64,000 bases of DNA. Origin: Sulfurimonas hongkongensis (lineage in GTDB: Bacteria; Campylobacterota; Campylobacteria; Campylobacterales; Sulfurimonadaceae). The number at the start of each line of letters is the position of its first letter. Position 1 is the stretch's first letter. The stretch is taken from positions 62,001 to 126,000 of the forward strand of contig NZ_AUPZ01000013.1 in NCBI RefSeq assembly GCF_000445475.1, given 5' to 3'. The notes beneath the pieces were generated by a model, which did not search any database, had not been told where the DNA came from, and worked only from the letters and a program-made list of their open reading frames with translations. The position numbers and the translations under genes were made by a program. Positions 1 through 64,000 of the stretch are shown here, piece after piece.

Positions 1-855
1 CCAACCTATGAGTTTATGCAAGGCATTATTGGCAAAAGTTATGCTTTTGAGACGGCTCTTAGATACGGCATCTCAAATGCAATAGTTAGTGAAGCAAAAA
101 ATGTTTACGGGGACAACAGTGAAAGGCTAAATCTTCTTATAGAGCGAGGCTCAGAGCTTGAGCGAGAGTTAAAACAAAAGCATAAAAAAGTAGATGAAAA
201 GCTCAAATACTTAGATGCAAAAGAGCTTGACTTAAAAGCTCAAATAGAGAAGCTAAGAGCAGAACTTGAAAAAGAAAAAAAAGAGCTAAGATTTACTTAT
301 GAGATAGCTATAGATGAAGCAAAAAAAGCTGCAAAGGCAGGTGACACAAAAGCCATCCACAGAGCCATGAGCAAGGCAAATCAAAACCTGCCAAAAAACA
401 AAACTCAACCAAACTTAAATAGCCATGTTTACAAGGTTGGTGACTTTATAAAGTATAGAAATAACAAAGGTAGTATCATCTCTATAAAAGACAAAAAAGA
501 AGCACTTATAGAGGTTGGTGGCATGAGACTTAGAGTTAAAACAAAAGATTTAAAGCCCACTAAAAATATCTATATAAAACCACAAACTACTGTAAAAGTA
601 AATGTTGAAAAAAAAGCTGGCTTAAAATGTGATTTGCATGGTATGAGAGCAGAGGAAGCTGAGGAAGCTCTAGATAAGTTTCTCTCTGATGCACTGCTTA
701 ATGGTTGGGATGAAGTCATAATTTATCACGGCATAGGAACTGGTAAACTCTCATATGCAGTTAAAAACTTCCTTAAAGCCCATCCTAGGGTTAAAAAGTT
801 TGAAGATGCACCACAGCACATGGGTGGCTTTGGTGCAAAAGTAGTTTCACTTTAA
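1..855 (+). CDS. mutS2: Endonuclease MutS2, C-terminal part (5' end outside window)
   Basis: The reading frame is open from base 1, so only the last 284 residues are visible. They begin in the MutS-type ATPase domain (PTYEF, then GKSYAFETA). A long charged coiled coil follows (about residues 40-115), then a small beta-rich segment, and last an Smr nuclease domain with the diagnostic DLHGMR and HGIGTGKL motifs. MutS2 proteins act in suppression of recombination or in ribosome rescue rather than mismatch repair; this is family knowledge. An in-frame ATG at 16 is internal, not a start. The assignment is secure; the missing N-terminal part cannot be judged. Confidence 0.93.
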   Translation, partial: PTYEFMQGIIGKSYAFETALRYGISNAIVSEAKNVYGDNSERLNLLIERGSELERELKQKHKKVDEKLKYLDAKELDLKAQIEKLRAELEKEKKELRFTYEIAIDEAKKAAKAGDTKAIHRAMSKANQNLPKNKTQPNLNSHVYKVGDFIKYRNNKGSIISIKDKKEALIEVGGMRLRVKTKDLKPTKNIYIKPQTTVKVNVEKKAGLKCDLHGMRAEEAEEALDKFLSDALLNGWDEVIIYHGIGTGKLSYAVKNFLKAHPRVKKFEDAPQHMGGFGAKVVSL

Positions 856-908
856 ATGATTATTATGATAAAGTAGCGTACTTATTAAAAAGGTTAAAAA
901 GGTTTAGA

Positions 909-1340
909 ATGAAGATACTTATATCCCTTATACTAATGTTTACACTAGGGTTGTCTGCACAAATAGATGAATTTGCTCAAGAGGTAAAATACTTAAGAGA
1001 CTATACAAAGGCACTACAAGTTGCAAAAGAGCAAAACAAGCTTTTAATGTTTGTTGCTGTTGGGGATTACTGTCCTTGGTGTAAAAAATTTGAGAGAAAA
1101 ACTCTTAGCTCAAAAGAGATAAAAGCAAGGGTTTCAAACGAATTTGTACCTCTTATCATAGATAGAGTAAAGGATAAAGGAGCGTATCCACGAGAATTTT
1201 ACGCTAAAGTAGTTCCAACTGTTTTTTTTATAGATCCAAATACACAAAAGATAGTTTTTGAGTCTATGGGATACATGAAGCCTAGTGATTTTTCTGGCGA
1301 TTTAGACTCTGCAAAAGAAAATTTTATAAAGTATAAATAA
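909..1340 (+). CDS. Secreted thioredoxin-fold protein with CPWC site
   Basis: A 143-residue protein with an N-terminal signal peptide (MKILISLILMFTLGLSAQ) and a thioredoxin-like domain. The redox motif is C55-P-W-C58, and a cis-proline is found in KVVPTVFFID. It resembles the single-domain thioredoxin_7/SoxW-like group, which acts in the periplasm on disulfides. A ribosome site (AAAAAGG) lies six bases before the ATG. The stop codon overlaps the next start (TAATG), so the two are translationally coupled. The substrate is unknown. A role in cytochrome or sulfur-oxidation maturation is possible but has no local support. Confidence 0.8.
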   Translation: MKILISLILMFTLGLSAQIDEFAQEVKYLRDYTKALQVAKEQNKLLMFVAVGDYCPWCKKFERKTLSSKEIKARVSNEFVPLIIDRVKDKGAYPREFYAKVVPTVFFIDPNTQKIVFESMGYMKPSDFSGDLDSAKENFIKYK

Positions 1341-1777
1341 TGAAAAAATTTATCCTTTTTTTAATTATTACAAGTTCACTTTTGGGTGATACATTTTACA
1401 CACTAGATAATATCAAAAATCTTCGTATGTATATGACGACAAGTACCAACTTTTTAGGTAAAGAAAAGATAGCTGATATAGAAGAGATTGCGAAAAAGAG
1501 ACTCTTAAATGCTGGATTTGTTTTTGATGGAGATGATTCTGCTACTTTTATGATAAAAATAGAAGCCGTAGAGATAGAAGATACACAAGCTATCTATGTA
1601 GAAATTGGTATAGGAGAAGAGGTGAAAACTCTAAGAGAGGGTGATGTCTATAGTTTTGCTTTTACTTACCTAGCTAACGATCTTATAGAATCAGATGACC
1701 CATATTCAGATATATTAGAATCTTTAGACTTTTTGATGTCACAGTTTATAGAAGCTTATAAAATAGACAATGAGTAA
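1340..1777 (+). CDS. Small secreted protein of unknown function
   Basis: A 145-residue protein that I do not recognise. It has a short hydrophobic N-terminus (MKKFILFLIITSSLLG) typical of a signal peptide, and the rest is soluble and acidic. It overlaps the thioredoxin-fold gene by one base upstream and the flavoprotein gene by eight bases downstream, so the three form one tightly coupled operon. The segment around KRLLNAGFVFDGDDSATFMIKIE resembles the repeating beta-alpha pattern of small periplasmic lipoprotein-like proteins, but there is no lipobox. Function is open; periplasmic location is inferred from the signal peptide only. Confidence 0.7.
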   Translation: MKKFILFLIITSSLLGDTFYTLDNIKNLRMYMTTSTNFLGKEKIADIEEIAKKRLLNAGFVFDGDDSATFMIKIEAVEIEDTQAIYVEIGIGEEVKTLREGDVYSFAFTYLANDLIESDDPYSDILESLDFLMSQFIEAYKIDNE

Positions 1778-2951
1778 AAAAGTAGCCATCATAGGTGGTG
1801 GAGCTTCTGGGCTTTTGTGTGCTATAGAGTGTGCAAAAGAGTCTTGTAAAGTTGATGTTTTTGAGCAAAATGACAAGTGTGCTAAGAAGATTTTAGTGTC
1901 TGGAAATGGACGATGCAATATTACTAATAAAAACCTCACAACTTATGACTACTTTGGGCAAAATCCTCATTTTGCAAAAGATGCCATAGAGGGATTTGGA
2001 TATAAAGAGTTCAGTAACTTTGCATCTAGCTTTGGTCTAATACTCAACACACTCGATGATGGAAGAGCTTATCCCCTTAGCAATGAATCAAAGAGCGTAG
2101 CCACACTTCTTACAACTTATGCAACAAATCTTGGTGTTAAGATCTACACAAGCACTAAGATAAAAAACATAAAAGAGTTGCTAAAAAACTATGACGCTGT
2201 GGTTGTGGCGACTGGCTCATGTGCAGCCGAGCATCTAGGTGGATGCGCGGATGGATATGAGTTTGCAAAAGAGTTTGGGCACAACATCATTGCAACTTAC
2301 CCCTCACTTGTTCAACTTCATCTAAATTCTACTATAGCTCACAAAATGAGTGGAGTTAAAACACAAGGTGAAGTTACACTTTTAGTCAATAACAAAAAAG
2401 ATATCTCAATTTGCGGAGATATCTTGTTTACAAACTATGGAGTTTCAGGTTTTGCCATACTAGACATCTCTCAAAGAGCGAGTAAAGCACTTTTAGAATA
2501 TGCTAAGGTTGGTATATCTATAAACCTCCTTCCATCATACAACACTCAAAAACTCTCAACTCACATAACAAACCTAGCCAAAGCTATGCCAAATCTTAGT
2601 GTTTTTGATATCTTAATAGGTCTAGTACCCCTAAAGATAGCTCAAGGTATTCTTCAAACTCTTGTGATTTCTAAAAGCACAAAAATAGACACAAAACTTA
2701 GTAAAAAAATAGCAAATCAGATGCTAAATTGGCGTTTTGAAGTGACTAGCACCCATGGTTTTCGTCATTCTGAAGTAAGTGGTGGCGGAGTTGATGTAAG
2801 TGAGATAAACCCAAAAACTTTTGAGTCACTAAAGCAAAAAAATCTCTACTTTTGCGGAGAAGTTTTAGATATTGTAGGAAAGCGAGGCGGATACAACTTT
2901 GCATTTGCATGGGCTAGTGGATATCTTTGTGCAAAAGATATAATAAAGTAA
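1770..2951 (+). CDS. HI0933/YhiN-family FAD-dependent oxidoreductase
   Basis: A 393-residue flavoprotein. The N-terminus carries the Rossmann dinucleotide motif GGGASG (residues 9-14), followed by the family signature KKILVSGNGRCNITN. The C-terminus has the second FAD-contact region (LYFCGEVLDIVGKRGGYNFAFAWASG). Length and motifs match the HI0933 family of BaiN-like flavoproteins, which lack a firmly assigned reaction in most bacteria. It starts inside the preceding small secreted gene. The protein itself has no signal peptide and is presumably cytoplasmic. Confidence 0.88.
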   Translation: MSKKVAIIGGGASGLLCAIECAKESCKVDVFEQNDKCAKKILVSGNGRCNITNKNLTTYDYFGQNPHFAKDAIEGFGYKEFSNFASSFGLILNTLDDGRAYPLSNESKSVATLLTTYATNLGVKIYTSTKIKNIKELLKNYDAVVVATGSCAAEHLGGCADGYEFAKEFGHNIIATYPSLVQLHLNSTIAHKMSGVKTQGEVTLLVNNKKDISICGDILFTNYGVSGFAILDISQRASKALLEYAKVGISINLLPSYNTQKLSTHITNLAKAMPNLSVFDILIGLVPLKIAQGILQTLVISKSTKIDTKLSKKIANQMLNWRFEVTSTHGFRHSEVSGGGVDVSEINPKTFESLKQKNLYFCGEVLDIVGKRGGYNFAFAWASGYLCAKDIIK

Positions 2952-2955
2952 ATTT

Positions 2956-2988
2956 TAGTAAAATCTAACAAAGACTTTACTATTTTTT
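2956..2988 (+). terminator. Weak intrinsic terminator after the flavoprotein gene
   Basis: TAGTAAA (2956-2962) pairs with TTTACTA (2976-2982) and is followed directly by six T residues. The stem is AT-only apart from one G-C pair, so termination would be inefficient. The next gene starts 18 bases later and may be partly co-transcribed. Confidence 0.4.
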
Positions 2989-3005
2989 AAAAATTGGAGT
3001 AAGTT

Positions 3006-3800
3006 ATGAAAACTGAAAAAGACATTATACTACTTAGTATAAAAGACTTCTTATCGCTAAAGATGTTAAAGTACTCTTTGGCTCCTTTTTTTATCACTTT
3101 AATTTTAATGTATATTTTGTTTTTTATTTTTGCTGGGATGGGAGTTGATAGTTTAGCTGAGATGCAAGTACAATCGACTCAAACTACAATACAAAATGGC
3201 ATCCCTCACACACAGAGCGTAACTACAATGGTTGAGGGTAATTCCGTAGTGGAGTATTTGATGAGCTTTGCCATTACTTCTTGGCTTGCTACATTTTTCA
3301 TCTATGCTATTGGAGGGTTTTTAACCCTTTATATCTCTATCTTTATAGCGATTATTGTTATAGGGTTTTTAACACCTTTTGTGCTTCGTGAACTTCAAAA
3401 GAGACACTATCAAGATATAAAACTCATAGGTTACTCTAATCTGCTTACTGACCTGTTTCTTGTTGTGAAATGGGCTGTGATTATGATACTACTTTTTATA
3501 GCTTTAATCCCTTTTTATTTTATCCCCATAGTAAATATAGTAGCATTTAATCTCCCTCTATATTACTTTTTTCATAAGATGCTAAAGTTTGATATTTCAT
3601 CAAATATCTGCACAAAACAAGAGAGCAAACAGATAGACTACTTTTTATCTAACAAACTAAGACTAAAAACTCTAAGCCTCTATCTTATCTCACTTGTTCC
3701 ATTTGCTATATTTTTTGGAGCTGTTTTATTTGTAATATATCTAGGTCATACTTACTTTTTAGAGGTAAAAAAACTTCGTAGCGCGGAGTCAACCCTCTGA
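3006..3800 (+). CDS. EI24-domain integral membrane protein
   Basis: A 264-residue protein with four or more hydrophobic segments (about residues 19-43, 88-128, 148-185 and 224-250). The stretch LKMLKYSLAPFFI near the start and the later FIALIPFYFIPIVN and LPLYYFFHKML match the EI24/CysZ-like membrane family common in Campylobacterota. CysZ proteins move sulfate; whether this one transports anything cannot be said. The start follows TTGGAG at a good distance. Its 3' end overlaps the convergent helicase gene by 12 bases. Confidence 0.75.
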   Translation: MKTEKDIILLSIKDFLSLKMLKYSLAPFFITLILMYILFFIFAGMGVDSLAEMQVQSTQTTIQNGIPHTQSVTTMVEGNSVVEYLMSFAITSWLATFFIYAIGGFLTLYISIFIAIIVIGFLTPFVLRELQKRHYQDIKLIGYSNLLTDLFLVVKWAVIMILLFIALIPFYFIPIVNIVAFNLPLYYFFHKMLKFDISSNICTKQESKQIDYFLSNKLRLKTLSLYLISLVPFAIFFGAVLFVIYLGHTYFLEVKKLRSAESTL

Positions 3801-5876
3801 ATCTAGCTTCTCTAACTCTTTTTGTAACATGGCTTGGTAGGCATCATCTTTTGCAACTAAACCAGCCTCATATAAAAATTGTGATGCTATAAAATTTTGT
3901 TTTTTTATCTTATCATATCTTGCAAAACTAAGATATAAAATATCTTTTGCACGAGTAACTGCCACATAAAAGAGTCGTCTCTCTTCATCTAATGAACCAC
4001 CTCTTTGCATAAGTTTTCTGTTTGGAAATCTTCCATCCATCAAGTCAATTATATAGACCTCTTTGTACTCTAAGCCTTTAGATGCATGAACACTTAGCAG
4101 ATTAACACCCTCCCCTTGTGTTAAGTCAGAAGAGCCTAAAATCATAGCATTTAAAAACCTATCATGCTCCGAATATGGTTTAGATAGCTCCTCTAAGAGT
4201 ATCATTTTTCGCTCTATTTTTATGAGTGATTCACTCTTTTGCTTCTCATCTACAGTGCCATCTTTGAGTTGTGCTCTTTTGTTTGAGAGCAACTCTCTTA
4301 TATATTTAAAAATAGTCGATGATGCTATCTTTTTTACAATTGTCCTAGGCTGTTTTATACCCTTTAAATCACGATACAAAAGATAAAAATCATGCAAAAA
4401 CATAGCACTATCTTTTGTAAGCTTTGGATGCTTTAGTATTGGATTTTTCATAAACTTTGTTTCAAATCCAAGCTTTGCAAATTTACCAACAGCACCTAAC
4501 TCTAAAAAATCATCAAAAAGACCTAGTTGATGGTTTAGTTTTCTTTTTTCAAAAGGATTTTTGATAGACTCATCAGGAGCATAAAGACCATAAAATATGC
4601 TTCCATGTCCTAAAGTTTTTAGAGCTATATATATCTCCTTTGCCATAGCACTACCAATGCCACGAACAAACTCAAAAAGGTGGATAAAAGACATCATATC
4701 AGACTCATTTACTAAAAGAGTATAAAAGTCTAAAACCGCTTTAACTTCTTTTGCATCAAAAAAACTTGTCCCACCCTTTCTTTTACAAGGGATGTCTAAT
4801 TCTCTTAAGCCCACCTCAATGCCATCAGCTGAGGAATTATTTCTAAAGATAACAGCTATCTCCTCTCTTGGAGTTTGTGACTCTCTAATCTTTGCTGCGA
4901 TTGCATGGTATTGATCAAAAAGTTCATCATAGACCAAAAGTGTAGGTGAGTGTGCACTTTGAAGTCTTGTGACTTCAAGTTGTTTTGGGTAGATTCTCTC
5001 ATTATGCTCTATTACTTTAGTTGCCAGTGAGAGAATTGATAAGCTAGAACGATAGTTTTTTGTAAGTGTGTGAACTTTTGCACCAGCAAACTTAGTTGTA
5101 AAAGAGCCGATGATTGAGATATCTGCACCATTAAAAGCGTAAATACTCTGATCATAATCTCCAACACAAAAGAGTGATGGCGGATTTATCGCATCTATAA
5201 GTGTGCCTTGAAGAGCGTTTGTATCTTGATACTCATCGACTAAAACCTCTCTGTAGCCTAGCTCCTTAGTTTTGCAAAGTTTTCTAAAGTTTAGTAACAA
5301 ATCATTAAAGTTTACAAAGCCATACTCTTTTTTTAAAGCTTCAAACTCATCCACAATATCCGCATAGATAAGTGCAAAAAGTTCATGTTCTGGGTACTTC
5401 TCTACTATCCAATCCTCAAAATGCATCACTAACTCTGTATTTTGATAAAAAGAGTACAAATCATAAAGATAGTTTCCACCATAAGGAGTGATCTCTGCGC
5501 CAATATGTTCAAATGAGCGTTTTTCAAAAACACTTCTAAAGAGAGTTTTTAGCTCTCTTTGCTGTTTTAAGATGACTCTAGTTTGAGTCTTTTTAAGCCA
5601 TCTATAACTAACCGCATGAAATGTTCCCGCATCTATCTTAGTTGCTATCTCTTTTCCAAAAAATTCTGCAACTCTCTCAACCATCTCTTGAGCAGCTTTG
5701 TTTGTAAATGTAAGTAGTAAAATCTCTTGTGGTTGTATGCTATTTTTTAAAAGATGTGCTATTCGCCCAACTATAGTAGAAGTTTTTCCAGTTCCAGCAG
5801 ATGCAATGATAAGATTTTGTGCTTCTTGTGATGTTGCAGCGATATACTGCTCTTTGTTTAATCTCGATAGTGGCAA
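3789..5876 (-). CDS. UvrD/Rep-family ATP-dependent DNA helicase
   Basis: A 695-residue superfamily 1A helicase. Visible motifs in order: Q-motif region NKEQ, Walker A SAGTGKTS (about 27-34), motif Ia LLTFTNKAAQEM, Walker B DEYQDTN, motif III VGDYDQSIYAFNGA, motif IV NYRSS, motif V LLSVHASKGLEYKEVYI and motif VI VAVTRAKDILYLSFAR. It unwinds DNA 3'-5' in repair or replication restart. The start is TTG at 5876, supported by AAAGG six bases upstream; no nearby ATG fits. It could be named pcrA, uvrD or rep; length and motifs do not separate these. Confidence 0.92.
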   Translation of the reverse strand: MPLSRLNKEQYIAATSQEAQNLIIASAGTGKTSTIVGRIAHLLKNSIQPQEILLLTFTNKAAQEMVERVAEFFGKEIATKIDAGTFHAVSYRWLKKTQTRVILKQQRELKTLFRSVFEKRSFEHIGAEITPYGGNYLYDLYSFYQNTELVMHFEDWIVEKYPEHELFALIYADIVDEFEALKKEYGFVNFNDLLLNFRKLCKTKELGYREVLVDEYQDTNALQGTLIDAINPPSLFCVGDYDQSIYAFNGADISIIGSFTTKFAGAKVHTLTKNYRSSLSILSLATKVIEHNERIYPKQLEVTRLQSAHSPTLLVYDELFDQYHAIAAKIRESQTPREEIAVIFRNNSSADGIEVGLRELDIPCKRKGGTSFFDAKEVKAVLDFYTLLVNESDMMSFIHLFEFVRGIGSAMAKEIYIALKTLGHGSIFYGLYAPDESIKNPFEKRKLNHQLGLFDDFLELGAVGKFAKLGFETKFMKNPILKHPKLTKDSAMFLHDFYLLYRDLKGIKQPRTIVKKIASSTIFKYIRELLSNKRAQLKDGTVDEKQKSESLIKIERKMILLEELSKPYSEHDRFLNAMILGSSDLTQGEGVNLLSVHASKGLEYKEVYIIDLMDGRFPNRKLMQRGGSLDEERRLFYVAVTRAKDILYLSFARYDKIKKQNFIASQFLYEAGLVAKDDAYQAMLQKELEKLDSEG

Positions 5877-5907
5877 GTTTTACCTTTAGGATAGAAGTTC
5901 AAATGTG

Positions 5908-5913
5908 ATTATA
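5908..5913 (-). promoter_or_regulatory. Probable -10 box for the helicase gene
   Basis: On the minus strand this reads TATAAT within TTGTATAATCAC, about 30 bases before the TTG start. No convincing -35 is seen, which is usual for sigma-70 promoters in this group. Confidence 0.5.
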
Positions 5914-6007
5914 CAAGTTAAAGCTTTGCTTACTTTTATCCATCAGACTTTGCCTAATACTTGTATTTAAAATGTCGATAAAATAGGAGACTGTTATTTA
6001 AATGTGT

Positions 6008-6013
6008 TATAAT
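6008..6013 (+). promoter_or_regulatory. Probable -10 box for the diguanylate cyclase gene
   Basis: TATAAT lies within TGTTATAATGAC, about 36 bases before the chosen ATG at 6050. An in-frame ATG at 6002 overlaps this box and would be upstream of the transcript start, which is one reason to reject it. Confidence 0.5.
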
Positions 6014-6049
6014 GACAGTCACAATCAACTCTTTTTAAGGCAACAAGTC

Positions 6050-6871
6050 ATGCATTCTAACAATGATATATTAAAAATTATCTCTAGCCAGACAAAAAGT
6101 TCTATAAATGAGATCTCAGTTGTAACGCCTAGCATGTATGCTGCCATATTTTCTAAGTTTGCAAATGCGCACGGCACAGTGCTTGGTAATGAAAGTGAAC
6201 TCGCTAAGAATCTACTCATAAATGAATGTGCTCATCTAACAAGCCTTCAAGATCAAGCTTCTAAAAGTGCGATGCAACTAAGCAAATCTACTTCAAAAGC
6301 CATAAGTGCCATAAAAGAAAAAGATGATAAATTGCTTGAAAATGTACTCGAAGAGACTCAAAAACTTCGTCTTGAGGTAGAAAAACTAAAAGAGTCAGTA
6401 TATAAAGACACTCTAACAAATGTACAAAACAGAAAGTGGTTAAATGACAACTTTTTAAAAGATGATGCTCAAAAGTTTAGAGATAGTGGGACTTTAGCTA
6501 TCGTTGATCTCAACTATTTTAAAATAATAAATGACACTTTTGGCCATGTCATAGGCGATAAGGTTCTAATTTACATTGCAAGTGAGCTCAAAAAAACTAG
6601 AAATAGCATTGTACGCTATGGCGGAGATGAGTTTATTTTACTCTTTGACAAGAATGTCTCTGCACAAAAGGCTAAAGAGATTTTAGATGAACTTAGAGAA
6701 AAAATACTCTCAAAAAGATTAAAAGCTAAAGAGGAGATGTTTCAAGTTAGCTTCTCTTTTGGTGTGAGCGAGTATGAAGCTTCTCAAAAATTTTCAAATA
6801 TAATAGAAAAAGCGGATAAAAATATGTATGAAGATAAGATGGCAATCAAGCAAAGAGTTACCGGCATCTAA
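6050..6871 (+). CDS. Diguanylate cyclase (GGDEF protein)
   Basis: A 273-residue soluble protein from the chosen start. The N-terminal 120 or so residues are helical with no recognisable sensor domain. They are followed by a complete GGDEF domain: DTLTNVQNRKWLNDN near its start, an intact RYGGDEF active site, and FSFGVSEY near the end. It should make cyclic di-GMP from two GTP. The ATG at 6050 is preferred because AAGG lies nine bases upstream; the ATG at 6002 has no ribosome site and overlaps a -10 box. No I-site RxxD is obvious before the active site. It stands alone between the helicase and valS. Confidence 0.87.
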   Translation: MHSNNDILKIISSQTKSSINEISVVTPSMYAAIFSKFANAHGTVLGNESELAKNLLINECAHLTSLQDQASKSAMQLSKSTSKAISAIKEKDDKLLENVLEETQKLRLEVEKLKESVYKDTLTNVQNRKWLNDNFLKDDAQKFRDSGTLAIVDLNYFKIINDTFGHVIGDKVLIYIASELKKTRNSIVRYGGDEFILLFDKNVSAQKAKEILDELREKILSKRLKAKEEMFQVSFSFGVSEYEASQKFSNIIEKADKNMYEDKMAIKQRVTGI

Positions 6872-6894
6872 GAATAGCCTCACTTCTTTTTAGA

Positions 6895-6900
6895 TATAAT
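6895..6900 (+). promoter_or_regulatory. Probable -10 box for valS
   Basis: TATAAT in TAGATATAATCGCG, 36 bases before the valS ATG. The ribosome site AAGG (6925-6928) lies eight bases before the start. Confidence 0.55.
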
Positions 6901-6936
6901 CGCGAAAAAATAAGAGATTATTATAAGGCTAAAGAG

Positions 6937-9561
6937 ATGCAAGATGGCTACAAACCGCAAGAGATAGAAAACAGATATTATAAGATATGTGAAGATAGAG
7001 GATACTTTGAAGTAGATGGCAACTCTGCTATCCAACAAGAGAGTAAAACATTCTCCATCATGATGCCACCTCCAAACGTCACAGGACGCCTGCACATCGG
7101 TCACGCACTTACATTTACACTTCAAGATATTATCACGAGATATAAAAGAATGGACGGCTATAAAACTCTTTGGCAACCAGGGACTGACCATGCAGGAATT
7201 GCAACTCAAAATGTAGTTGAAAAACAACTTCTAGCTGAGGGAACAACTAAAGAAGAGATAGGAAGAGAAGCATTTTTAGAGCGTGCTTGGAAGTGGAAAG
7301 AAAAGTCCGCTGGTATCATGACAAATCAACTCCGTAAAATGGGGGTAACTCCTGCATGGAAGCGAGAGAGATTTACTATGGACGCTGGACTTCAAAAGTC
7401 AGTTAAAGAGGCATTTGTGCATCTTTATAATGATGGACTAATCATCCGTGGAAACTACATGGTTAACTGGTGTACACATGATGGAGCATTAAGTGATATA
7501 GAAGTTGAACATGAAGACCATGATGGTAAGTTTTATCATATAAAGTATCCTTTTGCTGATGGGAGTGGCTTTGTAGAAGTTGCTACTACAAGACCTGAGA
7601 CATATTTTGGAGACAGTGCAGTTATGGTTCATCCAGATGATAAGCGTTATAAAGACCTTGTAGGTAAGAAAATTCGCCTTCCACTACTTCAAAGAGAAGT
7701 AGCTATTATCGCTGATGAGCATGTTGATATGGAGTTTGGAACTGGAGTTGTTAAGGTAACTCCTGCACATGACCAAAATGACTATGAGGTTGGAAAGAGA
7801 CATGACTTAGAGTTCATAACAGTTTTTGATGAAAAAGGAATTCTTAACGATTACGCAGAAGAGTTTAAAGGCTTAGAGCGTCTGCAAGCTCGTGACATCA
7901 TCGTTAAGAGACTTGATGAAGAGGGTTATATAGTTAAAATAGAAGACCATAAACATCAAGTTGGACACTGTTACAGATGTAAAAATATCGTTGAACCATA
8001 TATCTCTAAACAGTGGTTTGTAAGAAAAGAAGTTGCCACAAAGTCAATAGAAAAAACCAACAGTGGTGAAGCTAAGTTTTTCCCACCGCACTGGATAAAC
8101 TCTTACAACGCTTGGATGGGAGACTTAAGAGATTGGTGCATCTCTCGCCAGCTTTGGTGGGGACATCAGATTCCAGTCTTTTACTGCGGAGATTGTGACC
8201 ATGAGTTTGCATCTCTAAAAGATAATCCTAAAGCTTGTCCTAAGTGTGCCTCTAAAAACTTAACTCAAGACCCAGATGTACTTGATACTTGGTTTAGTTC
8301 TGCTCTTTGGCCTTTTTCTACTCTAGGTTGGGGAAATGGTGACACTGAGATGGACAAACTTTTTCAATCAGATGATATGAAAGAGTTCTATCCAAACTCA
8401 CTTCTGATAACTGGCTTTGATATTCTCTTTTTCTGGGTAGCTAGAATGATGATGATGGGTGAGAACTTTAACAAAGAGCTTCCTTTTAACCATATCTATC
8501 TTCATGCCCTAGTTCGTGATGAGCATGGTAATAAGATGAGTAAGTCAAGAGGAAATGTTATAGACCCTCTTGAAACAATAGAGAAATACTCTGCTGATAT
8601 TTTAAGGTTTACCCTAGCAATATCAGCTGCTCAAGGTCGCGATATTAGAATGAGTGAAGAAAAATTAGAGTTAAACCGTAACTTTACAAACAAACTCTAC
8701 AACGCTTCAAAATATCTTCAAATGAATGTAGATATATTCCCTGATATGAAAGGTTTTTGTGTTGAGACTAACCTTGGTCGCTACATGATGTCAAGACTAA
8801 ACCTTGCTACAAAAGAAGTTAGATCTGCTCTAGATGAGTATAAGTTTAACGATGCTGCTAGTGTTATGTATAGATTTTTATGGAATGAGTTTTGTGACTG
8901 GGGAATAGAGCTTAGTAAAGCTGATAAAGCCTCTATAGTAGAGCTTGGTGCTATATTTAAAGAAGCTATGAAACTTCTGCACCCTTTCATGCCTTTTATT
9001 ACAGAGTTTTTATACCATGAACTCTCAGGAACTACACTAGAAGACTCTGAGTCTATCATGATATCTCCTTATCCAACAAAGACAAAACAGAGAAAAGAAG
9101 AGAAGAAGTTTGAAATAATCATGGATGCTATAGTCTCCATAAGAAGAGCGAAAGTTCTTGTTGATTTGGCAAACCAGAAGATTGCAAAGGCTTATGTAAA
9201 AATCGATGGCATCTCAGACAGAGACAAAGAGATGATGTTGCCTTTTATAGCAAGGCTTGCAAAGGTTGATGAAGTTGAATTTTGTGATGAAAAAATCGAA
9301 GATGCTGTGAGCGATATAGCTGATAGTTGTGAGACTTTTATACCAACTGAAAGTATAGATCTAACTCCAATCATCTCTAAACTTACAAAACAAGATGAAA
9401 AGTTACAAAAAGAGATAGACAAACTAAGCTCAATGTTAAATAATGAAAGATTTGTCTCAAATGCTCCGCAAGATGTTTTAGATAAAAACCGCGAAGCACT
9501 GAGTGATACTACTCTTAAACAAACAAAGGTAAAAGAACAACTAGACTCTCTTAAGATTTAA
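6937..9561 (+). CDS. valS: Valyl-tRNA synthetase
   Basis: An 874-residue class I synthetase that charges tRNA-Val. The catalytic domain has the HIGH-type motif GRLHIGHAL (in PPPNVTGRLHIGHAL) and an intact KMSKSRGNV. The editing domain with VEVATTRPETYFGDSAV lies between them. A zinc-ribbon-like CYRCKN and CGDCDH...CPKCASKN pair is visible before KMSKS. The C-terminal coiled coil (LTKQDEKLQKEIDKLSSML) is the usual ValRS tail arm. Length is normal. The downstream neighbour is convergent. Confidence 0.97.
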   Translation: MQDGYKPQEIENRYYKICEDRGYFEVDGNSAIQQESKTFSIMMPPPNVTGRLHIGHALTFTLQDIITRYKRMDGYKTLWQPGTDHAGIATQNVVEKQLLAEGTTKEEIGREAFLERAWKWKEKSAGIMTNQLRKMGVTPAWKRERFTMDAGLQKSVKEAFVHLYNDGLIIRGNYMVNWCTHDGALSDIEVEHEDHDGKFYHIKYPFADGSGFVEVATTRPETYFGDSAVMVHPDDKRYKDLVGKKIRLPLLQREVAIIADEHVDMEFGTGVVKVTPAHDQNDYEVGKRHDLEFITVFDEKGILNDYAEEFKGLERLQARDIIVKRLDEEGYIVKIEDHKHQVGHCYRCKNIVEPYISKQWFVRKEVATKSIEKTNSGEAKFFPPHWINSYNAWMGDLRDWCISRQLWWGHQIPVFYCGDCDHEFASLKDNPKACPKCASKNLTQDPDVLDTWFSSALWPFSTLGWGNGDTEMDKLFQSDDMKEFYPNSLLITGFDILFFWVARMMMMGENFNKELPFNHIYLHALVRDEHGNKMSKSRGNVIDPLETIEKYSADILRFTLAISAAQGRDIRMSEEKLELNRNFTNKLYNASKYLQMNVDIFPDMKGFCVETNLGRYMMSRLNLATKEVRSALDEYKFNDAASVMYRFLWNEFCDWGIELSKADKASIVELGAIFKEAMKLLHPFMPFITEFLYHELSGTTLEDSESIMISPYPTKTKQRKEEKKFEIIMDAIVSIRRAKVLVDLANQKIAKAYVKIDGISDRDKEMMLPFIARLAKVDEVEFCDEKIEDAVSDIADSCETFIPTESIDLTPIISKLTKQDEKLQKEIDKLSSMLNNERFVSNAPQDVLDKNREALSDTTLKQTKVKEQLDSLKI

Positions 9562-9567
9562 GAGAGT
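9545..9567. terminator. Inverted repeat between valS and the convergent usp gene
   Basis: ACTCTCTTA (9545-9553) pairs with TAAGAGAGT (9559-9567) around a 5-nt loop. A run of six T follows about ten bases later on the plus strand. It includes the last valS codons. The T run is not directly adjacent, so termination is only likely, not certain. Confidence 0.35.
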
Positions 9568-9574
9568 TAGAGAG

Positions 9575-10438
9575 TTATTTTTTAGGGATATATACTAAGA
9601 CATCGCACTTTAGGCTTTGCATCAAACTTGATGCAGTTGAGCCATAAAGAAATGAACCTGCATTATTTACTCCATTTGAGCCTAAAACCACAAGATCATT
9701 GCTATTTTTAACAACATAGTTTGTAAGGGCATTTGTAACTCCTATTCTATCTTCTATAAGCCCTGCTTTTTTTATATTGTTTTCTTTTATAAACTTATCA
9801 AATTTCTCCTGTTCATGCGCTTGTATCTCTTGTTCTATTTCATCTCTATTTTCATAATCATCATGATATCTAAAAGCTATTTCACTCATCTTTTTATAAG
9901 CATAAACACACTTGATACTCTCTTGGTGAAAAAATTCTTGAGAGAAGAGTAAGCTCTTTTTAGATACTTCTGAGAGGTCTGTAAAAGCTACTATATTTTT
10001 ATATGGCTCGCCAGATTTGCTCTTAACTATAAGAATAGGAAGATTACTTTTTTGTGCGATGTTGTGTGCAGTGGATCCTAGTATTGTAGTTGCAAAGTCT
10101 TTTTTTTCATTTGCACCTATGATAATCATACAAGCATCCCTCTCCTTAGCCTCATCCATAACAAAGAGAGATGGTTTAGCTTTTCGGACTTCTATAGTAT
10201 AACTTAAGCCTTGAGTATTAACACCCTCTAACTCTTTTTCAATACCCTTTATAGCACTGATTTTTAATTTTTCAATCTTTGCATCTTTTATAAAGTTACC
10301 AAAAAATCCAGCATCTATCGCGTGAACTATAGTAACCTTTGAGTCATTTCTTTTAGCTACTAAAAAAGCTCTATTTAAAACCTCTTTTGCATTGTTTGAA
10401 ATATCAAGCCCTACTACTATATCACTAAAATTTTCCAT
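9575..10438 (-). CDS. Tandem universal stress protein (two UspA domains)
   Basis: A 287-residue protein made of two Usp domains. The first has GANEKKDFATTILGSTAHNIA and the second GSNGVNNAGSFLYGSTASSLM. Both match the ATP-binding G-2x-G-9x-G-[ST] pattern approximately, so ATP binding is plausible. The start at 10438 (MENFSD) is chosen over an in-frame ATG at 10453 because GGAG lies nine bases upstream of it, inside the alternative extension. It has its own transcription unit between convergent valS and the lipoprotein gene. The triggering stress is unknown. Confidence 0.88.
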   Translation of the reverse strand: MENFSDIVVGLDISNNAKEVLNRAFLVAKRNDSKVTIVHAIDAGFFGNFIKDAKIEKLKISAIKGIEKELEGVNTQGLSYTIEVRKAKPSLFVMDEAKERDACMIIIGANEKKDFATTILGSTAHNIAQKSNLPILIVKSKSGEPYKNIVAFTDLSEVSKKSLLFSQEFFHQESIKCVYAYKKMSEIAFRYHDDYENRDEIEQEIQAHEQEKFDKFIKENNIKKAGLIEDRIGVTNALTNYVVKNSNDLVVLGSNGVNNAGSFLYGSTASSLMQSLKCDVLVYIPKK

Positions 10439-10465
10439 TCTTTCACACTCCATTTTTTAAATTAA

Positions 10466-10485
10466 TTGTATCACATATAATACAA
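10466..10485. promoter_or_regulatory. Inverted repeat in the usp promoter region
   Basis: TTGTAT (10466-10471) and ATACAA (10480-10485) form an inverted repeat with an 8-base spacer, about 27 bases upstream of the stress-protein start. It could be an operator or simply overlap a -10 box, since the minus strand reads TACAAT here. Weak evidence. Confidence 0.25.
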
Positions 10486-10500
10486 ATAGAACTTATTATT

Positions 10501-11067
10501 TTAGTATTTAGTTAGCCTTGTTACGACACTATTAACACTTTGTGAAAAAATCTCATTTAAAAATGGCTCAATATCTTTAGAACTATAAGACGGTGCTATC
10601 CATTTAGATGCTGCCTGTTTAAAGTCTTGAGTTATTGTAGATGTACCTTTTTTTATAGTAACTTCTAACTCTATTACCCCTTTTAGGTTTTTATCAAGAT
10701 TTTTATTATTATAAATAAACTCTATTTTTTTGATATTTATATTCATAACTAACTCTGCACCACTTTGTTGTGCTGAGTTTTCAAATCCAGCCATTCTAAG
10801 TGCAATTTCAAAAGCATCTTTATACTTTTTAGTAAAATCCTCTGTAGAGTACAACTCGTGAGCCTTTTTATCACCTTCTAAGACATATCCTAAGCTTCTT
10901 TTATCAACTCGCATATCTTCTATAGACTCTATAAAAACACTCTTTTTATCTTTTGATAGCTCCCCTGTATATTGTGCATCATATTGTGATAGCATCAAGG
11001 ACTCATTTTTATATGAACAACCGCCAAATATAATCATTGCCGTAAGCAGTAAAAACAGATTTTTCAT
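10501..11067 (-). CDS. YajG-like outer-membrane lipoprotein
   Basis: A 188-residue lipoprotein precursor. The signal peptide ends in a clear lipobox (IIFGGC, with Cys the acylated residue). The mature part contains VFIESIEDMRVDKRSLGYV and repeated beta segments, a pattern like the YajG family of uncharacterised lipoproteins. Two ATGs lie side by side. The second (11067) sits seven bases after GGAG and the first only four, so the second is preferred. The gene is followed by the convergent stress-protein region. Function is unknown; lipid anchoring is well supported. Confidence 0.75.
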   Translation of the reverse strand: MKNLFLLLTAMIIFGGCSYKNESLMLSQYDAQYTGELSKDKKSVFIESIEDMRVDKRSLGYVLEGDKKAHELYSTEDFTKKYKDAFEIALRMAGFENSAQQSGAELVMNINIKKIEFIYNNKNLDKNLKGVIELEVTIKKGTSTITQDFKQAASKWIAPSYSSKDIEPFLNEIFSQSVNSVVTRLTKY

Positions 11068-11147
11068 CATTATTCTCCAAATTTAGATTTAACTCAAGTA
11101 TATCACAGCTTACTCTTTTTTCAAGCAAAATTTCATTTGGCTTTAGT

Positions 11148-11153
11148 TATAAT
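11148..11153 (+). promoter_or_regulatory. Probable -10 box for the SulP gene
   Basis: TATAAT in AGTTATAATCCGCG, about 40 bases before the preferred TTG start at 11194. It argues against the TTG at 11137, which lies upstream of this box. Confidence 0.45.
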
Positions 11154-11193
11154 CCGCGAAATTTCAAAACACCTCTCAAAAGGCATCCAAAAA

Positions 11194-12732
11194 TTGTTTG
11201 ATTTAAAAAAGTACACATCAACAAACATCAAAAATGACATCTTATCTGGTTTAGTCGTATCAGTAGCCCTAGTTCCAGAAGCCATCGCATTTAGTTTTAT
11301 AGCTGGAGTCAGTCCTATTGTTGGGCTATATACTGCATTTATACTAGGACTTATCACTTCACTTATTGGCGGAAAACCTGGGATGATTTCAGGTGCAACT
11401 GGAGCGGTAGCTGTAGTTTTTGTAGGCTTAGGATTAGAAGCAAGTGATATATTAGTAGCTAGTGGATTAGGTAAAGAAGCCGTTGCTATGGGAGTTCTTC
11501 ACTATATACTTCTAGCTACTATCATAGCAGGACTCATCCAAATAAGCATTGGGATGCTAAAGCTCGGTAAATTTATCCGCCTAGTTCCAACTCCAGCTAT
11601 TCATGGCTTTGTAAATGGCTTAGCTATAGTAATAGCAACTTCGCAGTTTAAATTTTTCGAAGGTCAAGGATACATGATGTACTTAATAGTAGCTATCACT
11701 ATGTTTATCATGTACACTCTTCCAAAATTTACAAAAACAATTCCAGCGGGTTTAGTAGCCATCATTGCTGTGACTTTAGTTGTCTATTTTACAAATGTAG
11801 AAACACTTTTGCTAAGCGGTTTAGCAGATATGAGCGAGTTTGCAGGAGAGCTTCCAAGTTTTGTTATTCCACAAAATATTTTAAGTCTTGATGCCATCAT
11901 TATGGTACTTCCCTATGCTGTTATTGTCGCACTTGTTGGCATTATTGAATCTCTACTGACTCTCTCAGTCTTAGATGAACTTAGCAATACTAGAGGTTCT
12001 GCAAACAAAGAGTGTATAGCTCAAGGAACTGGAAATATCGCTTGTGGTTTTTTTGGTGGTATGGCTGGTTGTGCGATGATAGGACAAAGCATCATCAACT
12101 ACACATCTGGCGGTATCGGAAGGCTTTCATCCTTTGTTGCAGCTCTTGGACTTATCATTCTTGTTGTCTCTATGAGCGGAGTTTTAAATGCTATTCCAGT
12201 AGCTGTTTTAGTTGGAATAATGTTTATGGTTAGCATTGGTACTTTTGAGTGGTCAAGCTTTTCAAGACTAAGTAGAATGCCTAAGACGGATGCTTTTGTT
12301 ATGCTTGCTGTTACAATTATTACTATTTTTGAAGACTTAGCTATTGCTGTTATTGCAGGTGTTATCATCTCTGCCCTTGCTTTTGCTTGGAAACATGCAC
12401 GAATTTTTGCAAGAGTTTATACAGAGTCTGATGGAACTAGAATCTATGAGCTTGAGGGTCCACTATTTTTTGGTTCAGCAACAACATTTGCAGATAACTT
12501 TGACATACCAAATGACCCGCCAAAAGTAGTTTTAGACTTCAAAGGTGCTAGAGTTATGGACTCTTCTGGGGTTGAGGCTATTGATGCTATCACTAAAAAG
12601 TACGAAGATGCAGGCAAAAACTTACTTCTTAGACATCTCTCAGCGGACTGTAAAGCTATCCTAAAAAAAGCTGGACCACACTGCACTTACGAAGAAGATG
12701 ACCCAACTTACAAAGTAGCTTACAACTACTAA
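11194..12732 (+). CDS. SulP-family anion transporter with STAS domain
   Basis: A 512-residue inner-membrane transporter from the chosen start. The transmembrane part opens with GLVVSVALVPEAIAFSFIAGVSPIVGLYTAF, the SulP signature, and contains GGMAGCAMIGQSIINYTSGG. The C-terminal cytoplasmic STAS domain carries VVLDFKGARVMDSSGVEAID. SulP proteins carry sulfate, bicarbonate or related anions; the substrate cannot be told, and no carbonic anhydrase is adjacent. The start is TTG at 11194, ten bases after AAAAGG. A longer form from TTG 11137 is possible but has no ribosome site and overlaps the -10 box. Confidence 0.88.
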   Translation: MFDLKKYTSTNIKNDILSGLVVSVALVPEAIAFSFIAGVSPIVGLYTAFILGLITSLIGGKPGMISGATGAVAVVFVGLGLEASDILVASGLGKEAVAMGVLHYILLATIIAGLIQISIGMLKLGKFIRLVPTPAIHGFVNGLAIVIATSQFKFFEGQGYMMYLIVAITMFIMYTLPKFTKTIPAGLVAIIAVTLVVYFTNVETLLLSGLADMSEFAGELPSFVIPQNILSLDAIIMVLPYAVIVALVGIIESLLTLSVLDELSNTRGSANKECIAQGTGNIACGFFGGMAGCAMIGQSIINYTSGGIGRLSSFVAALGLIILVVSMSGVLNAIPVAVLVGIMFMVSIGTFEWSSFSRLSRMPKTDAFVMLAVTIITIFEDLAIAVIAGVIISALAFAWKHARIFARVYTESDGTRIYELEGPLFFGSATTFADNFDIPNDPPKVVLDFKGARVMDSSGVEAIDAITKKYEDAGKNLLLRHLSADCKAILKKAGPHCTYEEDDPTYKVAYNY

Positions 12733-12810
12733 AGAGACTCTTAGTGTTATATTAAGAAAACAAACATATATGTTTAATCTAATTATTTTACTTGTGAGTT
12801 ATTTTTATTA

Positions 12811-13383
12811 CTAAACTACTTCTACTAGCCTACTCATTTTTTTAAAAAAGAGGTCCATGCCCTCTTTGGAAGCTCTTAACTTATATAGACTTTGGCTATC
12901 AAAACTCTTTTGAACTATCTCAATACTTAGTTCTTCACACTCATATTCAACCATTCTAATATTTGAGTACTCAAAGCGAATATCAACTTCCACTTCTTTT
13001 TTGTACTCCAATAATTTAGCTTTTTGCAGACTCAAGTTTATAGCATCACTATATGCACGAACAAGTCCTCCAGGTCCCAGCTTTGTTCCGCCAAAGTATC
13101 TCACTACTATTACTGCCGTATTTATTAGATTGGCACCTTGAAGTACAAAAAGAGAGGGTTTTCCAGATGTTCCTTTTGGTTCGCCATCATCGCTTGAGTA
13201 CTCTACAATTTGCTCATATTTATTTAAATATCTGTAAGCTACCACAAAGTGTCTGGCTTTTGGATACTCTTGTTTTAGCTTCATTAAGATTTTTTCAAAG
13301 TCAGCGTAAGGGGTGAGATAGGCTATAAACTTTGATTGCTTTACCTCAAGGGTATCTGTATATATAGTGTCTATATAGTTCAT
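12811..13383 (-). CDS. YigZ/IMPACT-family protein
   Basis: A 190-residue protein with the IMPACT family signature: SKFIAYLTPY near the start, YSSDDGEPKGTSGKP, and IVVRYFGGTKLGPGGLVRAYSDA. The family is widespread and related to the eukaryotic Impact regulator; the bacterial role is not settled. It lies four bases after the end of yebC on the same strand and is probably co-transcribed with it. Length is normal for the family. Confidence 0.85.
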   Translation of the reverse strand: MNYIDTIYTDTLEVKQSKFIAYLTPYADFEKILMKLKQEYPKARHFVVAYRYLNKYEQIVEYSSDDGEPKGTSGKPSLFVLQGANLINTAVIVVRYFGGTKLGPGGLVRAYSDAINLSLQKAKLLEYKKEVEVDIRFEYSNIRMVEYECEELSIEIVQKSFDSQSLYKLRASKEGMDLFFKKMSRLVEVV

Positions 13384-13386
13384 TAC

Positions 13387-14097
13387 TTATGCAAGGTTAG
13401 TAAAAACTCTCTGTACATCTTCATCATCATCAAGCTTTTCTAAAATCTTGTCAACCTCTTCTTGTTGTTTGTCTGTGATACTTATTGGCGAGTTTGCCAT
13501 TCTCTCTAAATTTGCTTTTTTAATCTCTATATTCATGTTCTCTAGTGCCTCTGTCAGAGTGCCAAAACTTGTATAGTCCCCTGTAACTAAGCAGATTCCA
13601 TCTTCAGCTTCTATCTCTTCTAGACCAGCATCTATGAGTTCTAGTTCTAACTCTTCAACATCCATATCCTCTTGTAGCTCAAACTCTATAACTGTTTTTC
13701 TATCAAACATAAACTCTAGTGAGCCATTTGTTAGCAACTCACCTCCATGTTTTGTAAGTATATTTTTGATATTAGCAACTGTTCTTGTGTTGTTATCTGT
13801 CATACACTCTATAAAGATTAAAACACCATGAGGAGCTTTACCCTCAAAGTTTACTTCAAGCATATTTGCAGTATCTTTGGCCGTTGCTCTTTTTATAGCT
13901 GCTTCTATATTGTCTTTTGGCATGTTTTCAGCTTTGGCATTTAGTATAGCTGTGCGAAGCCTAGGGTTCATATCTGGATCGCCACCACCCTCTTTTGCTG
14001 CTAGTGTGATAATTTTGCCTAACTTTGGAAACAACTTTGACATCGCTCCCCATCTCTTTAGCTTTGATGCTTTTCTATATTCAAAAGCTCTACCCAT
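13387..14097 (-). CDS. YebC/PmpR-family regulator or translation factor
   Basis: A 236-residue protein with the family N-terminus (GRAFEYRKASKLKRWGAMSKLFPKLGKIITLAAKEGGGDPDMNPRLR, shown here only as key motifs: RKASK, GGGDP, NPRLR). KDNIEAAIKRA and HGVLIFIECMTDNN follow. Members have been described as DNA-binding regulators and, more recently, as factors easing ribosome stalling. It follows a small unknown gene by 12 bases and precedes the YigZ gene by three, making a three-gene minus-strand operon. Confidence 0.92.
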   Translation of the reverse strand: MGRAFEYRKASKLKRWGAMSKLFPKLGKIITLAAKEGGGDPDMNPRLRTAILNAKAENMPKDNIEAAIKRATAKDTANMLEVNFEGKAPHGVLIFIECMTDNNTRTVANIKNILTKHGGELLTNGSLEFMFDRKTVIEFELQEDMDVEELELELIDAGLEEIEAEDGICLVTGDYTSFGTLTEALENMNIEIKKANLERMANSPISITDKQQEEVDKILEKLDDDEDVQRVFTNLA

Positions 14098-14109
14098 TTT
14101 GTATTTTCC

Positions 14110-14463
14110 TTAACTGATTTGTGTGATATTTATAGCACCATCTCTGCTATAATCAACTAAAATTTTACTAATCTCTCCATCTTTAATAAGATTTATAGAT
14201 AGCTCTCTTGCCTCTAGATCTTCATTTTTTAAAAGTTCAACTTTGTAAGAATCCAAATCATGAGAGAGTGCATCTACGATTTTTGAACTAAGTTTCAACC
14301 AGTGCCTTTGAACTCGCTCTTCATCTTCGTAAAAAAGACCACTTTCATCGTACTCAATTTCCTTAGCCTGATTTGCTACAATATTTAACTTATCAAAAAG
14401 TCTTTGTGACTCTATAAAAGAATTTTTTAAAACTACATAATCATCATTTAGCACATTTTTCAC
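14110..14463 (-). CDS. Small conserved-looking protein of unknown function
   Basis: A 117-residue acidic, soluble, largely helical protein that I do not recognise. It is the first gene of a minus-strand operon with yebC and yigZ and is divergent from another unknown gene at 14528. There is no signal peptide, no cysteine and no known motif. Spacing of 12 bases to yebC suggests co-transcription. Real coding status is supported by position and codon use like its neighbours. Confidence 0.6.
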   Translation of the reverse strand: MKNVLNDDYVVLKNSFIESQRLFDKLNIVANQAKEIEYDESGLFYEDEERVQRHWLKLSSKIVDALSHDLDSYKVELLKNEDLEARELSINLIKDGEISKILVDYSRDGAINITQIS

Positions 14464-14493
14464 CTATAAAATAGTATTTTAAATTCAAAGGTG

Positions 14494-14499
14494 TATAAT
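14494..14499 (+). promoter_or_regulatory. Probable -10 box for the gene at 14528
   Basis: TATAAT in GTGTATAATACC, 28 bases before the ATG; AAGGA lies five bases before that start. Confidence 0.5.
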
Positions 14500-14527
14500 A
14501 CCATATATATATTGCCTAAGGATAAAA

Positions 14528-15019
14528 ATGAAGCTTAGTTTTCGGCTCAAACACCACTTTTTCAGTGCTTTTCGTGAGTTTTTTGTTCACCATCATGGCT
14601 CTTTAGAGTTTCGTGCTAAAATATTTGCACTCATAATTTCATCAAATGAAGATGTAGATCAAGAGAACTATAATATAGTTGAAAAGATAGCTATGGATTT
14701 ATACAAAGGTGATAAAGATAGGGCAAATCTTCTAACACTTACAACAAAAGAGCTAGTAAAAAAAGTACAAGATCCGAATGGTTTAGATATAGACACTCTA
14801 GTATCTCACATCCAAAAAGAGTTAAAAATTATCCCACGATATGCAAAAAAAATAGATATAGAATCTTTAAAACCACTTATAGAGATAACTAGAGATATAG
14901 ACACTCTGGCTTATCAGCAAAATATTTTAGAATTTTTACAAAATCTAAAAGACGATACTCTTTGGAGTAAAAAATCTCAAATAGAAAAAGATGAAAAGGA
15001 TTTAGTAACTAAATACTAA
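14528..15019 (+). CDS. Unknown cytoplasmic protein
   Basis: A 163-residue helical protein that I do not recognise. It has an N-terminal basic/histidine-rich stretch (KHHFF...VHHHG) and the remainder resembles a tellurite-resistance or TerB-like helical bundle only loosely: LIISSNEDVDQENYNIVEKIAMDLY. It has a clear -10 box and ribosome site, so it is a real gene. Its end overlaps the convergent ttcA gene by 11 bases. Confidence 0.6.
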   Translation: MKLSFRLKHHFFSAFREFFVHHHGSLEFRAKIFALIISSNEDVDQENYNIVEKIAMDLYKGDKDRANLLTLTTKELVKKVQDPNGLDIDTLVSHIQKELKIIPRYAKKIDIESLKPLIEITRDIDTLAYQQNILEFLQNLKDDTLWSKKSQIEKDEKDLVTKY

Positions 15020-15767
15020 ATCTCTGTTTATCAAAAAAACTATCAGCTGAGATATTTTTAAACGCAGCATTCATCGAAGTAAAGAGTGATGGAAACTCTT
15101 TTTCCATCTTTGCTAGCATCTCTTTAGTACTAGCTCTAGCGTGAGGCATCTTTATATCAAAACGCATGGCTGGACAAGCCTCATCACCTATAGCGGCAAT
15201 ATTATTAGACTCAACAAAGGCCCTTAGTTGTCTCTCTCGCATCTGTATTAGTGGACGAATGACAATAAGCCCATTATCAGCTCTGTACTTTGGAGCAAGT
15301 GAACGCATTTGACCATTATAAATGAAGTTCATGAAAAAACTCTCAGCTGCATCATCCATATGATGTCCTAATGCTAGCTTATTGCATCCATATTTTTCGG
15401 CAACTCCATAAAGTGTGCCCCTCCTCATTCTTGAGAAAAAACTACAAAAAGATGAATTTTTTCTAATTTTTTCTTTAGCTAAGTCATAAATCTTAGTATC
15501 ATGAAAGATATGCTCTATCTCGTGCTCTTTGCAGTGTGCGATAAGAGCTTCATAGTTCTCTTTCATCCCATAACCAACTGTTACAGCTAAAAACTCAAAC
15601 TTAAATGGTGCTCGTCTTTGCTGCTCTTTTAGTGCATGAATCATAGTAAGTGAGTCTTTTCCACCACTCAGTCCTACTAAAATTTTATCACCCTCTTCTA
15701 TTAGCTCAAACTCAGCATTAGTACGACCTAGCTTACTCATAATTTTTTTACTAAGCTTTACCATCAA
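15009..15767 (-). CDS. ttcA: TtcA-like tRNA 2-thiocytidine synthetase, with a changed cluster ligand
   Basis: A 252-residue PP-loop ATPase. SGGKDS (34-39) is the ATP-pyrophosphatase loop, and LGHHMDDAAESFFMN is the second family motif. In E. coli TtcA a [4Fe-4S] cluster is held by the two cysteines of CSLC before SRLRRG and by a third, later cysteine. Here the first site reads C108-S-F-F111 before SRMRRG, so one ligand is replaced by Phe. The later site has C198 in ACPAM. The protein may still thiolate C32 of tRNA with altered cluster binding, or belong to a related PP-loop group. It precedes no coupled gene but is four bases downstream of mtnN. Confidence 0.8.
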   Translation of the reverse strand: MMVKLSKKIMSKLGRTNAEFELIEEGDKILVGLSGGKDSLTMIHALKEQQRRAPFKFEFLAVTVGYGMKENYEALIAHCKEHEIEHIFHDTKIYDLAKEKIRKNSSFCSFFSRMRRGTLYGVAEKYGCNKLALGHHMDDAAESFFMNFIYNGQMRSLAPKYRADNGLIVIRPLIQMRERQLRAFVESNNIAAIGDEACPAMRFDIKMPHARASTKEMLAKMEKEFPSLFTSMNAAFKNISADSFFDKQRFSI

Positions 15768-15770
15768 AAA

Positions 15771-16487
15771 TTACTTTATTTTATCCAACATAGATATTAC
15801 AAAACTACTGCTTCTTTGTGATGAATGCTTTAAAAATTCATCAAAATCTTCAACTGCTCCCTCATCTGCAGTATCACTAATTGAGCGCATAATAAAAAAT
15901 GGTATATCAAAAGCATCACATACAACAGCAACAGCAGCACCTTCCATCTCTATAGCATCTGCATCAAATGTATTTTTTATCCACTCTTTTCTAGATTCAT
16001 CTGCTACAAACTGATCTCCAGTAGCTATAATACCGCCTATTAAATCAATGTTTTTTTCATCAGCTACTTCCTTAGCTATATGCAGTAAGTTGGCTGAAGG
16101 TTTAACATACACAGCTCCCTCAGGTACATAACCATGAGGATGTCCAAACGCTGTTATGTCTAAATCGTGTTGACATAGCTGCGTAGCAGCAATCAAATCA
16201 CCAATTTTAAGTTTTGGATTAACTCCACCTGCAACACCAGTGAACAACAAAATTTCAGCACCAAATTTTTCAATCATAGTAGCAGCAGTTAAAGTTGAAT
16301 TTACCTTTCCAATTTTGCTATATCCAAGTATAATTTCATGATCTTTATATTTTGCTTCATGATAGGTATTTCCACCATATTCAATATCATTATACTTTTT
16401 AAAATACTTTAAAAGTGGCTCATGCTCACTAAGTTCTAAAAAGGGCTCAACTTCTTCAAGCATTGCACCCATTATTGCTATTTTCAT
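15771..16487 (-). CDS. mtnN: MTA/SAH nucleosidase (possibly also aminodeoxyfutalosine nucleosidase)
   Basis: A 238-residue nucleosidase. The general acid/base residues of the family are visible: Glu in GAMLEEVEPF, and the catalytic Asp in RSISDTADEGAV. TGVAGGVNP and EMEGAAVAVVC are the substrate-pocket motifs. It hydrolyses 5'-methylthioadenosine and S-adenosylhomocysteine. In Campylobacterota the same enzyme cleaves 6-amino-6-deoxyfutalosine in menaquinone synthesis (family knowledge), which would fit the UbiD-type decarboxylase at the window end. It sits between fabD (10 bases upstream) and ttcA. Confidence 0.92.
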   Translation of the reverse strand: MKIAIMGAMLEEVEPFLELSEHEPLLKYFKKYNDIEYGGNTYHEAKYKDHEIILGYSKIGKVNSTLTAATMIEKFGAEILLFTGVAGGVNPKLKIGDLIAATQLCQHDLDITAFGHPHGYVPEGAVYVKPSANLLHIAKEVADEKNIDLIGGIIATGDQFVADESRKEWIKNTFDADAIEMEGAAVAVVCDAFDIPFFIMRSISDTADEGAVEDFDEFLKHSSQRSSSFVISMLDKIK

Positions 16488-16497
16488 ACCATTCCTT

Positions 16498-17436
16498 TTA
16501 TTTACAAATCTCTTCTACAACACTCTTTAGGCTTGCCATATCAGATATATTTAGAGTTGTTAGCTCTTTTGCTATTCTTCTGTTTAAACCTTTTAGAGTA
16601 GCTCCATTACCAAACTCTATTGCCATGTCAATATCATCAGCAATTGCTAAGATTGATTGCTTATATTTTACAGGCTTTACAAGTTGCTCTTTTAATAAAG
16701 ATACAGCATCGGATTTTGTACTGTATGGTTTAGTTGTTACATTTGAAATTACAGGTGCTTCAAAGTTGTTTTTTATCATGCCATCCATTATTATCTTTAG
16801 TGGTTCTTGTGCTGATGCTAAGATTTCACAATGAGATGCAACAGACATATTTAGCAGTAGTGCTCTCTTTGCACCTGCATCTTTAAAAGTCTGCTCTAGT
16901 GAGACTAAGTCCTCTTTCATTCCAGCAACAACAAGTTGTCCATCTTGGTTGTAGTTTGCAGGCCACACTTTTTTACCTTGTGCTTGTGCATCTTCGCAGA
17001 TTAACTCAACATTTGCATCATCAAGTCCAACTATTGCCATCATCCCAGCTTCTATTGTCTGACATGCTTCTTGCATAAGTGCACCACGATTATGTACAAG
17101 TTCTACTGCATCAAGATAGTCTATTGCTCCACTAGCACATAGTGCGGAGAATTCTCCTAGTGAATGACCCAAAAACACCGTAGCTTTAACATCAGGACAA
17201 GCATCTTTGAAAAGTTTGTAGGCTATCATCTGTACCAAAAGAATGGCAGGCTGTGTATAAGCTGTTTGATTAAGTTTTTCATTCTCCTGGAATATCAACT
17301 CTTTAAAATCAACACCTACCCTTTGTGAAGCTTTTTCAAACATCTCTTTAGCTAGATTTGAGTTTTCATAAAAATCTCTACCCATTCCAATTGCTTGGCT
17401 ACCCTGCCCTGCAAATATCATTGCTATTTTACTCAT
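16498..17436 (-). CDS. fabD: Malonyl-CoA:ACP transacylase
   Basis: A 312-residue acyltransferase that loads malonyl groups onto ACP to start fatty-acid elongation. It has the oxyanion motif GQGSQ, the nucleophile elbow GHSLGEFSALCASG, and a histidine in SVASHCEIL at the expected distance. The ATG at 17436 (MSKIAMIFAGQGSQ) is chosen because AAAGGTGA lies just upstream; an in-frame GTG three codons earlier overlaps that site. About 230 bases upstream to slyD hold no gene. Confidence 0.95.
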   Translation of the reverse strand: MSKIAMIFAGQGSQAIGMGRDFYENSNLAKEMFEKASQRVGVDFKELIFQENEKLNQTAYTQPAILLVQMIAYKLFKDACPDVKATVFLGHSLGEFSALCASGAIDYLDAVELVHNRGALMQEACQTIEAGMMAIVGLDDANVELICEDAQAQGKKVWPANYNQDGQLVVAGMKEDLVSLEQTFKDAGAKRALLLNMSVASHCEILASAQEPLKIIMDGMIKNNFEAPVISNVTTKPYSTKSDAVSLLKEQLVKPVKYKQSILAIADDIDMAIEFGNGATLKGLNRRIAKELTTLNISDMASLKSVVEEICK

Positions 17437-17669
17437 AAAAATCACCTTTAATATAATATTGAAATTATAGCCAAGTTGTCTCTATCTTTAAGAGAATATA
17501 CTAAAAAATCTCTTATATTATGATATTTAATATAGTTTTTGTAATTAATTTTATATTTGAAGAGTTTGATAAACACCAGCCTCCCTAAAGATTAGAGAGT
17601 TTAAGCTAAGTGTTTTAATGGTGTAGCAATTATGCTTAGTTTAAAGATTAAAGGGGTATTGCTATAAGA

Positions 17670-18194
17670 CTAGTCGCATCCACAACTAGAGCTACTAGCA
17701 TCACTAGAACTGCAACAGCCATCTTCTTGTTTGTTCTCAGCAGGGATACCAGACATTGCTTCTTCAGCAGATGCATCTCTTACATTGCTGATAGTTACGC
17801 TAAACATCAAATCTTTACCTGCTAAAGGATGATTAAAGTCAATTATAACGCTCTCATCGCCTATCTCTTGAACAACAACTTGTACAGTATTTCCATCTTC
17901 GCCTTGCCCATAAAGAGTCATCCCTTCTTCTAAATCAATTCCTGCAAATTGATCTTTAGGAACTTCTTGTTTAGCATCTGGGTTGTGAACTCCATAAGCA
18001 TCCTCAGCTTTTACTAAAATATCCCCTTTTTCACCTATAGCCATATTTTGTATTCCACTCTCTAGTCCTGGAATAATTTGACCTTTACCAAACATAAATA
18101 CTAATGGTGCAGCGCCTAAGTTTGAGTCTACAACTGTGTCTCCATCACGAACTTCATATTCCAATGATACTATTTGATTTGTTTCTATTGCCAT
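17670..18194 (-). CDS. slyD: SlyD-type FKBP peptidyl-prolyl isomerase
   Basis: A 174-residue protein with an FKBP domain (SLEYEVRDGDTVVDS, PLVFMFGKGQIIPGLESGI) interrupted by the insert-in-flap chaperone region (AEDAYGVHNPDAKQEVP). The tail is cysteine-rich (GCCSSSDASSSSCGCD), a short form of the metal-binding tail of SlyD, which carries nickel for hydrogenase maturation in other bacteria. It is in the same direction as the tol-pal run, 70 bases after cpoB, and may have its own promoter. Confidence 0.92.
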   Translation of the reverse strand: MAIETNQIVSLEYEVRDGDTVVDSNLGAAPLVFMFGKGQIIPGLESGIQNMAIGEKGDILVKAEDAYGVHNPDAKQEVPKDQFAGIDLEEGMTLYGQGEDGNTVQVVVQEIGDESVIIDFNHPLAGKDLMFSVTISNVRDASAEEAMSGIPAENKQEDGCCSSSDASSSSCGCD

Positions 18195-18264
18195 AAATGA
18201 GCCTTTTTTAAATTTTTTTGGATTCTAACATAAGTTAAACAATATTACCAAATCTTTTTTTAAA

Positions 18265-19185
18265 CTACTCTATCTTACTAAGATTGGTTTTTGCTATGTC
18301 AGCTGCTTTAGAATCTGGGTATTTAGATATAACACCTTTATAAAAAGATTTTGCATTTTTAAAGTCAGATGTCTTATCCATAGAGATAGCAGTATGAAGC
18401 ATCAACGTAGGCATATAGTCAGCCTTAGAATAAAGTGATGCACTCTTTTTAAAGTATGCAATTGCTTCTGCATAGTTTTTTCTATAGTACTTCATCTCTC
18501 CTATCATATAGTGAGCTCTTGCAGGTCTATAGTTGTTTTCTATGAGATGAGTATAATACTCTATGCTTTTTGTATAGTACTTTTTATCATAATTTTCTTT
18601 TGCTAGCTTCTCTATTTCTGCATTTGAGATCTTGTCAAGCTTAGAGCTTTTTTTTGCTGTATCTTTTTTTAACTCTTTTGAAACTAACTCTTTAAACTTG
18701 TTAAAGTCATTCACTAAAGTGTTATACTCTTCTTTTGTAACATATGAAGACTCTATTGTCTCAAGAAGAATTTTAGTCTTAGCAAGAGTTTGGTTTATCT
18801 CTTTAATCCCTGATGCATTTGCTTGAGAGATTTCACTAAGTCGTTTACCATACTCATTAGAATTTTCTAACTCTTGAGCATTTTTTTTCTCTATTTCCTG
18901 TAGACTTAATTTGTTTTCTTGAGATTTTCTAGTAAGCCCTTCAATAATAGTTTGAAGACCGTCTATTCTCTCTCGTAGAGATTCAACTTCATTAGCTTGA
19001 TTGTTACTTTTTACAACAACTTTATTTAGTTTGTCTTTTGTTTGAAGGATAACCTTTTCGCTTTGAGTCAAGCCATAAGGTTGGGAATCATCTAAATTAC
19101 CAGCGCCAAAAGCAGAAGGCTCAGCGCTTAGCAATTTTATTGGCACGATAGCTACAAAGATTGTAACTAAATAGATGCTTTTCAT
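18265..19185 (-). CDS. cpoB: CpoB/YbgF-like Tol-Pal accessory protein
   Basis: A 306-residue periplasmic protein: signal peptide, a long coiled coil (about residues 45-175), then tetratricopeptide repeats (AEIEKLAKENYDKKYYTKSIEYY, ARAHYMIGEMKYYRKNYAEAIAYF and later). This domain order is that of CpoB, which links the Tol-Pal machine to peptidoglycan synthesis. It starts four bases after pal ends, as the last gene of the tolQRAB-pal operon. Confidence 0.85.
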   Translation of the reverse strand: MKSIYLVTIFVAIVPIKLLSAEPSAFGAGNLDDSQPYGLTQSEKVILQTKDKLNKVVVKSNNQANEVESLRERIDGLQTIIEGLTRKSQENKLSLQEIEKKNAQELENSNEYGKRLSEISQANASGIKEINQTLAKTKILLETIESSYVTKEEYNTLVNDFNKFKELVSKELKKDTAKKSSKLDKISNAEIEKLAKENYDKKYYTKSIEYYTHLIENNYRPARAHYMIGEMKYYRKNYAEAIAYFKKSASLYSKADYMPTLMLHTAISMDKTSDFKNAKSFYKGVISKYPDSKAADIAKTNLSKIE

Positions 19186-19188
19186 TGG

Positions 19189-19746
19189 TTATGGGAGAAG
19201 TTTAAAATCAACTCGGCGGTTTTGTGCCCAACATTCTCGAGTTTTCTCAGTACAAACTGGATTGCTCTCACCATAACTTACCATTGTGATACGACTCTCA
19301 CTAACACCCTCAGAAACAAGTGCTTTTTTTACACTAGATGCTCTTTTTAGTCCTAGTGCGAAGTTATACTCGTCACTTCCCCACTCATCACAATTACCTT
19401 CGAGTTTGACAGTAAAAGCACTAGCAGCACCATTTGCTACATTTGCACTATCTGTAACTCTACTTTGCATATCAGGACGGATATTAAACTTATCAAAGTC
19501 AAAATAAACAGTGGATAGATCTTTTTCTAAGTTTGCCATATTCATCTCATTTGAATCTGAACTAGACATTGCATTTTCATCTATAGAAGAGTCTTCTGCC
19601 GAAACAACTTCTGTTCTTACAGGTTCAGCCTCTTGAGCCACCACTACTTCTTCTTGGACTCTCTCATCAACTGCTGGTTCTTTATCAGCACACCCACTAA
19701 AAACTAAAAGTGCCATTGCAACACTTGAGATTATGATTTTTTTCAT
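19189..19746 (-). CDS. pal: Peptidoglycan-associated lipoprotein Pal
   Basis: A 185-residue outer-membrane lipoprotein. The signal peptide ends in the lipobox VFSGC. The C-terminal OmpA-like domain has VYFDFDKFNIRP, the peptidoglycan-binding EGNCDEWGSDEYNFALGLKRAS and VSYGESNPVC. The ATG at 19746 (MKKIIISS) is chosen because AAGGG lies upstream at normal spacing; an in-frame ATG ten codons earlier has none. Pal binds TolB and anchors the outer membrane to the wall. Confidence 0.95.
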   Translation of the reverse strand: MKKIIISSVAMALLVFSGCADKEPAVDERVQEEVVVAQEAEPVRTEVVSAEDSSIDENAMSSSDSNEMNMANLEKDLSTVYFDFDKFNIRPDMQSRVTDSANVANGAASAFTVKLEGNCDEWGSDEYNFALGLKRASSVKKALVSEGVSESRITMVSYGESNPVCTEKTRECWAQNRRVDFKLLP

Positions 19747-19845
19747 ATTTACATACCCTTGATTTAAAATTAACATGATTGTACCAAAAAAAAAGTAATA
19801 AACTAACCTTTAGAGCTAAAAATTACTAATTTTCACTATAAACTA

Positions 19846-21102
19846 TTACCAATCCATCGCTTGCAATCTTCCATATTTAAGAGGAAAGAGATAGTTTTTA
19901 TTGTGATTTAATCTTATAATACCAATAGAGCTTTGAGATTTGTAATTTTTTATAAAAAGGATGGCATCTCCATCTATTGAGAACTTAGGAAACTCATTTA
20001 TACCAGTAGCTGTAAGCCTTCTTATAAAATCTGTTTTGGTAGAAATTAGATGCAAATTAAATGTATTTGCAGAAAAAGCATTTGAACTCTCTCTTGATTT
20101 ATAAACTATATAATCTCCAAAAGTGCTAGATGCTGAGTTACTTTTACCATAATAAACCATCTGTTCAACACTACGACTTCCAATCTTTTTAGAAAAAATA
20201 TTTGGATAACCTAATCTTCCTGAAACAAATACTATAGTCTCATCATCTAAAAACTGACCATTTACGTCTATTCCACCATAGCTTGTAAGCTTTTTGCTCT
20301 GAGTTGAAGCTACATCATAAAGATAGACATCAGGTTGACCATTGGGAGCCATAGTTAAAAGTAACCTTTTTGAGTCTTTACTGACATCTGAACATACCAT
20401 CATACCATCTGAAGAGATTATAGATTTGCTCTTGCCTGTTTTAATATTTACATGCTTAAGTGTTGGTTTTTTGCCTTCTAGAGATGTATAGTAAAATTCA
20501 TCTTGGTTTTTATTTGCCCATTTTGGAAAAATATTAAACCCACCTTTTATCACAGTGTGCTGATATGCGAGCGTATAGTCTGATATAACTATCTCTGTTT
20601 TTTGAGGAGCTACTACTCTTGAAAATATCACTCTTCGCTTCATCCACTCAACTGGAGGAGCTTTCATGTATTCATTTATATCATAAGCAATAGTGTGAGC
20701 TACAAACATAAAGACATTTTTTCTATTGATCTTGTATTGTTTTTTTAAGACAATATTTTCTTTGCTTATAAGTTTTAACTCAACATTTAAAGCACCAAAA
20801 TCATCTTGATGCATCTTATATCTTAAAACATAGTCCATATCTTTGTTTTCAACCATTACGCTCGTATCATTAAAATGTGTTTTACGATGATGTCTATCTA
20901 CATTAAAGAGTGAGAGAACATTCAAATCAGCAACAAGGGTTTTAAAAAAACTCTCTTTAAATGTGTCATCATAACTAATTGATGAGTCTTCTACTGCCAT
21001 GCTAGGTAGAGATTCCACTTTTTTTATAACCTCTATAGTTGCATCACCTGCATACGAGACACCAAACACAAATAAAAAAATCAACAATATTCTCAAAGTC
21101 AC
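19846..21102 (-). CDS. tolB: Tol-Pal system protein TolB
   Basis: A 418-residue periplasmic protein with a signal peptide (MTLRILLIFLFVFGVSYAG), an N-terminal alpha/beta domain and a C-terminal beta-propeller (repeats such as SKDSKRLLLTMAPNGQPDVYLYD and FSIDGDAILFIKNYKS). Divergent in sequence but placed exactly between tolA and pal. Its start overlaps the tolA stop by four bases (ATGA). It links Pal to the inner-membrane TolQRA complex. Confidence 0.9.
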   Translation of the reverse strand: MTLRILLIFLFVFGVSYAGDATIEVIKKVESLPSMAVEDSSISYDDTFKESFFKTLVADLNVLSLFNVDRHHRKTHFNDTSVMVENKDMDYVLRYKMHQDDFGALNVELKLISKENIVLKKQYKINRKNVFMFVAHTIAYDINEYMKAPPVEWMKRRVIFSRVVAPQKTEIVISDYTLAYQHTVIKGGFNIFPKWANKNQDEFYYTSLEGKKPTLKHVNIKTGKSKSIISSDGMMVCSDVSKDSKRLLLTMAPNGQPDVYLYDVASTQSKKLTSYGGIDVNGQFLDDETIVFVSGRLGYPNIFSKKIGSRSVEQMVYYGKSNSASSTFGDYIVYKSRESSNAFSANTFNLHLISTKTDFIRRLTATGINEFPKFSIDGDAILFIKNYKSQSSIGIIRLNHNKNYLFPLKYGRLQAMDW

Positions 21103-21815
21103 TCCTTAGCTTTTAAAACTATAGTATAATTACCAGATTTATTTTGTGGGTTAATAGGAAACAAAACCCCTAAAAGTCTGTCTTTTATCTTATCACTCTC
21201 TTCATTTAATGCACTATTTGCAGAGTAAGTTAAGATCCTAAAATCTATAACTTTTCCAATAGAGCTCAATTCTATAACAGCTTTGACACTATGCCCCTCA
21301 GAGTTTGAAGGCGGGAAAAAGTTCTGATAAACTAAAGCCTGAATTTTAGCAAAATATTCATTAACCGCATCAGCACTTGAGTCTTTTTGCGAATCATCAC
21401 TATTTTTTACCATATCATCAGCTAACACTTTTTGCGAGCTTTTGCTTGTTATTTTTTGATCTATAATTTTAGACCTTTTTGCAATATCTTGAAACCTTTT
21501 ATTATCAACTTTTTTCTTTTTTGGCTTTATTTTTTTAACATCCTTAGTCCACACATCACTAAATAGTTCATCTATATTTATCTCTTTTGATTCAACTGGT
21601 GTGGCTTGTTCTACTTGTTTTTGGGGTGTTGCTTTTGTGCTTTTTTGTACCTTTGGCATCTCTAACGATATAGATATATAGTTATCTTTTTTTAGTGCAT
21701 ATGCATCTATCTTTGAGTTTGAAAAAAGAGTTTGGATGATTAAAAATAAAAAGAAAATAAAAAGCGATATAGAGATAAGACCGCTGGTGTAAAAATATGT
21801 GTTATTACTATCCAT
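21099..21815 (-). CDS. tolA: TolA/TonB-like energy transducer
   Basis: A 238-residue protein with one N-terminal membrane segment (about residues 12-32), a charged lysine-rich middle (KKIKPKKKKVDNKR), and a TonB/TolA-type C-terminal domain (YFAKIQALVYQNFFPPSNSEGHSVKAVIELSSIG). It transmits proton-motive energy from TolQR to the periplasmic partners. Overlaps of eight bases with tolR and four with tolB show tight coupling. Position favours TolA over TonB. Confidence 0.85.
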   Translation of the reverse strand: MDSNNTYFYTSGLISISLFIFFLFLIIQTLFSNSKIDAYALKKDNYISISLEMPKVQKSTKATPQKQVEQATPVESKEINIDELFSDVWTKDVKKIKPKKKKVDNKRFQDIAKRSKIIDQKITSKSSQKVLADDMVKNSDDSQKDSSADAVNEYFAKIQALVYQNFFPPSNSEGHSVKAVIELSSIGKVIDFRILTYSANSALNEESDKIKDRLLGVLFPINPQNKSGNYTIVLKAKE

Positions 21816-22197
21816 TTGTAGCTAATGAAACCTCAGAAAAACCTGCTTGTTTTACAGCAGCTAAGACTGACATAACAACACCATAGTCCAAAGTTTTATC
21901 TGCACTAATAAGCACAGTAGCTTTTAAGTCTAATTTTTTAGAATAAAGAAAGAAATTGTCCATAAATTCATGCAGTTGGTAGTTGTCTTTGTTTATTTTA
22001 ATATTTTGCTCTTTATCTATTGAGATATGTACAGGTGGGATCTTAGATAGTTGCTGACTCATAGAGCCTTGTGGGAGTTTAATGCTCTCTTCATATACAA
22101 TATTTGGAGCGATAACCATTAAGATAGCTAGTAAAACCAGCATTACATCCACAAGTGGAGTAATATTTAACTCTGGTTTGTCTTCAAAATCATACAT
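21808..22197 (-). CDS. tolR: TolR/ExbD-family protein
   Basis: A 129-residue protein with the family N-terminus: LNITPLVDVMLVLLAILMVIAP, a single membrane helix holding the conserved Asp that faces the TolQ channel. A small periplasmic domain follows. It forms the stator of the Tol motor with TolQ, and lies 13 bases after tolQ. Confidence 0.92.
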   Translation of the reverse strand: MYDFEDKPELNITPLVDVMLVLLAILMVIAPNIVYEESIKLPQGSMSQQLSKIPPVHISIDKEQNIKINKDNYQLHEFMDNFFLYSKKLDLKATVLISADKTLDYGVVMSVLAAVKQAGFSEVSLATNG

Positions 22198-22210
22198 TGA
22201 CTTAAACTCT

Positions 22211-22780
22211 TTAGTTGTTTTTTCTAGCTAATATAGCTTCGCTTTGCATCTGGATAAATCCAACAAGTTCAAATGAACTTCTTTTTAAGATTTGATGATA
22301 AGAATATGCAAATATAGCTACAAAGATACCAGCAGCAGTTGCTATGAGTGCATCTGAGACACCGCCAGAAATAATAGACATACTTCCACTACTTTGACCT
22401 ATATGAGTAAAAGTATCGAGTATAGAGACAACTGTTCCAAAAAGTCCTATAAAAGGGGTAGTAGATGCAAATACAGACAGAAGTGAAAGACCTTTTGTAG
22501 CCTCTTTTGTAGCTGCTAGCATTGCAAGGTCCAAAATTTCTTTATTTACACTTGAGCTTGTTTTTATAAAATTATTTAAAAACGAGCTATCACTAACAGA
22601 TGAAGCTCCCATAAGAAGGGACTCTAGTGAATTGCTTTCAGTTTTAAGCCAGTTATTTATAGAGAAATAGCGATAAAAAAACACCCAATTTAAAACTATG
22701 AAGTATATCGACAAAAGAGCCAATACACCCAAAGTTACTGGGTGACTTTTAAGATAAAAATCAATAAAATTGTTAATCAT
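22211..22780 (-). CDS. tolQ: TolQ/ExbB-family proton channel
   Basis: A 189-residue protein with three membrane segments (about residues 14-36, 100-125 and 140-162). The conserved stretch LSVFASTTPFIGLFGTVVSILDTF and SDALIATAAGIFVAIFAYS form the channel helices. It starts three bases after atpC ends, so the Tol genes continue the ATP synthase transcript. This arrangement is conserved in the phylum. Confidence 0.92.
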   Translation of the reverse strand: MINNFIDFYLKSHPVTLGVLALLSIYFIVLNWVFFYRYFSINNWLKTESNSLESLLMGASSVSDSSFLNNFIKTSSSVNKEILDLAMLAATKEATKGLSLLSVFASTTPFIGLFGTVVSILDTFTHIGQSSGSMSIISGGVSDALIATAAGIFVAIFAYSYHQILKRSSFELVGFIQMQSEAILARKNN

Positions 22781-22783
22781 ATA

Positions 22784-23176
22784 CTATAACAATCTTTTAG
22801 CTGCTGATTCTATTCTAGCTGTAGCAGATGCTATTGCTGGATTTGAATCCGCAATATCACTAATAAGCTGTTTTGCATCTTCTAGAGCATTAGCAACAGC
22901 ACTTTCACTATCACCACGAATAGCAACAGCACCTTCAACTAAGACGATAGCTTTAGCTTCATCAACTTGAACTACACCCCAGTTTATTAGGATTGATTCA
23001 ACTGTTTTATCATCTTTTTCAATGTCTATAACACCAGCATCTAACAGAGTTGTTAAAGATGCATGATGTGGTAAAACACCGAACTCTCCCTCTTCACCTG
23101 GAAGAGTTACGCTAACGACGACATCGTTAAAGATTTCACCATTAGGAGTTAGGATCTCAAGTTTTAACTTATCCAT
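22784..23176 (-). CDS. atpC: ATP synthase F1 epsilon subunit
   Basis: A 130-residue protein beginning MDKLKLEILTPNGEIF, with LPGEEGEFGVLPHHASLTTLLDAGV, the signature of the beta-sandwich domain. A C-terminal helical hairpin follows. It is the last ATP synthase gene, 22 bases after atpD, and regulates rotation. Confidence 0.96.
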   Translation of the reverse strand: MDKLKLEILTPNGEIFNDVVVSVTLPGEEGEFGVLPHHASLTTLLDAGVIDIEKDDKTVESILINWGVVQVDEAKAIVLVEGAVAIRGDSESAVANALEDAKQLISDIADSNPAIASATARIESAAKRLL

Positions 23177-23198
23177 TACAATCCTTTAGTATTGCGAG

Positions 23199-25495
<2,297 letters not shown>

Positions 25496-25505
25496 AAAGT
25501 TTTCC

Positions 25506-27023
25506 TTACGCTACTACAAAAGAAGCTTTGAATTCTTCAAGTGCTTTTATTAGTAGTGCTTTTGTGTCATCATCAACTTTTAAAGTGCTTCTGATATTCT
25601 CAAAGATTTGGGGATAGCTAGCTTCAATAAATGGATATAACTCAGCTTCAAAACGAACAACATTTGATGGATCAAAATCATCCAAGAAACCTTCATTACC
25701 AGCAAAAATAATAGCAACTTGCTTCTCAGCAGATAGTGGTGAAAATGGACCTTGCTTTAGAACCTCTACCATTCTTTGACCACGCTCTAGTTGGTTACGA
25801 GAAGTCTCATCAAGATCAGATGCAAACTGTGCAAATGCTTGAAGTTCGCGATATTGTGCAAGATCAAGACGCAGTGTACCAGCAACTTGCTTAGTGGCCT
25901 TAATCTGAGCAGCACCACCAACACGAGATACAGATAGACCAACATTAATCGCCGGACGAACACCAGAGTTAAAGAGTTCAGTCTCAAGGAAAATTTGACC
26001 ATCTGTAATAGAGATAACGTTTGTTGGGATATAAGCCGCAACATCACCAGCTTGTGTCTCAATAATTGGAAGAGCTGTTAGTGAGCCAGCCCCTCTTTCA
26101 TCTGAAACTTTAGCTGCTCTTTCTAACAAACGAGAGTGAATATAAAAAACATCACCAGGATAAGCTTCACGACCTGGAGGACGACGAAGAATAAGTGACA
26201 TTTCACGGTATGCTACTGCATGCTTTGATAAATCATCATACACGATTAAACCATGTCTAGCGTTATCACGGAAGTATTCACCCATTGTAACACCAGTATA
26301 TGGAGCTAAAAATTGAAGCGCAGCTGCTTCAGATGCAGTAGCTGATACGATTATAGTATACTCCATAGCACCATGCTCTTCTAGACGACGAACAATTTGA
26401 GCTACAGTAGATTCTTTTTGACCGATTGCAACATATACACAAGAGACACCATTACCTTTTTGATTAATGATTGCATCAATTGCAACTGTTGTTTTACCAG
26501 TTTGTCTATCACCAATGATAAGCTCACGCTGACCACGGCCAATTGGAACAAGTGCGTCAATAGCTTTAATACCAGTCGCTAATGGCTCATGAACAGATTT
26601 TCTATCCATAATACCAGGTGCTTTTTCTTCAACGAAACGAATCTCAGTTGTCTCAATTGGACCTTTACCATCTATTGGCTCACCTAGTGCATTAACAACA
26701 CGACCTAAAAGAGCATCTCCTACTGGAACTTTAAGTAGGCGACCTAATCTTTTAACACTCATGCCCTCTTTTAAGTTTACTCCAAGGCCTAGAATAACAA
26801 TACCTACGCTACTCTCTTGAAGGTTCATAACTAAACCTCTAGTCCCCTCTTCAAACTCTACCATCTCTCCAGCCATAACATTACTAAGTCCGTAAACTTG
26901 TGCAACGCCATCAGCATAAGAGACGATCTTACCTGTCTCGTTTATATCAACACTTAGTTCAAAGTTGTCAATACGCTCTTTAATTATTGAGCTGATTTCA
27001 TCAGCTTGTATTTTTGCTACCAC
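25506..27023 (-). CDS. atpA: ATP synthase F1 alpha subunit
   Basis: A 505-residue nucleotide-binding subunit. Walker [23 protein letters not shown] and [18 protein letters not shown] are all intact. It forms the non-catalytic sites of F1. It sits 23 bases after atpH in the usual order; the ribosome site (GAGAGGAG) is strong. Confidence 0.97.
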
Positions 27024-27046
27024 TATTTCTCTCCTCTCGTTGAAAG

Positions 27047-27580
27047 TTAAATTGCTTTTATTATATGTTGTATAATTTGATTGTTGATTCTTGTTTTAGA
27101 GAAGTTAATCTCTACCCCTAAATCTTCAACATTCACTTTGATTCCATTAAAGTTTTCTTTAACAAAATCTAGAGAAATGTTTGAATCAAACTTTTTACTT
27201 AAACCGCTGCTTAAATCTTTTATGACCTTTGCATCTAAATCACTATCGCTATAAACAAGACCTTTGTAAGTTTTATTTGTATGAGCTGTATCTTTTCTCA
27301 TCGACTCAGCTATAGCTGGGATAATTTCTATACGCTTTTTTTCAACCAATAACCTAATCAAAGAGTCAATATTGCTAGATTTAGCAGGTTTTACACTAGC
27401 TAAAAGAATATCTAGTTTTTGCTCTTTACTTACATTTGGACTATTCATAATTTCAAGAAATTCAGCATCTTCAAAAGACTTTGCTAGAGTATCAAAAATC
27501 AGAGTTGCATTTTGCATTGACTCTGCGTCTAAACCCTCTTTAAAAGCTTTTATATATCTTTTTGCTATCAATTCTTCCAT
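27047..27580 (-). CDS. atpH: ATP synthase F1 delta subunit
   Basis: A 177-residue protein that begins [16 protein letters not shown], the delta/OSCP pattern, and ends with [21 protein letters not shown]. It joins the peripheral stalk to F1. Its ATG follows the atpF stop directly with no spacer. Confidence 0.93.
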
Positions 27581-28096
27581 TTATGCCACCTTTTTTAAGA
27601 TAACATTAGCCATAGCTTCTTTATCGAAACTCTCACTACTTTGACTTAGCACTTCATTTAGCACACTCTCAACAACACCTCGAACCATTCTTCTTTGTTC
27701 AAACTCCATCAGTGATGCACTCTGTTTAGCTATATTTTCTAAATCTGACTCACACTGAAGCATAATACTGTCATTTAAAATCTTGTTTTCTTTTTTTGAA
27801 GCATTAACTAACTCTTCTGCAAACTTTTCAGCCTCAGAAATTTTAGAGAGTGCATCTTTTTTAAGATTTACAGATTCATTTAACTTATCTTGTACCTTTT
27901 GCAACTCATCAGCTATACTTTGGCTTCTAGCAACAAAGTAATTTTTAGCAGGCTCAGCTACAAGGTACCAAATAAGCCCAAAAAATAGTATAAAGTTTAC
28001 TGTTCTTTGAACGATATCTGTCCCCCCACTCTCTGCACCACTAGATGCTAATGCATAAGTTGATATCATCATAATTAAAAGTAAAATTCTACTCAC
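27581..28096 (-). CDS. atpF: ATP synthase Fo b subunit
   Basis: A 171-residue peripheral-stalk protein. It has an N-terminal signal-like segment (MSRILLLIMMISTYALASSG), a membrane helix (NFILFFGLIWYLVAEPAKNYF), and a long charged helix after that. The extra N-terminal hydrophobic segment is typical of the b subunit in this group. It is ten bases after atpF'. Confidence 0.92.
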   Translation of the reverse strand: MSRILLLIMMISTYALASSGAESGGTDIVQRTVNFILFFGLIWYLVAEPAKNYFVARSQSIADELQKVQDKLNESVNLKKDALSKISEAEKFAEELVNASKKENKILNDSIMLQCESDLENIAKQSASLMEFEQRRMVRGVVESVLNEVLSQSSESFDKEAMANVILKKVA

Positions 28097-28105
28097 ACCA
28101 CATCC

Positions 28106-28528
28106 TTATATTTGACTAAACTTAGCTTTAACAGCTTCTTTAAACAGTGGAACTTGAGACATAATATCTTTTGTTAACTGCTCTTTAGTTTGCGCAAGTA
28201 ATTGCTCAAATTCTAAATACTGACTAGCTAATTCAGCTCGTTTTGCTTCTATCTTACTCTCTGCTAACTCTTTAGCATCTTGTATTACTTTCTCTCTTAG
28301 GGCCGCAGCTTCTAGTTTAGCATTACTAATTATCAACTCAGCTTTTGAATTAAGTTCGTTGATCTCATCATCATTATTGCCAACTTTTTGCAAATCTTTT
28401 TTGATGTCATCATCTCTTTTATTCATAAAACTAAATAATGGATTATATAGCCAACTATTAAGAACGGCGATTAGTGAAAGAAATACAACAAATGTAGCTA
28501 AAAGTAGTATCGGATTTATATCTAACAT
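28106..28528 (-). CDS. atpF': ATP synthase Fo b' subunit
   Basis: A 140-residue second b-type subunit: one N-terminal helix (ILLLATFVVFLSLIAVLNSWLYNPL) followed by a long helix (AELIISNAKLEAAALREKVIQDAK). Together b and b' make a heterodimeric stalk. It is first in the seven-gene ATP synthase group, with the unusually strong ribosome site AGGAGGTG only two bases from the ATG. The a and c subunit genes are not in this window. Confidence 0.92.
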   Translation of the reverse strand: MLDINPILLLATFVVFLSLIAVLNSWLYNPLFSFMNKRDDDIKKDLQKVGNNDDEINELNSKAELIISNAKLEAAALREKVIQDAKELAESKIEAKRAELASQYLEFEQLLAQTKEQLTKDIMSQVPLFKEAVKAKFSQI

Positions 28529-28550
28529 AGCACCTCCTAAAAGTTGCGTG

Positions 28551-28556
28551 ATTATA
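28551..28556 (-). promoter_or_regulatory. Probable -10 box of the ATP synthase operon
   Basis: The minus strand reads TATAAT within TAGTATAATCACG, 23 bases before the atpF' start. It follows parB after a gap of about 100 bases, so the ATP synthase and Tol genes can be transcribed separately from parAB. Confidence 0.55.
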
Positions 28557-28612
28557 CTATTAGAAAATTGAAAGGATAGTTAAACTAAAAAAAAATTTAA
28601 AAGAATTTTGTT

Positions 28613-28635
28613 AATTTTACAAACTAAGTAAAATT
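28613..28635 (-). terminator. Inverted repeat after parB
   Basis: AATTTTAC (28613-28620) and GTAAAATT (28628-28635) pair perfectly around seven bases, 20 bases downstream of the parB stop on the minus strand. A run of nine T residues lies about 17 bases further on. Possible terminator; the gap makes it uncertain. Confidence 0.35.
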
Positions 28636-28655
28636 TACACAGATTTTTAAGGCTT

Positions 28656-29495
28656 TTATGAGATATATTTTAAGAAATCACTAATTTGACTCTCGTTGTC
28701 AAATTCTATAGTTAGTTTATTGTTTGAAGTTTTAACTCTAAGTCCAAAAGAATCAAATCTCTCTTTGATATCACTAAGATCATACTTTTTGCTTTGAGTA
28801 TTTGGAGATGTTGGTTTTTTTTCATCTTTCATATTTTTTATAATCGATTCTACTTCTCTTACACTTAGTTTTTGCCCAATGATCGAGTTTACGATGAGTT
28901 GTTGCTCTTTTTCATCTAATCCGATTATAACCTTGGCATGTCCAGCTGTAATTTTTTTCTCAACCAAAGCTTTTTGAGTTTTAGCAGATAGTTGCAGTAG
29001 TCTGATGGTATTTGTTATATGAGTTCTACTCTTATGTATCTTATTTGCAAGTTCTTCTTGAGTAACATCATACATTTTTATTAGTTCACTATAAGCCTCT
29101 GCTAACTCAACTGCATTTAACTCATCTCTTTGAATATTTTCTATCAAAGCAAACTGACGCATCTTGTGTTCATCAGAGTTTAAAACAATAGCACGAATAG
29201 TTTTAAGCTTTACAAGTTTTGATGCGCGGAGTCTTCTCTCTCCTGCAATAAGCACATAACCATCAAAATCTTGAGTTACAACTATAGGTTGCAAGAGTCC
29301 ATCATGTTTTATAGACTCACCTAACTCTAAAAGTGAGCTCTCATCAAAGTGTTTTCTAGGTTGATATGGATTTGGTCTAATATCTTTAACATTTAGCTCA
29401 ATGATAGCATCTCTAGAAGAGCCTTCATTTTCATAAGCTTCATCCATTTCGCCTAAAAGTGCATCTAGTCCACGGCCAAGTTTTTGAGATTTCAT
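28656..29495 (-). CDS. parB: Chromosome-partitioning protein ParB
   Basis: A 279-residue protein with RPNPYQPRKHFDE and the CTP-binding motif GERRLRASK near the N-terminus, then the helix-turn-helix (EELANKIHKSRTHITNTIRLL) that binds parS. Its first base overlaps the parA stop. No parS palindrome was recognised in the window by eye. Confidence 0.95.
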   Translation of the reverse strand: MKSQKLGRGLDALLGEMDEAYENEGSSRDAIIELNVKDIRPNPYQPRKHFDESSLLELGESIKHDGLLQPIVVTQDFDGYVLIAGERRLRASKLVKLKTIRAIVLNSDEHKMRQFALIENIQRDELNAVELAEAYSELIKMYDVTQEELANKIHKSRTHITNTIRLLQLSAKTQKALVEKKITAGHAKVIIGLDEKEQQLIVNSIIGQKLSVREVESIIKNMKDEKKPTSPNTQSKKYDLSDIKERFDSFGLRVKTSNNKLTIEFDNESQISDFLKYIS

Positions 29496-30277
29496 TATGC
29501 TATTATCGTTTGTGCTAAATTTTGATAGGCTACTGAACCCATTGATTTTACGTCGTAAAGAATTGCAGGTTTTCCAAAAGATGGAGCTTCTGCAAGTTTT
29601 ACATTTCGTGGTACCACTATGTACTGATCTTCTATATCTTTAAAGAGTTTTCCTTTAAAGTGTTGAGACAAGTCTGCAAAAACTTGCTTTGAGAGATTGT
29701 TTTGAGAACTGAACATAGTTGGCAAAAAACCTTTGATGCTAAGTTTTGGATTTATCGACTTTCTTACAAGTTTAACTGTATTTAAAAGTTGAGCGAGACC
29801 TTCTAGTGCAAAAAACTCACACTGGATTGGTATAATAACTGAGTTAGATGCACAAAGAGCATTTATAGTCATTGGTCCAAGTGCTGGAGGCGAGTCTATT
29901 ATGATATAGTCATAATCTTTTCTAACATTAGCAATCGCTCTTTTTAAAACTAACTCTCTTCCATCTTTGTTGTCATTGTCGTAGTACTCTTTTTCAATTC
30001 CAACAAGACCTATGTTTGATGGAGCTAAATGAAGTGTTGGAAGATCTGATTTTAGGATGATATCTTTTAGTTTTTTTGTTCCAATAAGTACATGATAGAT
30101 GTTAAATTCATAATCATTTCTATGAAAACCTAGGGAAGTGGTAGCATTAGCCTGTGGGTCTGAGTCAATCAAAAGCACTTTTTTTTCTGCAACAGCCAGT
30201 GATGCAGCTAAGTTTACAGCGGTAGTTGTTTTACCAACTCCACCTTTTTGATTTGCAATTACTATTACTTCACTCAT
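29495..30277 (-). CDS. parA: Chromosome-partitioning ATPase ParA (Soj)
   Basis: A 260-residue deviant-Walker ATPase: KGGVGKTT at residues 10-17, LLIDSDPQANATTSLG, and DYIIIDSPPALGPMTINAL. It acts with ParB in origin segregation. Four-base overlap with birA (ATGA) and one-base overlap with parB. Confidence 0.96.
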   Translation of the reverse strand: MSEVIVIANQKGGVGKTTTAVNLAASLAVAEKKVLLIDSDPQANATTSLGFHRNDYEFNIYHVLIGTKKLKDIILKSDLPTLHLAPSNIGLVGIEKEYYDNDNKDGRELVLKRAIANVRKDYDYIIIDSPPALGPMTINALCASNSVIIPIQCEFFALEGLAQLLNTVKLVRKSINPKLSIKGFLPTMFSSQNNLSKQVFADLSQHFKGKLFKDIEDQYIVVPRNVKLAEAPSFGKPAILYDVKSMGSVAYQNLAQTIIA

Positions 30278-30927
30278 CTTGTGCTATATATCCTCTTTCC
30301 GTTGTTTATGATTGAACCATCTTGTTGAAGCTTCACACCTTCTAATGGAATTTTTATATTTTGATTATGTGTAAAAAAGTTTTTGTTCTTGTAAAATTCT
30401 AACTCATATTTGCTAAAAACTTGCTTCCATGAAATTTTTTCTTCTATTTTTGTGAAATATTTTTTAAGAACTTCTTTTTTATCCACTTTTATATCAAGCT
30501 TTGCAAATCCATCTGGAGCCATTACTAAGTTTAATCCAAGTCCACAAATAAGAGTATTAGCTTCGAGATTTGTAATCATTCCACCAATCTTTTTATCATC
30601 TACATAGAAATCATTTGGCCATTTTATCCAAACACAAGATCCTTCCTCATAAAGTAAAGTTTTTAAAATATAAGAAAAATAGATAGATGCAGATTCAAGC
30701 TTTAGATCTTTTGGCAACTCATCAAGCTCTATAGCAAAAGATAAAAAAAGATTCCCTTTTTGTGAATTCCAAGCGTTGTTTCTACTTCCAACTCCAGCAC
30801 TCTGAGTATCACTAACTACTGCAAAAGGTGCTTTTACCTCTTTGCCTCTTATTAGCTTTTTTAAAAATTTTTGAGTTGAGTCAATCTCTTTAAGATAGAG
30901 TATCTTCACGAAAAAGTCTTTGCCCAT
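30274..30927 (-). CDS. birA: Biotin-[acetyl-CoA-carboxylase] ligase
   Basis: A 217-residue single-domain BirA without the N-terminal DNA-binding domain. It has the substrate-binding motif GVGSRNNAW, then WIKWPNDFYVDDKKIGGMI, where the catalytic Lys lies. It attaches biotin to the carboxyl-carrier protein. The start is uncertain: ATG at 30927 lies inside fmt with no ribosome site, and a GTG at 30909 is also possible. It overlaps fmt by up to 38 bases. Confidence 0.9.
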   Translation of the reverse strand: MGKDFFVKILYLKEIDSTQKFLKKLIRGKEVKAPFAVVSDTQSAGVGSRNNAWNSQKGNLFLSFAIELDELPKDLKLESASIYFSYILKTLLYEEGSCVWIKWPNDFYVDDKKIGGMITNLEANTLICGLGLNLVMAPDGFAKLDIKVDKKEVLKKYFTKIEEKISWKQVFSKYELEFYKNKNFFTHNQNIKIPLEGVKLQQDGSIINNGKRIYSTR

Positions 30928-31798
30928 TTATATAAGAGAGTATATCCATCTCTTTTTTTGAAGCAGGTTGCACCCTAAAGACTCTTATGCTGCCCTGTTT
31001 GCATCCTACTACTATACTGTCTTTTTCAATAGAGATGATACTACCCTCTTTGTTAGTAGATGTAACATCTTCAAGTGAGATATTTTTTAGCTTTAATCCG
31101 CTATCAAGGTATACACCCGGCCAAGGAGTAAATGCACGATATTTATTGTAAATCTCTTTTGCATCTACAAACTCTACTTTACCATCTTCTTTAGTTATTT
31201 TTTTACAATACGTAGCTTTTGTTTCATCTTGTTTTATAACTTTTAGTGAGTCAAAGTTTTTCAAAACATCAATAGTTAGCACTGTTGCGACTTCTGTAAG
31301 TCTATCAAACAAAGACTCAGCCATCTCATTATCTTCAACGCTTATGGTCTCTATCTTTAAGATATCTCCAGTATCAAGCCCCTCATCCATTAACATTGCA
31401 GTTACACCAGTTTTTTTATCTGCATTAAGCAGAGTTTGCTGGATTGGGCTTGCACCTCTATACGCTGGGAGTATCGAGGCGTGGAGATTGATACATGGAG
31501 CGTGTTCTAATACTTCACATGGTAAAATCTGTCCATAAGCAGCTACAACTATAAAATCACACTCAATGCTCAAAAGCTTCTCTACAACCTCTTTATCTCT
31601 TAATCTTTGTGGTTGATAGACTTCTATATTGTGTCTCTGTGCTAAAGTTTTTACAACCGGTGGAGTCATTATTTTTTTTCGCCCTACTGGTTTATCTGGC
31701 TGAGTATAAATTGCTACAACTTCCATATTAGGAGTGTCTATAATTTTGTCTAAAATAGCTTTTGCATAAAAGGGTGTACCCATAAATATTATACGCAT
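30890..31798 (-). CDS. fmt: Methionyl-tRNA formyltransferase
   Basis: A 302-residue enzyme that formylates initiator Met-tRNA. MRIIFMGTPFYAKAIL begins it, the catalytic motif is NLHASILPAYRGASPIQQ, and MDEGLDTGDIL follows. A C-terminal OB-fold domain (FTPWPGVYLDSG) is present. Its ATG overlaps the proB stop by one base. Confidence 0.95.
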   Translation of the reverse strand: MRIIFMGTPFYAKAILDKIIDTPNMEVVAIYTQPDKPVGRKKIMTPPVVKTLAQRHNIEVYQPQRLRDKEVVEKLLSIECDFIVVAAYGQILPCEVLEHAPCINLHASILPAYRGASPIQQTLLNADKKTGVTAMLMDEGLDTGDILKIETISVEDNEMAESLFDRLTEVATVLTIDVLKNFDSLKVIKQDETKATYCKKITKEDGKVEFVDAKEIYNKYRAFTPWPGVYLDSGLKLKNISLEDVTSTNKEGSIISIEKDSIVVGCKQGSIRVFRVQPASKKEMDILSYINGQRLFREDTLS

Positions 31799-32565
31799 TA
31801 CACCTCTCCTTTACTAAAGAGTGTGCCGCCTCTATGTTTGCCATCAAGCATATAACTCTTTGCATCACTAAGATCAAATCCACTAGCTAAAAACATATCA
31901 ATCCCTGATTCTAAAAGATAAGATGCAGCCTTTAGCTTTGTAACTATGCCGCCCGTTGCAAATGTTCCATGAGGAGTTGCTTCTCTGCTTAGTGCACACT
32001 CATCAATCTCTTTAACAACCTTTTGCACCTTTGCATTAGGATTTTTATGTGGATCTTCATCATAGTAGGCATCTATATCTGAGAGTATTATCAAGATATC
32101 ACTATTAGTATGTTTTGTCATGTAAGCTGACAGTTGGTCATTATCTCCAACTACAAGCTCTTGGGTAGCTGTTGCATCGTTTTCATTTACGATTGGAATA
32201 ACGTCAGACTCAAGAAGGGTATCTACTGTGTTTTTAATTTTTTTTATATCTTCATCTTTGTTTAGATTTGCAGCGGTAACTAAAACTTGCGAAGTGATGA
32301 TATTGTGTTTTTGAAACTCTTTAGCATATTTATGCATCAAAACTGGTTGCCCGATGGAAGCTAGAGCTTGTTTGTTTTTTAGAATACTACGATCAAGCTG
32401 AACTTTTGTATATCCTGCTGCAACTGCACCAGAAGAGACTAACAGAACTTCATTGTTCTCTCTCAACTCTACTAAAAACTCTACTAAAGCTATCATTCTC
32501 TTTTGTGCTATAGAGTCACCCTCTGTTAAAACAGCACTGCCAACTTTAACAACCACTCGTCTCAT
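31798..32565 (-). CDS. proB: Glutamate 5-kinase, short form
   Basis: A 255-residue amino-acid kinase for proline synthesis. KVGSAVLT near the start, VSSGAVAAGY, the nucleotide motif NENDA and GGIVTKLKAA are present. It lacks the C-terminal PUA domain of the longer E. coli type; the short form is normal here. proA is not adjacent. It lies two bases after obg. Confidence 0.93.
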   Translation of the reverse strand: MRRVVVKVGSAVLTEGDSIAQKRMIALVEFLVELRENNEVLLVSSGAVAAGYTKVQLDRSILKNKQALASIGQPVLMHKYAKEFQKHNIITSQVLVTAANLNKDEDIKKIKNTVDTLLESDVIPIVNENDATATQELVVGDNDQLSAYMTKHTNSDILIILSDIDAYYDEDPHKNPNAKVQKVVKEIDECALSREATPHGTFATGGIVTKLKAASYLLESGIDMFLASGFDLSDAKSYMLDGKHRGGTLFSKGEV

Positions 32566-32567
32566 TT

Positions 32568-33668
32568 TTAGTCTCTATCTACTTGAACAAGGTTAAATAG
32601 TGCATGTTTTAATGCTGAGATATTTTTTGAAGTAGCAGAAGATATAGGAACTATAAAGTAAGGTTTAGCTCTATCATATCCAAGTGTTTCATCTGCACTC
32701 TCTTGTATGAAGTAAGGAAGATCAGCATCAAAGTCAAACTCACTTTTTTTAGTTGGAGTCAAATCAAAAAGTTTTATAAAACCATTTACAAGATTCTCTA
32801 CATCCTCTTGTGGCACTGCGTCTTGACGAGTTAGAGCTATGGCAAATTTATTTTCACCTAGATTTTGTGAGAAAGAAGAAATCTCATCTCTTAGAGTATC
32901 TATCTGCTCTGCTAAATCTCTATAAGAAGCCAAGTCTATCATATATAAAAGTATCTTAGTTCTCTCAATGTGTCTTAGAAACTCAATTCCAAGCCCTTTA
33001 CCTTCATGAGCACCACCAATGATTCCAGGTATATCAGCCATTACAAATGACTCATAATCTCCAATATCTACCTGCCCTAGTTTTGGTGTAAGCGTTGTAA
33101 ACTCATAATTAGCTATCTCTGGTCTTGCATTTGAGAGGGTTGAGATAAGAGTTGATTTTCCAACATTTGGAAAGCCCACAAGCCCAACATCAGCTATAAG
33201 CTTAAGTTCCAGTCTTATCTCTCTAGTCTCACCTTTTTCGCCTGGTTGTGCATAAGTTGGTCTTTGATTTGTTGATGATTTAAAGTGAATATTTCCAAGT
33301 CCACCTTTACCACCTTGTAAGAACTTAACTTCTTGGCCATCAACAAGCATATCAAGAAGAACTTCACCACTCTTAGCATCTACTATCTGAGTCCCTGGAG
33401 GAACAATAATAACTTTTTTTTGACCTGCTTTTCCGCTCATTCTAGAACCCTCGCCAGGTCTTCCGCTATCAGCTTTTATATGCATCTTTTTTTGAAAGTG
33501 AGATAGTGTGTGAGTGTTGTTATCACACTTAAACCAGATATCTCCGCCTTTTCCACCATCGCCACCGTTTGGACCGCCATTTAGCACAAACTTCTCACGA
33601 CGAAAAGCGACACACCCTTGTCCACCTTTTCCTGAACTAACCTTTAACTCAACGCTATCTGTGAACAT
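32568..33668 (-). CDS. obg: Obg GTPase (CgtA)
   Basis: A 366-residue GTPase of large-subunit assembly. The glycine-rich Obg fold leads (SGKGGQGCVAFRREKF, GGDGGKGGD). The G domain follows with GFPNVGKST, DIPGIIGGAHEGKGLG and TRQD. It is downstream of rpmA in the usual rplU-rpmA-obg order, separated from rpmA by a terminator-like hairpin and a repeat element. Confidence 0.96.
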   Translation of the reverse strand: MFTDSVELKVSSGKGGQGCVAFRREKFVLNGGPNGGDGGKGGDIWFKCDNNTHTLSHFQKKMHIKADSGRPGEGSRMSGKAGQKKVIIVPPGTQIVDAKSGEVLLDMLVDGQEVKFLQGGKGGLGNIHFKSSTNQRPTYAQPGEKGETREIRLELKLIADVGLVGFPNVGKSTLISTLSNARPEIANYEFTTLTPKLGQVDIGDYESFVMADIPGIIGGAHEGKGLGIEFLRHIERTKILLYMIDLASYRDLAEQIDTLRDEISSFSQNLGENKFAIALTRQDAVPQEDVENLVNGFIKLFDLTPTKKSEFDFDADLPYFIQESADETLGYDRAKPYFIVPISSATSKNISALKHALFNLVQVDRD

Positions 33669-33697
33669 TGTCTTTCCTTGTATATATACTATAATCA

Positions 33698-33747
33698 GGA
33701 AGTGGGACTTTAGTCCCGCTAATAGGCGAGGCTAAAGCCTCACTTCC
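33698..33747. repeat. Cloverleaf-like palindromic element upstream of obg
   Basis: Outer arms GGAAGTG (33698-33704) and CACTTCC (33741-33747) enclose two perfect mini-hairpins: GGGACTTTAGTCCC (33704-33717) and GAGGCTAAAGCCTC (33728-33741). The whole can fold as a three-way junction. A decayed relative lies at 48672-48715. It resembles REP-type intergenic elements. Confidence 0.75.
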
Positions 33748-33854
33748 GAATTTTATTAAAAAACTTAAAAATTTACTGTTGACAATTAAAAAGCAAATTG
33801 TTAAATTTTAAATTCTCAAAAAAAGTGAGAATAAAATGAGTTTGAGGTAGAAAG

Positions 33855-33878
33855 ATATTTGAGCCAAGGCTCAAATAT
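33855..33878 (-). terminator. Strong hairpin after rpmA
   Basis: ATATTTGAGCC pairs with GGCTCAAATAT across two A residues: an 11-bp stem that starts nine bases beyond the rpmA stop codon. The T tract after it on the minus strand is short (ATCTTTCT), so it may be a weak terminator or a 3'-end stabiliser. Confidence 0.55.
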
Positions 33879-33886
33879 TTGTGGAA

Positions 33887-34144
33887 TTATGCAGCAGTTA
33901 CTATTGAAACTTGTTGACGCTTTTTGTCTTTTCTATGAAAAGTCACAACACCATCAACTAGTGCAAATATAGTATGATCTTTTCCCATACCAACATTTTT
34001 TCCAGGATGAACTTTAGTTCCTCTTTGGCGAACAATGATGTTTCCAGCTACTACAGCCTCTCCACCATATTTTTTAACGCCAAGTCTTCTACCGGCTGAG
34101 TCACGATTATTCTGTGTACTACCCTGACCTTTTTTGTGTGCCAT
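33887..34144 (-). CDS. rpmA: 50S ribosomal protein L27
   Basis: An 85-residue protein: [28 protein letters not shown] region with KKGQGST and SAGRRLGVK recognised, then [17 protein letters not shown]. It is a peptidyl-transferase-region protein. A GGAG site lies at normal spacing. It follows rplU after a 180-base gap that carries palindromes. Confidence 0.97.
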
Positions 34145-34201
34145 TTTATCTCCTTAAATTTAGTTCCTAAATTCAAGGAACCATTATATATATTTTATTA
34201 C

Positions 34202-34302
34202 GCATAAGGAACAAAGTCCCTTATGCTACGCTAATACCCCAAGGGTACTCCGTTGTGCGCGCTAAGTTTTCTTCAGCAGAAGGCTCAAGCAACTAGTTGC
34301 TT
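34202..34302. repeat. Cluster of small palindromes between rplU and rpmA
   Basis: Three perfect inverted repeats lie in a row. GCATAAGG/CCTTATGC is at 34202-34226, TACCC/GGGTA at 34235-34247, and the 16-base palindrome AAGCAACTAGTTGCTT at 34287-34302. GTTTTCT and AGAAAAC flank the last one. No gene is seen. It looks like another member of the modular hairpin arrays of this window. Confidence 0.6.
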
Positions 34303-34325
34303 AATAACTTTAGAAAACAACTAAA

Positions 34326-34634
34326 CTATGCAGCTATTTTCGTGATACGAACACGAGTGAAATCTCTTCTGAAACCTCTTTTAACTTTAGAGTCTTTACG
34401 ACGACGCTTTTTAAAAGTGATAACTTTTTTATCACGACCTTCATTAATTACTTCAGCAGTAACCATAGCACCATCTACAAATGGAGCTCCCATTTTAAGT
34501 TCTCCTGCATTTACAGCTAGAACTTCATTAATCTCGATAGTAGCTTTTGGCTCAAGAGACATCTTATCAAATAGTAAAATATCACCCTCTTGAACTTTAT
34601 ACTGCTTACCACCGTTTTTGATAATTGCGTACAT
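34326..34634 (-). CDS. rplU: 50S ribosomal protein L21
   Basis: A 102-residue protein starting [18 protein letters not shown], with [18 protein letters not shown] and a C-terminal RVRITKI. The ATG at 34634 follows AAGGA by seven bases; an in-frame TTG two codons earlier is too close to that site. Confidence 0.96.
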
Positions 34635-34635
34635 G

Positions 34636-34673
34636 TACAATTCCTTGAATCTTTATAAAAGTTCGGAATTGTA
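34636..34673 (-). promoter_or_regulatory. Inverted repeat covering the rplU ribosome site and a possible -10 box
   Basis: TACAATTCC (34636-34644) and GGAATTGTA (34665-34673) are perfect complements. One arm covers the AAGGA site just before the rplU ATG. The other arm contains TACAAT on the minus strand, which could be the -10 box; in that case most of this arm would not be transcribed. An inner GAACTTT/AAAGATTC pairing (one bulge) extends the stem. Confidence 0.35.
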
Positions 34674-34765
34674 TCCAATCAAGCTTTAAGTTTTATTTAA
34701 CTTAGATGTAAACTAGCAAATTCCTAGCATACAACTGTACTTTTAGTATGTAATAAAAAGTGATA

Positions 34766-35785
34766 TCAACCCATCGGATACATAATTTCTTCTTGTATAA
34801 TTTTTATCTTTTGCATTACCTCATCACTTAGTTCTAAGTCTATCGCTGCAAATGAGTCATCTAGTTGCTCTGCGTTTACTGCTCCTATGATGGTAGATGC
34901 CACAAAATCAAACTGCTTTGAGTAGGCTACGGCTAGGGTTACTGGGCTTATATCTAAACTCTTTGCTATCTCCATATACTTAGCTGTAGACGCTAGAGTT
35001 TTCTCATTTACAAACCTTGCGCCTTGTGCTTTTTTTCTAAGGTCACTACTTTTGAGATACTCACTAAACCTTGCATCTGATGGGTAAAATGCTCCATTAT
35101 ACTTGCCACTTAAAACCCCACCAGCTATAGGCGAATATGGTAGAAGTGAGATTTGCTCTTTTTTACAAACTAAAGAGAGCTCATCTAAAAATCGTGGATT
35201 GTTCAAAGAAAAGTTGTTTTGAATAGACTCAAATCTTGAGATGCCAAGTCTCTTTGAAGTCTCATTTGCTTTTGTTAGTCCATAAGCACTATCGTTTGAT
35301 GTTCCTAAGTATCTAACCTTACCCTCTTTTACAAGCTCATCAAAAGCTAGGAGTGACTCTTCGATGGGAACTATAGTATCTGGCCAATGCATCTGGTAAA
35401 GGTCTATGTAGTCCGTTTGAAGTCTCTTGAGACTCTCCTCAACTGCTTTTTTGATATGAAACTTATCTATGGCAGTAAAACCATGACGAACGGGAGGAAC
35501 AAACCAACCATTTGCAGCACCAGCTATCTTAGATGCCAAGATGATGCTATCTCTTTGTTTACTCTTTAACCACTTACCGACAATAGTCTCAGTAGCTCCA
35601 ATATACTTCTCATCTGGTGGAACTGGGTAAAGTTCCGCAGTATCAAAAAAGTTTATACCACGCTCGTACGCTTTATCCATTATCTTAAATGACTCTTGCT
35701 CATCACTCCAACTACCAAATCCCATAGTCCCTAAACATATAGGCGTAACTCTAAGCCCTGTTTTTCCGATGTATCTATATTTCAT
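34766..35785 (-). CDS. Aldo/keto reductase
   Basis: A 339-residue NADPH-dependent reductase-type protein. The family's catalytic tetrad is visible: Asp and Tyr in NFFDTAELYPVPP, Lys in IILASKIAG, His in YQMHWPDTIVP. It resembles the Tas/YajO-like group. AAAGGTG lies five bases before the ATG. It is not coupled to a complete upstream gene; a 3' coding remnant and hairpins lie there. Confidence 0.9.
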   Translation of the reverse strand: MKYRYIGKTGLRVTPICLGTMGFGSWSDEQESFKIMDKAYERGINFFDTAELYPVPPDEKYIGATETIVGKWLKSKQRDSIILASKIAGAANGWFVPPVRHGFTAIDKFHIKKAVEESLKRLQTDYIDLYQMHWPDTIVPIEESLLAFDELVKEGKVRYLGTSNDSAYGLTKANETSKRLGISRFESIQNNFSLNNPRFLDELSLVCKKEQISLLPYSPIAGGVLSGKYNGAFYPSDARFSEYLKSSDLRKKAQGARFVNEKTLASTAKYMEIAKSLDISPVTLAVAYSKQFDFVASTIIGAVNAEQLDDSFAAIDLELSDEVMQKIKIIQEEIMYPMG

Positions 35786-35806
35786 TTATGCACCTTTAAA
35801 AAATTA

Positions 35807-35917
35807 TTACTTTGACTCTACCATCTTAAGATACAACTCTTCAACCCCCTCTCTTGCCCAAGGAGTTTTTATAAGTCTCTTTTAATAGAAACTTCCCTAT
35901 CTTTAGGGACGTTTTTC
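35807..35917 (-). pseudogene. Possible 3' remnant of a coding region upstream of the reductase
   Basis: A minus-strand frame of 36 codons between stops has no start codon and ends in a protein-like tail (KTPWAREGVEELYLKMVESK). Its upstream part is made of the hairpin array. It may be the end of a gene broken by that repeat, or chance. I do not recognise the family. Confidence 0.25.
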
Positions 35918-35926
35918 TAGGAACGC
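35873..35926. repeat. Three consecutive mini-hairpins
   Basis: AAGTCTCT (35873-35880) pairs with AGAAACTT (35888-35895) with one mismatch. CCCTA/TAGGG (35896-35909) is perfect, and CGTT/AACG (35911-35926) encloses eight bases. The array resembles the three-hairpin unit at 42113. Confidence 0.5.
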
Positions 35927-35993
35927 TAACTCATGGCATTCACTTCCGAGAGAAATTTTTCATAATCTCTTAGCTATAGCATAAATGTCACAC

Positions 35994-36665
35994 CTACACA
36001 AACTCCAAAGCTCTCTGGTCGAACTGATATGTTTTGTGGGCTATTTTTGTTAGGATTTTTTTGCTTGCCAAATCTTTAAATAATTTTATAAGAGTTGGTT
36101 TTGAGATGTTTACCTCCTGCATGATGTCCCCATATGACGCTATGAGTTGATCTTTTTCATCTAAACTCTCTACTATAAACCTTATAACATCAACTTGTTT
36201 TGAGTCTGTGATGGCTGAGATGGTTCTGATGATATTTGAATTTTTTTGTATCTCTTTTTCTTGCATAAGTGGAAGTACTATATCATGCAGAGAATTTAGT
36301 AACTCTTTTAAATTTATGGGCTTTACTATATAGTTTTCTACCTTTAGTTTTATGGCGTCTAGTAGATACTTTGTATCTGTATGAGCAGTTGTAAGAATCG
36401 TCGGTATGTGGATATTATGTACCTCTTTTAACTCTCTTAAAAAGTCGATGCCATTTTCATTTTCTAGCAAAATATCTGAAACTATCACATCAACTCTGTG
36501 CCCCTTTATAACTTCAAATGCCTCTTTTGAGGTCTTTATGGCAAAGATATTGTTTACAAAATCTCCAAGCATATCTTTAGTCTGATGTAAAAGTGAGTCA
36601 TCATCTTCTAAATAAAGTATGTTGTATCTATTTAGTATATTTAAATTTCTAGTTACCATTTTCAT
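35994..36665 (-). CDS. Response regulator with winged-helix-like output domain
   Basis: A 223-residue protein. The receiver domain has the acidic pocket EDDD (20-23), phosphoacceptor D64 in VDVIVSDILLEN, TT in ILTTAHTD and Lys in NYIVKPIN. The C-terminal 75 residues contain a helix-turn-helix pattern (YGDIMQEVNISKPTLIKLFKDLASKKIL) resembling MarR or replication-initiator folds, not the usual OmpR type. It overlaps the kinase gene by 17 bases, so the two are a cognate pair. Targets are unknown; the divergent formate dehydrogenase operon is a candidate. Confidence 0.85.
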   Translation of the reverse strand: MKMVTRNLNILNRYNILYLEDDDSLLHQTKDMLGDFVNNIFAIKTSKEAFEVIKGHRVDVIVSDILLENENGIDFLRELKEVHNIHIPTILTTAHTDTKYLLDAIKLKVENYIVKPINLKELLNSLHDIVLPLMQEKEIQKNSNIIRTISAITDSKQVDVIRFIVESLDEKDQLIASYGDIMQEVNISKPTLIKLFKDLASKKILTKIAHKTYQFDQRALEFV

Positions 36666-38238
36666 CCTTTAGTGGTATGCTTATGCTAAAGAGCGTACAC
36701 TTTTGAAACTCTTCATCTTGTATTTTATAGTAAACATTCTTACACTCGATTTTACCGTTCATATGTTTTTGCACAATCTGCTGGGACATATATAGCCCGA
36801 TGCCAGTTCCGCTACTTTTGTACTTTGTAGTATAGTAAGGCTCAAAGATGTGTTGTAGAACCTCTTCATCTATGCCACCACCATTATCTACTATATTTAC
36901 TCTTATGTTATTTTTTGACTTTTTAACCACTACTTCTATGAGCCTTCTATACTCTTTGTCCTTTAGTGCATCTATCGCGTTTGAGATGATGTTTAAAAAG
37001 ACATGAGAGAGCTCATTATAAAAACCATAAATCTCTTCATCAGCTTTTATATTTAAGACAAATTCTATCTTCTCTTTTTCTAACATATACCTAGACAAAA
37101 GGAATGAGTGCTCAATACATTTTTTTATATAAAACCGCTCTTTAGCTCTACTAGGTTTAAAGAAATTTTGAAAATCCTCAAGTGTTTTTGACATGTTTTC
37201 GCCTAAAAGAGTTGCATCTTCAACTTTTTGTTTTAAGACTTCTGGAGTCAATTTTCCTAGCTCCATCTTTGTCTCAAAGCCCTGCACTATCATCATAAGT
37301 GAGGATAGTGGCTGTCTCCACTGATGGGCGATGTTTGCTATCATTTCACCAAGAGATGCAAGTCTTGCTTGTTGAAACATTATAAGATCTTTTTTCCTTG
37401 AGTTTGCCACCTCAAAAGTTATACGTTTCTCTAAAGATTCATTTAGTTTTAGTAGCTCTTTAGTTTTTTCATTTACCGCATCTTCAAGCCTAAAATGAAG
37501 CTTTCTAAAGTGCATGATTATCATAATTGAGAGAACCATTGAAAAAACAAAGACAAAAACTATAAAGATGTTTAGTATCATCGAGAGAGTATTAAAGATA
37601 TTTTGAGTGTCACCCTTTTCACGGATGGCCATATTTAGGTCATAGTTCGTTAGGTTTGTAAGGTAGATGGAGATCGCATCTACTTCAAAGTTTACTTTTT
37701 GTATAAGAGTCTCTATCTTTTGGCTTTGTGAGCCTTTTAACTCAACTAAAACCTCACTAACTAAACTATCTACTCTTTTGATTTTTTCATTTATATTTGA
37801 GATGATACTTCTTTGTAAAACTTTATTTTGGTTTTGGTTTCCGATACTAAAGAGCTTTTTTATAGCCTTTGTAATAAAAGAAGCCTCATACTCATCTGAA
37901 AATCTTACCTCTAAGTACTTTGCCCAGTTATCTCTAATGATTTGTTCGCCTAAAGTTATAACATCATAGGAGTATTTCAGATCTATATTTTTGTTATAAA
38001 CATCACGTATAGTCTCTTGAATATTTATGAGATAGGCATCTTTTATAGCTTCAAGTTTTAAGATAGGCTTTGTTCTTTTTTCAAACAAAACATCAAAATC
38101 ATTTTTTATAGTATAGATGGAGATTTGTGAGAGAGCTATGATGGACATCATTCCGCCAATGATAACAAACATCAAGATAGATGTTTTGTATGAAAATGAA
38201 GTTTTCTCTATTGATGAGAATAATTTTTTAATCTTCAT
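36649..38238 (-). CDS. Membrane sensor histidine kinase
   Basis: A 529-residue kinase. Two membrane segments (about 19-40 and 218-243) frame a periplasmic helical domain. A coiled coil follows, then the phosphoacceptor H305 in IANIAHQWRQPL, N-box NIISNAIDAL, and G-boxes DNGGGIDEEV and SSGTGIGLYMSQ. The IAHQWRQPL form is typical of kinases in this phylum. It overlaps the binding-protein gene upstream by 11 bases and the regulator gene downstream by 17, forming a three-gene signalling operon. Confidence 0.92.
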   Translation of the reverse strand: MKIKKLFSSIEKTSFSYKTSILMFVIIGGMMSIIALSQISIYTIKNDFDVLFEKRTKPILKLEAIKDAYLINIQETIRDVYNKNIDLKYSYDVITLGEQIIRDNWAKYLEVRFSDEYEASFITKAIKKLFSIGNQNQNKVLQRSIISNINEKIKRVDSLVSEVLVELKGSQSQKIETLIQKVNFEVDAISIYLTNLTNYDLNMAIREKGDTQNIFNTLSMILNIFIVFVFVFSMVLSIMIIMHFRKLHFRLEDAVNEKTKELLKLNESLEKRITFEVANSRKKDLIMFQQARLASLGEMIANIAHQWRQPLSSLMMIVQGFETKMELGKLTPEVLKQKVEDATLLGENMSKTLEDFQNFFKPSRAKERFYIKKCIEHSFLLSRYMLEKEKIEFVLNIKADEEIYGFYNELSHVFLNIISNAIDALKDKEYRRLIEVVVKKSKNNIRVNIVDNGGGIDEEVLQHIFEPYYTTKYKSSGTGIGLYMSQQIVQKHMNGKIECKNVYYKIQDEEFQKCTLFSISIPLKDENGN

Positions 38239-39370
38239 TGTTTACTTCTATAAAGCTTGAGTCTTTGTACTCGTAAAGATAGACTTTGTTGTGGAGTTGC
38301 GTGTTTTTAAAGTCAATCTCTAAACCGCCTAAAGAATCACTTTTAAGATCTTTTATCTCTTTTAAAAACTTCTCTCTTGTTATAACCCCTTCTATATTTT
38401 GTAGAGCTACCACCACTGTTTTTGCAGCAAGAAATGACTCTAGAGATACAAAGCCAAGAGCTTGATTTGGATAATATTTTTGCATCAGCTTTTGATACTC
38501 TAAAACAACACTTAGCTTAGAGCTTTTGTAGTTTGGTACAACTTCACTAAAGAGTAGGTTTGTAGTGCTTTTATCCAGCTCTTTTACCATCTCATCTGCA
38601 TCTCCAAAAGAGATATTGCAAAAGTAAGTATCTTTAAATATCGCATCCTTCTTAGCAGTTTTTATAAAAAGAGCATTGGCTCTATAGGCTCCAACCATTA
38701 GTATTGCCTCAGGTTGAACACTCCTTATCTCATAGAGTGCATGTTTTATGGAGAGGGTATTTCTTTTGTAAGTCCCCTCGCCTGCTAGTTTTAAGCCCCT
38801 CTTATTCAAAGACTCAAGGAGCGATACAAAACCCTCCTCACCATAATCATCATTTTGATAAAAAACTGCAAATCTTTTTACACCTTTTTTTTCATAAAGA
38901 TACTTCACTATAGCGTCTATCTCTTGGGCGTAAGAGCTTCTAAAGTTTACAAAGTGTTTATTTCTTTTCTCTCTTAAAAACTCAGCTCCACTAAATGGAG
39001 CAATAAGAGGAATCTTTTCTTCCTGAAGTATAGGTAAGATTTTTTTAACCGTTGGAGTTCCAACAAAACCAAAAAAGACAAATATTTTTTCATCTATAAG
39101 CTTTTTTATATTTTCAATGGTTAGCTCTGGCTCATATTTATCATCATAAACAACAAGAGATATTTTTTTATTTTTTAGAAGATTGTTATCATTTACATGA
39201 GAAAAATAAGCATCTGCTCCACTATAAACTGCACTGCCCCACGCTTTCATAATCCCTGTACTAGGAACAGAGATGCCAAGTTTTAAGTTCTCTTGCTCAA
39301 ATTTCTCATCTCTTAGTGAAAAATATAAAAAAATCAAAACACCAAATAAAGCTAGAAAATACTTTATCAC
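38228..39370 (-). CDS. Periplasmic amino-acid-type solute-binding protein, likely sensor partner
   Basis: A 380-residue type I periplasmic binding protein of the LivK class, with an N-terminal membrane anchor or signal (IKYFLALFGVLIFLYFSL) and two alpha/beta lobes (KLGISVPSTG, IFVFFGFVGTPTVKKI, FAVFYQNDDYGEEGF). No permease or ATPase genes are near. It overlaps the kinase gene, so it probably presents a ligand to that kinase, as TorT does to TorS. The start is GTG at 39370, seven bases after AAGG. The ligand is unknown. Confidence 0.85.
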   Translation of the reverse strand: MIKYFLALFGVLIFLYFSLRDEKFEQENLKLGISVPSTGIMKAWGSAVYSGADAYFSHVNDNNLLKNKKISLVVYDDKYEPELTIENIKKLIDEKIFVFFGFVGTPTVKKILPILQEEKIPLIAPFSGAEFLREKRNKHFVNFRSSYAQEIDAIVKYLYEKKGVKRFAVFYQNDDYGEEGFVSLLESLNKRGLKLAGEGTYKRNTLSIKHALYEIRSVQPEAILMVGAYRANALFIKTAKKDAIFKDTYFCNISFGDADEMVKELDKSTTNLLFSEVVPNYKSSKLSVVLEYQKLMQKYYPNQALGFVSLESFLAAKTVVVALQNIEGVITREKFLKEIKDLKSDSLGGLEIDFKNTQLHNKVYLYEYKDSSFIEVNNED

Positions 39371-39383
39371 TCATAAGCCTTTT

Positions 39384-39403
39384 TTATGATGATTATATCA
39401 TAA
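39384..39403. promoter_or_regulatory. Inverted repeat over the -10 box of the sensor operon
   Basis: TTATGAT (39384-39390) and ATCATAA (39397-39403) form an inverted repeat with six bases between. The minus strand reads TATAAT at 39392-39397, inside it. An operator at the promoter of the binding-protein/kinase/regulator operon is a reasonable reading. Confidence 0.45.
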
Positions 39404-39432
39404 ATGAATCGATTTTTAACGTCTCAGATATA

Positions 39433-39450
39433 AGTAAAATATATTTTACT
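39433..39450. promoter_or_regulatory. 18-base perfect palindrome in the divergent promoter region
   Basis: AGTAAAATATATTTTACT is a perfect palindrome midway between the sensor operon and the formate dehydrogenase island. It may be a regulator-binding site. AT-rich composition makes chance palindromes more likely. Confidence 0.4.
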
Positions 39451-39484
39451 ATTTAAGTATTATGAAAGTTTTATGCAGTTAAAC

Positions 39485-39508
39485 TTTGGTAATATTTTTT
39501 TTACCAAA
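39485..39508 (+). promoter_or_regulatory. Inverted repeat just before the first gene of the formate dehydrogenase island
   Basis: TTTGGTAA (39485-39492) and TTACCAAA (39501-39508) with an 8-base spacer, ending three bases before the GGAG ribosome site. It could be an operator or a leader hairpin. Confidence 0.4.
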
Positions 39509-39521
39509 AAAGGAGTTATAG

Positions 39522-41195
39522 ATGCAAGAGTTTATCTACTATAGTGATAGAGGGCTTGATTTTCCACTTCCTGAGAACATTCTCGTAACTTCGACTCATG
39601 ACAAAGAACAAAAGAGTAATTTTATAGTCTCAAACTCTGAGGAAATCCATGGAGAAGTCATAGCCGATGAGATAGACTTTTACATCTCAAACTCCCAAGA
39701 TCCTATAGCAAAAAAGATTAAAAATGTTGAGAAACTATACGAAATAAACGCCATTCGCTTTGATATGGCGCAAGATGCAAGCTTCAGCCAAGATGTATCT
39801 AAAGAAGTTTTACTCATTGCAACAAAAGAGCAAAGAGAGAGTTTTTTAAAGGCTATGGTTCCAGATGAGTTTAATCTTTTTCATGTCCTACCAGATGCCA
39901 TCAAGTCTATTGATGGGCATATTGGGGCTCTCAGTGCTGTTGTAAATGACTCATTTAAAGATGCTACGCTTAAAGTCTCTCAAATAGTTTGGTTTGGTCG
40001 TGACAAAAAAAAGAAAGAGAGAAGCGGAGTCTTTGACCCACAAGAGAGTTCTATAGATGCAACACTTGCCACACTCAGAGAAAATCTTACAAACTATGAC
40101 TATAAAAAGTTTACTATTTATGATCAAAATATTTGCCAATATCACGAAAGACGAGAAGAAGTTTGCACAAAGTGTGAAGAGGTTTGTCCAACTGTTGCCA
40201 TCATCAAAATCGATGAAAGTAAACATCTAAAGTTTTCACAAATAGATTGTCATGGCTGTGGCGGTTGTATCTCGGTATGTCCTTCTGGTGCACTAGACTA
40301 TGCGCCAACTACGAGAGAGAGCATTTATGAGATGGCTAAACTTTTTCGTGCACACACTCCTTTAGTTATCCCACAAATCATGAGTCTTAAAGGTTTAGAA
40401 GTCTCTTTAAAAGAGAGTATCTTACCTCTTAAGATAGAGGGCGAGAAGTTCCTGCATGAGTCAACTTTTCTGACTCTACTTCAAGAGTCTGGTTCTCAAG
40501 TAATCTTTTACTCAGACTTTTTATCTAAGGGCGTAAAAGACTCCATCTCCATACTAAATCAAATCTATCAAAAAAAGTACAACAAAGATGCAATCTTAGT
40601 AGCTTCAAACAAAGAAGAACTCCAAGATGCGATGGATAGAGCTGAGTTTATAGAAAACTCAAGATATTCATACAATGAGATAGGCTCTAGAAAACGAGAG
40701 GTTTTTTCTCTCAGGCTCTCACATATGATAGGCGAAGAAGATTTGGGAGTAGTAACTACTGGCGAGCATGTCCACTACGCCACTGTAAAGGTTGATCAAG
40801 ACAAATGTACACTCTGTTTAGCTTGTGTTGGAGCTTGTAATGTAGATGCACTTGTAGCAGACCCAAAGACTTATGAGTTAAAACTAAACGCTTCTATCTG
40901 TACGTCTTGTGGATATTGCGAGCCATCATGTCCTGAGAAAGATTGTCTCACACTTGAGAGTGACATTATAGAGTTAAAACCATCTTGGTTTAAAGAGACA
41001 ACACTTGCTAAAGATACTCTTTTTGCTTGTGTTGAGTGTGGGGTAGAGTTTGCGACTACAAAGTCAGTTGAGAAAATTGCTGCGATGATGGGACCTATCT
41101 TTGCCTCGTTTAGTCCAGTAAAACAGAGAACACTTTACTGCTGTGAGAACTGCAAACCAAAACTAATGATAAAAGAAGGACTACTAAATGCGTAA
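39522..41195 (+). CDS. Polyferredoxin-like protein of the formate dehydrogenase island
   Basis: A 557-residue cytoplasmic iron-sulfur protein. Four cysteine clusters fit 4Fe-4S sites: CTKCEEVCP, CHGCGGCISVCP, CTLCLACVGAC and CTSCGYCEPSCP. Two more cysteine pairs near the end (CVECG, CCENCK) could hold zinc. The first 190 residues and the stretch between clusters two and three have no motif I recognise. GGAG lies six bases before the ATG. Its end overlaps the chaperone gene by eight bases. It may carry electrons during maturation or to a soluble partner; no catalytic domain is seen. Confidence 0.85.
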   Translation: MQEFIYYSDRGLDFPLPENILVTSTHDKEQKSNFIVSNSEEIHGEVIADEIDFYISNSQDPIAKKIKNVEKLYEINAIRFDMAQDASFSQDVSKEVLLIATKEQRESFLKAMVPDEFNLFHVLPDAIKSIDGHIGALSAVVNDSFKDATLKVSQIVWFGRDKKKKERSGVFDPQESSIDATLATLRENLTNYDYKKFTIYDQNICQYHERREEVCTKCEEVCPTVAIIKIDESKHLKFSQIDCHGCGGCISVCPSGALDYAPTTRESIYEMAKLFRAHTPLVIPQIMSLKGLEVSLKESILPLKIEGEKFLHESTFLTLLQESGSQVIFYSDFLSKGVKDSISILNQIYQKKYNKDAILVASNKEELQDAMDRAEFIENSRYSYNEIGSRKREVFSLRLSHMIGEEDLGVVTTGEHVHYATVKVDQDKCTLCLACVGACNVDALVADPKTYELKLNASICTSCGYCEPSCPEKDCLTLESDIIELKPSWFKETTLAKDTLFACVECGVEFATTKSVEKIAAMMGPIFASFSPVKQRTLYCCENCKPKLMIKEGLLNA

Positions 41196-41802
41196 TCAAG
41201 AAATAGATAGAGCAAGACTTTTTATATACAACTTACTATCTCTTTTACTTGTGGAAAATCATGTAAAAAATGAACTGCCAGAAATCAAAGAGAACCTAAA
41301 ACTTCTCTCCATCAACTCTTTTGATGATGATGTGATCGAAGCTGCTGCGTCAATCCTACAAAACTTAGAGAGTGGTTCTGATGATGAGTTTTATGTTGAG
41401 TATCAAGAACTGTTTTTAGTACCTTTTTCATCTTTTATCTCTCTTAGTGCCTCGTACTATTATGAGCAAAGAGAGGGTGGAGCTATGCTTTTAAAGGTAA
41501 GAGATATCTTAGCTAAGACTAAGATTAGAAAAGATGAGGCTCATTTTAGTGCTCCTGAAGATCACTTTGGTTTTATCTTTACTTTAGCAGCCTACCTAGT
41601 AGAGCAAGAGATAAAAGGCGAGCTAGATGCAGCTCTGCAAAAAGAGCTTTTTGAAGCGGTTATAAATCCATTTTGCGATGAGATAGCTTATAAAATGATG
41701 TCTAGTGATACAAAGATTTACTCCTATGTTGGAGCAATTTTGGGTAACTTTTGCAACTTTGAGAGATCTTATTTAGATATAGCAAAAATCAAAGCGGCTT
41801 AA
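41188..41802 (+). CDS. TorD-family molybdoenzyme chaperone
   Basis: A 204-residue all-helical protein of the TorD/DmsD type, with the family segment EDHFGFIFTLAAYLVEQE and an earlier YQELFLVPFSSFISLSASYYYEQREGG. Such chaperones bind the Tat signal of a molybdo-enzyme and help insert the cofactor before export. The obvious client is FdhA, and possibly the small Tat protein that follows. Starts inside the preceding gene. Confidence 0.85.
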   Translation: MRNQEIDRARLFIYNLLSLLLVENHVKNELPEIKENLKLLSINSFDDDVIEAAASILQNLESGSDDEFYVEYQELFLVPFSSFISLSASYYYEQREGGAMLLKVRDILAKTKIRKDEAHFSAPEDHFGFIFTLAAYLVEQEIKGELDAALQKELFEAVINPFCDEIAYKMMSSDTKIYSYVGAILGNFCNFERSYLDIAKIKAA

Positions 41803-41818
41803 AAGAGGAGGAGTTAAG

Positions 41819-41859
41819 AGTCACCCTAAGAGTTTATACAAACTTTTAGGGTGGCTTTT
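41819..41859 (+). terminator. Long hairpin with short U tail (attenuator or 3'-end stabiliser)
   Basis: A 17-bp stem with two G-U pairs: AGTCACCCTAAGAGTTT against AAACTTTTAGGGTGGCT around the loop ATAC, then three further T residues. It divides the two accessory genes from the structural genes of the island. Partial termination here would make the chaperone and polyferredoxin transcripts more abundant than fdhABC, or a cut here could stabilise either part. Confidence 0.7.
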
Positions 41860-41885
41860 AACCACAAATAAGAAGAGGAGTGAAT

Positions 41886-42110
41886 ATGTCTGATGAGATA
41901 TTAAAGAGAAGAGACTTTCTAAAACGTGCTGGGATTGCCGCTTCAGTTCTTGCTACTTCAGTAGTCGCAGTAGCTGCTACGACAGAGGATAAGCACAGAG
42001 GAGAAAGCGACAACATGGGAAATGGTGTTGTAACTGGAAACTCAAATAAAAAAGAGATTTTGTACACAAAAACTCAAGCCTGGGAAGAGTTTTACAACTC
42101 AGCTAAATAA
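41886..42110 (+). CDS. Small Tat-exported protein of the formate dehydrogenase island
   Basis: A 74-residue protein with a twin-arginine signal (KRRDFLKRAG), a hydrophobic stretch and a likely cleavage after AVAA, leaving about 45 residues. The mature part has no cysteine and ends in YTKTQAWEEFYNSAK. ATG 41886 is chosen: GAGGAG lies five bases upstream; a GTG two codons earlier is inside that region. Small proteins of this kind precede fdhA in related bacteria (family knowledge). It may be a periplasmic subunit or an export partner of FdhA. Confidence 0.8.
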   Translation: MSDEILKRRDFLKRAGIAASVLATSVVAVAATTEDKHRGESDNMGNGVVTGNSNKKEILYTKTQAWEEFYNSAK

Positions 42111-42112
42111 TA

Positions 42113-42318
42113 AAAACGGACTTGTTCGTTTTGACAATACAACTCTCGAAAAGTTTACTTTTCGTAGCTTTAGGGGGTTGAAAGGGACTTTAGTCCCTCC
42201 TATTAAAACGGACTTGTTCGTTTTGACAATACAACTCTCGAAAAGTTTACTTTTCGTAGCTTTAGGGGGTTGGAAGGGACTTTAGTCCCTCCTATTAAAA
42301 CGGACTTGTTCGTTTTAA
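42113..42318. repeat. 92-bp tandem repeat (2.2 copies), each with three hairpins
   Basis: Two full units, 42113-42204 and 42205-42296, differ at one base; a third start (42297-42318) is cut short. Each unit holds three hairpins in a row. AAAACG/CGTTTT has the loop GACTTGTT, CGAAAAG/CTTTTCG has the loop TTTA, and AGGGACT/AGTCCCT has a TT loop. The repeat fills most of the 235 bases between the small Tat gene and fdhA. Confidence 0.95.
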
Positions 42319-42345
42319 TATATAAATAATAGAAGGAAGAATAAA

Positions 42346-45144
42346 ATGAAAATGCTTAAAAGCTTTGGAAGAAGAAGTTTTTTAAAAATGGCTTCACTTG
42401 CAACGGCTACAACAGCAACTTCTGCATTTGCTAGCAATAGCGTCTTAAGAGGTGCAACCAAGGATGAGATTAGAAATCCATATCCTGGCTCAAAACTCAT
42501 TAAGACCATTTGTACGCACTGTTCAGTAGGTTGTGGAGTTATAGCTGAAGTTCAAAACAATGTATGGGTTCGTCAAGAAGTAGCTCACGATCACCCTATT
42601 AGTCATGGAGGTCACTGCTGTAAAGGTGCCGATATGATTGATAAAGTTAGAGGTACAAACAGACTCAAATATCCAACTGCTAAAGTAAATGGCAAATGGA
42701 CAAGACTTGACTGGGATAAGGCTATGAGCCAGATTTCAGACCAACTCATTGGCATCAGAGAAAAATATGGTGCAGATGCAGTTCAGTTTTTAGGTTCTGC
42801 GAAATGTAGTAACGAGCAAGCTTACTATATAAGAAAGTTCGCTGCTATGTTTGGAACAAACAACATAGATCACCAAGCTAGAATTTGACATAGTCCAACA
42901 GTTGCCGGTGTGGCAAATACATGGGGTTATGGAGCTATGACAAATCATCTAGGTGATATGCAAAACTCAAAAGCTATTATAATTTTTGGAGCAAATCCAG
43001 CGTCTAATCATCCGATTGCGATGCAACATATACTCAAGTCAAAAGAGCAAAATGGTGCAAAGATTATTGTAGTCGATCCAAGATATACAAAAACTGCTGC
43101 AAAGAGTGATCTATATTGTCGCATAAGAACAGGTACTGATATTGCATTTTTATACGGAATGATAAGACTCATCCGTGATAACAAATGGTATGACAAATCT
43201 TTTATAGACTCAAGAGTCTATGGAATGGATGAGATTTTTAAAGAGTGTGAAGAATACACTCCAGAGCACGTAGAAGATGTAACAGGATGTCCAAAAGAGA
43301 TTCTTATCCAAGCTACAACTGCCTTTGCAACAGCAGATCCAGGTTGTCTTATTTGGAACCAAGGATGGACTCAACATACTGTAGGTTCATCAAACACAAG
43401 GCTAGGTTCAATCCTACAACTCGTACTTGGAAACATGGGTAAACCAGGTGGTGGAACTAATATCCTAAGAGGTCATGACAATGTTCAAGGATCTACAGAT
43501 ATGGGTTGCCTCTCTGATACTCTTCCGGGATATTATGGGCTTGCTGAGGGTTCATGGAAGTACTTTGCATCTCAATGGAAAGTGGACTATGACTGGTTAA
43601 AAGGCCGCTTTAAGTCTCAAAAGATGATGGAATCAAAAGGCTTTAGTCTGAGTCTCTGGATTCACGGTGTTTTAGATGAAGCAAATGCTAAAAACAACGC
43701 TGACACTCCTATTAAAGCACTAGTATGTATAGGAAATGGAATTTCAACTATTACTCAAACAGACAAAGTTAAAGCAGCACTTGATAAGCTAGACTTGGTT
43801 GTTTTTATAGACCCATATGTAAATGATGCTGCAGTAATTACGACAAGAGAGAACAATCTTTATATGCTACCAGCAGCATCTCAGGTTGAGTGTTCTGGAA
43901 CTGTTGTAAACACGGGAAGAACTGCACAGTGGAGAAGTAAGGTTATAGAGCCTCTTTATGAAGCAAGACCAGATGAAGAGATTCTGTTTGACTTTGCAAA
44001 AAGAATGGGTTTTTATGATGAGTATACAGCTGGTATGGGCAAAGGCAGAGAGTTTACTTGGCCAGAAGATGCAACAGATGAGATAGCTAGAATCTTAAAA
44101 ACTGTTGGTTTTCAAGGCAGAACAGCTGCAAGAGTTAAAAAGCATACTCTTAATTGGCATCTCTTTGATACAACTTCACTCAAAGGAAGAGGTCCAGTAT
44201 CTAAAGAGTATTATGGATTGCCATGGCCTTGTTGGACGCAGGAACATCCAGGAAGCCCTGTTTTATACAATGTAAATCTGCCAGTTAGTCAAGGTGGAAT
44301 GGGTTTTAGAACTAGATTTGGCACTGAGCGTAATGGTGTATCTCTACTAGCAGCTCAAGGCGTGGCACCTGTTGGTTCACGCATTAAAGGTGGATATGAT
44401 GAGATTACTTCTAAAAACATAGAAGAACTGAGTGGTATCAAGCTAACAGATGAAGAGAAGAAACTCGTTGAGGGTAAAAACTGGAAGACTGATGATAGTG
44501 GTATACTCGTTAGAAATGCTCTTGCAGCTGGACTTGCTCCTTATGGAAATGCAAGAGCTAGAACTATTGTTTGGGGCTTTAGAGATGAGATTCCAAAACA
44601 TAGAGAGCCTCTGCACTCATTTAGACATGATTTGATTAAAAGATATCCAGCAGTAGCAGATATAGAGAATCACTACAGAACAAATGTTCGTTATGCAAGT
44701 GAACAAACTGCTAAAAACTGGGTTGCAGAACATCCTATAAATATAGTCTCAGGAAGAGTAGTTGAGCATATGGGAACAGGAACTGAGACAAGAGCATCTA
44801 AGTATCTATCTGAACTCTCAGGAGAGATGTATGGTGAACTCCATCCAGAACTAGCTGCAAAACTAGGTCTCAAAGATGGCGAAATGATGTGGGTCTATGG
44901 TACTGGAGAGGGTAAGATTAAAATTAAGTGTAGATACTCTTATAGAGTAGACAAGAGTTCTGTCTTTTTACCTCAAAACTTCTCTGGAGTTTGGAGTGGC
45001 GAGAGCTTAGAGAGTAGATATCCAGCAGGAACTGCTCCTCATAGTTTTGGTGAGAACTCTAACCAAGTTACAAGTTACGGTTACGATCAACAGACTTCTT
45101 GTCCAGAGACTAAGTGTTCTTTGGTAAGAATTGAGAGAGCATAG
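42346..45144 (+). CDS. fdhA: Formate dehydrogenase large subunit, selenoprotein
   Basis: A 932-residue molybdo/tungsto-enzyme read through an in-frame UGA. It has a Tat signal (RR at 9-10, GRRSFLKM) and a 4Fe-4S site formed by C56, C59, C63 and C91. Codon 181 (42886-42888) is TGA in the context ARI-U-HSPTVAG, exactly where this family has selenocysteine or cysteine. A SECIS-like hairpin follows. Downstream domains continue in the same frame to the C-terminal molybdopterin-binding region (ELHPELAAKLGLKDGEMMWVYG). It oxidises formate in the periplasm. It would appear as two separate genes if UGA were taken as stop. Confidence 0.96.
42886..42916 (+). promoter_or_regulatory. Selenocysteine UGA and bacterial SECIS hairpin in fdhA
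   Basis: UGA at 42886-42888 is followed by a hairpin, TTGCC (42902-42906) with GGCAA (42912-42916) and loop GGTGT. The loop GGU falls at +19 to +21 after the UGA. From memory, this is the position and apical sequence (GGUCU) of the E. coli fdhF element that SelB binds. Confidence 0.88.
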
Positions 45145-45154
45145 GAGAAGTAAA

Positions 45155-45745
45155 ATGAGTAAGCCAGAATATGCGAGAATGAAATTTTACTGCGATGAGA
45201 ATCTTTGTATTGACTGTAATGGTTGTGTTGTAGCTTGTAAAGAGGCTCACGAGGTTCCAGTTGGAGTAAATAGAAGAAAAGTTGTAACTATCAACGAGGG
45301 TATTGTAGGTAAAGAGATGTCTATCTCTATGGCATGTATGCATTGTAGTGATGCGCCATGTCAGCAAGTATGTCCAGTTGATTGTTTTTATATAAGGGTG
45401 GACGGCATAGTCCTTCACGATAAAGATAAGTGTATAGGTTGTGGATATTGTCTATTTGCTTGTCCTTTTGGTGCACCGCAGTTTCCTCAAGATGGAGCTT
45501 TTGGTACAAAAGGTAAGATGGACAAATGTACAATGTGTGCAGGTGGACCAGAGGAGACTAACTCACCTGCAGAGTTTGCAAAATATGGACAAAACAGAAT
45601 TGCAGAGGGCAAAGTCCCAATGTGTGCATCTATGTGTTCAACTAAGGCCTTGTTAGTTGGTGATTCAAACGAAGTAGCGGCCATTAAAACATATAGATCT
45701 GTAGCTCATGGAAAAGGCATATCAACACAGTCTTACGGTTGGTAG
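45155..45745 (+). CDS. fdhB: Formate dehydrogenase iron-sulfur subunit
   Basis: A 196-residue four-cluster ferredoxin-type subunit: CIDCNGCVVACKEAHEVP, CMHCSDAPCQQVCPVDC, CIGCGYCLFACPFG and CTMCAGG with a later CASMC. It passes electrons from FdhA to the cytochrome b. ATG 45155 is chosen (GGAG seven bases upstream, overlapping the fdhA stop); an ATG at 45131 lies within fdhA. Confidence 0.95.
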   Translation: MSKPEYARMKFYCDENLCIDCNGCVVACKEAHEVPVGVNRRKVVTINEGIVGKEMSISMACMHCSDAPCQQVCPVDCFYIRVDGIVLHDKDKCIGCGYCLFACPFGAPQFPQDGAFGTKGKMDKCTMCAGGPEETNSPAEFAKYGQNRIAEGKVPMCASMCSTKALLVGDSNEVAAIKTYRSVAHGKGISTQSYGW

Positions 45746-45754
45746 GAGTATATT

Positions 45755-46702
45755 ATGCAAAGTAGTACATTTTTTACTAGAAACAAAGCATATATACTTA
45801 CCCTTTTAGGTCTAGGTCTACTTGGTTTTATATTTGTCGGATTTATGATGATTATGGATTGGGAATACTTTTTAAAGTATCCCCTCCATGTTATTTTAAC
45901 CGGAGATACTAGCGGAGTTCTCTCTGAGCCTACTTCAAACTATCAAGCTATGGTAAATGCAGCTTTTGGTCCTAGTTACAACTCTATTGCCCCGGAGATT
46001 ATTCGTGCTAGTAATGAGAGACAAGAGTTTATATGGTGGGTTTTTGTAGCTGAGATTGCAATCTTTTGTTTTATGTATGCAAAGTACGGAAGAAGAGTTG
46101 CAATAGTTACAAATCCTAGTGATGAAGTTGAAGTTTTTTCTCTATTTCATAGAGCTGTGATTTGGTTAAATATTATCATAATTTCTGCTTTAATAATTAC
46201 AGGTTTTAACATAACTTGGGGTATGCGCTCAGGTGGGGGAGATCTAGTAGCTTTTCTAAGAGCCTCACATGAGATGCTAGGTCTTGTCTGGCTTCCTTTA
46301 TGGTTTGCTATGACCATTATCGCATTTAAAGATGCAAAGATTCTTTTTAATAACTCTTTAACAAAAAAGTTGATTTTAAAAGGCAATTATTCGCCAATGA
46401 GAAGAGTTATCTTTATAGTCTTTGTTATTATGGGGGCTAGTCTACTCTTTAGCGGTATAGTTATTTGGTATATTGATCCTGATGCCTTTACGCACAGTGA
46501 GTTTATTCAACTTAAGAGATATTTACTCTATGTCCATTTTGGAGCTAGCGTACTGATCATGTTTTTCTTGATGGATTTTGTTTACTCGGTAATGATCGCA
46601 GTAAAAGGAAATCTTAAAGGTTTAATCACAGGAAAGTATCCACGAGAACATCTTGAGCAGTTAGCACCAGATGTTTTAGAGGATATTGAAGAAAAAAGGT
46701 AG
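45755..46702 (+). CDS. fdhC: Formate dehydrogenase cytochrome b subunit
   Basis: A 315-residue membrane protein with an N-terminal helix and four further helices typical of the FdnI/FdoI di-heme cytochrome b family. Histidines that could bind heme are in LFHRAVIWLN, SHEMLGLVWLPLW and YVHFGASVLIMFF. It hands electrons to menaquinone. It follows fdhB by nine bases and precedes fdhD by six. Confidence 0.93.
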   Translation: MQSSTFFTRNKAYILTLLGLGLLGFIFVGFMMIMDWEYFLKYPLHVILTGDTSGVLSEPTSNYQAMVNAAFGPSYNSIAPEIIRASNERQEFIWWVFVAEIAIFCFMYAKYGRRVAIVTNPSDEVEVFSLFHRAVIWLNIIIISALIITGFNITWGMRSGGGDLVAFLRASHEMLGLVWLPLWFAMTIIAFKDAKILFNNSLTKKLILKGNYSPMRRVIFIVFVIMGASLLFSGIVIWYIDPDAFTHSEFIQLKRYLLYVHFGASVLIMFFLMDFVYSVMIAVKGNLKGLITGKYPREHLEQLAPDVLEDIEEKR

Positions 46703-46708
46703 TCTGGC

Positions 46709-47539
46709 ATGACTAAATTAATGACAATCACAGAGATTTTACAACTGCATCCTAACTTAGGTGAGCACACTAAAAGAGTGGTCATAGAGAGGTTTGATTT
46801 AGATGGAGTCGATACCTTTGAAGATTATGTTATAAAAGAGCAAAGAGTCAAGTTTTTTCTAAATGGAGTAAAGTTTCTATCAGTTATGTGCATCGCAAAA
46901 TATCAAGATGCACATATTGTAGGTTTTTTACTCTCAGAAGCTGTTATAAAGAGTCTTGATGATGTTAAGAGTCTTAAAGTTAGTGATGATGGGCTAAGTG
47001 TTTATGTAGATGCAGATGTCTCACAAGAGGGTTATGATAATCTCTTTAAAGAAAAGACTCTAACCTCAGGCTGTTGTATCGGTGTAACAGGAAATGCAGA
47101 GGAGCTTTTTAAATGCTCATTTATTAGCACCGACTACACTATTAGTGCAGAAGATGCACTAAAGACAATGAGAAGTTTTTCAAAGCCATCTGAGCTATTT
47201 GATAACACTGGTTGTGTGCACAAAGCAAGGCTTGTTTTAGAAGATGGTAGCTCTTTTGAAGCCGAGGACATAGGAAGACACAACGCTATTGATAAAGTTG
47301 TTGGTCTTGCATGCTTATCTAGAAAAGATATTCAAAGATCTGTTTTATATGCAAGCGGAAGATTATCTATGGAGATGGTGGTAAAGTGTGTTATGCACAA
47401 GATTCCCATAGTGATATCTAAAGCCGCTGTTACATTTCAAGGTATAAAAGCAGCAAATGAACATGGCATCACACTTGTCGGCTTTGCAAGAGGAAATAAG
47501 ATGAATCTATATACTCATTCAGCTAGAATAGGAGTATAA
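46709..47539 (+). CDS. fdhD: Formate dehydrogenase sulfurtransferase FdhD, divergent active-site loop
   Basis: A 276-residue protein that in E. coli moves sulfur from the cysteine desulfurase IscS to the FdhA molybdenum cofactor. EDIGRHNAIDKVVG and YASGRLSMEMVVKCVMHKIPIVISKAAVT are the diagnostic motifs. The active loop normally reads as a CxxC (C121 and C124 in E. coli); here it reads SGCCIGVTGN, with adjacent C122 and C123. The first essential cysteine is kept, the spacing of the second changed. Encoded directly after fdhC. Confidence 0.92.
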   Translation: MTKLMTITEILQLHPNLGEHTKRVVIERFDLDGVDTFEDYVIKEQRVKFFLNGVKFLSVMCIAKYQDAHIVGFLLSEAVIKSLDDVKSLKVSDDGLSVYVDADVSQEGYDNLFKEKTLTSGCCIGVTGNAEELFKCSFISTDYTISAEDALKTMRSFSKPSELFDNTGCVHKARLVLEDGSSFEAEDIGRHNAIDKVVGLACLSRKDIQRSVLYASGRLSMEMVVKCVMHKIPIVISKAAVTFQGIKAANEHGITLVGFARGNKMNLYTHSARIGV

Positions 47540-47550
47540 AAAAGATTTTC

Positions 47551-47595
47551 GTAGGTACTTCCATCTGCTTCTTTTAGCTAAGAAGAAGTACCTAC
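47551..47595 (+). promoter_or_regulatory. Hairpin between fdhD and the desulfurase-like gene
   Basis: GTAGGTACTTC (47551-47561) pairs perfectly with GAAGTACCTAC (47585-47595). An inner CTTCT/AGAAG pairing extends it. No T run follows, so it is probably not a terminator. It ends 15 bases before the next start and may control or separate that gene. Confidence 0.6.
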
Positions 47596-47610
47596 TTATA
47601 GAGGTTAAAA

Positions 47611-48585
47611 ATGCTATATCTAAACAAATTACAATATAATCCACTTATAAACATAGAACTATCAAACTCACTCTCTCTAAATGCACTAGAGCAAAATCAA
47701 GAATATGAAAAACTTTGTTTAGACTATCAAACAAAGTACAAACATAAGATGATAAAAACATTCCCATTTTCAAAAATGGGTTTTTTAGGTCTTTTTCTTG
47801 AGTTAGATGCAAAGATTGCAATTAGTCGGGGTGAGAGCGAAGCTGTTGTAGAAGCTGGTTTACTGTATGAAAAGCTTGGTTTTAAGCTTATATGGCTTGA
47901 GTTAAATAGAGATGGAAGTGTAGACTTATCTAAACTAGTAGATGCAGAGTTTATTTTTATCTCATCTTATGTGATGGATACCTTTGTCAAAACAGATATA
48001 AAAGGGATAAAAAAAATAACAGATGCAAAGATAATTTCTAATGCATCTGCTCACTTTGATGAGAATAGCGATGCTATTTATTTTGACTCTTACAAATTAA
48101 CAGGCTTTGCTCTTAGCGGAGTTTTACTTTTTGGTGATGAGATATTTGAGCTAACAAGTATAGGCTTTATGGATACTATTGCACTAAAACTCTGCTTTGA
48201 TGGGCTAAAGATGCAAAGCTTTAATTTTGAGTTAAAAGCTAAGTTTTTAAAAGAGTTAAAGAAGAGTTTTAAAGAGGATATTTACTTTTTTGTTTCTCCT
48301 ACTTCCACACTTGAATACTCTTTGCATTTTGGACTAAAACATATAAAAGCTAGAGAGTTTATAAGAACTCTAGCACTTTGCAAAATCTTTATAACAAATG
48401 GAGAGGGATGTTCACTAGGACTTGCAAAACCATCAAGAGTTATCCGAGCCATGGGTTATAGTGATGAGCAAAGTAGAAATTCTATTGAGTTTTCTTTTAT
48501 GAATGAGATAAGCGATGAAAGGATAGAGAGTATAGTAAAGACTATGCGCCTAAAATATACTCAGCTTATCTCTTTTAATGATTGA
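47611..48585 (+). CDS. Divergent cysteine desulfurase-like PLP protein
   Basis: A 324-residue protein clearly related to the NifS/IscS class but reduced. Matching blocks: ISRGESEAVVEAGLLYEKLGFKLIWLELNRDGSVDL corresponds to IscS substrate-region residues, summarised by its core EKLGFKLIWLELNRDG. SYK162LTG is at the PLP-lysine position. NGEGC267SLGLAKPSRVIRAMGYSDEQSRNSI is at the active-cysteine loop, core GEGCSLG. The N-terminal DxAATT motif and the PLP-stacking His are replaced. It is downstream of fdhD and could be a dedicated sulfur or selenium donor. Activity is unproven. Confidence 0.75.
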   Translation: MLYLNKLQYNPLINIELSNSLSLNALEQNQEYEKLCLDYQTKYKHKMIKTFPFSKMGFLGLFLELDAKIAISRGESEAVVEAGLLYEKLGFKLIWLELNRDGSVDLSKLVDAEFIFISSYVMDTFVKTDIKGIKKITDAKIISNASAHFDENSDAIYFDSYKLTGFALSGVLLFGDEIFELTSIGFMDTIALKLCFDGLKMQSFNFELKAKFLKELKKSFKEDIYFFVSPTSTLEYSLHFGLKHIKAREFIRTLALCKIFITNGEGCSLGLAKPSRVIRAMGYSDEQSRNSIEFSFMNEISDERIESIVKTMRLKYTQLISFND

Positions 48586-48671
48586 TATTGAGCTTTAAAG
48601 TCATCATGGCTTTTGGAAGCAATTTTAGCTTCGCACTGTGAGTTTTAAAGTGTTTTGGGGCTTTGAAGAAG

Positions 48672-48715
48672 GAAGTGACTCTCAAGCCTTGTCTGCGAGG
48701 TTAAAACCTCACTTC
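48672..48715. repeat. Decayed relative of the palindromic element at 33698
   Basis: GAAGTG (48672-48677) and CACTTC (48710-48715) are outer arms. GAGGTT/AACCTC (48697-48710) is a perfect inner hairpin; the second inner hairpin has decayed. It lies in the 170-base gap between the converging desulfurase-like gene and serA. Confidence 0.55.
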
Positions 48716-48756
48716 TGGGTTATCTCACACTAACTTCGCTTTTGATGATTTGTTAT

Positions 48757-50352
48757 CTAGATTCTCGCGTAGTTAACACTCAAACAAGCATCAAGCTCTG
48801 ATAGTTCTTGCAGAGTTTTTTCATCAACTACATCATCAACTAAGATAACTGCTAACGCTTCTGCATCTTTATTTCTTGCAAGCGAGAAGTCTGCAATATT
48901 AACATTGTTTTTAGCTAAAGTAGAACCTATACTTCCAATAACACCAGGAACATCACTATTTTTAAACAAAATCATATTGCCCTTTAGTGCCACTTCAATA
49001 TCAAAACCATCTATTGCAACTATACGCTTAACGCCATCATCAAAGATAGTAGCACTTATAGTTGTAGTTCCCTCGGATGTAGTAAGTTTTACTGTTATAA
49101 GGCTCTTAAAGACTGATGAGTCGCTAAGCTCTTCTGATTCTATCTTGATACCTTTTTCTTTTGCAACAAACTCAGCGTTTACATAGTTTATAGTATCACT
49201 TGAACTCTCACTCATAGCGCCAACTGCAACAAAAGTAGAGAGAGACTCAACATACTTAGCTATCTCACCTTGACCGCTAACTTTTATAGCTACGATTTGA
49301 GACTGGTTTATTTGAGATGCCAAGAAACCAATTTTTTGTCCCATCTCAAGAAATGGTTTTACAAAAGGCGGGATCTTACTCTCATCTATTGGTAAGTTCA
49401 TAGCATGAGCAAATGAGATGCCTTTAGCTGCTTCTATTGCATTTTGTGCCGCTTGAGTTCCAATGTTATACTGAGACTCATAAGTGTTTGCACCTAAGTG
49501 TGGAGAGACTATAATGTTATCAAGTTCTAGGAGTGGATGATCTATTGCTGGTTCTTTGTTAAAAACATCTATACCTGCAAAACGAATCTTTTTAGATTTT
49601 AGGTTATTATATAATGCTTCTTCGTTATAAAGCCCACCTCTTGCACAGTTTACTAAGACTACTCCATCTTTCATTTTCGCAATCTCTGGCTCATCTATCA
49701 TGTTTAGAGTCTCTTTGTTTTTAGGCGTATGAATCGTAATAATATCACAAGCTAAAATATCTTCAAAATTTTTAGTATAAGTCATATCAAGATCAGTCAC
49801 TTTTGATGGACGAATATATGGGTCATAAGCAATAATATCCATCTCAAAAGATTGAGCTCTCTTTGCTACACGTGAACCGATGTTACCAAAACCAATAACA
49901 CCTAGTTTTTTACCCTTCATCTCATAACCGTACCATTTTTCTCTTTTCCAGATTCTTTGGTTTTTAAGGTGATCATGTGAGTATGGGAACATCCTCATAC
50001 ATGAGAGCATATGAGTCATTGTAAGCTCAACTGCAGCTATAGTATTTGCAGTTGGTACATTCATAACGATTATGCCCTCTTTTGAACATCCCTCGATATC
50101 AACATTATCAACACCAACACCAGCACGCACTATTGCTTTCATATTTTTTGCAGCTGCAATAAAAGTGGCATCAACATCTGTAGAACTTCTCGTTATTGCT
50201 ACATCTGCATCAGATATAATATCAAGAAGTTTTACCTTATCCTCATCAGCCGCCATTATAAAGTTAATATTCTCATCATTTTTAAGCATCTCTAGACCAG
50301 CTTCATGAATATGGTCACAGACTACTATTGTATATTTTTTAAGACTAGGCAT
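48757..50352 (-). CDS. serA: D-3-phosphoglycerate dehydrogenase
   Basis: A 531-residue long-form enzyme of serine synthesis. It has NAD motif GVIGFGNIGSRVAKRA, VNCARGGLYNEEAL, catalytic His in SPHLGANTYE, an intervening allosteric domain, and a C-terminal ACT domain (DVPGVIGSIGSTLAKNNVNIADF). GGGAGG lies six bases before ATG. In Helicobacter relatives serA also follows rpsA with one small gene between. Confidence 0.95.
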   Translation of the reverse strand: MPSLKKYTIVVCDHIHEAGLEMLKNDENINFIMAADEDKVKLLDIISDADVAITRSSTDVDATFIAAAKNMKAIVRAGVGVDNVDIEGCSKEGIIVMNVPTANTIAAVELTMTHMLSCMRMFPYSHDHLKNQRIWKREKWYGYEMKGKKLGVIGFGNIGSRVAKRAQSFEMDIIAYDPYIRPSKVTDLDMTYTKNFEDILACDIITIHTPKNKETLNMIDEPEIAKMKDGVVLVNCARGGLYNEEALYNNLKSKKIRFAGIDVFNKEPAIDHPLLELDNIIVSPHLGANTYESQYNIGTQAAQNAIEAAKGISFAHAMNLPIDESKIPPFVKPFLEMGQKIGFLASQINQSQIVAIKVSGQGEIAKYVESLSTFVAVGAMSESSSDTINYVNAEFVAKEKGIKIESEELSDSSVFKSLITVKLTTSEGTTTISATIFDDGVKRIVAIDGFDIEVALKGNMILFKNSDVPGVIGSIGSTLAKNNVNIADFSLARNKDAEALAVILVDDVVDEKTLQELSELDACLSVNYARI

Positions 50353-50384
50353 TTAGTGCCTCCCTATATGTAGTTTTCATTATT

Positions 50385-50864
50385 TTACACATCCTCTTTA
50401 AACAGCTCTACTTTTGCTGATATTTGATAATTTTTTAAAACCCTTACCAAAGAGTTTAGTCTCTCTACATCTTTAGAGTAGATAAGCAACTCTACACTAT
50501 CTTTGTCTCTCATAAGATAATATTTCAAGCTATGCTGCTTTAGCTCCTCTTTTAAACAAAAGAGTTGGTATGGGTCTAAGAGCGAAGCTGAGAGCTTATA
50601 GATAGTTTCACTAACTATCTCCTCATCTAAGTCTAGCTCTATAAATACTTCATTTACAGGATAAAAATATCCTAGCGTTTGGGTTTTTGAAAAATGATTT
50701 AACCAAACATCTTGGGGTTTTTTCTGCGTGACTTCACTCTTATGTGTAAGTGGTTGCCCATAGTCTTGCTCGTATGAAGGATTTATAGAGATAAGAAAAA
50801 AGATGATAAAAATGGCAACTCCTAGTGCTAAGACTGGAGTGAACCATTTTAATATTTTTTGCAT
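50385..50864 (-). CDS. Membrane-anchored protein of unknown function
   Basis: A 159-residue protein with one N-terminal membrane segment (about residues 10-27) and a soluble domain that I do not recognise. It lies one base after rpsA and 32 before serA, at the place of an unknown gene in Helicobacter (from memory). Domain pattern EVFIELDLDEEIVSETIYKLSASLL and ELLIYSKDVERLNSLVRVLKNY suggests a small alpha/beta fold resembling SPOR-like or ACT-like repeats, without proof. Confidence 0.7.
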   Translation of the reverse strand: MQKILKWFTPVLALGVAIFIIFFLISINPSYEQDYGQPLTHKSEVTQKKPQDVWLNHFSKTQTLGYFYPVNEVFIELDLDEEIVSETIYKLSASLLDPYQLFCLKEELKQHSLKYYLMRDKDSVELLIYSKDVERLNSLVRVLKNYQISAKVELFKEDV

Positions 50865-50865
50865 C

Positions 50866-52524
50866 TTATTTGAATTTGTCTTTTATAAGATCTCCTAGAG
50901 AGTTTGACGCCGTATCATTAATCTCATCTAAAAGTTCTTGATTTTTAATGTAGTCTAGTTTTTTAACAGATAGACGGATACGGTCTCTTTTTGTATCTAT
51001 TACTGCGATTGCAGCCTCAATCTCTTGACCTACCTCTAACTCTTCTTTTACTAGTGGAGCCAAATCTTCATCACGAATAAGTGCATCAACACCATCTTCA
51101 AGTGACACAAAAACACCAAAATCTTTGATATCACGGATAGTTCCTTTGATAGCAGTGTTTACTTTGTGGTTAGTTGCAAATTTATCAATAGGACTCTCTA
51201 GTAAAGTTTTACGGTTTAGTGATATTTTTTGATCTTCTTCATTGATTTTAGCAATCTTTACTTCAACTTCTTCACCAACTTTTAAGACATCCCTACACTT
51301 AGTGTTTTTATCCCATGAGATATCTTGGTTATGCAAAAGCCCTTCTACTGAACCAACACGAACAAACGCACCAAAATCAGTTAGAGATGTAACCTCTCCA
51401 GTTACAACGTCGCCCTCTCTAAAGTTTTTGACAAATTCGTCAAATGGTTTTGGAAGAAGTCTCTTAAGTGAAACTCTAAGTTTATGAGTCTTAGGATTAA
51501 TCTCAATAACTTCAACATCTATCTCTTGTCCAACACTTAAATAATCATTTGGGTTTTTAACATTTTTGTTCCAAGTGATTTCCGAGATATGTAGAAAACC
51601 TTCTATATCATTTCCTAAATCCACAAAAACACCATAAGCTTCAATATTTGAAACAGTTACAGTGATAGTATCACCTTCATCTAGCTCACTCTCAACTTCT
51701 GCCCATGGATCCGGTTGAACAGCTTTGATAGATAGAGAAAGATGTCTTTTGTCTTTATCATAAGAGATAGCTTTTACAGTTACTGTATCACCCTCATTGT
51801 AAAGTTTTGAAGGATTAACTGGACCTTTATAGCTGATTTCATTGTAGTGAACTAGCCCATCAACACCACCAACATCTACAAACATTCCATAGCTAGTGAT
51901 TTTTTTGATATTTCCCTCAACGATAATATCGTCTTGCATTAGTTTGTCAATGATCTCTTTTTTCTTTTTTCTCTCTTCGTTAAACAATTTACGACGAGAT
52001 ACTACTATAGAATTTTCTTCTGCATCTACTTTTATTACTTGAGCTTTTATTTTACGACCAACTACATCATCACTCTCTTTAAAAGCAGCGAGTGAGCGGG
52101 GCATAAAGAAAGAAACATCATCAGCTTCTACTACATATCCACCACGATTTTTCTTAGTAATGACACCCTCAATAACTAAATCTTCAAAGTCTTCTTTGTG
52201 TGCATCAATAAAGTCAATGGTTTTTTGTAGCTCTAATACTTTTTTGTAAGAGATTTTAGGACGCTCATTGTAGTATCCCATAACCATTACTTTTATCTTA
52301 TCGCCAGTATTAAACATCAAACTGCCATCTTTTGAGCGAATCTCATCAAGGTTTATAATACCCTCTAATTTATCGCCAACACCTACTAATGCTCTGTTCT
52401 CATCTTCTTGAACCTCAACTATCTCACCCTCTACGATGCGACTAGTTTCTTGTTGTTTCTCACTTGCAGCAAACATCTCTGCAAAATTTTCTTCTTCTTC
52501 GAATGATTCGTTATCGAACGCCAT
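50866..52524 (-). CDS. rpsA: 30S ribosomal protein S1
   Basis: A 552-residue protein built from repeated S1 RNA-binding domains (e.g. GMFVDVGGVDGLVHYNEIS, GVFVDLGNDIEGFLHISEITW, GAFVRVGSVEGLLHNQDISW, GVFVSLEDGVDALIRDED). It brings mRNA to the ribosome. It follows ispH by 100 bases with no clear terminator, in the same direction. Confidence 0.95.
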   Translation of the reverse strand: MAFDNESFEEEENFAEMFAASEKQQETSRIVEGEIVEVQEDENRALVGVGDKLEGIINLDEIRSKDGSLMFNTGDKIKVMVMGYYNERPKISYKKVLELQKTIDFIDAHKEDFEDLVIEGVITKKNRGGYVVEADDVSFFMPRSLAAFKESDDVVGRKIKAQVIKVDAEENSIVVSRRKLFNEERKKKKEIIDKLMQDDIIVEGNIKKITSYGMFVDVGGVDGLVHYNEISYKGPVNPSKLYNEGDTVTVKAISYDKDKRHLSLSIKAVQPDPWAEVESELDEGDTITVTVSNIEAYGVFVDLGNDIEGFLHISEITWNKNVKNPNDYLSVGQEIDVEVIEINPKTHKLRVSLKRLLPKPFDEFVKNFREGDVVTGEVTSLTDFGAFVRVGSVEGLLHNQDISWDKNTKCRDVLKVGEEVEVKIAKINEEDQKISLNRKTLLESPIDKFATNHKVNTAIKGTIRDIKDFGVFVSLEDGVDALIRDEDLAPLVKEELEVGQEIEAAIAVIDTKRDRIRLSVKKLDYIKNQELLDEINDTASNSLGDLIKDKFK

Positions 52525-52624
52525 TGCCTATCCTCTTGTTACATAAAAATTGCGTGATTGTACCTTAATTATGTTTATTTTACTATAAATTTAAGAGTAT
52601 AGGTTTGAAATTTTGATAAAAAAG

Positions 52625-53458
52625 CTATTTGTTAATATTGTTTTGTATGGAGTTTACTACATTTTGGATAATCCAATCAGGTGTAGACGCACCAGCACTA
52701 ATGCCACAAAACTCTTTATCTATAAACCACTCATAATCCAAATCATTTTCATCTTCTATATGATAACTAGATGGACAAAAATCTTCTGAGATACTAAAGA
52801 GTTGCTTAGTGTTTGACGAGTTTTTTCCACCAATGATAATCATAATATCAGCTTTTTTAGAGATTTTTCTAACAGCCTCTTGGTTTTCAAAAGTAGCATT
52901 ACAGATGGTGTTAAAAACTCTAACTTCTTTATGTCTAGGAATAAGATAGTTTGCAACTTCCATATAGTCTTCAACTCTTCTAGTAGTTTGGGCCACAAGA
53001 GCAACTCTCTCTTTTAGCTTTACGTCTTCTAAATCTTTGGGGCATGTTACAACTTTAGCTCCATAAGTAGCATAACTTTTAACTCCCTTTATCTCAGGAT
53101 GAGCTTCATCTCCAAAGATAACAATGTCATAGCCAGCTTCGCTCATCTCTTGGCAAATCTGTTGTGGTTTTGTCACATAAGGGCAAGTTGCATCTACAAC
53201 ATCAACCCTGTTCTCTCTTAACTCTTCAAGCTCATTTTTTGGGATACCGTGAGTACGAATAACTGCCTTATCGCCTGTTTTAAAACTTTTATGGTCATCT
53301 GTGAGCCCAACCTTAAAATCTCTATCAAGTCTTGCAATCTCTTTTGAGTTATGTATGAGAGGTCCATAAGTAGCAGAGTTTTTATTCTCTTCTGCTATCT
53401 TAATAGCACGCTTGACTCCAAAACAAAATCCATAATTTTCAGCTAGTTCAATTTTCAT
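52625..53458 (-). CDS. ispH: 4-hydroxy-3-methylbut-2-enyl diphosphate reductase
   Basis: A 277-residue iron-sulfur enzyme of the MEP isoprenoid pathway. The three cluster cysteines are in GFCFGVKRA, DATCPYVTKPQ and NTICNATFENQ. The ATG at 53458 (MKIELAENYGFCFG) is the true start: AAGGAGAC lies eight bases upstream. An in-frame ATG at 53491 would add 11 residues encoded by a duplicated repeat and is rejected. Confidence 0.96.
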   Translation of the reverse strand: MKIELAENYGFCFGVKRAIKIAEENKNSATYGPLIHNSKEIARLDRDFKVGLTDDHKSFKTGDKAVIRTHGIPKNELEELRENRVDVVDATCPYVTKPQQICQEMSEAGYDIVIFGDEAHPEIKGVKSYATYGAKVVTCPKDLEDVKLKERVALVAQTTRRVEDYMEVANYLIPRHKEVRVFNTICNATFENQEAVRKISKKADIMIIIGGKNSSNTKQLFSISEDFCPSSYHIEDENDLDYEWFIDKEFCGISAGASTPDWIIQNVVNSIQNNINK

Positions 53459-53460
53459 AT

Positions 53461-53584
53461 TATTTGTCTCCTTTTCTTTGAACAAGTCCAAAGAAAATTC
53501 CTCTCACTAAAGCTACGCCTGTCGGCGAGAGGCTTTTTTATATTTGTCTCCTTTTCTTTGAACAAGTCCAAAGAAAATTCCTCT
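53461..53584. repeat. 44-bp direct duplication carrying the ispH ribosome site
   Basis: Identical 44-base copies lie at 53461-53504 and 53541-53584. Each has the inverted repeat TTTTCTTTG/CAAAGAAAA with AACAAGTC between, and the AAGGAGAC site. The first copy lies directly upstream of the ispH ATG; the second abuts the aroA stop. A third hairpin, CCTCTC/GAGAGG (53500-53532), fills the space between. Confidence 0.95.
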
Positions 53585-54865
53585 TTATTTAAATTCTACT
53601 TTTGTTATCTTTTGTAGTAGTTCAAAAAAGTTTGGAAAAGATGTGTTGATGCACTCTATATTAGTAACATTCATCCCACATCTAAGCCCTGCGATGATAA
53701 AGCTCATAGCAATTCTATGGTCTCCATGGCTATCAACTCTTGCACTCTTCATCTCGCCACCTAGAACTTTATAACCATCTTTATACTCATGAACTTCTAT
53801 GCCAGTTGAGCGTAGACCCTCAACTACTGTAGAGATTCTGTCGCACTCTTTTACACGTAACTCTTCGGCATTTTTAACTACACTCTCACCCTCTGCACAT
53901 GCAAAAGCGATAGAGAGAGCTGGGAGTTCATCTATAAGCCATGAGATATTATCTTCTACTACGATGCCCTTAAGCGGAGCATATTTTACATGTATATCGC
54001 CTATTGGTTCATACTTGTTCTCAGTTAGCTCATAGCTAATATCCGCTCCCATTCTCTCAAGTGCCTTAAAAGCTTCAATGCGAGTAGGATTTAGTGTAAC
54101 ACCCTCTAAAACTATACTTGCATTAGGTGTGATAGCCGCGGCAACTGCAAAGAAAAAGGCACTTGATGGATCAACTGGAACTCTAATACTAAGAGGAGAT
54201 AAAAGCTTTTTCATAGGAGTTATTGTAGTTTTTAGTCCATCAACCTTTATATCTGCTCCCATCCCTTTGAGCATTCTCTCAGTATGGTCACGAGAGAGCT
54301 CTGGTTCAGTGTATGAACAGACTCCATCAGCACTAAGTGCCGCTAAAATCATACAAGATTTAACTTGTGCAGATGCAATTTTACTCTCATAATCAAAGGC
54401 TTTAAGGCTAGCTCCACGAATACTAAGCGGTGCTAAGTTTGACTCATCTCTTCCATCTATAATAGCACCAATTTCACGAAGAGGCTCTGTTACTCTCTTC
54501 ATCGGTCTTAGCCTAAGATATTTATCGCCAGTCAAGATAAAATGACCCTTTGCAGAACTTAAGAGTCCACAAAAAAGTCTGATACCAGTTCCAGAGTTTC
54601 CACAATCTAAAATCTCAAAAGACTCTTTAATGCCATCAGAGGTGATTTTTATACTATTTCCATCATCTTTAACTTTAGCTCCAAGATTTTTGATAATCTC
54701 TAAAGAGTTTAGAGTATCCTCAGCTCTTAAAAAGTTTTTTATCTCGCTAGTTCCATTAGCCAACATTGCAAACATAGCACAGCGATGTGATATTGATTTA
54801 TCAGATGCGATATCATCTGTTTTTAGAAAAAAACTACTCGCATTGCTAACTATGACTTCACTCAT
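53585..54865 (-). CDS. aroA: 3-phosphoshikimate 1-carboxyvinyltransferase (EPSP synthase)
   Basis: A 426-residue enzyme of aromatic amino-acid synthesis. [12 protein letters not shown], the active-site [28 protein letters not shown] and the late DHRIAMSF motif are all present. Its start overlaps the pheT stop by four bases. Confidence 0.96.
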
Positions 54866-57204
54866 CTAAGCCCTACTTTTAGCTCTTCACTCAGAGCTTT
54901 TAAAATAGTATCCATTGTTGATGTAATGTCTTCTTCTTCTAATGTTTTTTCATATGATTGAAGCACAAAACGGATAGAGAGACTCATATTTTTCCCTAAA
55001 GCTTTATCACTATACCTATCCACTGGATAAAATCTAACAAGCTCTTTTGTTGCATTTTTTTCAATCACGCTCTTAACTTCTTCATACTTCATAGATTTTG
55101 GCATTATAATACTAAGATCTCTTATCGATGCTTGGTATTTTGATGATGCTTTTGCAGTCTTGAGTCCATATGAGAGTTTTGTAAAGTCTAGCTCACAAAG
55201 GTAAGTAGCATAAAGGTCATAACTCTCTTCAACACTAGGATGCACACGAAAAAGCTCTCCAATTATTTCGCCGTTTTGTATAACTGAAGCACACTGATAG
55301 GTATGTGAAAGTTTATGTTTACTCTCATGCTCCTTTAGTTCAAACTCTCCTATAATATCTGAGATTTTTTGACTAAAGTGTGCAAAATTAACACTGTGAG
55401 GTTTTCCAGCGTTTAAAAGACTATCTTTTTCTTTATCCCCACTAAACATAAAAGCCATCTTTATAGATTCATCTCTAGTTGGACTAAAGACTGAGCCAAC
55501 TTCAAATAGTTTTATGGAGTTTTTCCCATTTTTAACATTGTGTGAGGCAGCTTTAAGCAGACCAGTCATAAGTGTAGGTCGTAAAGTGTCAAGTGTGTTT
55601 ACTATTGGATTTATTAACTCTAACTCTTCATGAATTGTCTCAAATCCATACTCCTTTAAAACCTTTTTTTCATCAAAAACAAAGGCTACATTTTCAAAAA
55701 AACCACTCTGTGCAGCTCTATGTCTATAGATAGTTCTTTTTTTGTATGCAAAATAATCATCTTGAAGTTTAGAAGATTCAGCAAAAACCAAAGGCTTAGA
55801 TGGAATGTTGTCAATTCCGACAAGACGCACTATCTCTTCAACTATATCTTGCTTATGTGTGATGTCATGACGAAATCTAGGTACAGTTATAACAAAGTTG
55901 TCCTGAGATGATTTGTTTGTATCAAAGCCTAAGTTTCTTAAAATTTTAGTGATCCTAACTCTATCAATCTGGGCACCAATAATCTCATCTATCTCTTTTT
56001 TTGTAACTGTTATAATCTTATCTTCATAAGAGTCACCAAGCTCTATAGTTCCACCATAAACAAGTGAAGATGAGTATGATTCTATGATATTTAAACAAAA
56101 ATCAAGTCCTTGATTAAGCTCAGGTTCACTTCCTCTTGATGTTCTATAGTACATAGGTCCAGAGTCTATCTTTGACTCTTGCATTTTTTTAGAGATAATA
56201 TCTGGTGGAATATAACTAGCTTCTATTAAAATAGTACTCTCATCATCTTTTGCTTTAGACGCATCTTCTTGGATAATTCCAATAGTTGATGCTTTCTCAT
56301 CTCTTGCATTAGAGTAGATACTTGCATAAGAATTTTCATCTTTTTTAAGCTCGATTTTTGCTATGGACTCGCCCTCGGTAGAGAAAAACCCATAATCATA
56401 AGCTCTTAAAATAACACCACTACTATGTGTTACATAGAGCATAAGCGACTCTATATCTGTGCCTCTTGATTCTTCTAACTGTGCTAATCTTAACTTAATA
56501 ATAAGAGGAAGAGTTAACTCTTTTACATCAACTGCTCTGTAGCGAAGGTTTACATCAAGCTGAGTTTCATGTGAGAGGCTTAAAATTCGCCCTATTCCTA
56601 CTCTTTTGTCTTCATCTTCATTTATCATAGTCTCTATAAGAGGTCTGTCATAAGCTGCGCTTAAATCTCTTGCAACACCTCTAATGCTAAGACAATCTCC
56701 ACGATTTGCAGTTAGTTCTATCTCTATAAGCTCATCATTTAGTGTATCAATTGTGCAAACTTCTTGACCTAATTCATACTCGCCGATACTACTATCTAAC
56801 TCTAAGATGCCTTCTTGTGCATCTTCTAGCCCTATCTCAGTAGCACTACAAATCATTCCTTCAGATTCAACACCTCGAAGTTTGACAGGCTTTATCACAA
56901 CTCCACTTGGCATACATGCACCAATAGTTGCAACTGCCACATCAAGTCCAGCTCTCACATTTGAGGCACCACAAACAATTTGGCGAACACTTGTGCCAAT
57001 ATCAACCTTACAAATATTTAGCTTATCAGCATCAGGATGCTTTTCGCACTCCAAAACTCTACCTACTATTATTTTTTTAGCAACATTGTAGCTATGAATA
57101 CGGTCAACTTCTAGCCCAATAGAGTTAAGCTTTTTAGCCAAATCCTCAGTTGTGACAGAGCTAAGATCTATCCACTCATTTAACCAACTTCTTGTAACTA
57201 TCAT
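54862..57204 (-). CDS. pheT: Phenylalanyl-tRNA synthetase beta subunit
   Basis: A 780-residue subunit. It starts [16 protein letters not shown], contains the tRNA-binding OB domain ([24 protein letters not shown]), the B3/B4 and B5 regions and a C-terminal anticodon-binding domain ([17 protein letters not shown]). It pairs with PheS as alpha2beta2. Overlaps pheS and aroA by four bases each. Confidence 0.96.
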
Positions 57205-58211
57205 TGAAACTGCTCCAGCAACTTTATATCTCCTTCAAAGAGTGAACGAAGATCTCCAATCTGATGGATAAGCATAGCAAATCTCTCAACACCCAAACCA
57301 AAAGCATAACCACTTACATTTTTATACTTAACCGCTTTAAAAACATTTGGATCAACTATTCCACATCCTAAAACTTCTAACCAACCTGTTTGAGAACAGA
57401 CTCTACAGCCCTCACCTTTACAAAAAACGCAAGAGATATCAACTTCTGCTGATGGCTCTGTAAAAGGGAAAAATGATGGACGAAAGCGGACCTTAATATC
57501 ACCAAACATATACTTCAAAAAGTCTTCTAAAATATACTTTAAATTGGCAAAAGAGACTTTGCTCTCATCATCAACTAAAAGACCCTCAACTTGATGAAAC
57601 ATTGGAGTATGAGTAAGATCATAGTCACGACGAAAAACAGCACCAGGAGCTATCATCCTGATGGGAGGTTTTTGAGCCATCATGGTTCTAATCTGAACAG
57701 GTGATGTATGTGTGCGAAGTAACATCTCATCTTTAAAATAAAATGTATCTTGCATATCACGAGCTGGATGATACTTTGGCAGATTCAAAGCTTCAAAGTT
57801 ATTAAAATCATCTTCTATCATATCCCCAGTTTTAACTGCAAAATTCATAGCACAAAAGTACTCTACTATCCTATCCATTGTCTCCATTACAGGATGCAAA
57901 GCCCCTACTTCACTTTGCATGCTAAACATTGAGACGTCAATCGCCTCTGCTTGCATAGCTTTTTTTAGTTCTGCTGTTTGTAAGGTTACCTTTTTTGCAC
58001 TAAGTTCACTCATTAAAGAGTTTTTATGCATATTTAAATCTTTTGCTATTTTAGATTTTTCTTGGCCTTTTGCATCTTTCATCTTGGCAAACTCTGCTGC
58101 TAAGACACCCTTTTTTCCAAATACACTGATGCGAATCTCTTCAAGAGCTTCAACACTCTTGACTTTGTTAATTTTGTCATACCACTCTTTCAATAGAGTC
58201 TCCATAATCAT
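57201..58211 (-). CDS. pheS: Phenylalanyl-tRNA synthetase alpha subunit
   Basis: A 336-residue class II catalytic subunit. Motif 2 [21 protein letters not shown] and motif 3 [18 protein letters not shown] are intact. It includes an unusual [17 protein letters not shown] cysteine segment common in many bacterial PheS. The start is taken at 58211 (MIMETLL), or 58205; a TTG at 58253 overlaps the -10 box and is rejected. The ribosome site lies in a hairpin (58212-58227). Confidence 0.93.
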
Positions 58212-58227
58212 GAGGCAAATATGCCTC
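58212..58227 (-). promoter_or_regulatory. Hairpin holding the pheS ribosome site
   Basis: GAGGCA (58212-58217) and TGCCTC (58222-58227) pair perfectly, with a 4-base loop, directly before the pheS ATG. The only purine-rich ribosome site (AAGAGG) is in the stem, so translation may be limited. Confidence 0.45.
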
Positions 58228-58242
58228 TTAAATTTTGAAATG

Positions 58243-58248
58243 ATTATA
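58243..58248 (-). promoter_or_regulatory. Probable -10 box for pheS
   Basis: The minus strand reads TATAAT in GACTATAATCAT, about 32 bases before the pheS start. Confidence 0.5.
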
Positions 58249-58292
58249 GTCAATTATAATTTACATATAGCTTCATTTACCTATTTATGTGA

Positions 58293-58298
58293 TATAAT
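58293..58298 (+). promoter_or_regulatory. Probable -10 box for the HIT gene
   Basis: TATAAT in GTGATATAATTT, 34 bases before the ATG, divergent from the pheS promoter. AAAGGA lies six bases before the start. Confidence 0.5.
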
Positions 58299-58331
58299 TT
58301 AATCAACACCCATAAAAATAAAAGGAAAAAT

Positions 58332-58688
58332 ATGTGTATATTTTGTAAAATAGTAAAAAAAGAGTTGCCTTCAAATGTAGTACTAGAAAATGATAAATTT
58401 CTCGCTTTTCATGATATAAACCCAAAAGCCCCTGTACATATTTTGGCCATTCCAAAGGCTCATGTAGATAGTTTTGATGAAGTTAGTAGCCAGACTATGG
58501 CTGGTATGACGGACTTTATTCAAGAAGTAGTAAAAGAGGTAAAAATCCAAAAAAGTGGCTATAGAGTTGTAACAAACATTGGTGAAAATGGTGCTCAAGA
58601 AGTCCCACACTTACATTTTCATATCTTAGGCGGAGCAAAACTTAAATGGGATCACTTTAGCGATGCAGATCCAAAAGGTCACTTCTAA
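58332..58688 (+). CDS. HIT-family (HINT) nucleotide hydrolase
   Basis: A 118-residue protein of the histidine-triad family: IFCKIVKKELPS start, DINPKAPVHILAIPK, and the catalytic HLHFHILGG. It cleaves nucleotide phosphoramidates. It is next to pheS in Helicobacter too (from memory). The next gene starts two bases after its stop. Confidence 0.94.
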   Translation: MCIFCKIVKKELPSNVVLENDKFLAFHDINPKAPVHILAIPKAHVDSFDEVSSQTMAGMTDFIQEVVKEVKIQKSGYRVVTNIGENGAQEVPHLHFHILGGAKLKWDHFSDADPKGHF

Positions 58689-58689
58689 G

Positions 58690-59877
58690 ATGTATAAAAA
58701 TGCATTGCTTTTAGTCTGCCTATCATCTATGCTTTTAGCGCAAAATATGCAAGACTTTAAAAAAGAGCAAATGCAAAACTTCAACTCTAAAACTACCGAG
58801 TTTGACACATATAAAAAGACTCAAGAGAGTGAGTTTGAGATTTATACAAAAGAACAAAAAAGAGTCTACAATGAGTATAAAAAAGGACTTGAAGTTTTTT
58901 GGGATGAACCTAAACTCTCAACTCCAAAAAATTGGGTATCTTATGAAAAAGATAAACAAACAAGAACAGATGTTGACTTTGAAAATGAGACAATTACCAT
59001 AGAAGCTATTGCTAAAAGCCAAGAAGAAGCAAAGCAAAAACTCCAACTAGCCCTTGCAAAGACCATAACCATAGATACTAAAACTTTGCAAGATAGCGAT
59101 CCATTAGAACTAAAGCTTAAAAAGATAAAAAAACCATCAGCAGTTGTAGACGCACAAGTAAAAGCTGAGCCTATACTCTCAACTGTGATTTTTGAAAAGA
59201 CTCCTTCTCAAAAAGATGTTAAAGAGTATGTACAAAAGTATGTAGTTTATGATGATATAAAAGCAAAAAAATCATCTAAGATAGAAGATGCAAAAGTTTA
59301 CACTTTAAATGTAACACTTCCAAAAGATACTATGATTAAACGCTCAAAAGTCTACTATGCTGATGTAAAAGAACATGCACAAAAACAAAAAATTCCAATC
59401 TCCCTTGTCTTTGCAGTTATGCAAACTGAGAGCAGCTTTAACCCAAGAGCGAGATCACATATTCCTGCATATGGGCTGATGCAGATAGTTCCAAAAACTG
59501 CCGGAATTGATACATATAACTTTTTATATAATGAAAAAAAACTTGTAAGCGGAACTTATCTCTACAATAGCACTAACAATATCACGATGGGAAGTGCTTA
59601 TCTTCATATCCTCTACTACAGGTATCTAAAAGATATAAAAGACCCTACAAGTAGACTTTACTGCACGATTGCAGCGTATAATACTGGTGCTGGAAATGTT
59701 GCATGGGCTTTTACAAAAACATATAATATGAAAAAAGCAGCTCCACTTATAAACGAAAAAAAGCCCAAAGAAGTTTATAACAAGCTTTTAAAAGATTTGA
59801 GATTTGATGAACCTAAGCATTATTTAAAGAGAGTAAGTTCGAGAATGGGCTCTTATCATAAGCTTTATGGCATCTAA
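58690..59877 (+). CDS. MltC-like lytic murein transglycosylase
   Basis: A 395-residue secreted enzyme. Signal peptide (MYKNALLLVCLSSMLLA), a charged helical N-terminal domain like that of MltC, and a C-terminal SLT domain with catalytic Glu in MQTESSFNPRARS, YGLMQIVPKTAG and AAYNTGAGNVAWAF. It cuts glycan strands of the wall. ATG 58690 is used; an upstream in-frame ATG at 58663 lies inside the HIT gene. There is no lipobox cysteine. Confidence 0.88.
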   Translation: MYKNALLLVCLSSMLLAQNMQDFKKEQMQNFNSKTTEFDTYKKTQESEFEIYTKEQKRVYNEYKKGLEVFWDEPKLSTPKNWVSYEKDKQTRTDVDFENETITIEAIAKSQEEAKQKLQLALAKTITIDTKTLQDSDPLELKLKKIKKPSAVVDAQVKAEPILSTVIFEKTPSQKDVKEYVQKYVVYDDIKAKKSSKIEDAKVYTLNVTLPKDTMIKRSKVYYADVKEHAQKQKIPISLVFAVMQTESSFNPRARSHIPAYGLMQIVPKTAGIDTYNFLYNEKKLVSGTYLYNSTNNITMGSAYLHILYYRYLKDIKDPTSRLYCTIAAYNTGAGNVAWAFTKTYNMKKAAPLINEKKPKEVYNKLLKDLRFDEPKHYLKRVSSRMGSYHKLYGI

Positions 59878-59890
59878 ATCTTTATCTCTC

Positions 59891-60355
59891 TCAAGATGGA
59901 CAAGACTCTATTTCGCCCATATCTATCTTTGAGCCTCCGCCTGAAATCATCTGCTCATTTTGACAGATTAGCTCTGAATTGTGAGTGATAGTGTAGGATA
60001 TTGCAGTAGAGTCTCGGATAGTATTTATAGTTGAACAGTATGTCTCTAAAGATGCCATAACCCATCTTTTAGCCAACAAATCATCTCCATCAGAGTCAAA
60101 GCTATAAGACAGATGCAGGGTGTTAAATTTACATGGATGAGATTCACTTCTTACAACCTCCCCATCAACAACTAAATTTGTTACTGTTTTATCCTGATTT
60201 TTAGGAATTAAGACTATATCTGATGCACTACATGAGATTATTCCAGCTAAAAAATACTCTATAGGCGAGATAACTGGACAGTCTATTATAAAACTACTCT
60301 TTGAAGTTTTTGCCTCAAACTTCATGCCATCTTTGTGCTTTATACTTACTTTCAT
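59891..60355 (-). CDS. OsmC-family protein
   Basis: A 154-residue OsmC/Ohr-like protein with the two conserved positions for peroxidatic cysteines: [12 protein letters not shown] and [11 protein letters not shown]. Such proteins reduce organic peroxides with a dithiol. It overlaps argH by four bases, so the two are co-transcribed; the link is unexplained. Confidence 0.8.
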
Positions 60356-61740
60356 TGCTTATTATCCTTTAAAAATTTTCTAAAAAACTCTAACTGCTCT
60401 TTAGTTCTTACAGTCGAAGTTCCACCGGCTGAAGTTCTTGCATTCATAGAATTTTTAAGTACGAGATATTCTAAGACATCTTCATCTATTCTTGCGTCTA
60501 TCTCTTTTAAGTATTTAAACTCTATATCACTCAAGTCAATACCTAGCTCCTCAGCTTTTGCAACTGCTCGACCTGTTATAAAGTGAGCTTCACGAAATGG
60601 GATGCCACATTTCTCAACCAGATAATCAGCCAAATCTGTAGCAGCTAAATGTCCAACCGAACAAGCACTTTGCATATTATGAGATTTTACTTCCATAGTT
60701 TTTATAGCTTCTTTTAAAATTTCAAGTGAGATTAGAGCAGTCTCAACTGAGTCAAAAACACCCTCTTTGTCCTCTTGAGTATCTTTGTTATAGGCTAGAG
60801 GAAGCCCTTTCATAACAGTGAGCAGTCCCATCAAGGAGCCATAGACACGACCAGTTTTTCCACGAAGAAGCTCTGGAACATCTGGATTTTTCTTTTGTGG
60901 CATTATAGATGAGCCAGTTGAGTACTCATCACTAAGTTCAATAAATGAGAATTCATAACTAGACCACATAACAAGCTCTTCACTAAGCCTTGAGATGTGC
61001 ATCATCATAGTTGAGATGTTAAACAAAATCTCTAATGCAAAATCTCTATCACTCACAGTATCTAAACAGTTCACGCTCACACTATCAAACCCTAAAAGTT
61101 TTGCTGTCATGTCTCTATCGATTTTATGCGGAGTTCCAGCTAAGGCTGCACAACCAAGAGGAGAGACATTACATCTCTTATATGAGTCTTGTAATCTCTC
61201 TATATCTCTCTTAAACATAGAAAGATATGCACATAGATGAAAACCAAAGTTAGTAGGTTGAGCATGTTGCAAGTGCGTCATTCCGGGTATAAGCGTCTGG
61301 GTATGCTCATTTGCCACCACTAAAATCTCACTCATTAAAAGCTTTAGAGACTCTATAATATCCAAGTTTCTCTTTAATACCCAACGACGAAAATCAACTG
61401 CAACTTGGTCATTTCTACTTCTTGCAGTATGTAGTTTTTTCCCAGCATCTCCAATGATGGCAGTTAGGCGTTTTTCAATCCCCATATGCAAATCTTCATC
61501 ATGGATACTCCAAACAAACTCACCTGATTCTATCTCGCTTTTTACTTGTGCTAAGCCATCTGTTATCTGAGTTAACTCTTCTTTAGTTAATATTTTTTGA
61601 TGTGTTAGCATCTGTGCATGTGCTAGTGAGCCTTCTATATCTTCAATATAGAGTTTTCTATCATACATGATTGAAGCATTAAACTCATCTAATAAGTTTG
61701 ATGCACTTGCTAAAAAGCGACCTGACCACATTTTTTTCAT
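60352..61740 (-). CDS. argH: Argininosuccinate lyase
   Basis: A 462-residue enzyme of arginine synthesis of the fumarase superfamily: MWSGRF start, [12 protein letters not shown], and the signature [16 protein letters not shown] with the catalytic Ser. AAGGA lies at normal spacing. A small hairpin ATTTTCT/AGAAAAT lies in its leader (61764-61780). Confidence 0.96.
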
Positions 61741-61823
61741 TTATATTCCTTGCTTTGCACTAGATTTTCTCGTAGAAAATAAGTTTTGTATTTTATCTAA
61801 AATATTTGAATTATAAATGAAGG

Positions 61824-62156
61824 CTAGTTACAAGCAGGGACATTTCCACTATCTTTGGCATACTCTAGTAAAAAATCTTCTAAATGTTTTGCTTTTTTAG
61901 TATATGAAGAGCTTTTAAAATACTTCCAAGACTCTTTTGCTTTTTCATCTTTAAGATGGATATATGCCAACTCTCTTCCTTTATCGCGCATAAGGTCTTC
62001 CCACTCATATGTGGTTTTTAAAGAGATAAATGTTTGACGTTGCTGATGGCACTCCACGCATTTTTTTATAAAGATCCTCTGCCCTTTATAAACTGCAGCG
62101 TTAGAATAAGAAGAAAAGATAAGAGCTATCGTAAGAGCTATAAAGATTTTTTTCAT
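61824..62156 (-). CDS. Small periplasmic c-type cytochrome
   Basis: A 110-residue protein with a signal peptide (MKKIFIALTIALIFSSYSNA) and one heme c motif, CVECH, after GQRIFIKK. A C-terminal methionine ligand is not obvious. The rest is lysine-rich and helical. I cannot place it in a named family. It has its own -10 box, and stands between argH and the UbiD gene. Confidence 0.75.
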   Translation of the reverse strand: MKKIFIALTIALIFSSYSNAAVYKGQRIFIKKCVECHQQRQTFISLKTTYEWEDLMRDKGRELAYIHLKDEKAKESWKYFKSSSYTKKAKHLEDFLLEYAKDSGNVPACN

Positions 62157-62175
62157 AAGACATACCTCGAGTATA

Positions 62176-62181
62176 ATTATA
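62176..62181 (-). promoter_or_regulatory. Probable -10 box for the cytochrome gene
   Basis: The minus strand reads TATAAT in GCTATAATTATAC, about 20 bases before the start, close but possible. Confidence 0.4.
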
Positions 62182-62249
62182 GCTATATTACATTAGAAGA
62201 TATTATAGAAAGCTTATGAAAACATCTAATCACGTCTTATTATTAAAAG

Positions 62250-64000
62250 CTAGAGTTGGAACTTATTATTTAGTTTTTCATCTAAATCCCAAAGCCCTTT
62301 ATTTTTAAGAGATTTGACTACACTACTAGTACACTCTACATCATCTGGCCACTCTCTAGTAAATCCATCTATTTGGCTCTTATTTGTACCATCAACACCG
62401 ACCATCAAGCCTGATATAAAGATATCTCTTTGAGCATCTATGTTATTTGTAACACGCCAAACCAACATGTATGGATTTATAATATCATTCTTTTTTTCAT
62501 CCACAAATACTACAATTCTTATGTTTGTACTAAGTTCTATTAGTGCATCAAAGTATTTTTTTACACTTTTAGTTTTATCTACACTAATCACTGTAATAGG
62601 ATTTTTTGTTCTCCTCATATATTGATGAACGGACGAAGCATCAGGAATCAACTCTTTTATTTTTGAGAGCAACTCTTCATCACCCAAAAGGTGTGGAGCT
62701 TCAACTTTGTTTGCAGCAGTTGCATCAATGCCTAGTTTTCCACCAACAAGACTCTCTGGAGATGAGTGATCTAGTGCATCTAAAACGCCCTCTGAGATAA
62801 AAAGTGATTTAGGAGCAAATCTGTCTAAAATGTATGAAACAAGCGCCTCATAATTATCTAGCTTAGGGGCATTTTCATCTAAAAAGATAGCATGCTTTAC
62901 AAAACTCATCTGCCCAGTTCCCCAAAAAGCATGCATAAACTGCTTTGCATGACCTTTGTAGAGTGGTTGCATCTTAGCTAGTATTAAATTATGAAAACCA
63001 GCATTTTCTGGCATATGATAGTCTATTAAAGCGGGTACCGTTGTCTTTAAAAGTGGAAAGAATATCTTTCCTGTAGCCCAACCCATATATTTATCTTCAA
63101 GCGGTGGCTTACCAACTACTGTAGCTAAATATGTTGGCTTTTTTCTTGTCGTAATTGCGCTCACTTGCATAACAGGATACGAATCTGCTAGAGTGTAGTA
63201 ACCAGTATGATCTCCAAAAGGTCCCTCAATACGCATCTCCTGTGTATCCACCCAGCCCTCTATTACATAATCAACATCTTGTGGAATATATAGAGGCGTA
63301 GTTAAAGACTTAACTAGTTTAGCTGGTTTTTTAGTGATAAGACCATACATTAAAAGCTCGTTTACCCCATAAGGCAGGGGAGCTGTAGCACACCAAGTAT
63401 ATAGGGGGTCCCCTCCTATAGCAATAGTAACTGGCATCTTTTTTCCAGCCTTTTGATACTGGTCGAAAAAGTGGGATGAGTCTTTATGTATCTGCCAATG
63501 CATTCCTAAATGATTTTTATCAAAGACTTGAAGTCTATACATTCCGACATTTACCATAGTCCCATCAAAGCTTTGAGTATAGACTTGTGCCATAGTTATA
63601 AAAGGTCCACCATCTTGTTCCCAAGTGGTTAGAACAGGGATTTTACTAAGGTCAATCTCATCATTCATATATACAACTTCTTGACATGCACCTTTTTTAT
63701 TTGTCTTTTTTGGAAAGATATTTTTTAGTGAAAAAAGCTCGCCTGCTATAGAAATTTTATCCATGAAACCTGCTGGTGGCTTCATATGCAAAAGTTTTGT
63801 AATCTCATCTGCAACTGACTCTATAGTTCTTCCAAAGAGAAGTTCAGTTCTTTTGTATGAACCAAATAGGTTCATAAGCACAGGCTCTTCAAATTTTTTA
63901 CCATTTTTATTATCAACTACATTTGTAAAAAGTATAGCTTTTCCGCCATCTTTTTTCTTAACCTCTGCATATGCCAAATGTGGAATCTCAAGATAGATAT
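62250..64000 (-). CDS. UbiD-family decarboxylase (N-terminus outside window)
   Basis: At least 582 residues, open at the window end; the first bases read IYLEIPHLAYAEVKKKDGG in frame, typical just after the UbiD start. Motifs include MVNVGMYRLQVFDKNHLGMHWQIHKDSS, summarised by MYRLQV and KDSSHFF, and FGDHTGYYT near the active Glu region. These proteins use prenylated FMN. In this phylum a UbiD-like enzyme acts in the futalosine menaquinone pathway, a likely role here. Confidence 0.9.
   Translation of the reverse strand, partial: IYLEIPHLAYAEVKKKDGGKAILFTNVVDNKNGKKFEEPVLMNLFGSYKRTELLFGRTIESVADEITKLLHMKPPAGFMDKISIAGELFSLKNIFPKKTNKKGACQEVVYMNDEIDLSKIPVLTTWEQDGGPFITMAQVYTQSFDGTMVNVGMYRLQVFDKNHLGMHWQIHKDSSHFFDQYQKAGKKMPVTIAIGGDPLYTWCATAPLPYGVNELLMYGLITKKPAKLVKSLTTPLYIPQDVDYVIEGWVDTQEMRIEGPFGDHTGYYTLADSYPVMQVSAITTRKKPTYLATVVGKPPLEDKYMGWATGKIFFPLLKTTVPALIDYHMPENAGFHNLILAKMQPLYKGHAKQFMHAFWGTGQMSFVKHAIFLDENAPKLDNYEALVSYILDRFAPKSLFISEGVLDALDHSSPESLVGGKLGIDATAANKVEAPHLLGDEELLSKIKELIPDASSVHQYMRRTKNPITVISVDKTKSVKKYFDALIELSTNIRIVVFVDEKKNDIINPYMLVWRVTNNIDAQRDIFISGLMVGVDGTNKSQIDGFTREWPDDVECTSSVVKSLKNKGLWDLDEKLNNKFQL

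What the first reader, a model, noticed from the sequence alone, without database searches (positions are those of the whole stretch)
47611..48585. Reduced cysteine desulfurase-like protein linked to fdhD
The protein keeps a lysine at the PLP site (K162 in SYKLTG) and a cysteine at the active loop (C267 in GEGCSLG) but has lost the N-terminal signature and the PLP-stacking histidine, and is about 80 residues shorter than IscS. FdhD needs persulfide sulfur from a desulfurase; FdhA also needs selenium. A dedicated donor for the island, or a non-catalytic scaffold, are both possible and would be of interest.
Basis: partly seen in the sequence, partly recalled or inferred. Interest (0 to 1): 0.65.

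Follow-up and report, generated by a model that had tools for sequence, protein, structure and literature searches.

The report
Desulfurase-derived partner of formate-dehydrogenase maturation
Next to a formate-dehydrogenase operon sits a worn-down relative of the enzymes that take sulfur from cysteine: it has lost most of its catalytic site but has always kept the one cysteine that carries sulfur, and it travels with one particular type of the sulfur-inserting protein FdhD, so it is probably a sulfur go-between rather than an enzyme.

Summary
The ORF is real: 47611-48585, 324 aa, 71 nt after fdhD. It is a degenerate class-I cysteine desulfurase (IscS/NifS fold; AF2 pLDDT 89, Foldseek E about 1e-18). 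Against the genome's own NifS it has lost the N-terminal signature, ATE, H104, N155, D180, Q183, H205, T242 and R354 (E. coli numbering). It keeps the PLP lysine only in the Arcobacter-type lineage; Helicobacter relatives have N/S there, one Sulfurimonadaceae relative has R, and a short form lacks most of the large domain. The Cys-loop cysteine is invariant. The family was found only in Campylobacterota. It sits in fdhABCD operons with Sec-type fdhA, or as selA-selB-X-moeA in Helicobacter, where fdhD lies elsewhere. In 200 genomes of the order, 29 of 31 carriers have FdhD (both exceptions are drafts). All carrier FdhDs fall on one side of a 100/100 branch in the FdhD tree and non-carrier FdhDs on the other; one contig-truncated case is undecided. 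SelB-positive, FdhD-negative genomes lack it. Best reading: a non-catalytic persulfide relay or docking partner for one FdhD subtype, in sulfuration of the formate-dehydrogenase Mo/W cofactor. The nearest precedent is the lysine-less IscS of Archaeoglobus. Function is inferred, not shown.

The parts
47611..48585 (+). degenerate cysteine-desulfurase homologue (called X in the report), 324 aa
48094..48096 (+). codon of K162 (AAA), position of the PLP lysine (K206 in E. coli IscS); kept only in the Arcobacter-type lineage and G137
48409..48411 (+). codon of C267 (TGT), position of the persulfide cysteine (C328 in E. coli IscS); invariant in the family
46709..47539 (+). fdhD, sulfurtransferase/chaperone of formate dehydrogenase; carrier-type loop SGCCIGVTGN
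45755..46702 (+). fdhC, membrane subunit
   Evidence: synteny
45155..45745 (+). fdhB, Fe-S subunit
   Evidence: synteny
42346..45144 (+). fdhA, Sec-type formate dehydrogenase read through TGA at 42886-42888
47551..47595 (+). hairpin between fdhD and X (11-bp arms, -20.6 kcal/mol, z -3.4), no T-run after it

Best explanation
The protein is a non-catalytic descendant of a class-I cysteine desulfurase that has become an obligate partner of one FdhD subtype. The genome's real desulfurase (NifS here, SufS in the Arcobacter-type genome examined) makes the persulfide. X accepts it on the cysteine of its mobile loop (C267) and hands it to the loop cysteine of FdhD, which then sulfurates the Mo/W-bis-MGD cofactor of the Sec-type formate dehydrogenase. 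Shown here: homology and fold, loss of the PLP site, invariance of the Cys loop, operon context, and one-to-one match with an FdhD subtype. Inferred: that C267 carries a persulfide, the direction of transfer, and physical contact with FdhD and NifS/SufS.
For: (1) Own NifS compared with X: H102->S76, N153->M122, D178->S143, Q181->A/S, S201->D159, H203->Y161, R236 and T239 lost, R352->E293; only K204->K162 and C326->C267 remain. In E. coli IscS, H104Q, Q183E and K206A each abolish desulfurase activity (PMC9978102). (2) PLP-site residues are lost by different routes: Arcobacter-type keeps K but not H; most Helicobacter members keep H but have N/S for K; the short form lacks most of the large domain; L078 has R. 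The Cys loop NG..C......PS, the AR of the KAR motif and C-terminal Q318 stay (from a search that did not require Cys). (3) The genome has one good NifS, beside nifU, so X is not needed as the general desulfurase. (4) Operon context fdhABCD-X, fdhABCD-p140-modE-X-moeA-tup/mod, or selA-selB-X-moeA: all formate-dehydrogenase biogenesis. (5) 29 of 31 carriers have FdhD; SelB+ FdhD- genomes lack X in 14 of 16, both exceptions being drafts. (6) FdhDs of carriers and non-carriers are separated by one branch with 100/100 support (62 against 29), and their Cys-loop motif differs, also in Helicobacter where the genes are unlinked. (7) E. coli FdhD takes sulfur from IscS (PMC10609526, PMC6239281).
Against: K162 is kept in 54 of 55 Arcobacter-type and G137 sequences (L078 has R), so something still constrains it there. 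No biochemical data exist. The FdhD split is one evolutionary event, so shared descent explains much of the match. Several Campylobacterota families have FdhD and SelB without X, so the function is dispensable in principle. The Helicobacter order selA-selB-X-moeA also fits selenium or Moco roles.
Confidence: 0.52

Rival explanations
1. X is a still active, divergent PLP enzyme: a dedicated cysteine desulfurase or selenocysteine lyase for the formate-dehydrogenase island, at least in the lineage that keeps K162.
For: YK[LI][ST]G is conserved in the Arcobacter-type sequences and the fold is intact.
Against: Residues equivalent to H104 and Q183, each essential in IscS, are lost, as are those of D180, H205, T242 and R354. 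L078 in the same lineage has R at K162, and whole sub-families lack the lysine.
Confidence: 0.1
2. X is a selenium carrier: it takes selenide or a selenopersulfide on C267 and feeds SelD for selenocysteine, which FdhA needs.
For: All carriers but one (75% complete) have SelB; in Helicobacter X lies directly after selA-selB; every readable fdhA operon with X holds a TGA-type fdhA (L056 shows a Cys-type copy only, with its upstream part cut off).
Against: SelB+ FdhD- genomes lack X (14 of 16, both exceptions fragmented), and X follows FdhD subtype. Many SelB+ FdhD+ genomes make do without it.
Confidence: 0.16
3. X does not relay sulfur but acts as an adaptor or regulatory subunit, for example in a heterodimer with NifS, or as a docking or Moco-handing partner between MoeA and FdhD, with C267 as ligand or regulator.
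For: moeA is next door in most loci; the invariant AR of the KAR motif and the C-terminal Q need not serve persulfide chemistry; A. fulgidus IscS, lacking the lysine, supplies a cysteine ligand rather than sulfur (PMC7585200).
Against: The window and several other loci have no moeA next to X. The short form lacks most of the large domain that a NifS-like dimer would use.
Confidence: 0.17

Closest known systems
Class-I cysteine desulfurases IscS/NifS/NFS1
   Same: Fold, topology, small-domain C-terminus, and a Cys loop with the cysteine at the same place.
   Different: N-terminal signature, PLP pocket and substrate-binding residues lost; 80 residues shorter; about 11-17% identity in structural alignment.
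Archaeoglobus fulgidus IscS (4HVK, 4EB5, 4R5F)
   Same: A natural IscS relative without a working PLP site that keeps its loop cysteine (PMC7585200).
   Different: It swaps the lysine for Asp and works with IscU in Fe-S assembly; X lost almost the whole pocket and is tied to FdhD and formate dehydrogenase.
IscS-FdhD pair of E. coli
   Same: A desulfurase-fold protein and FdhD working on sulfuration of Mo-bis-MGD for formate dehydrogenase (if the best explanation holds).
   Different: IscS is a working general desulfurase; X looks catalytically dead and is dedicated to FdhD.
XdhC-NifS4 pair and eukaryotic Moco sulfurase (MOCOS/ABA3)
   Same: NifS-like protein devoted to sulfuration of a molybdenum cofactor (PMC10609526).
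   Different: Those are active desulfurases for xanthine-oxidase-family enzymes; X has no MOSC domain and no intact PLP site.

Membership tests
Class-I cysteine desulfurase (IscS/NifS) | Aminotransferase class V fold | tested here: met
   AF2 pLDDT 89.3, pTM 0.88; top Foldseek hits are IscS/NFS1/NifS, TMq 0.67-0.79
Class-I cysteine desulfurase (IscS/NifS) | Curated family score reached | tested here: not met
   Pfam Aminotran_5 13.3 bits (cut-off 21.5); TIGR02006 42.8 bits (cut-off 643)
Class-I cysteine desulfurase (IscS/NifS) | PLP lysine | tested here: inconclusive
   Present in the window (K162), but N/S in Helicobacter relatives, R in L078, absent in the short form
Class-I cysteine desulfurase (IscS/NifS) | PLP-pocket residues H104, D180, Q183, S203, H205, T242 | tested here: not met
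   S76, S143, A145/S146, D159, Y161, F186 in the window
Class-I cysteine desulfurase (IscS/NifS) | Substrate-binding N155 and R354 | tested here: not met
   M122 and E293; the Arg is S, T, C, V or E in all aligned relatives
Class-I cysteine desulfurase (IscS/NifS) | Long mobile loop with the persulfide cysteine | tested here: met
   C267 invariant and aligned with C326 of own NifS
Class-I cysteine desulfurase (IscS/NifS) | Desulfurase activity | not testable with these tools
   needs purified protein
Selenocysteine lyase | Intact PLP site | tested here: not met
   PLP pocket lost; structural hits to selenocysteine lyase rank below IscS; activity itself not testable
FdhD-dependent formate-dehydrogenase maturation factor (functional class) | Co-occurrence and co-inheritance with FdhD | tested here: met
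   29 of 31 carriers; FdhD tree 62 against 29 on one 100/100 branch
FdhD-dependent formate-dehydrogenase maturation factor (functional class) | Formate dehydrogenase activity depends on it | not testable with these tools
   needs a gene deletion
Moco sulfurase (MOCOS/ABA3) | NifS-like domain fused to MOSC domain | tested here: not met
   324 aa, single NifS-like fold; no other Pfam domain

The most novel reading that the evidence does not exclude
A cysteine desulfurase has been turned into a dedicated, non-catalytic persulfide carrier for cofactor sulfuration, with progressive loss of the PLP site down to a short form of about 225 residues that keeps little more than the Cys-loop domain: a pseudo-desulfurase sulfur relay specific for FdhD.
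Probability: 0.45. Interest if true: 0.7.

Novelty: new variant of a known kind. Interest (0 to 1): 0.56.

Why it matters
How FdhD gets its sulfur outside E. coli is unsettled: R. capsulatus FdsC forms no stable complex with IscS, and many FdhDs lack the CXXC motif, having a CC motif, a single cysteine or none (PMC6239281, PMC10609526). A desulfurase-fold protein with a dead catalytic site that is co-inherited with one FdhD subtype, including FdhDs with the CC motif, offers a testable answer. It would also show how an enzyme can be cut down to its sulfur-carrying loop.

Tried and rejected
Pseudogene: rejected; about 80 distinct sequences with invariant motifs and open frames. A profile-sequence comparison and the profile-profile one slipped in the middle of the large domain and did not align K162 with the PLP lysine; three MAFFT runs and the strand order of the model do. 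Cysteine invariance from the whole-collection scan is circular because the search pattern demanded Cys; the claim rests, which did not. L069, labelled Pseudomonadaceae, is an Arcobacter contig by its identical FdhD and was not counted as another phylum. G001, first taken as an exception (carrier-type FdhD, no X), has its fdhD cut off by the contig end. Plasmid search: no match. No paper naming this gene family was found. The hairpin before X is not a terminator by its lack of a T-run.

Full report
What is there. Window 47611-48585 (+) is an intact ORF of 324 aa, 71 nt after fdhD. The operon is a ferredoxin-like protein (39522), a TorD/NarJ-type chaperone (41188; PF02613), fdhA read through an in-frame TGA (42346-45144), fdhB, fdhC, fdhD and then the protein in question, called X here. 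The FdhD call is firm (NF001943, 313 bits against a cut-off of 269).

Is the resemblance real? Pfam gives only a sub-threshold Aminotran_5 match; NCBIfam IscS reaches 42.8 bits, with its best stretch at residues 191-318, the small domain. E. coli IscS is the best PDB sequence match. With 27 sequences as alignment, AlphaFold2 gives pLDDT 89.3 and pTM 0.88, and Foldseek places it among IscS, NFS1 and NifS (E about 1e-18, TM 0.67-0.79 by query length, 11-17% identity).

The catalytic site. The genome has one convincing cysteine desulfurase, a NifS directly upstream of a nifU-like gene. Three MAFFT strategies agree on the mapping of this NifS onto X (they differ only by one residue at Q181): H102->S76, N153->M122, D178->S143, Q181->A145/S146, S201->D159, H203->Y161, R236->S183, T239->F186, R352->E293, with the ATE motif deleted. 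Only K204->K162 and C326->C267 remain. In E. coli IscS the single changes H104Q, Q183E and K206A abolish activity (PMC9978102). Across the family K162 is not kept: N or S in Helicobacter relatives, R in the Sulfurimonadaceae relative L078 (codon AGA), no equivalent in the short form. Most Helicobacter members keep the stacking histidine that the Arcobacter type has lost. So the PLP site has decayed in different ways, while the Cys loop (N263, G264, C267, P274, S275), A247-R248 of the KAR motif, R289 and Q318 are invariant in an alignment collected without requiring the cysteine. The short form (about 225 aa) still folds with high confidence (pLDDT 90.9) and still finds NFS1/IscS, but with poor superposition (TM about 0.6, rmsd mostly 7-11 A), as expected if most of the large domain is gone.

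Who has it. A scan of 84,980 prokaryote species with a Cys-loop pattern found 64 loci, all Campylobacterota by record or content: Arcobacteraceae, a few MAGs labelled Sulfurimonas or Sulfurospirillum, Helicobacter and other Helicobacteraceae. In 200 genomes of the window's order, the single-sequence and the profile search find the same 31 carriers, and the profile separates them cleanly from true NifS (at least 160 bits against at most 23). The other sampled members of the window's genus lack both X and FdhD; fdhD and X of the window are nearest to a sister Sulfurimonas and then to Arcobacteraceae, which suggests that the operon was acquired as a unit (inference).

Neighbours. In Arcobacteraceae the order is fdhA-B-C-D, an unnamed protein of about 140 aa, a ModE-like HTH protein, X, moeA, then tungstate/molybdate ABC transporters; in some, X follows fdhD directly, as in the window. 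In Helicobacter it is a selA-like ORF, selB, X, moeA, with fdhD elsewhere. All these neighbours serve formate-dehydrogenase biogenesis. Every operon in which fdhA could be read has a TGA-type fdhA (two MAG loci have an extra Cys-type copy), except the truncated contig L056, where only a Cys-type copy is visible.

Co-occurrence. X 31, FdhD 66, SelB over cut-off 78 of 200 genomes. 29 of 31 carriers have FdhD; the two others are drafts, one with X at a contig end. Thirty of 31 have SelB; the exception is 75% complete. Of 16 SelB+ FdhD- genomes only those two drafts have X. So X follows FdhD more closely than it follows selenocysteine use.

FdhD subtype. FdhDs from carriers have a loop of the form SGC[CG][GVI]G[VI][TA][GA][NT], including Helicobacter, where fdhD and X are unlinked; FdhDs from non-carriers have SGCG[KR] followed by a different sequence. 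In a maximum-likelihood tree, 62 carrier FdhDs and 29 non-carrier FdhDs lie on opposite sides of one branch with 100/100 support. Adding seven more non-carriers and two outgroups leaves one on the carrier side, G001, whose fdhD is cut off by the contig end, so that X cannot be judged. This is one evolutionary split, so it shows long co-inheritance rather than many independent events; the retention of X after the linkage was broken in Helicobacter, and the nesting of Sulfurimonas-labelled and Sulfurospirillum-labelled loci among Arcobacteraceae with X included, argue for a functional tie.

Mechanism. In E. coli, FdhD takes sulfur from IscS and sulfurates Mo-bis-MGD (PMC10609526). The importance of its two loop cysteines is disputed: PMC6239281 found them not essential and the CXXC motif not conserved. 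The best-supported reading for X is a non-catalytic persulfide relay or docking partner that links the general desulfurase with this FdhD subtype. Shown: fold, decay of the PLP site, constancy of the Cys loop, context, match with FdhD subtype. Inferred: persulfide on C267, the direction of transfer, partners. A selenium-carrier role and an adaptor role without sulfur transfer remain open; an active PLP desulfurase is unlikely.

Compared with what is known. X is descended from class-I cysteine desulfurases but fails their catalytic membership tests. A natural IscS without desulfurase activity is known (A. fulgidus, Lys to Asp; PMC7585200), and NifS-like proteins devoted to molybdenum cofactors are known (NifS4 with XdhC, eukaryotic Moco sulfurase), but I found no paper that describes a catalytically dead desulfurase tied to FdhD. 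Hence 'new variant of a known kind'.

Noticed in passing
L188:1480-2649 (-), genome G005: A NifS-like ORF of 389 aa directly upstream of nifU has lost the PLP lysine, histidine, substrate arginine and also the loop cysteine (AYSNTVYPYG for ASTGSACAS): an apparently dead NifS paired with NifU.
   Followed up: partly
L033:8626-9051 and equivalents: An unnamed protein of about 140 aa with two C-x-LG-x-F repeats lies between fdhD and a ModE-like HTH gene in many Campylobacterota fdh operons, with or without X; no Pfam match.
   Followed up: partly
L049:3352-9120 and L105: Tandem fdhA genes in Helicobacteraceae MAGs, the first Sec-type (TGA), the second Cys-type.
   Followed up: no
L058 and L067: A second copy of X, or of its operon, within the same locus.
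   Followed up: no
L189, genome G008: This Arcobacter-type genome has SufS in a suf operon and no good NifS match, so X is found with different general desulfurases.
   Followed up: partly
47551-47595: Stable hairpin with 11-bp arms between fdhD and X; the sister locus L051 has several related hairpin copies in a longer spacer.
   Followed up: partly
42113-42316: A 92-bp unit repeated 2.2 times at 99% identity in the spacer before fdhA.
   Followed up: no
L069: A contig labelled Pseudomonadaceae carries an Arcobacter fdh operon (FdhD identical to L042): probable binning contamination.
   Followed up: partly
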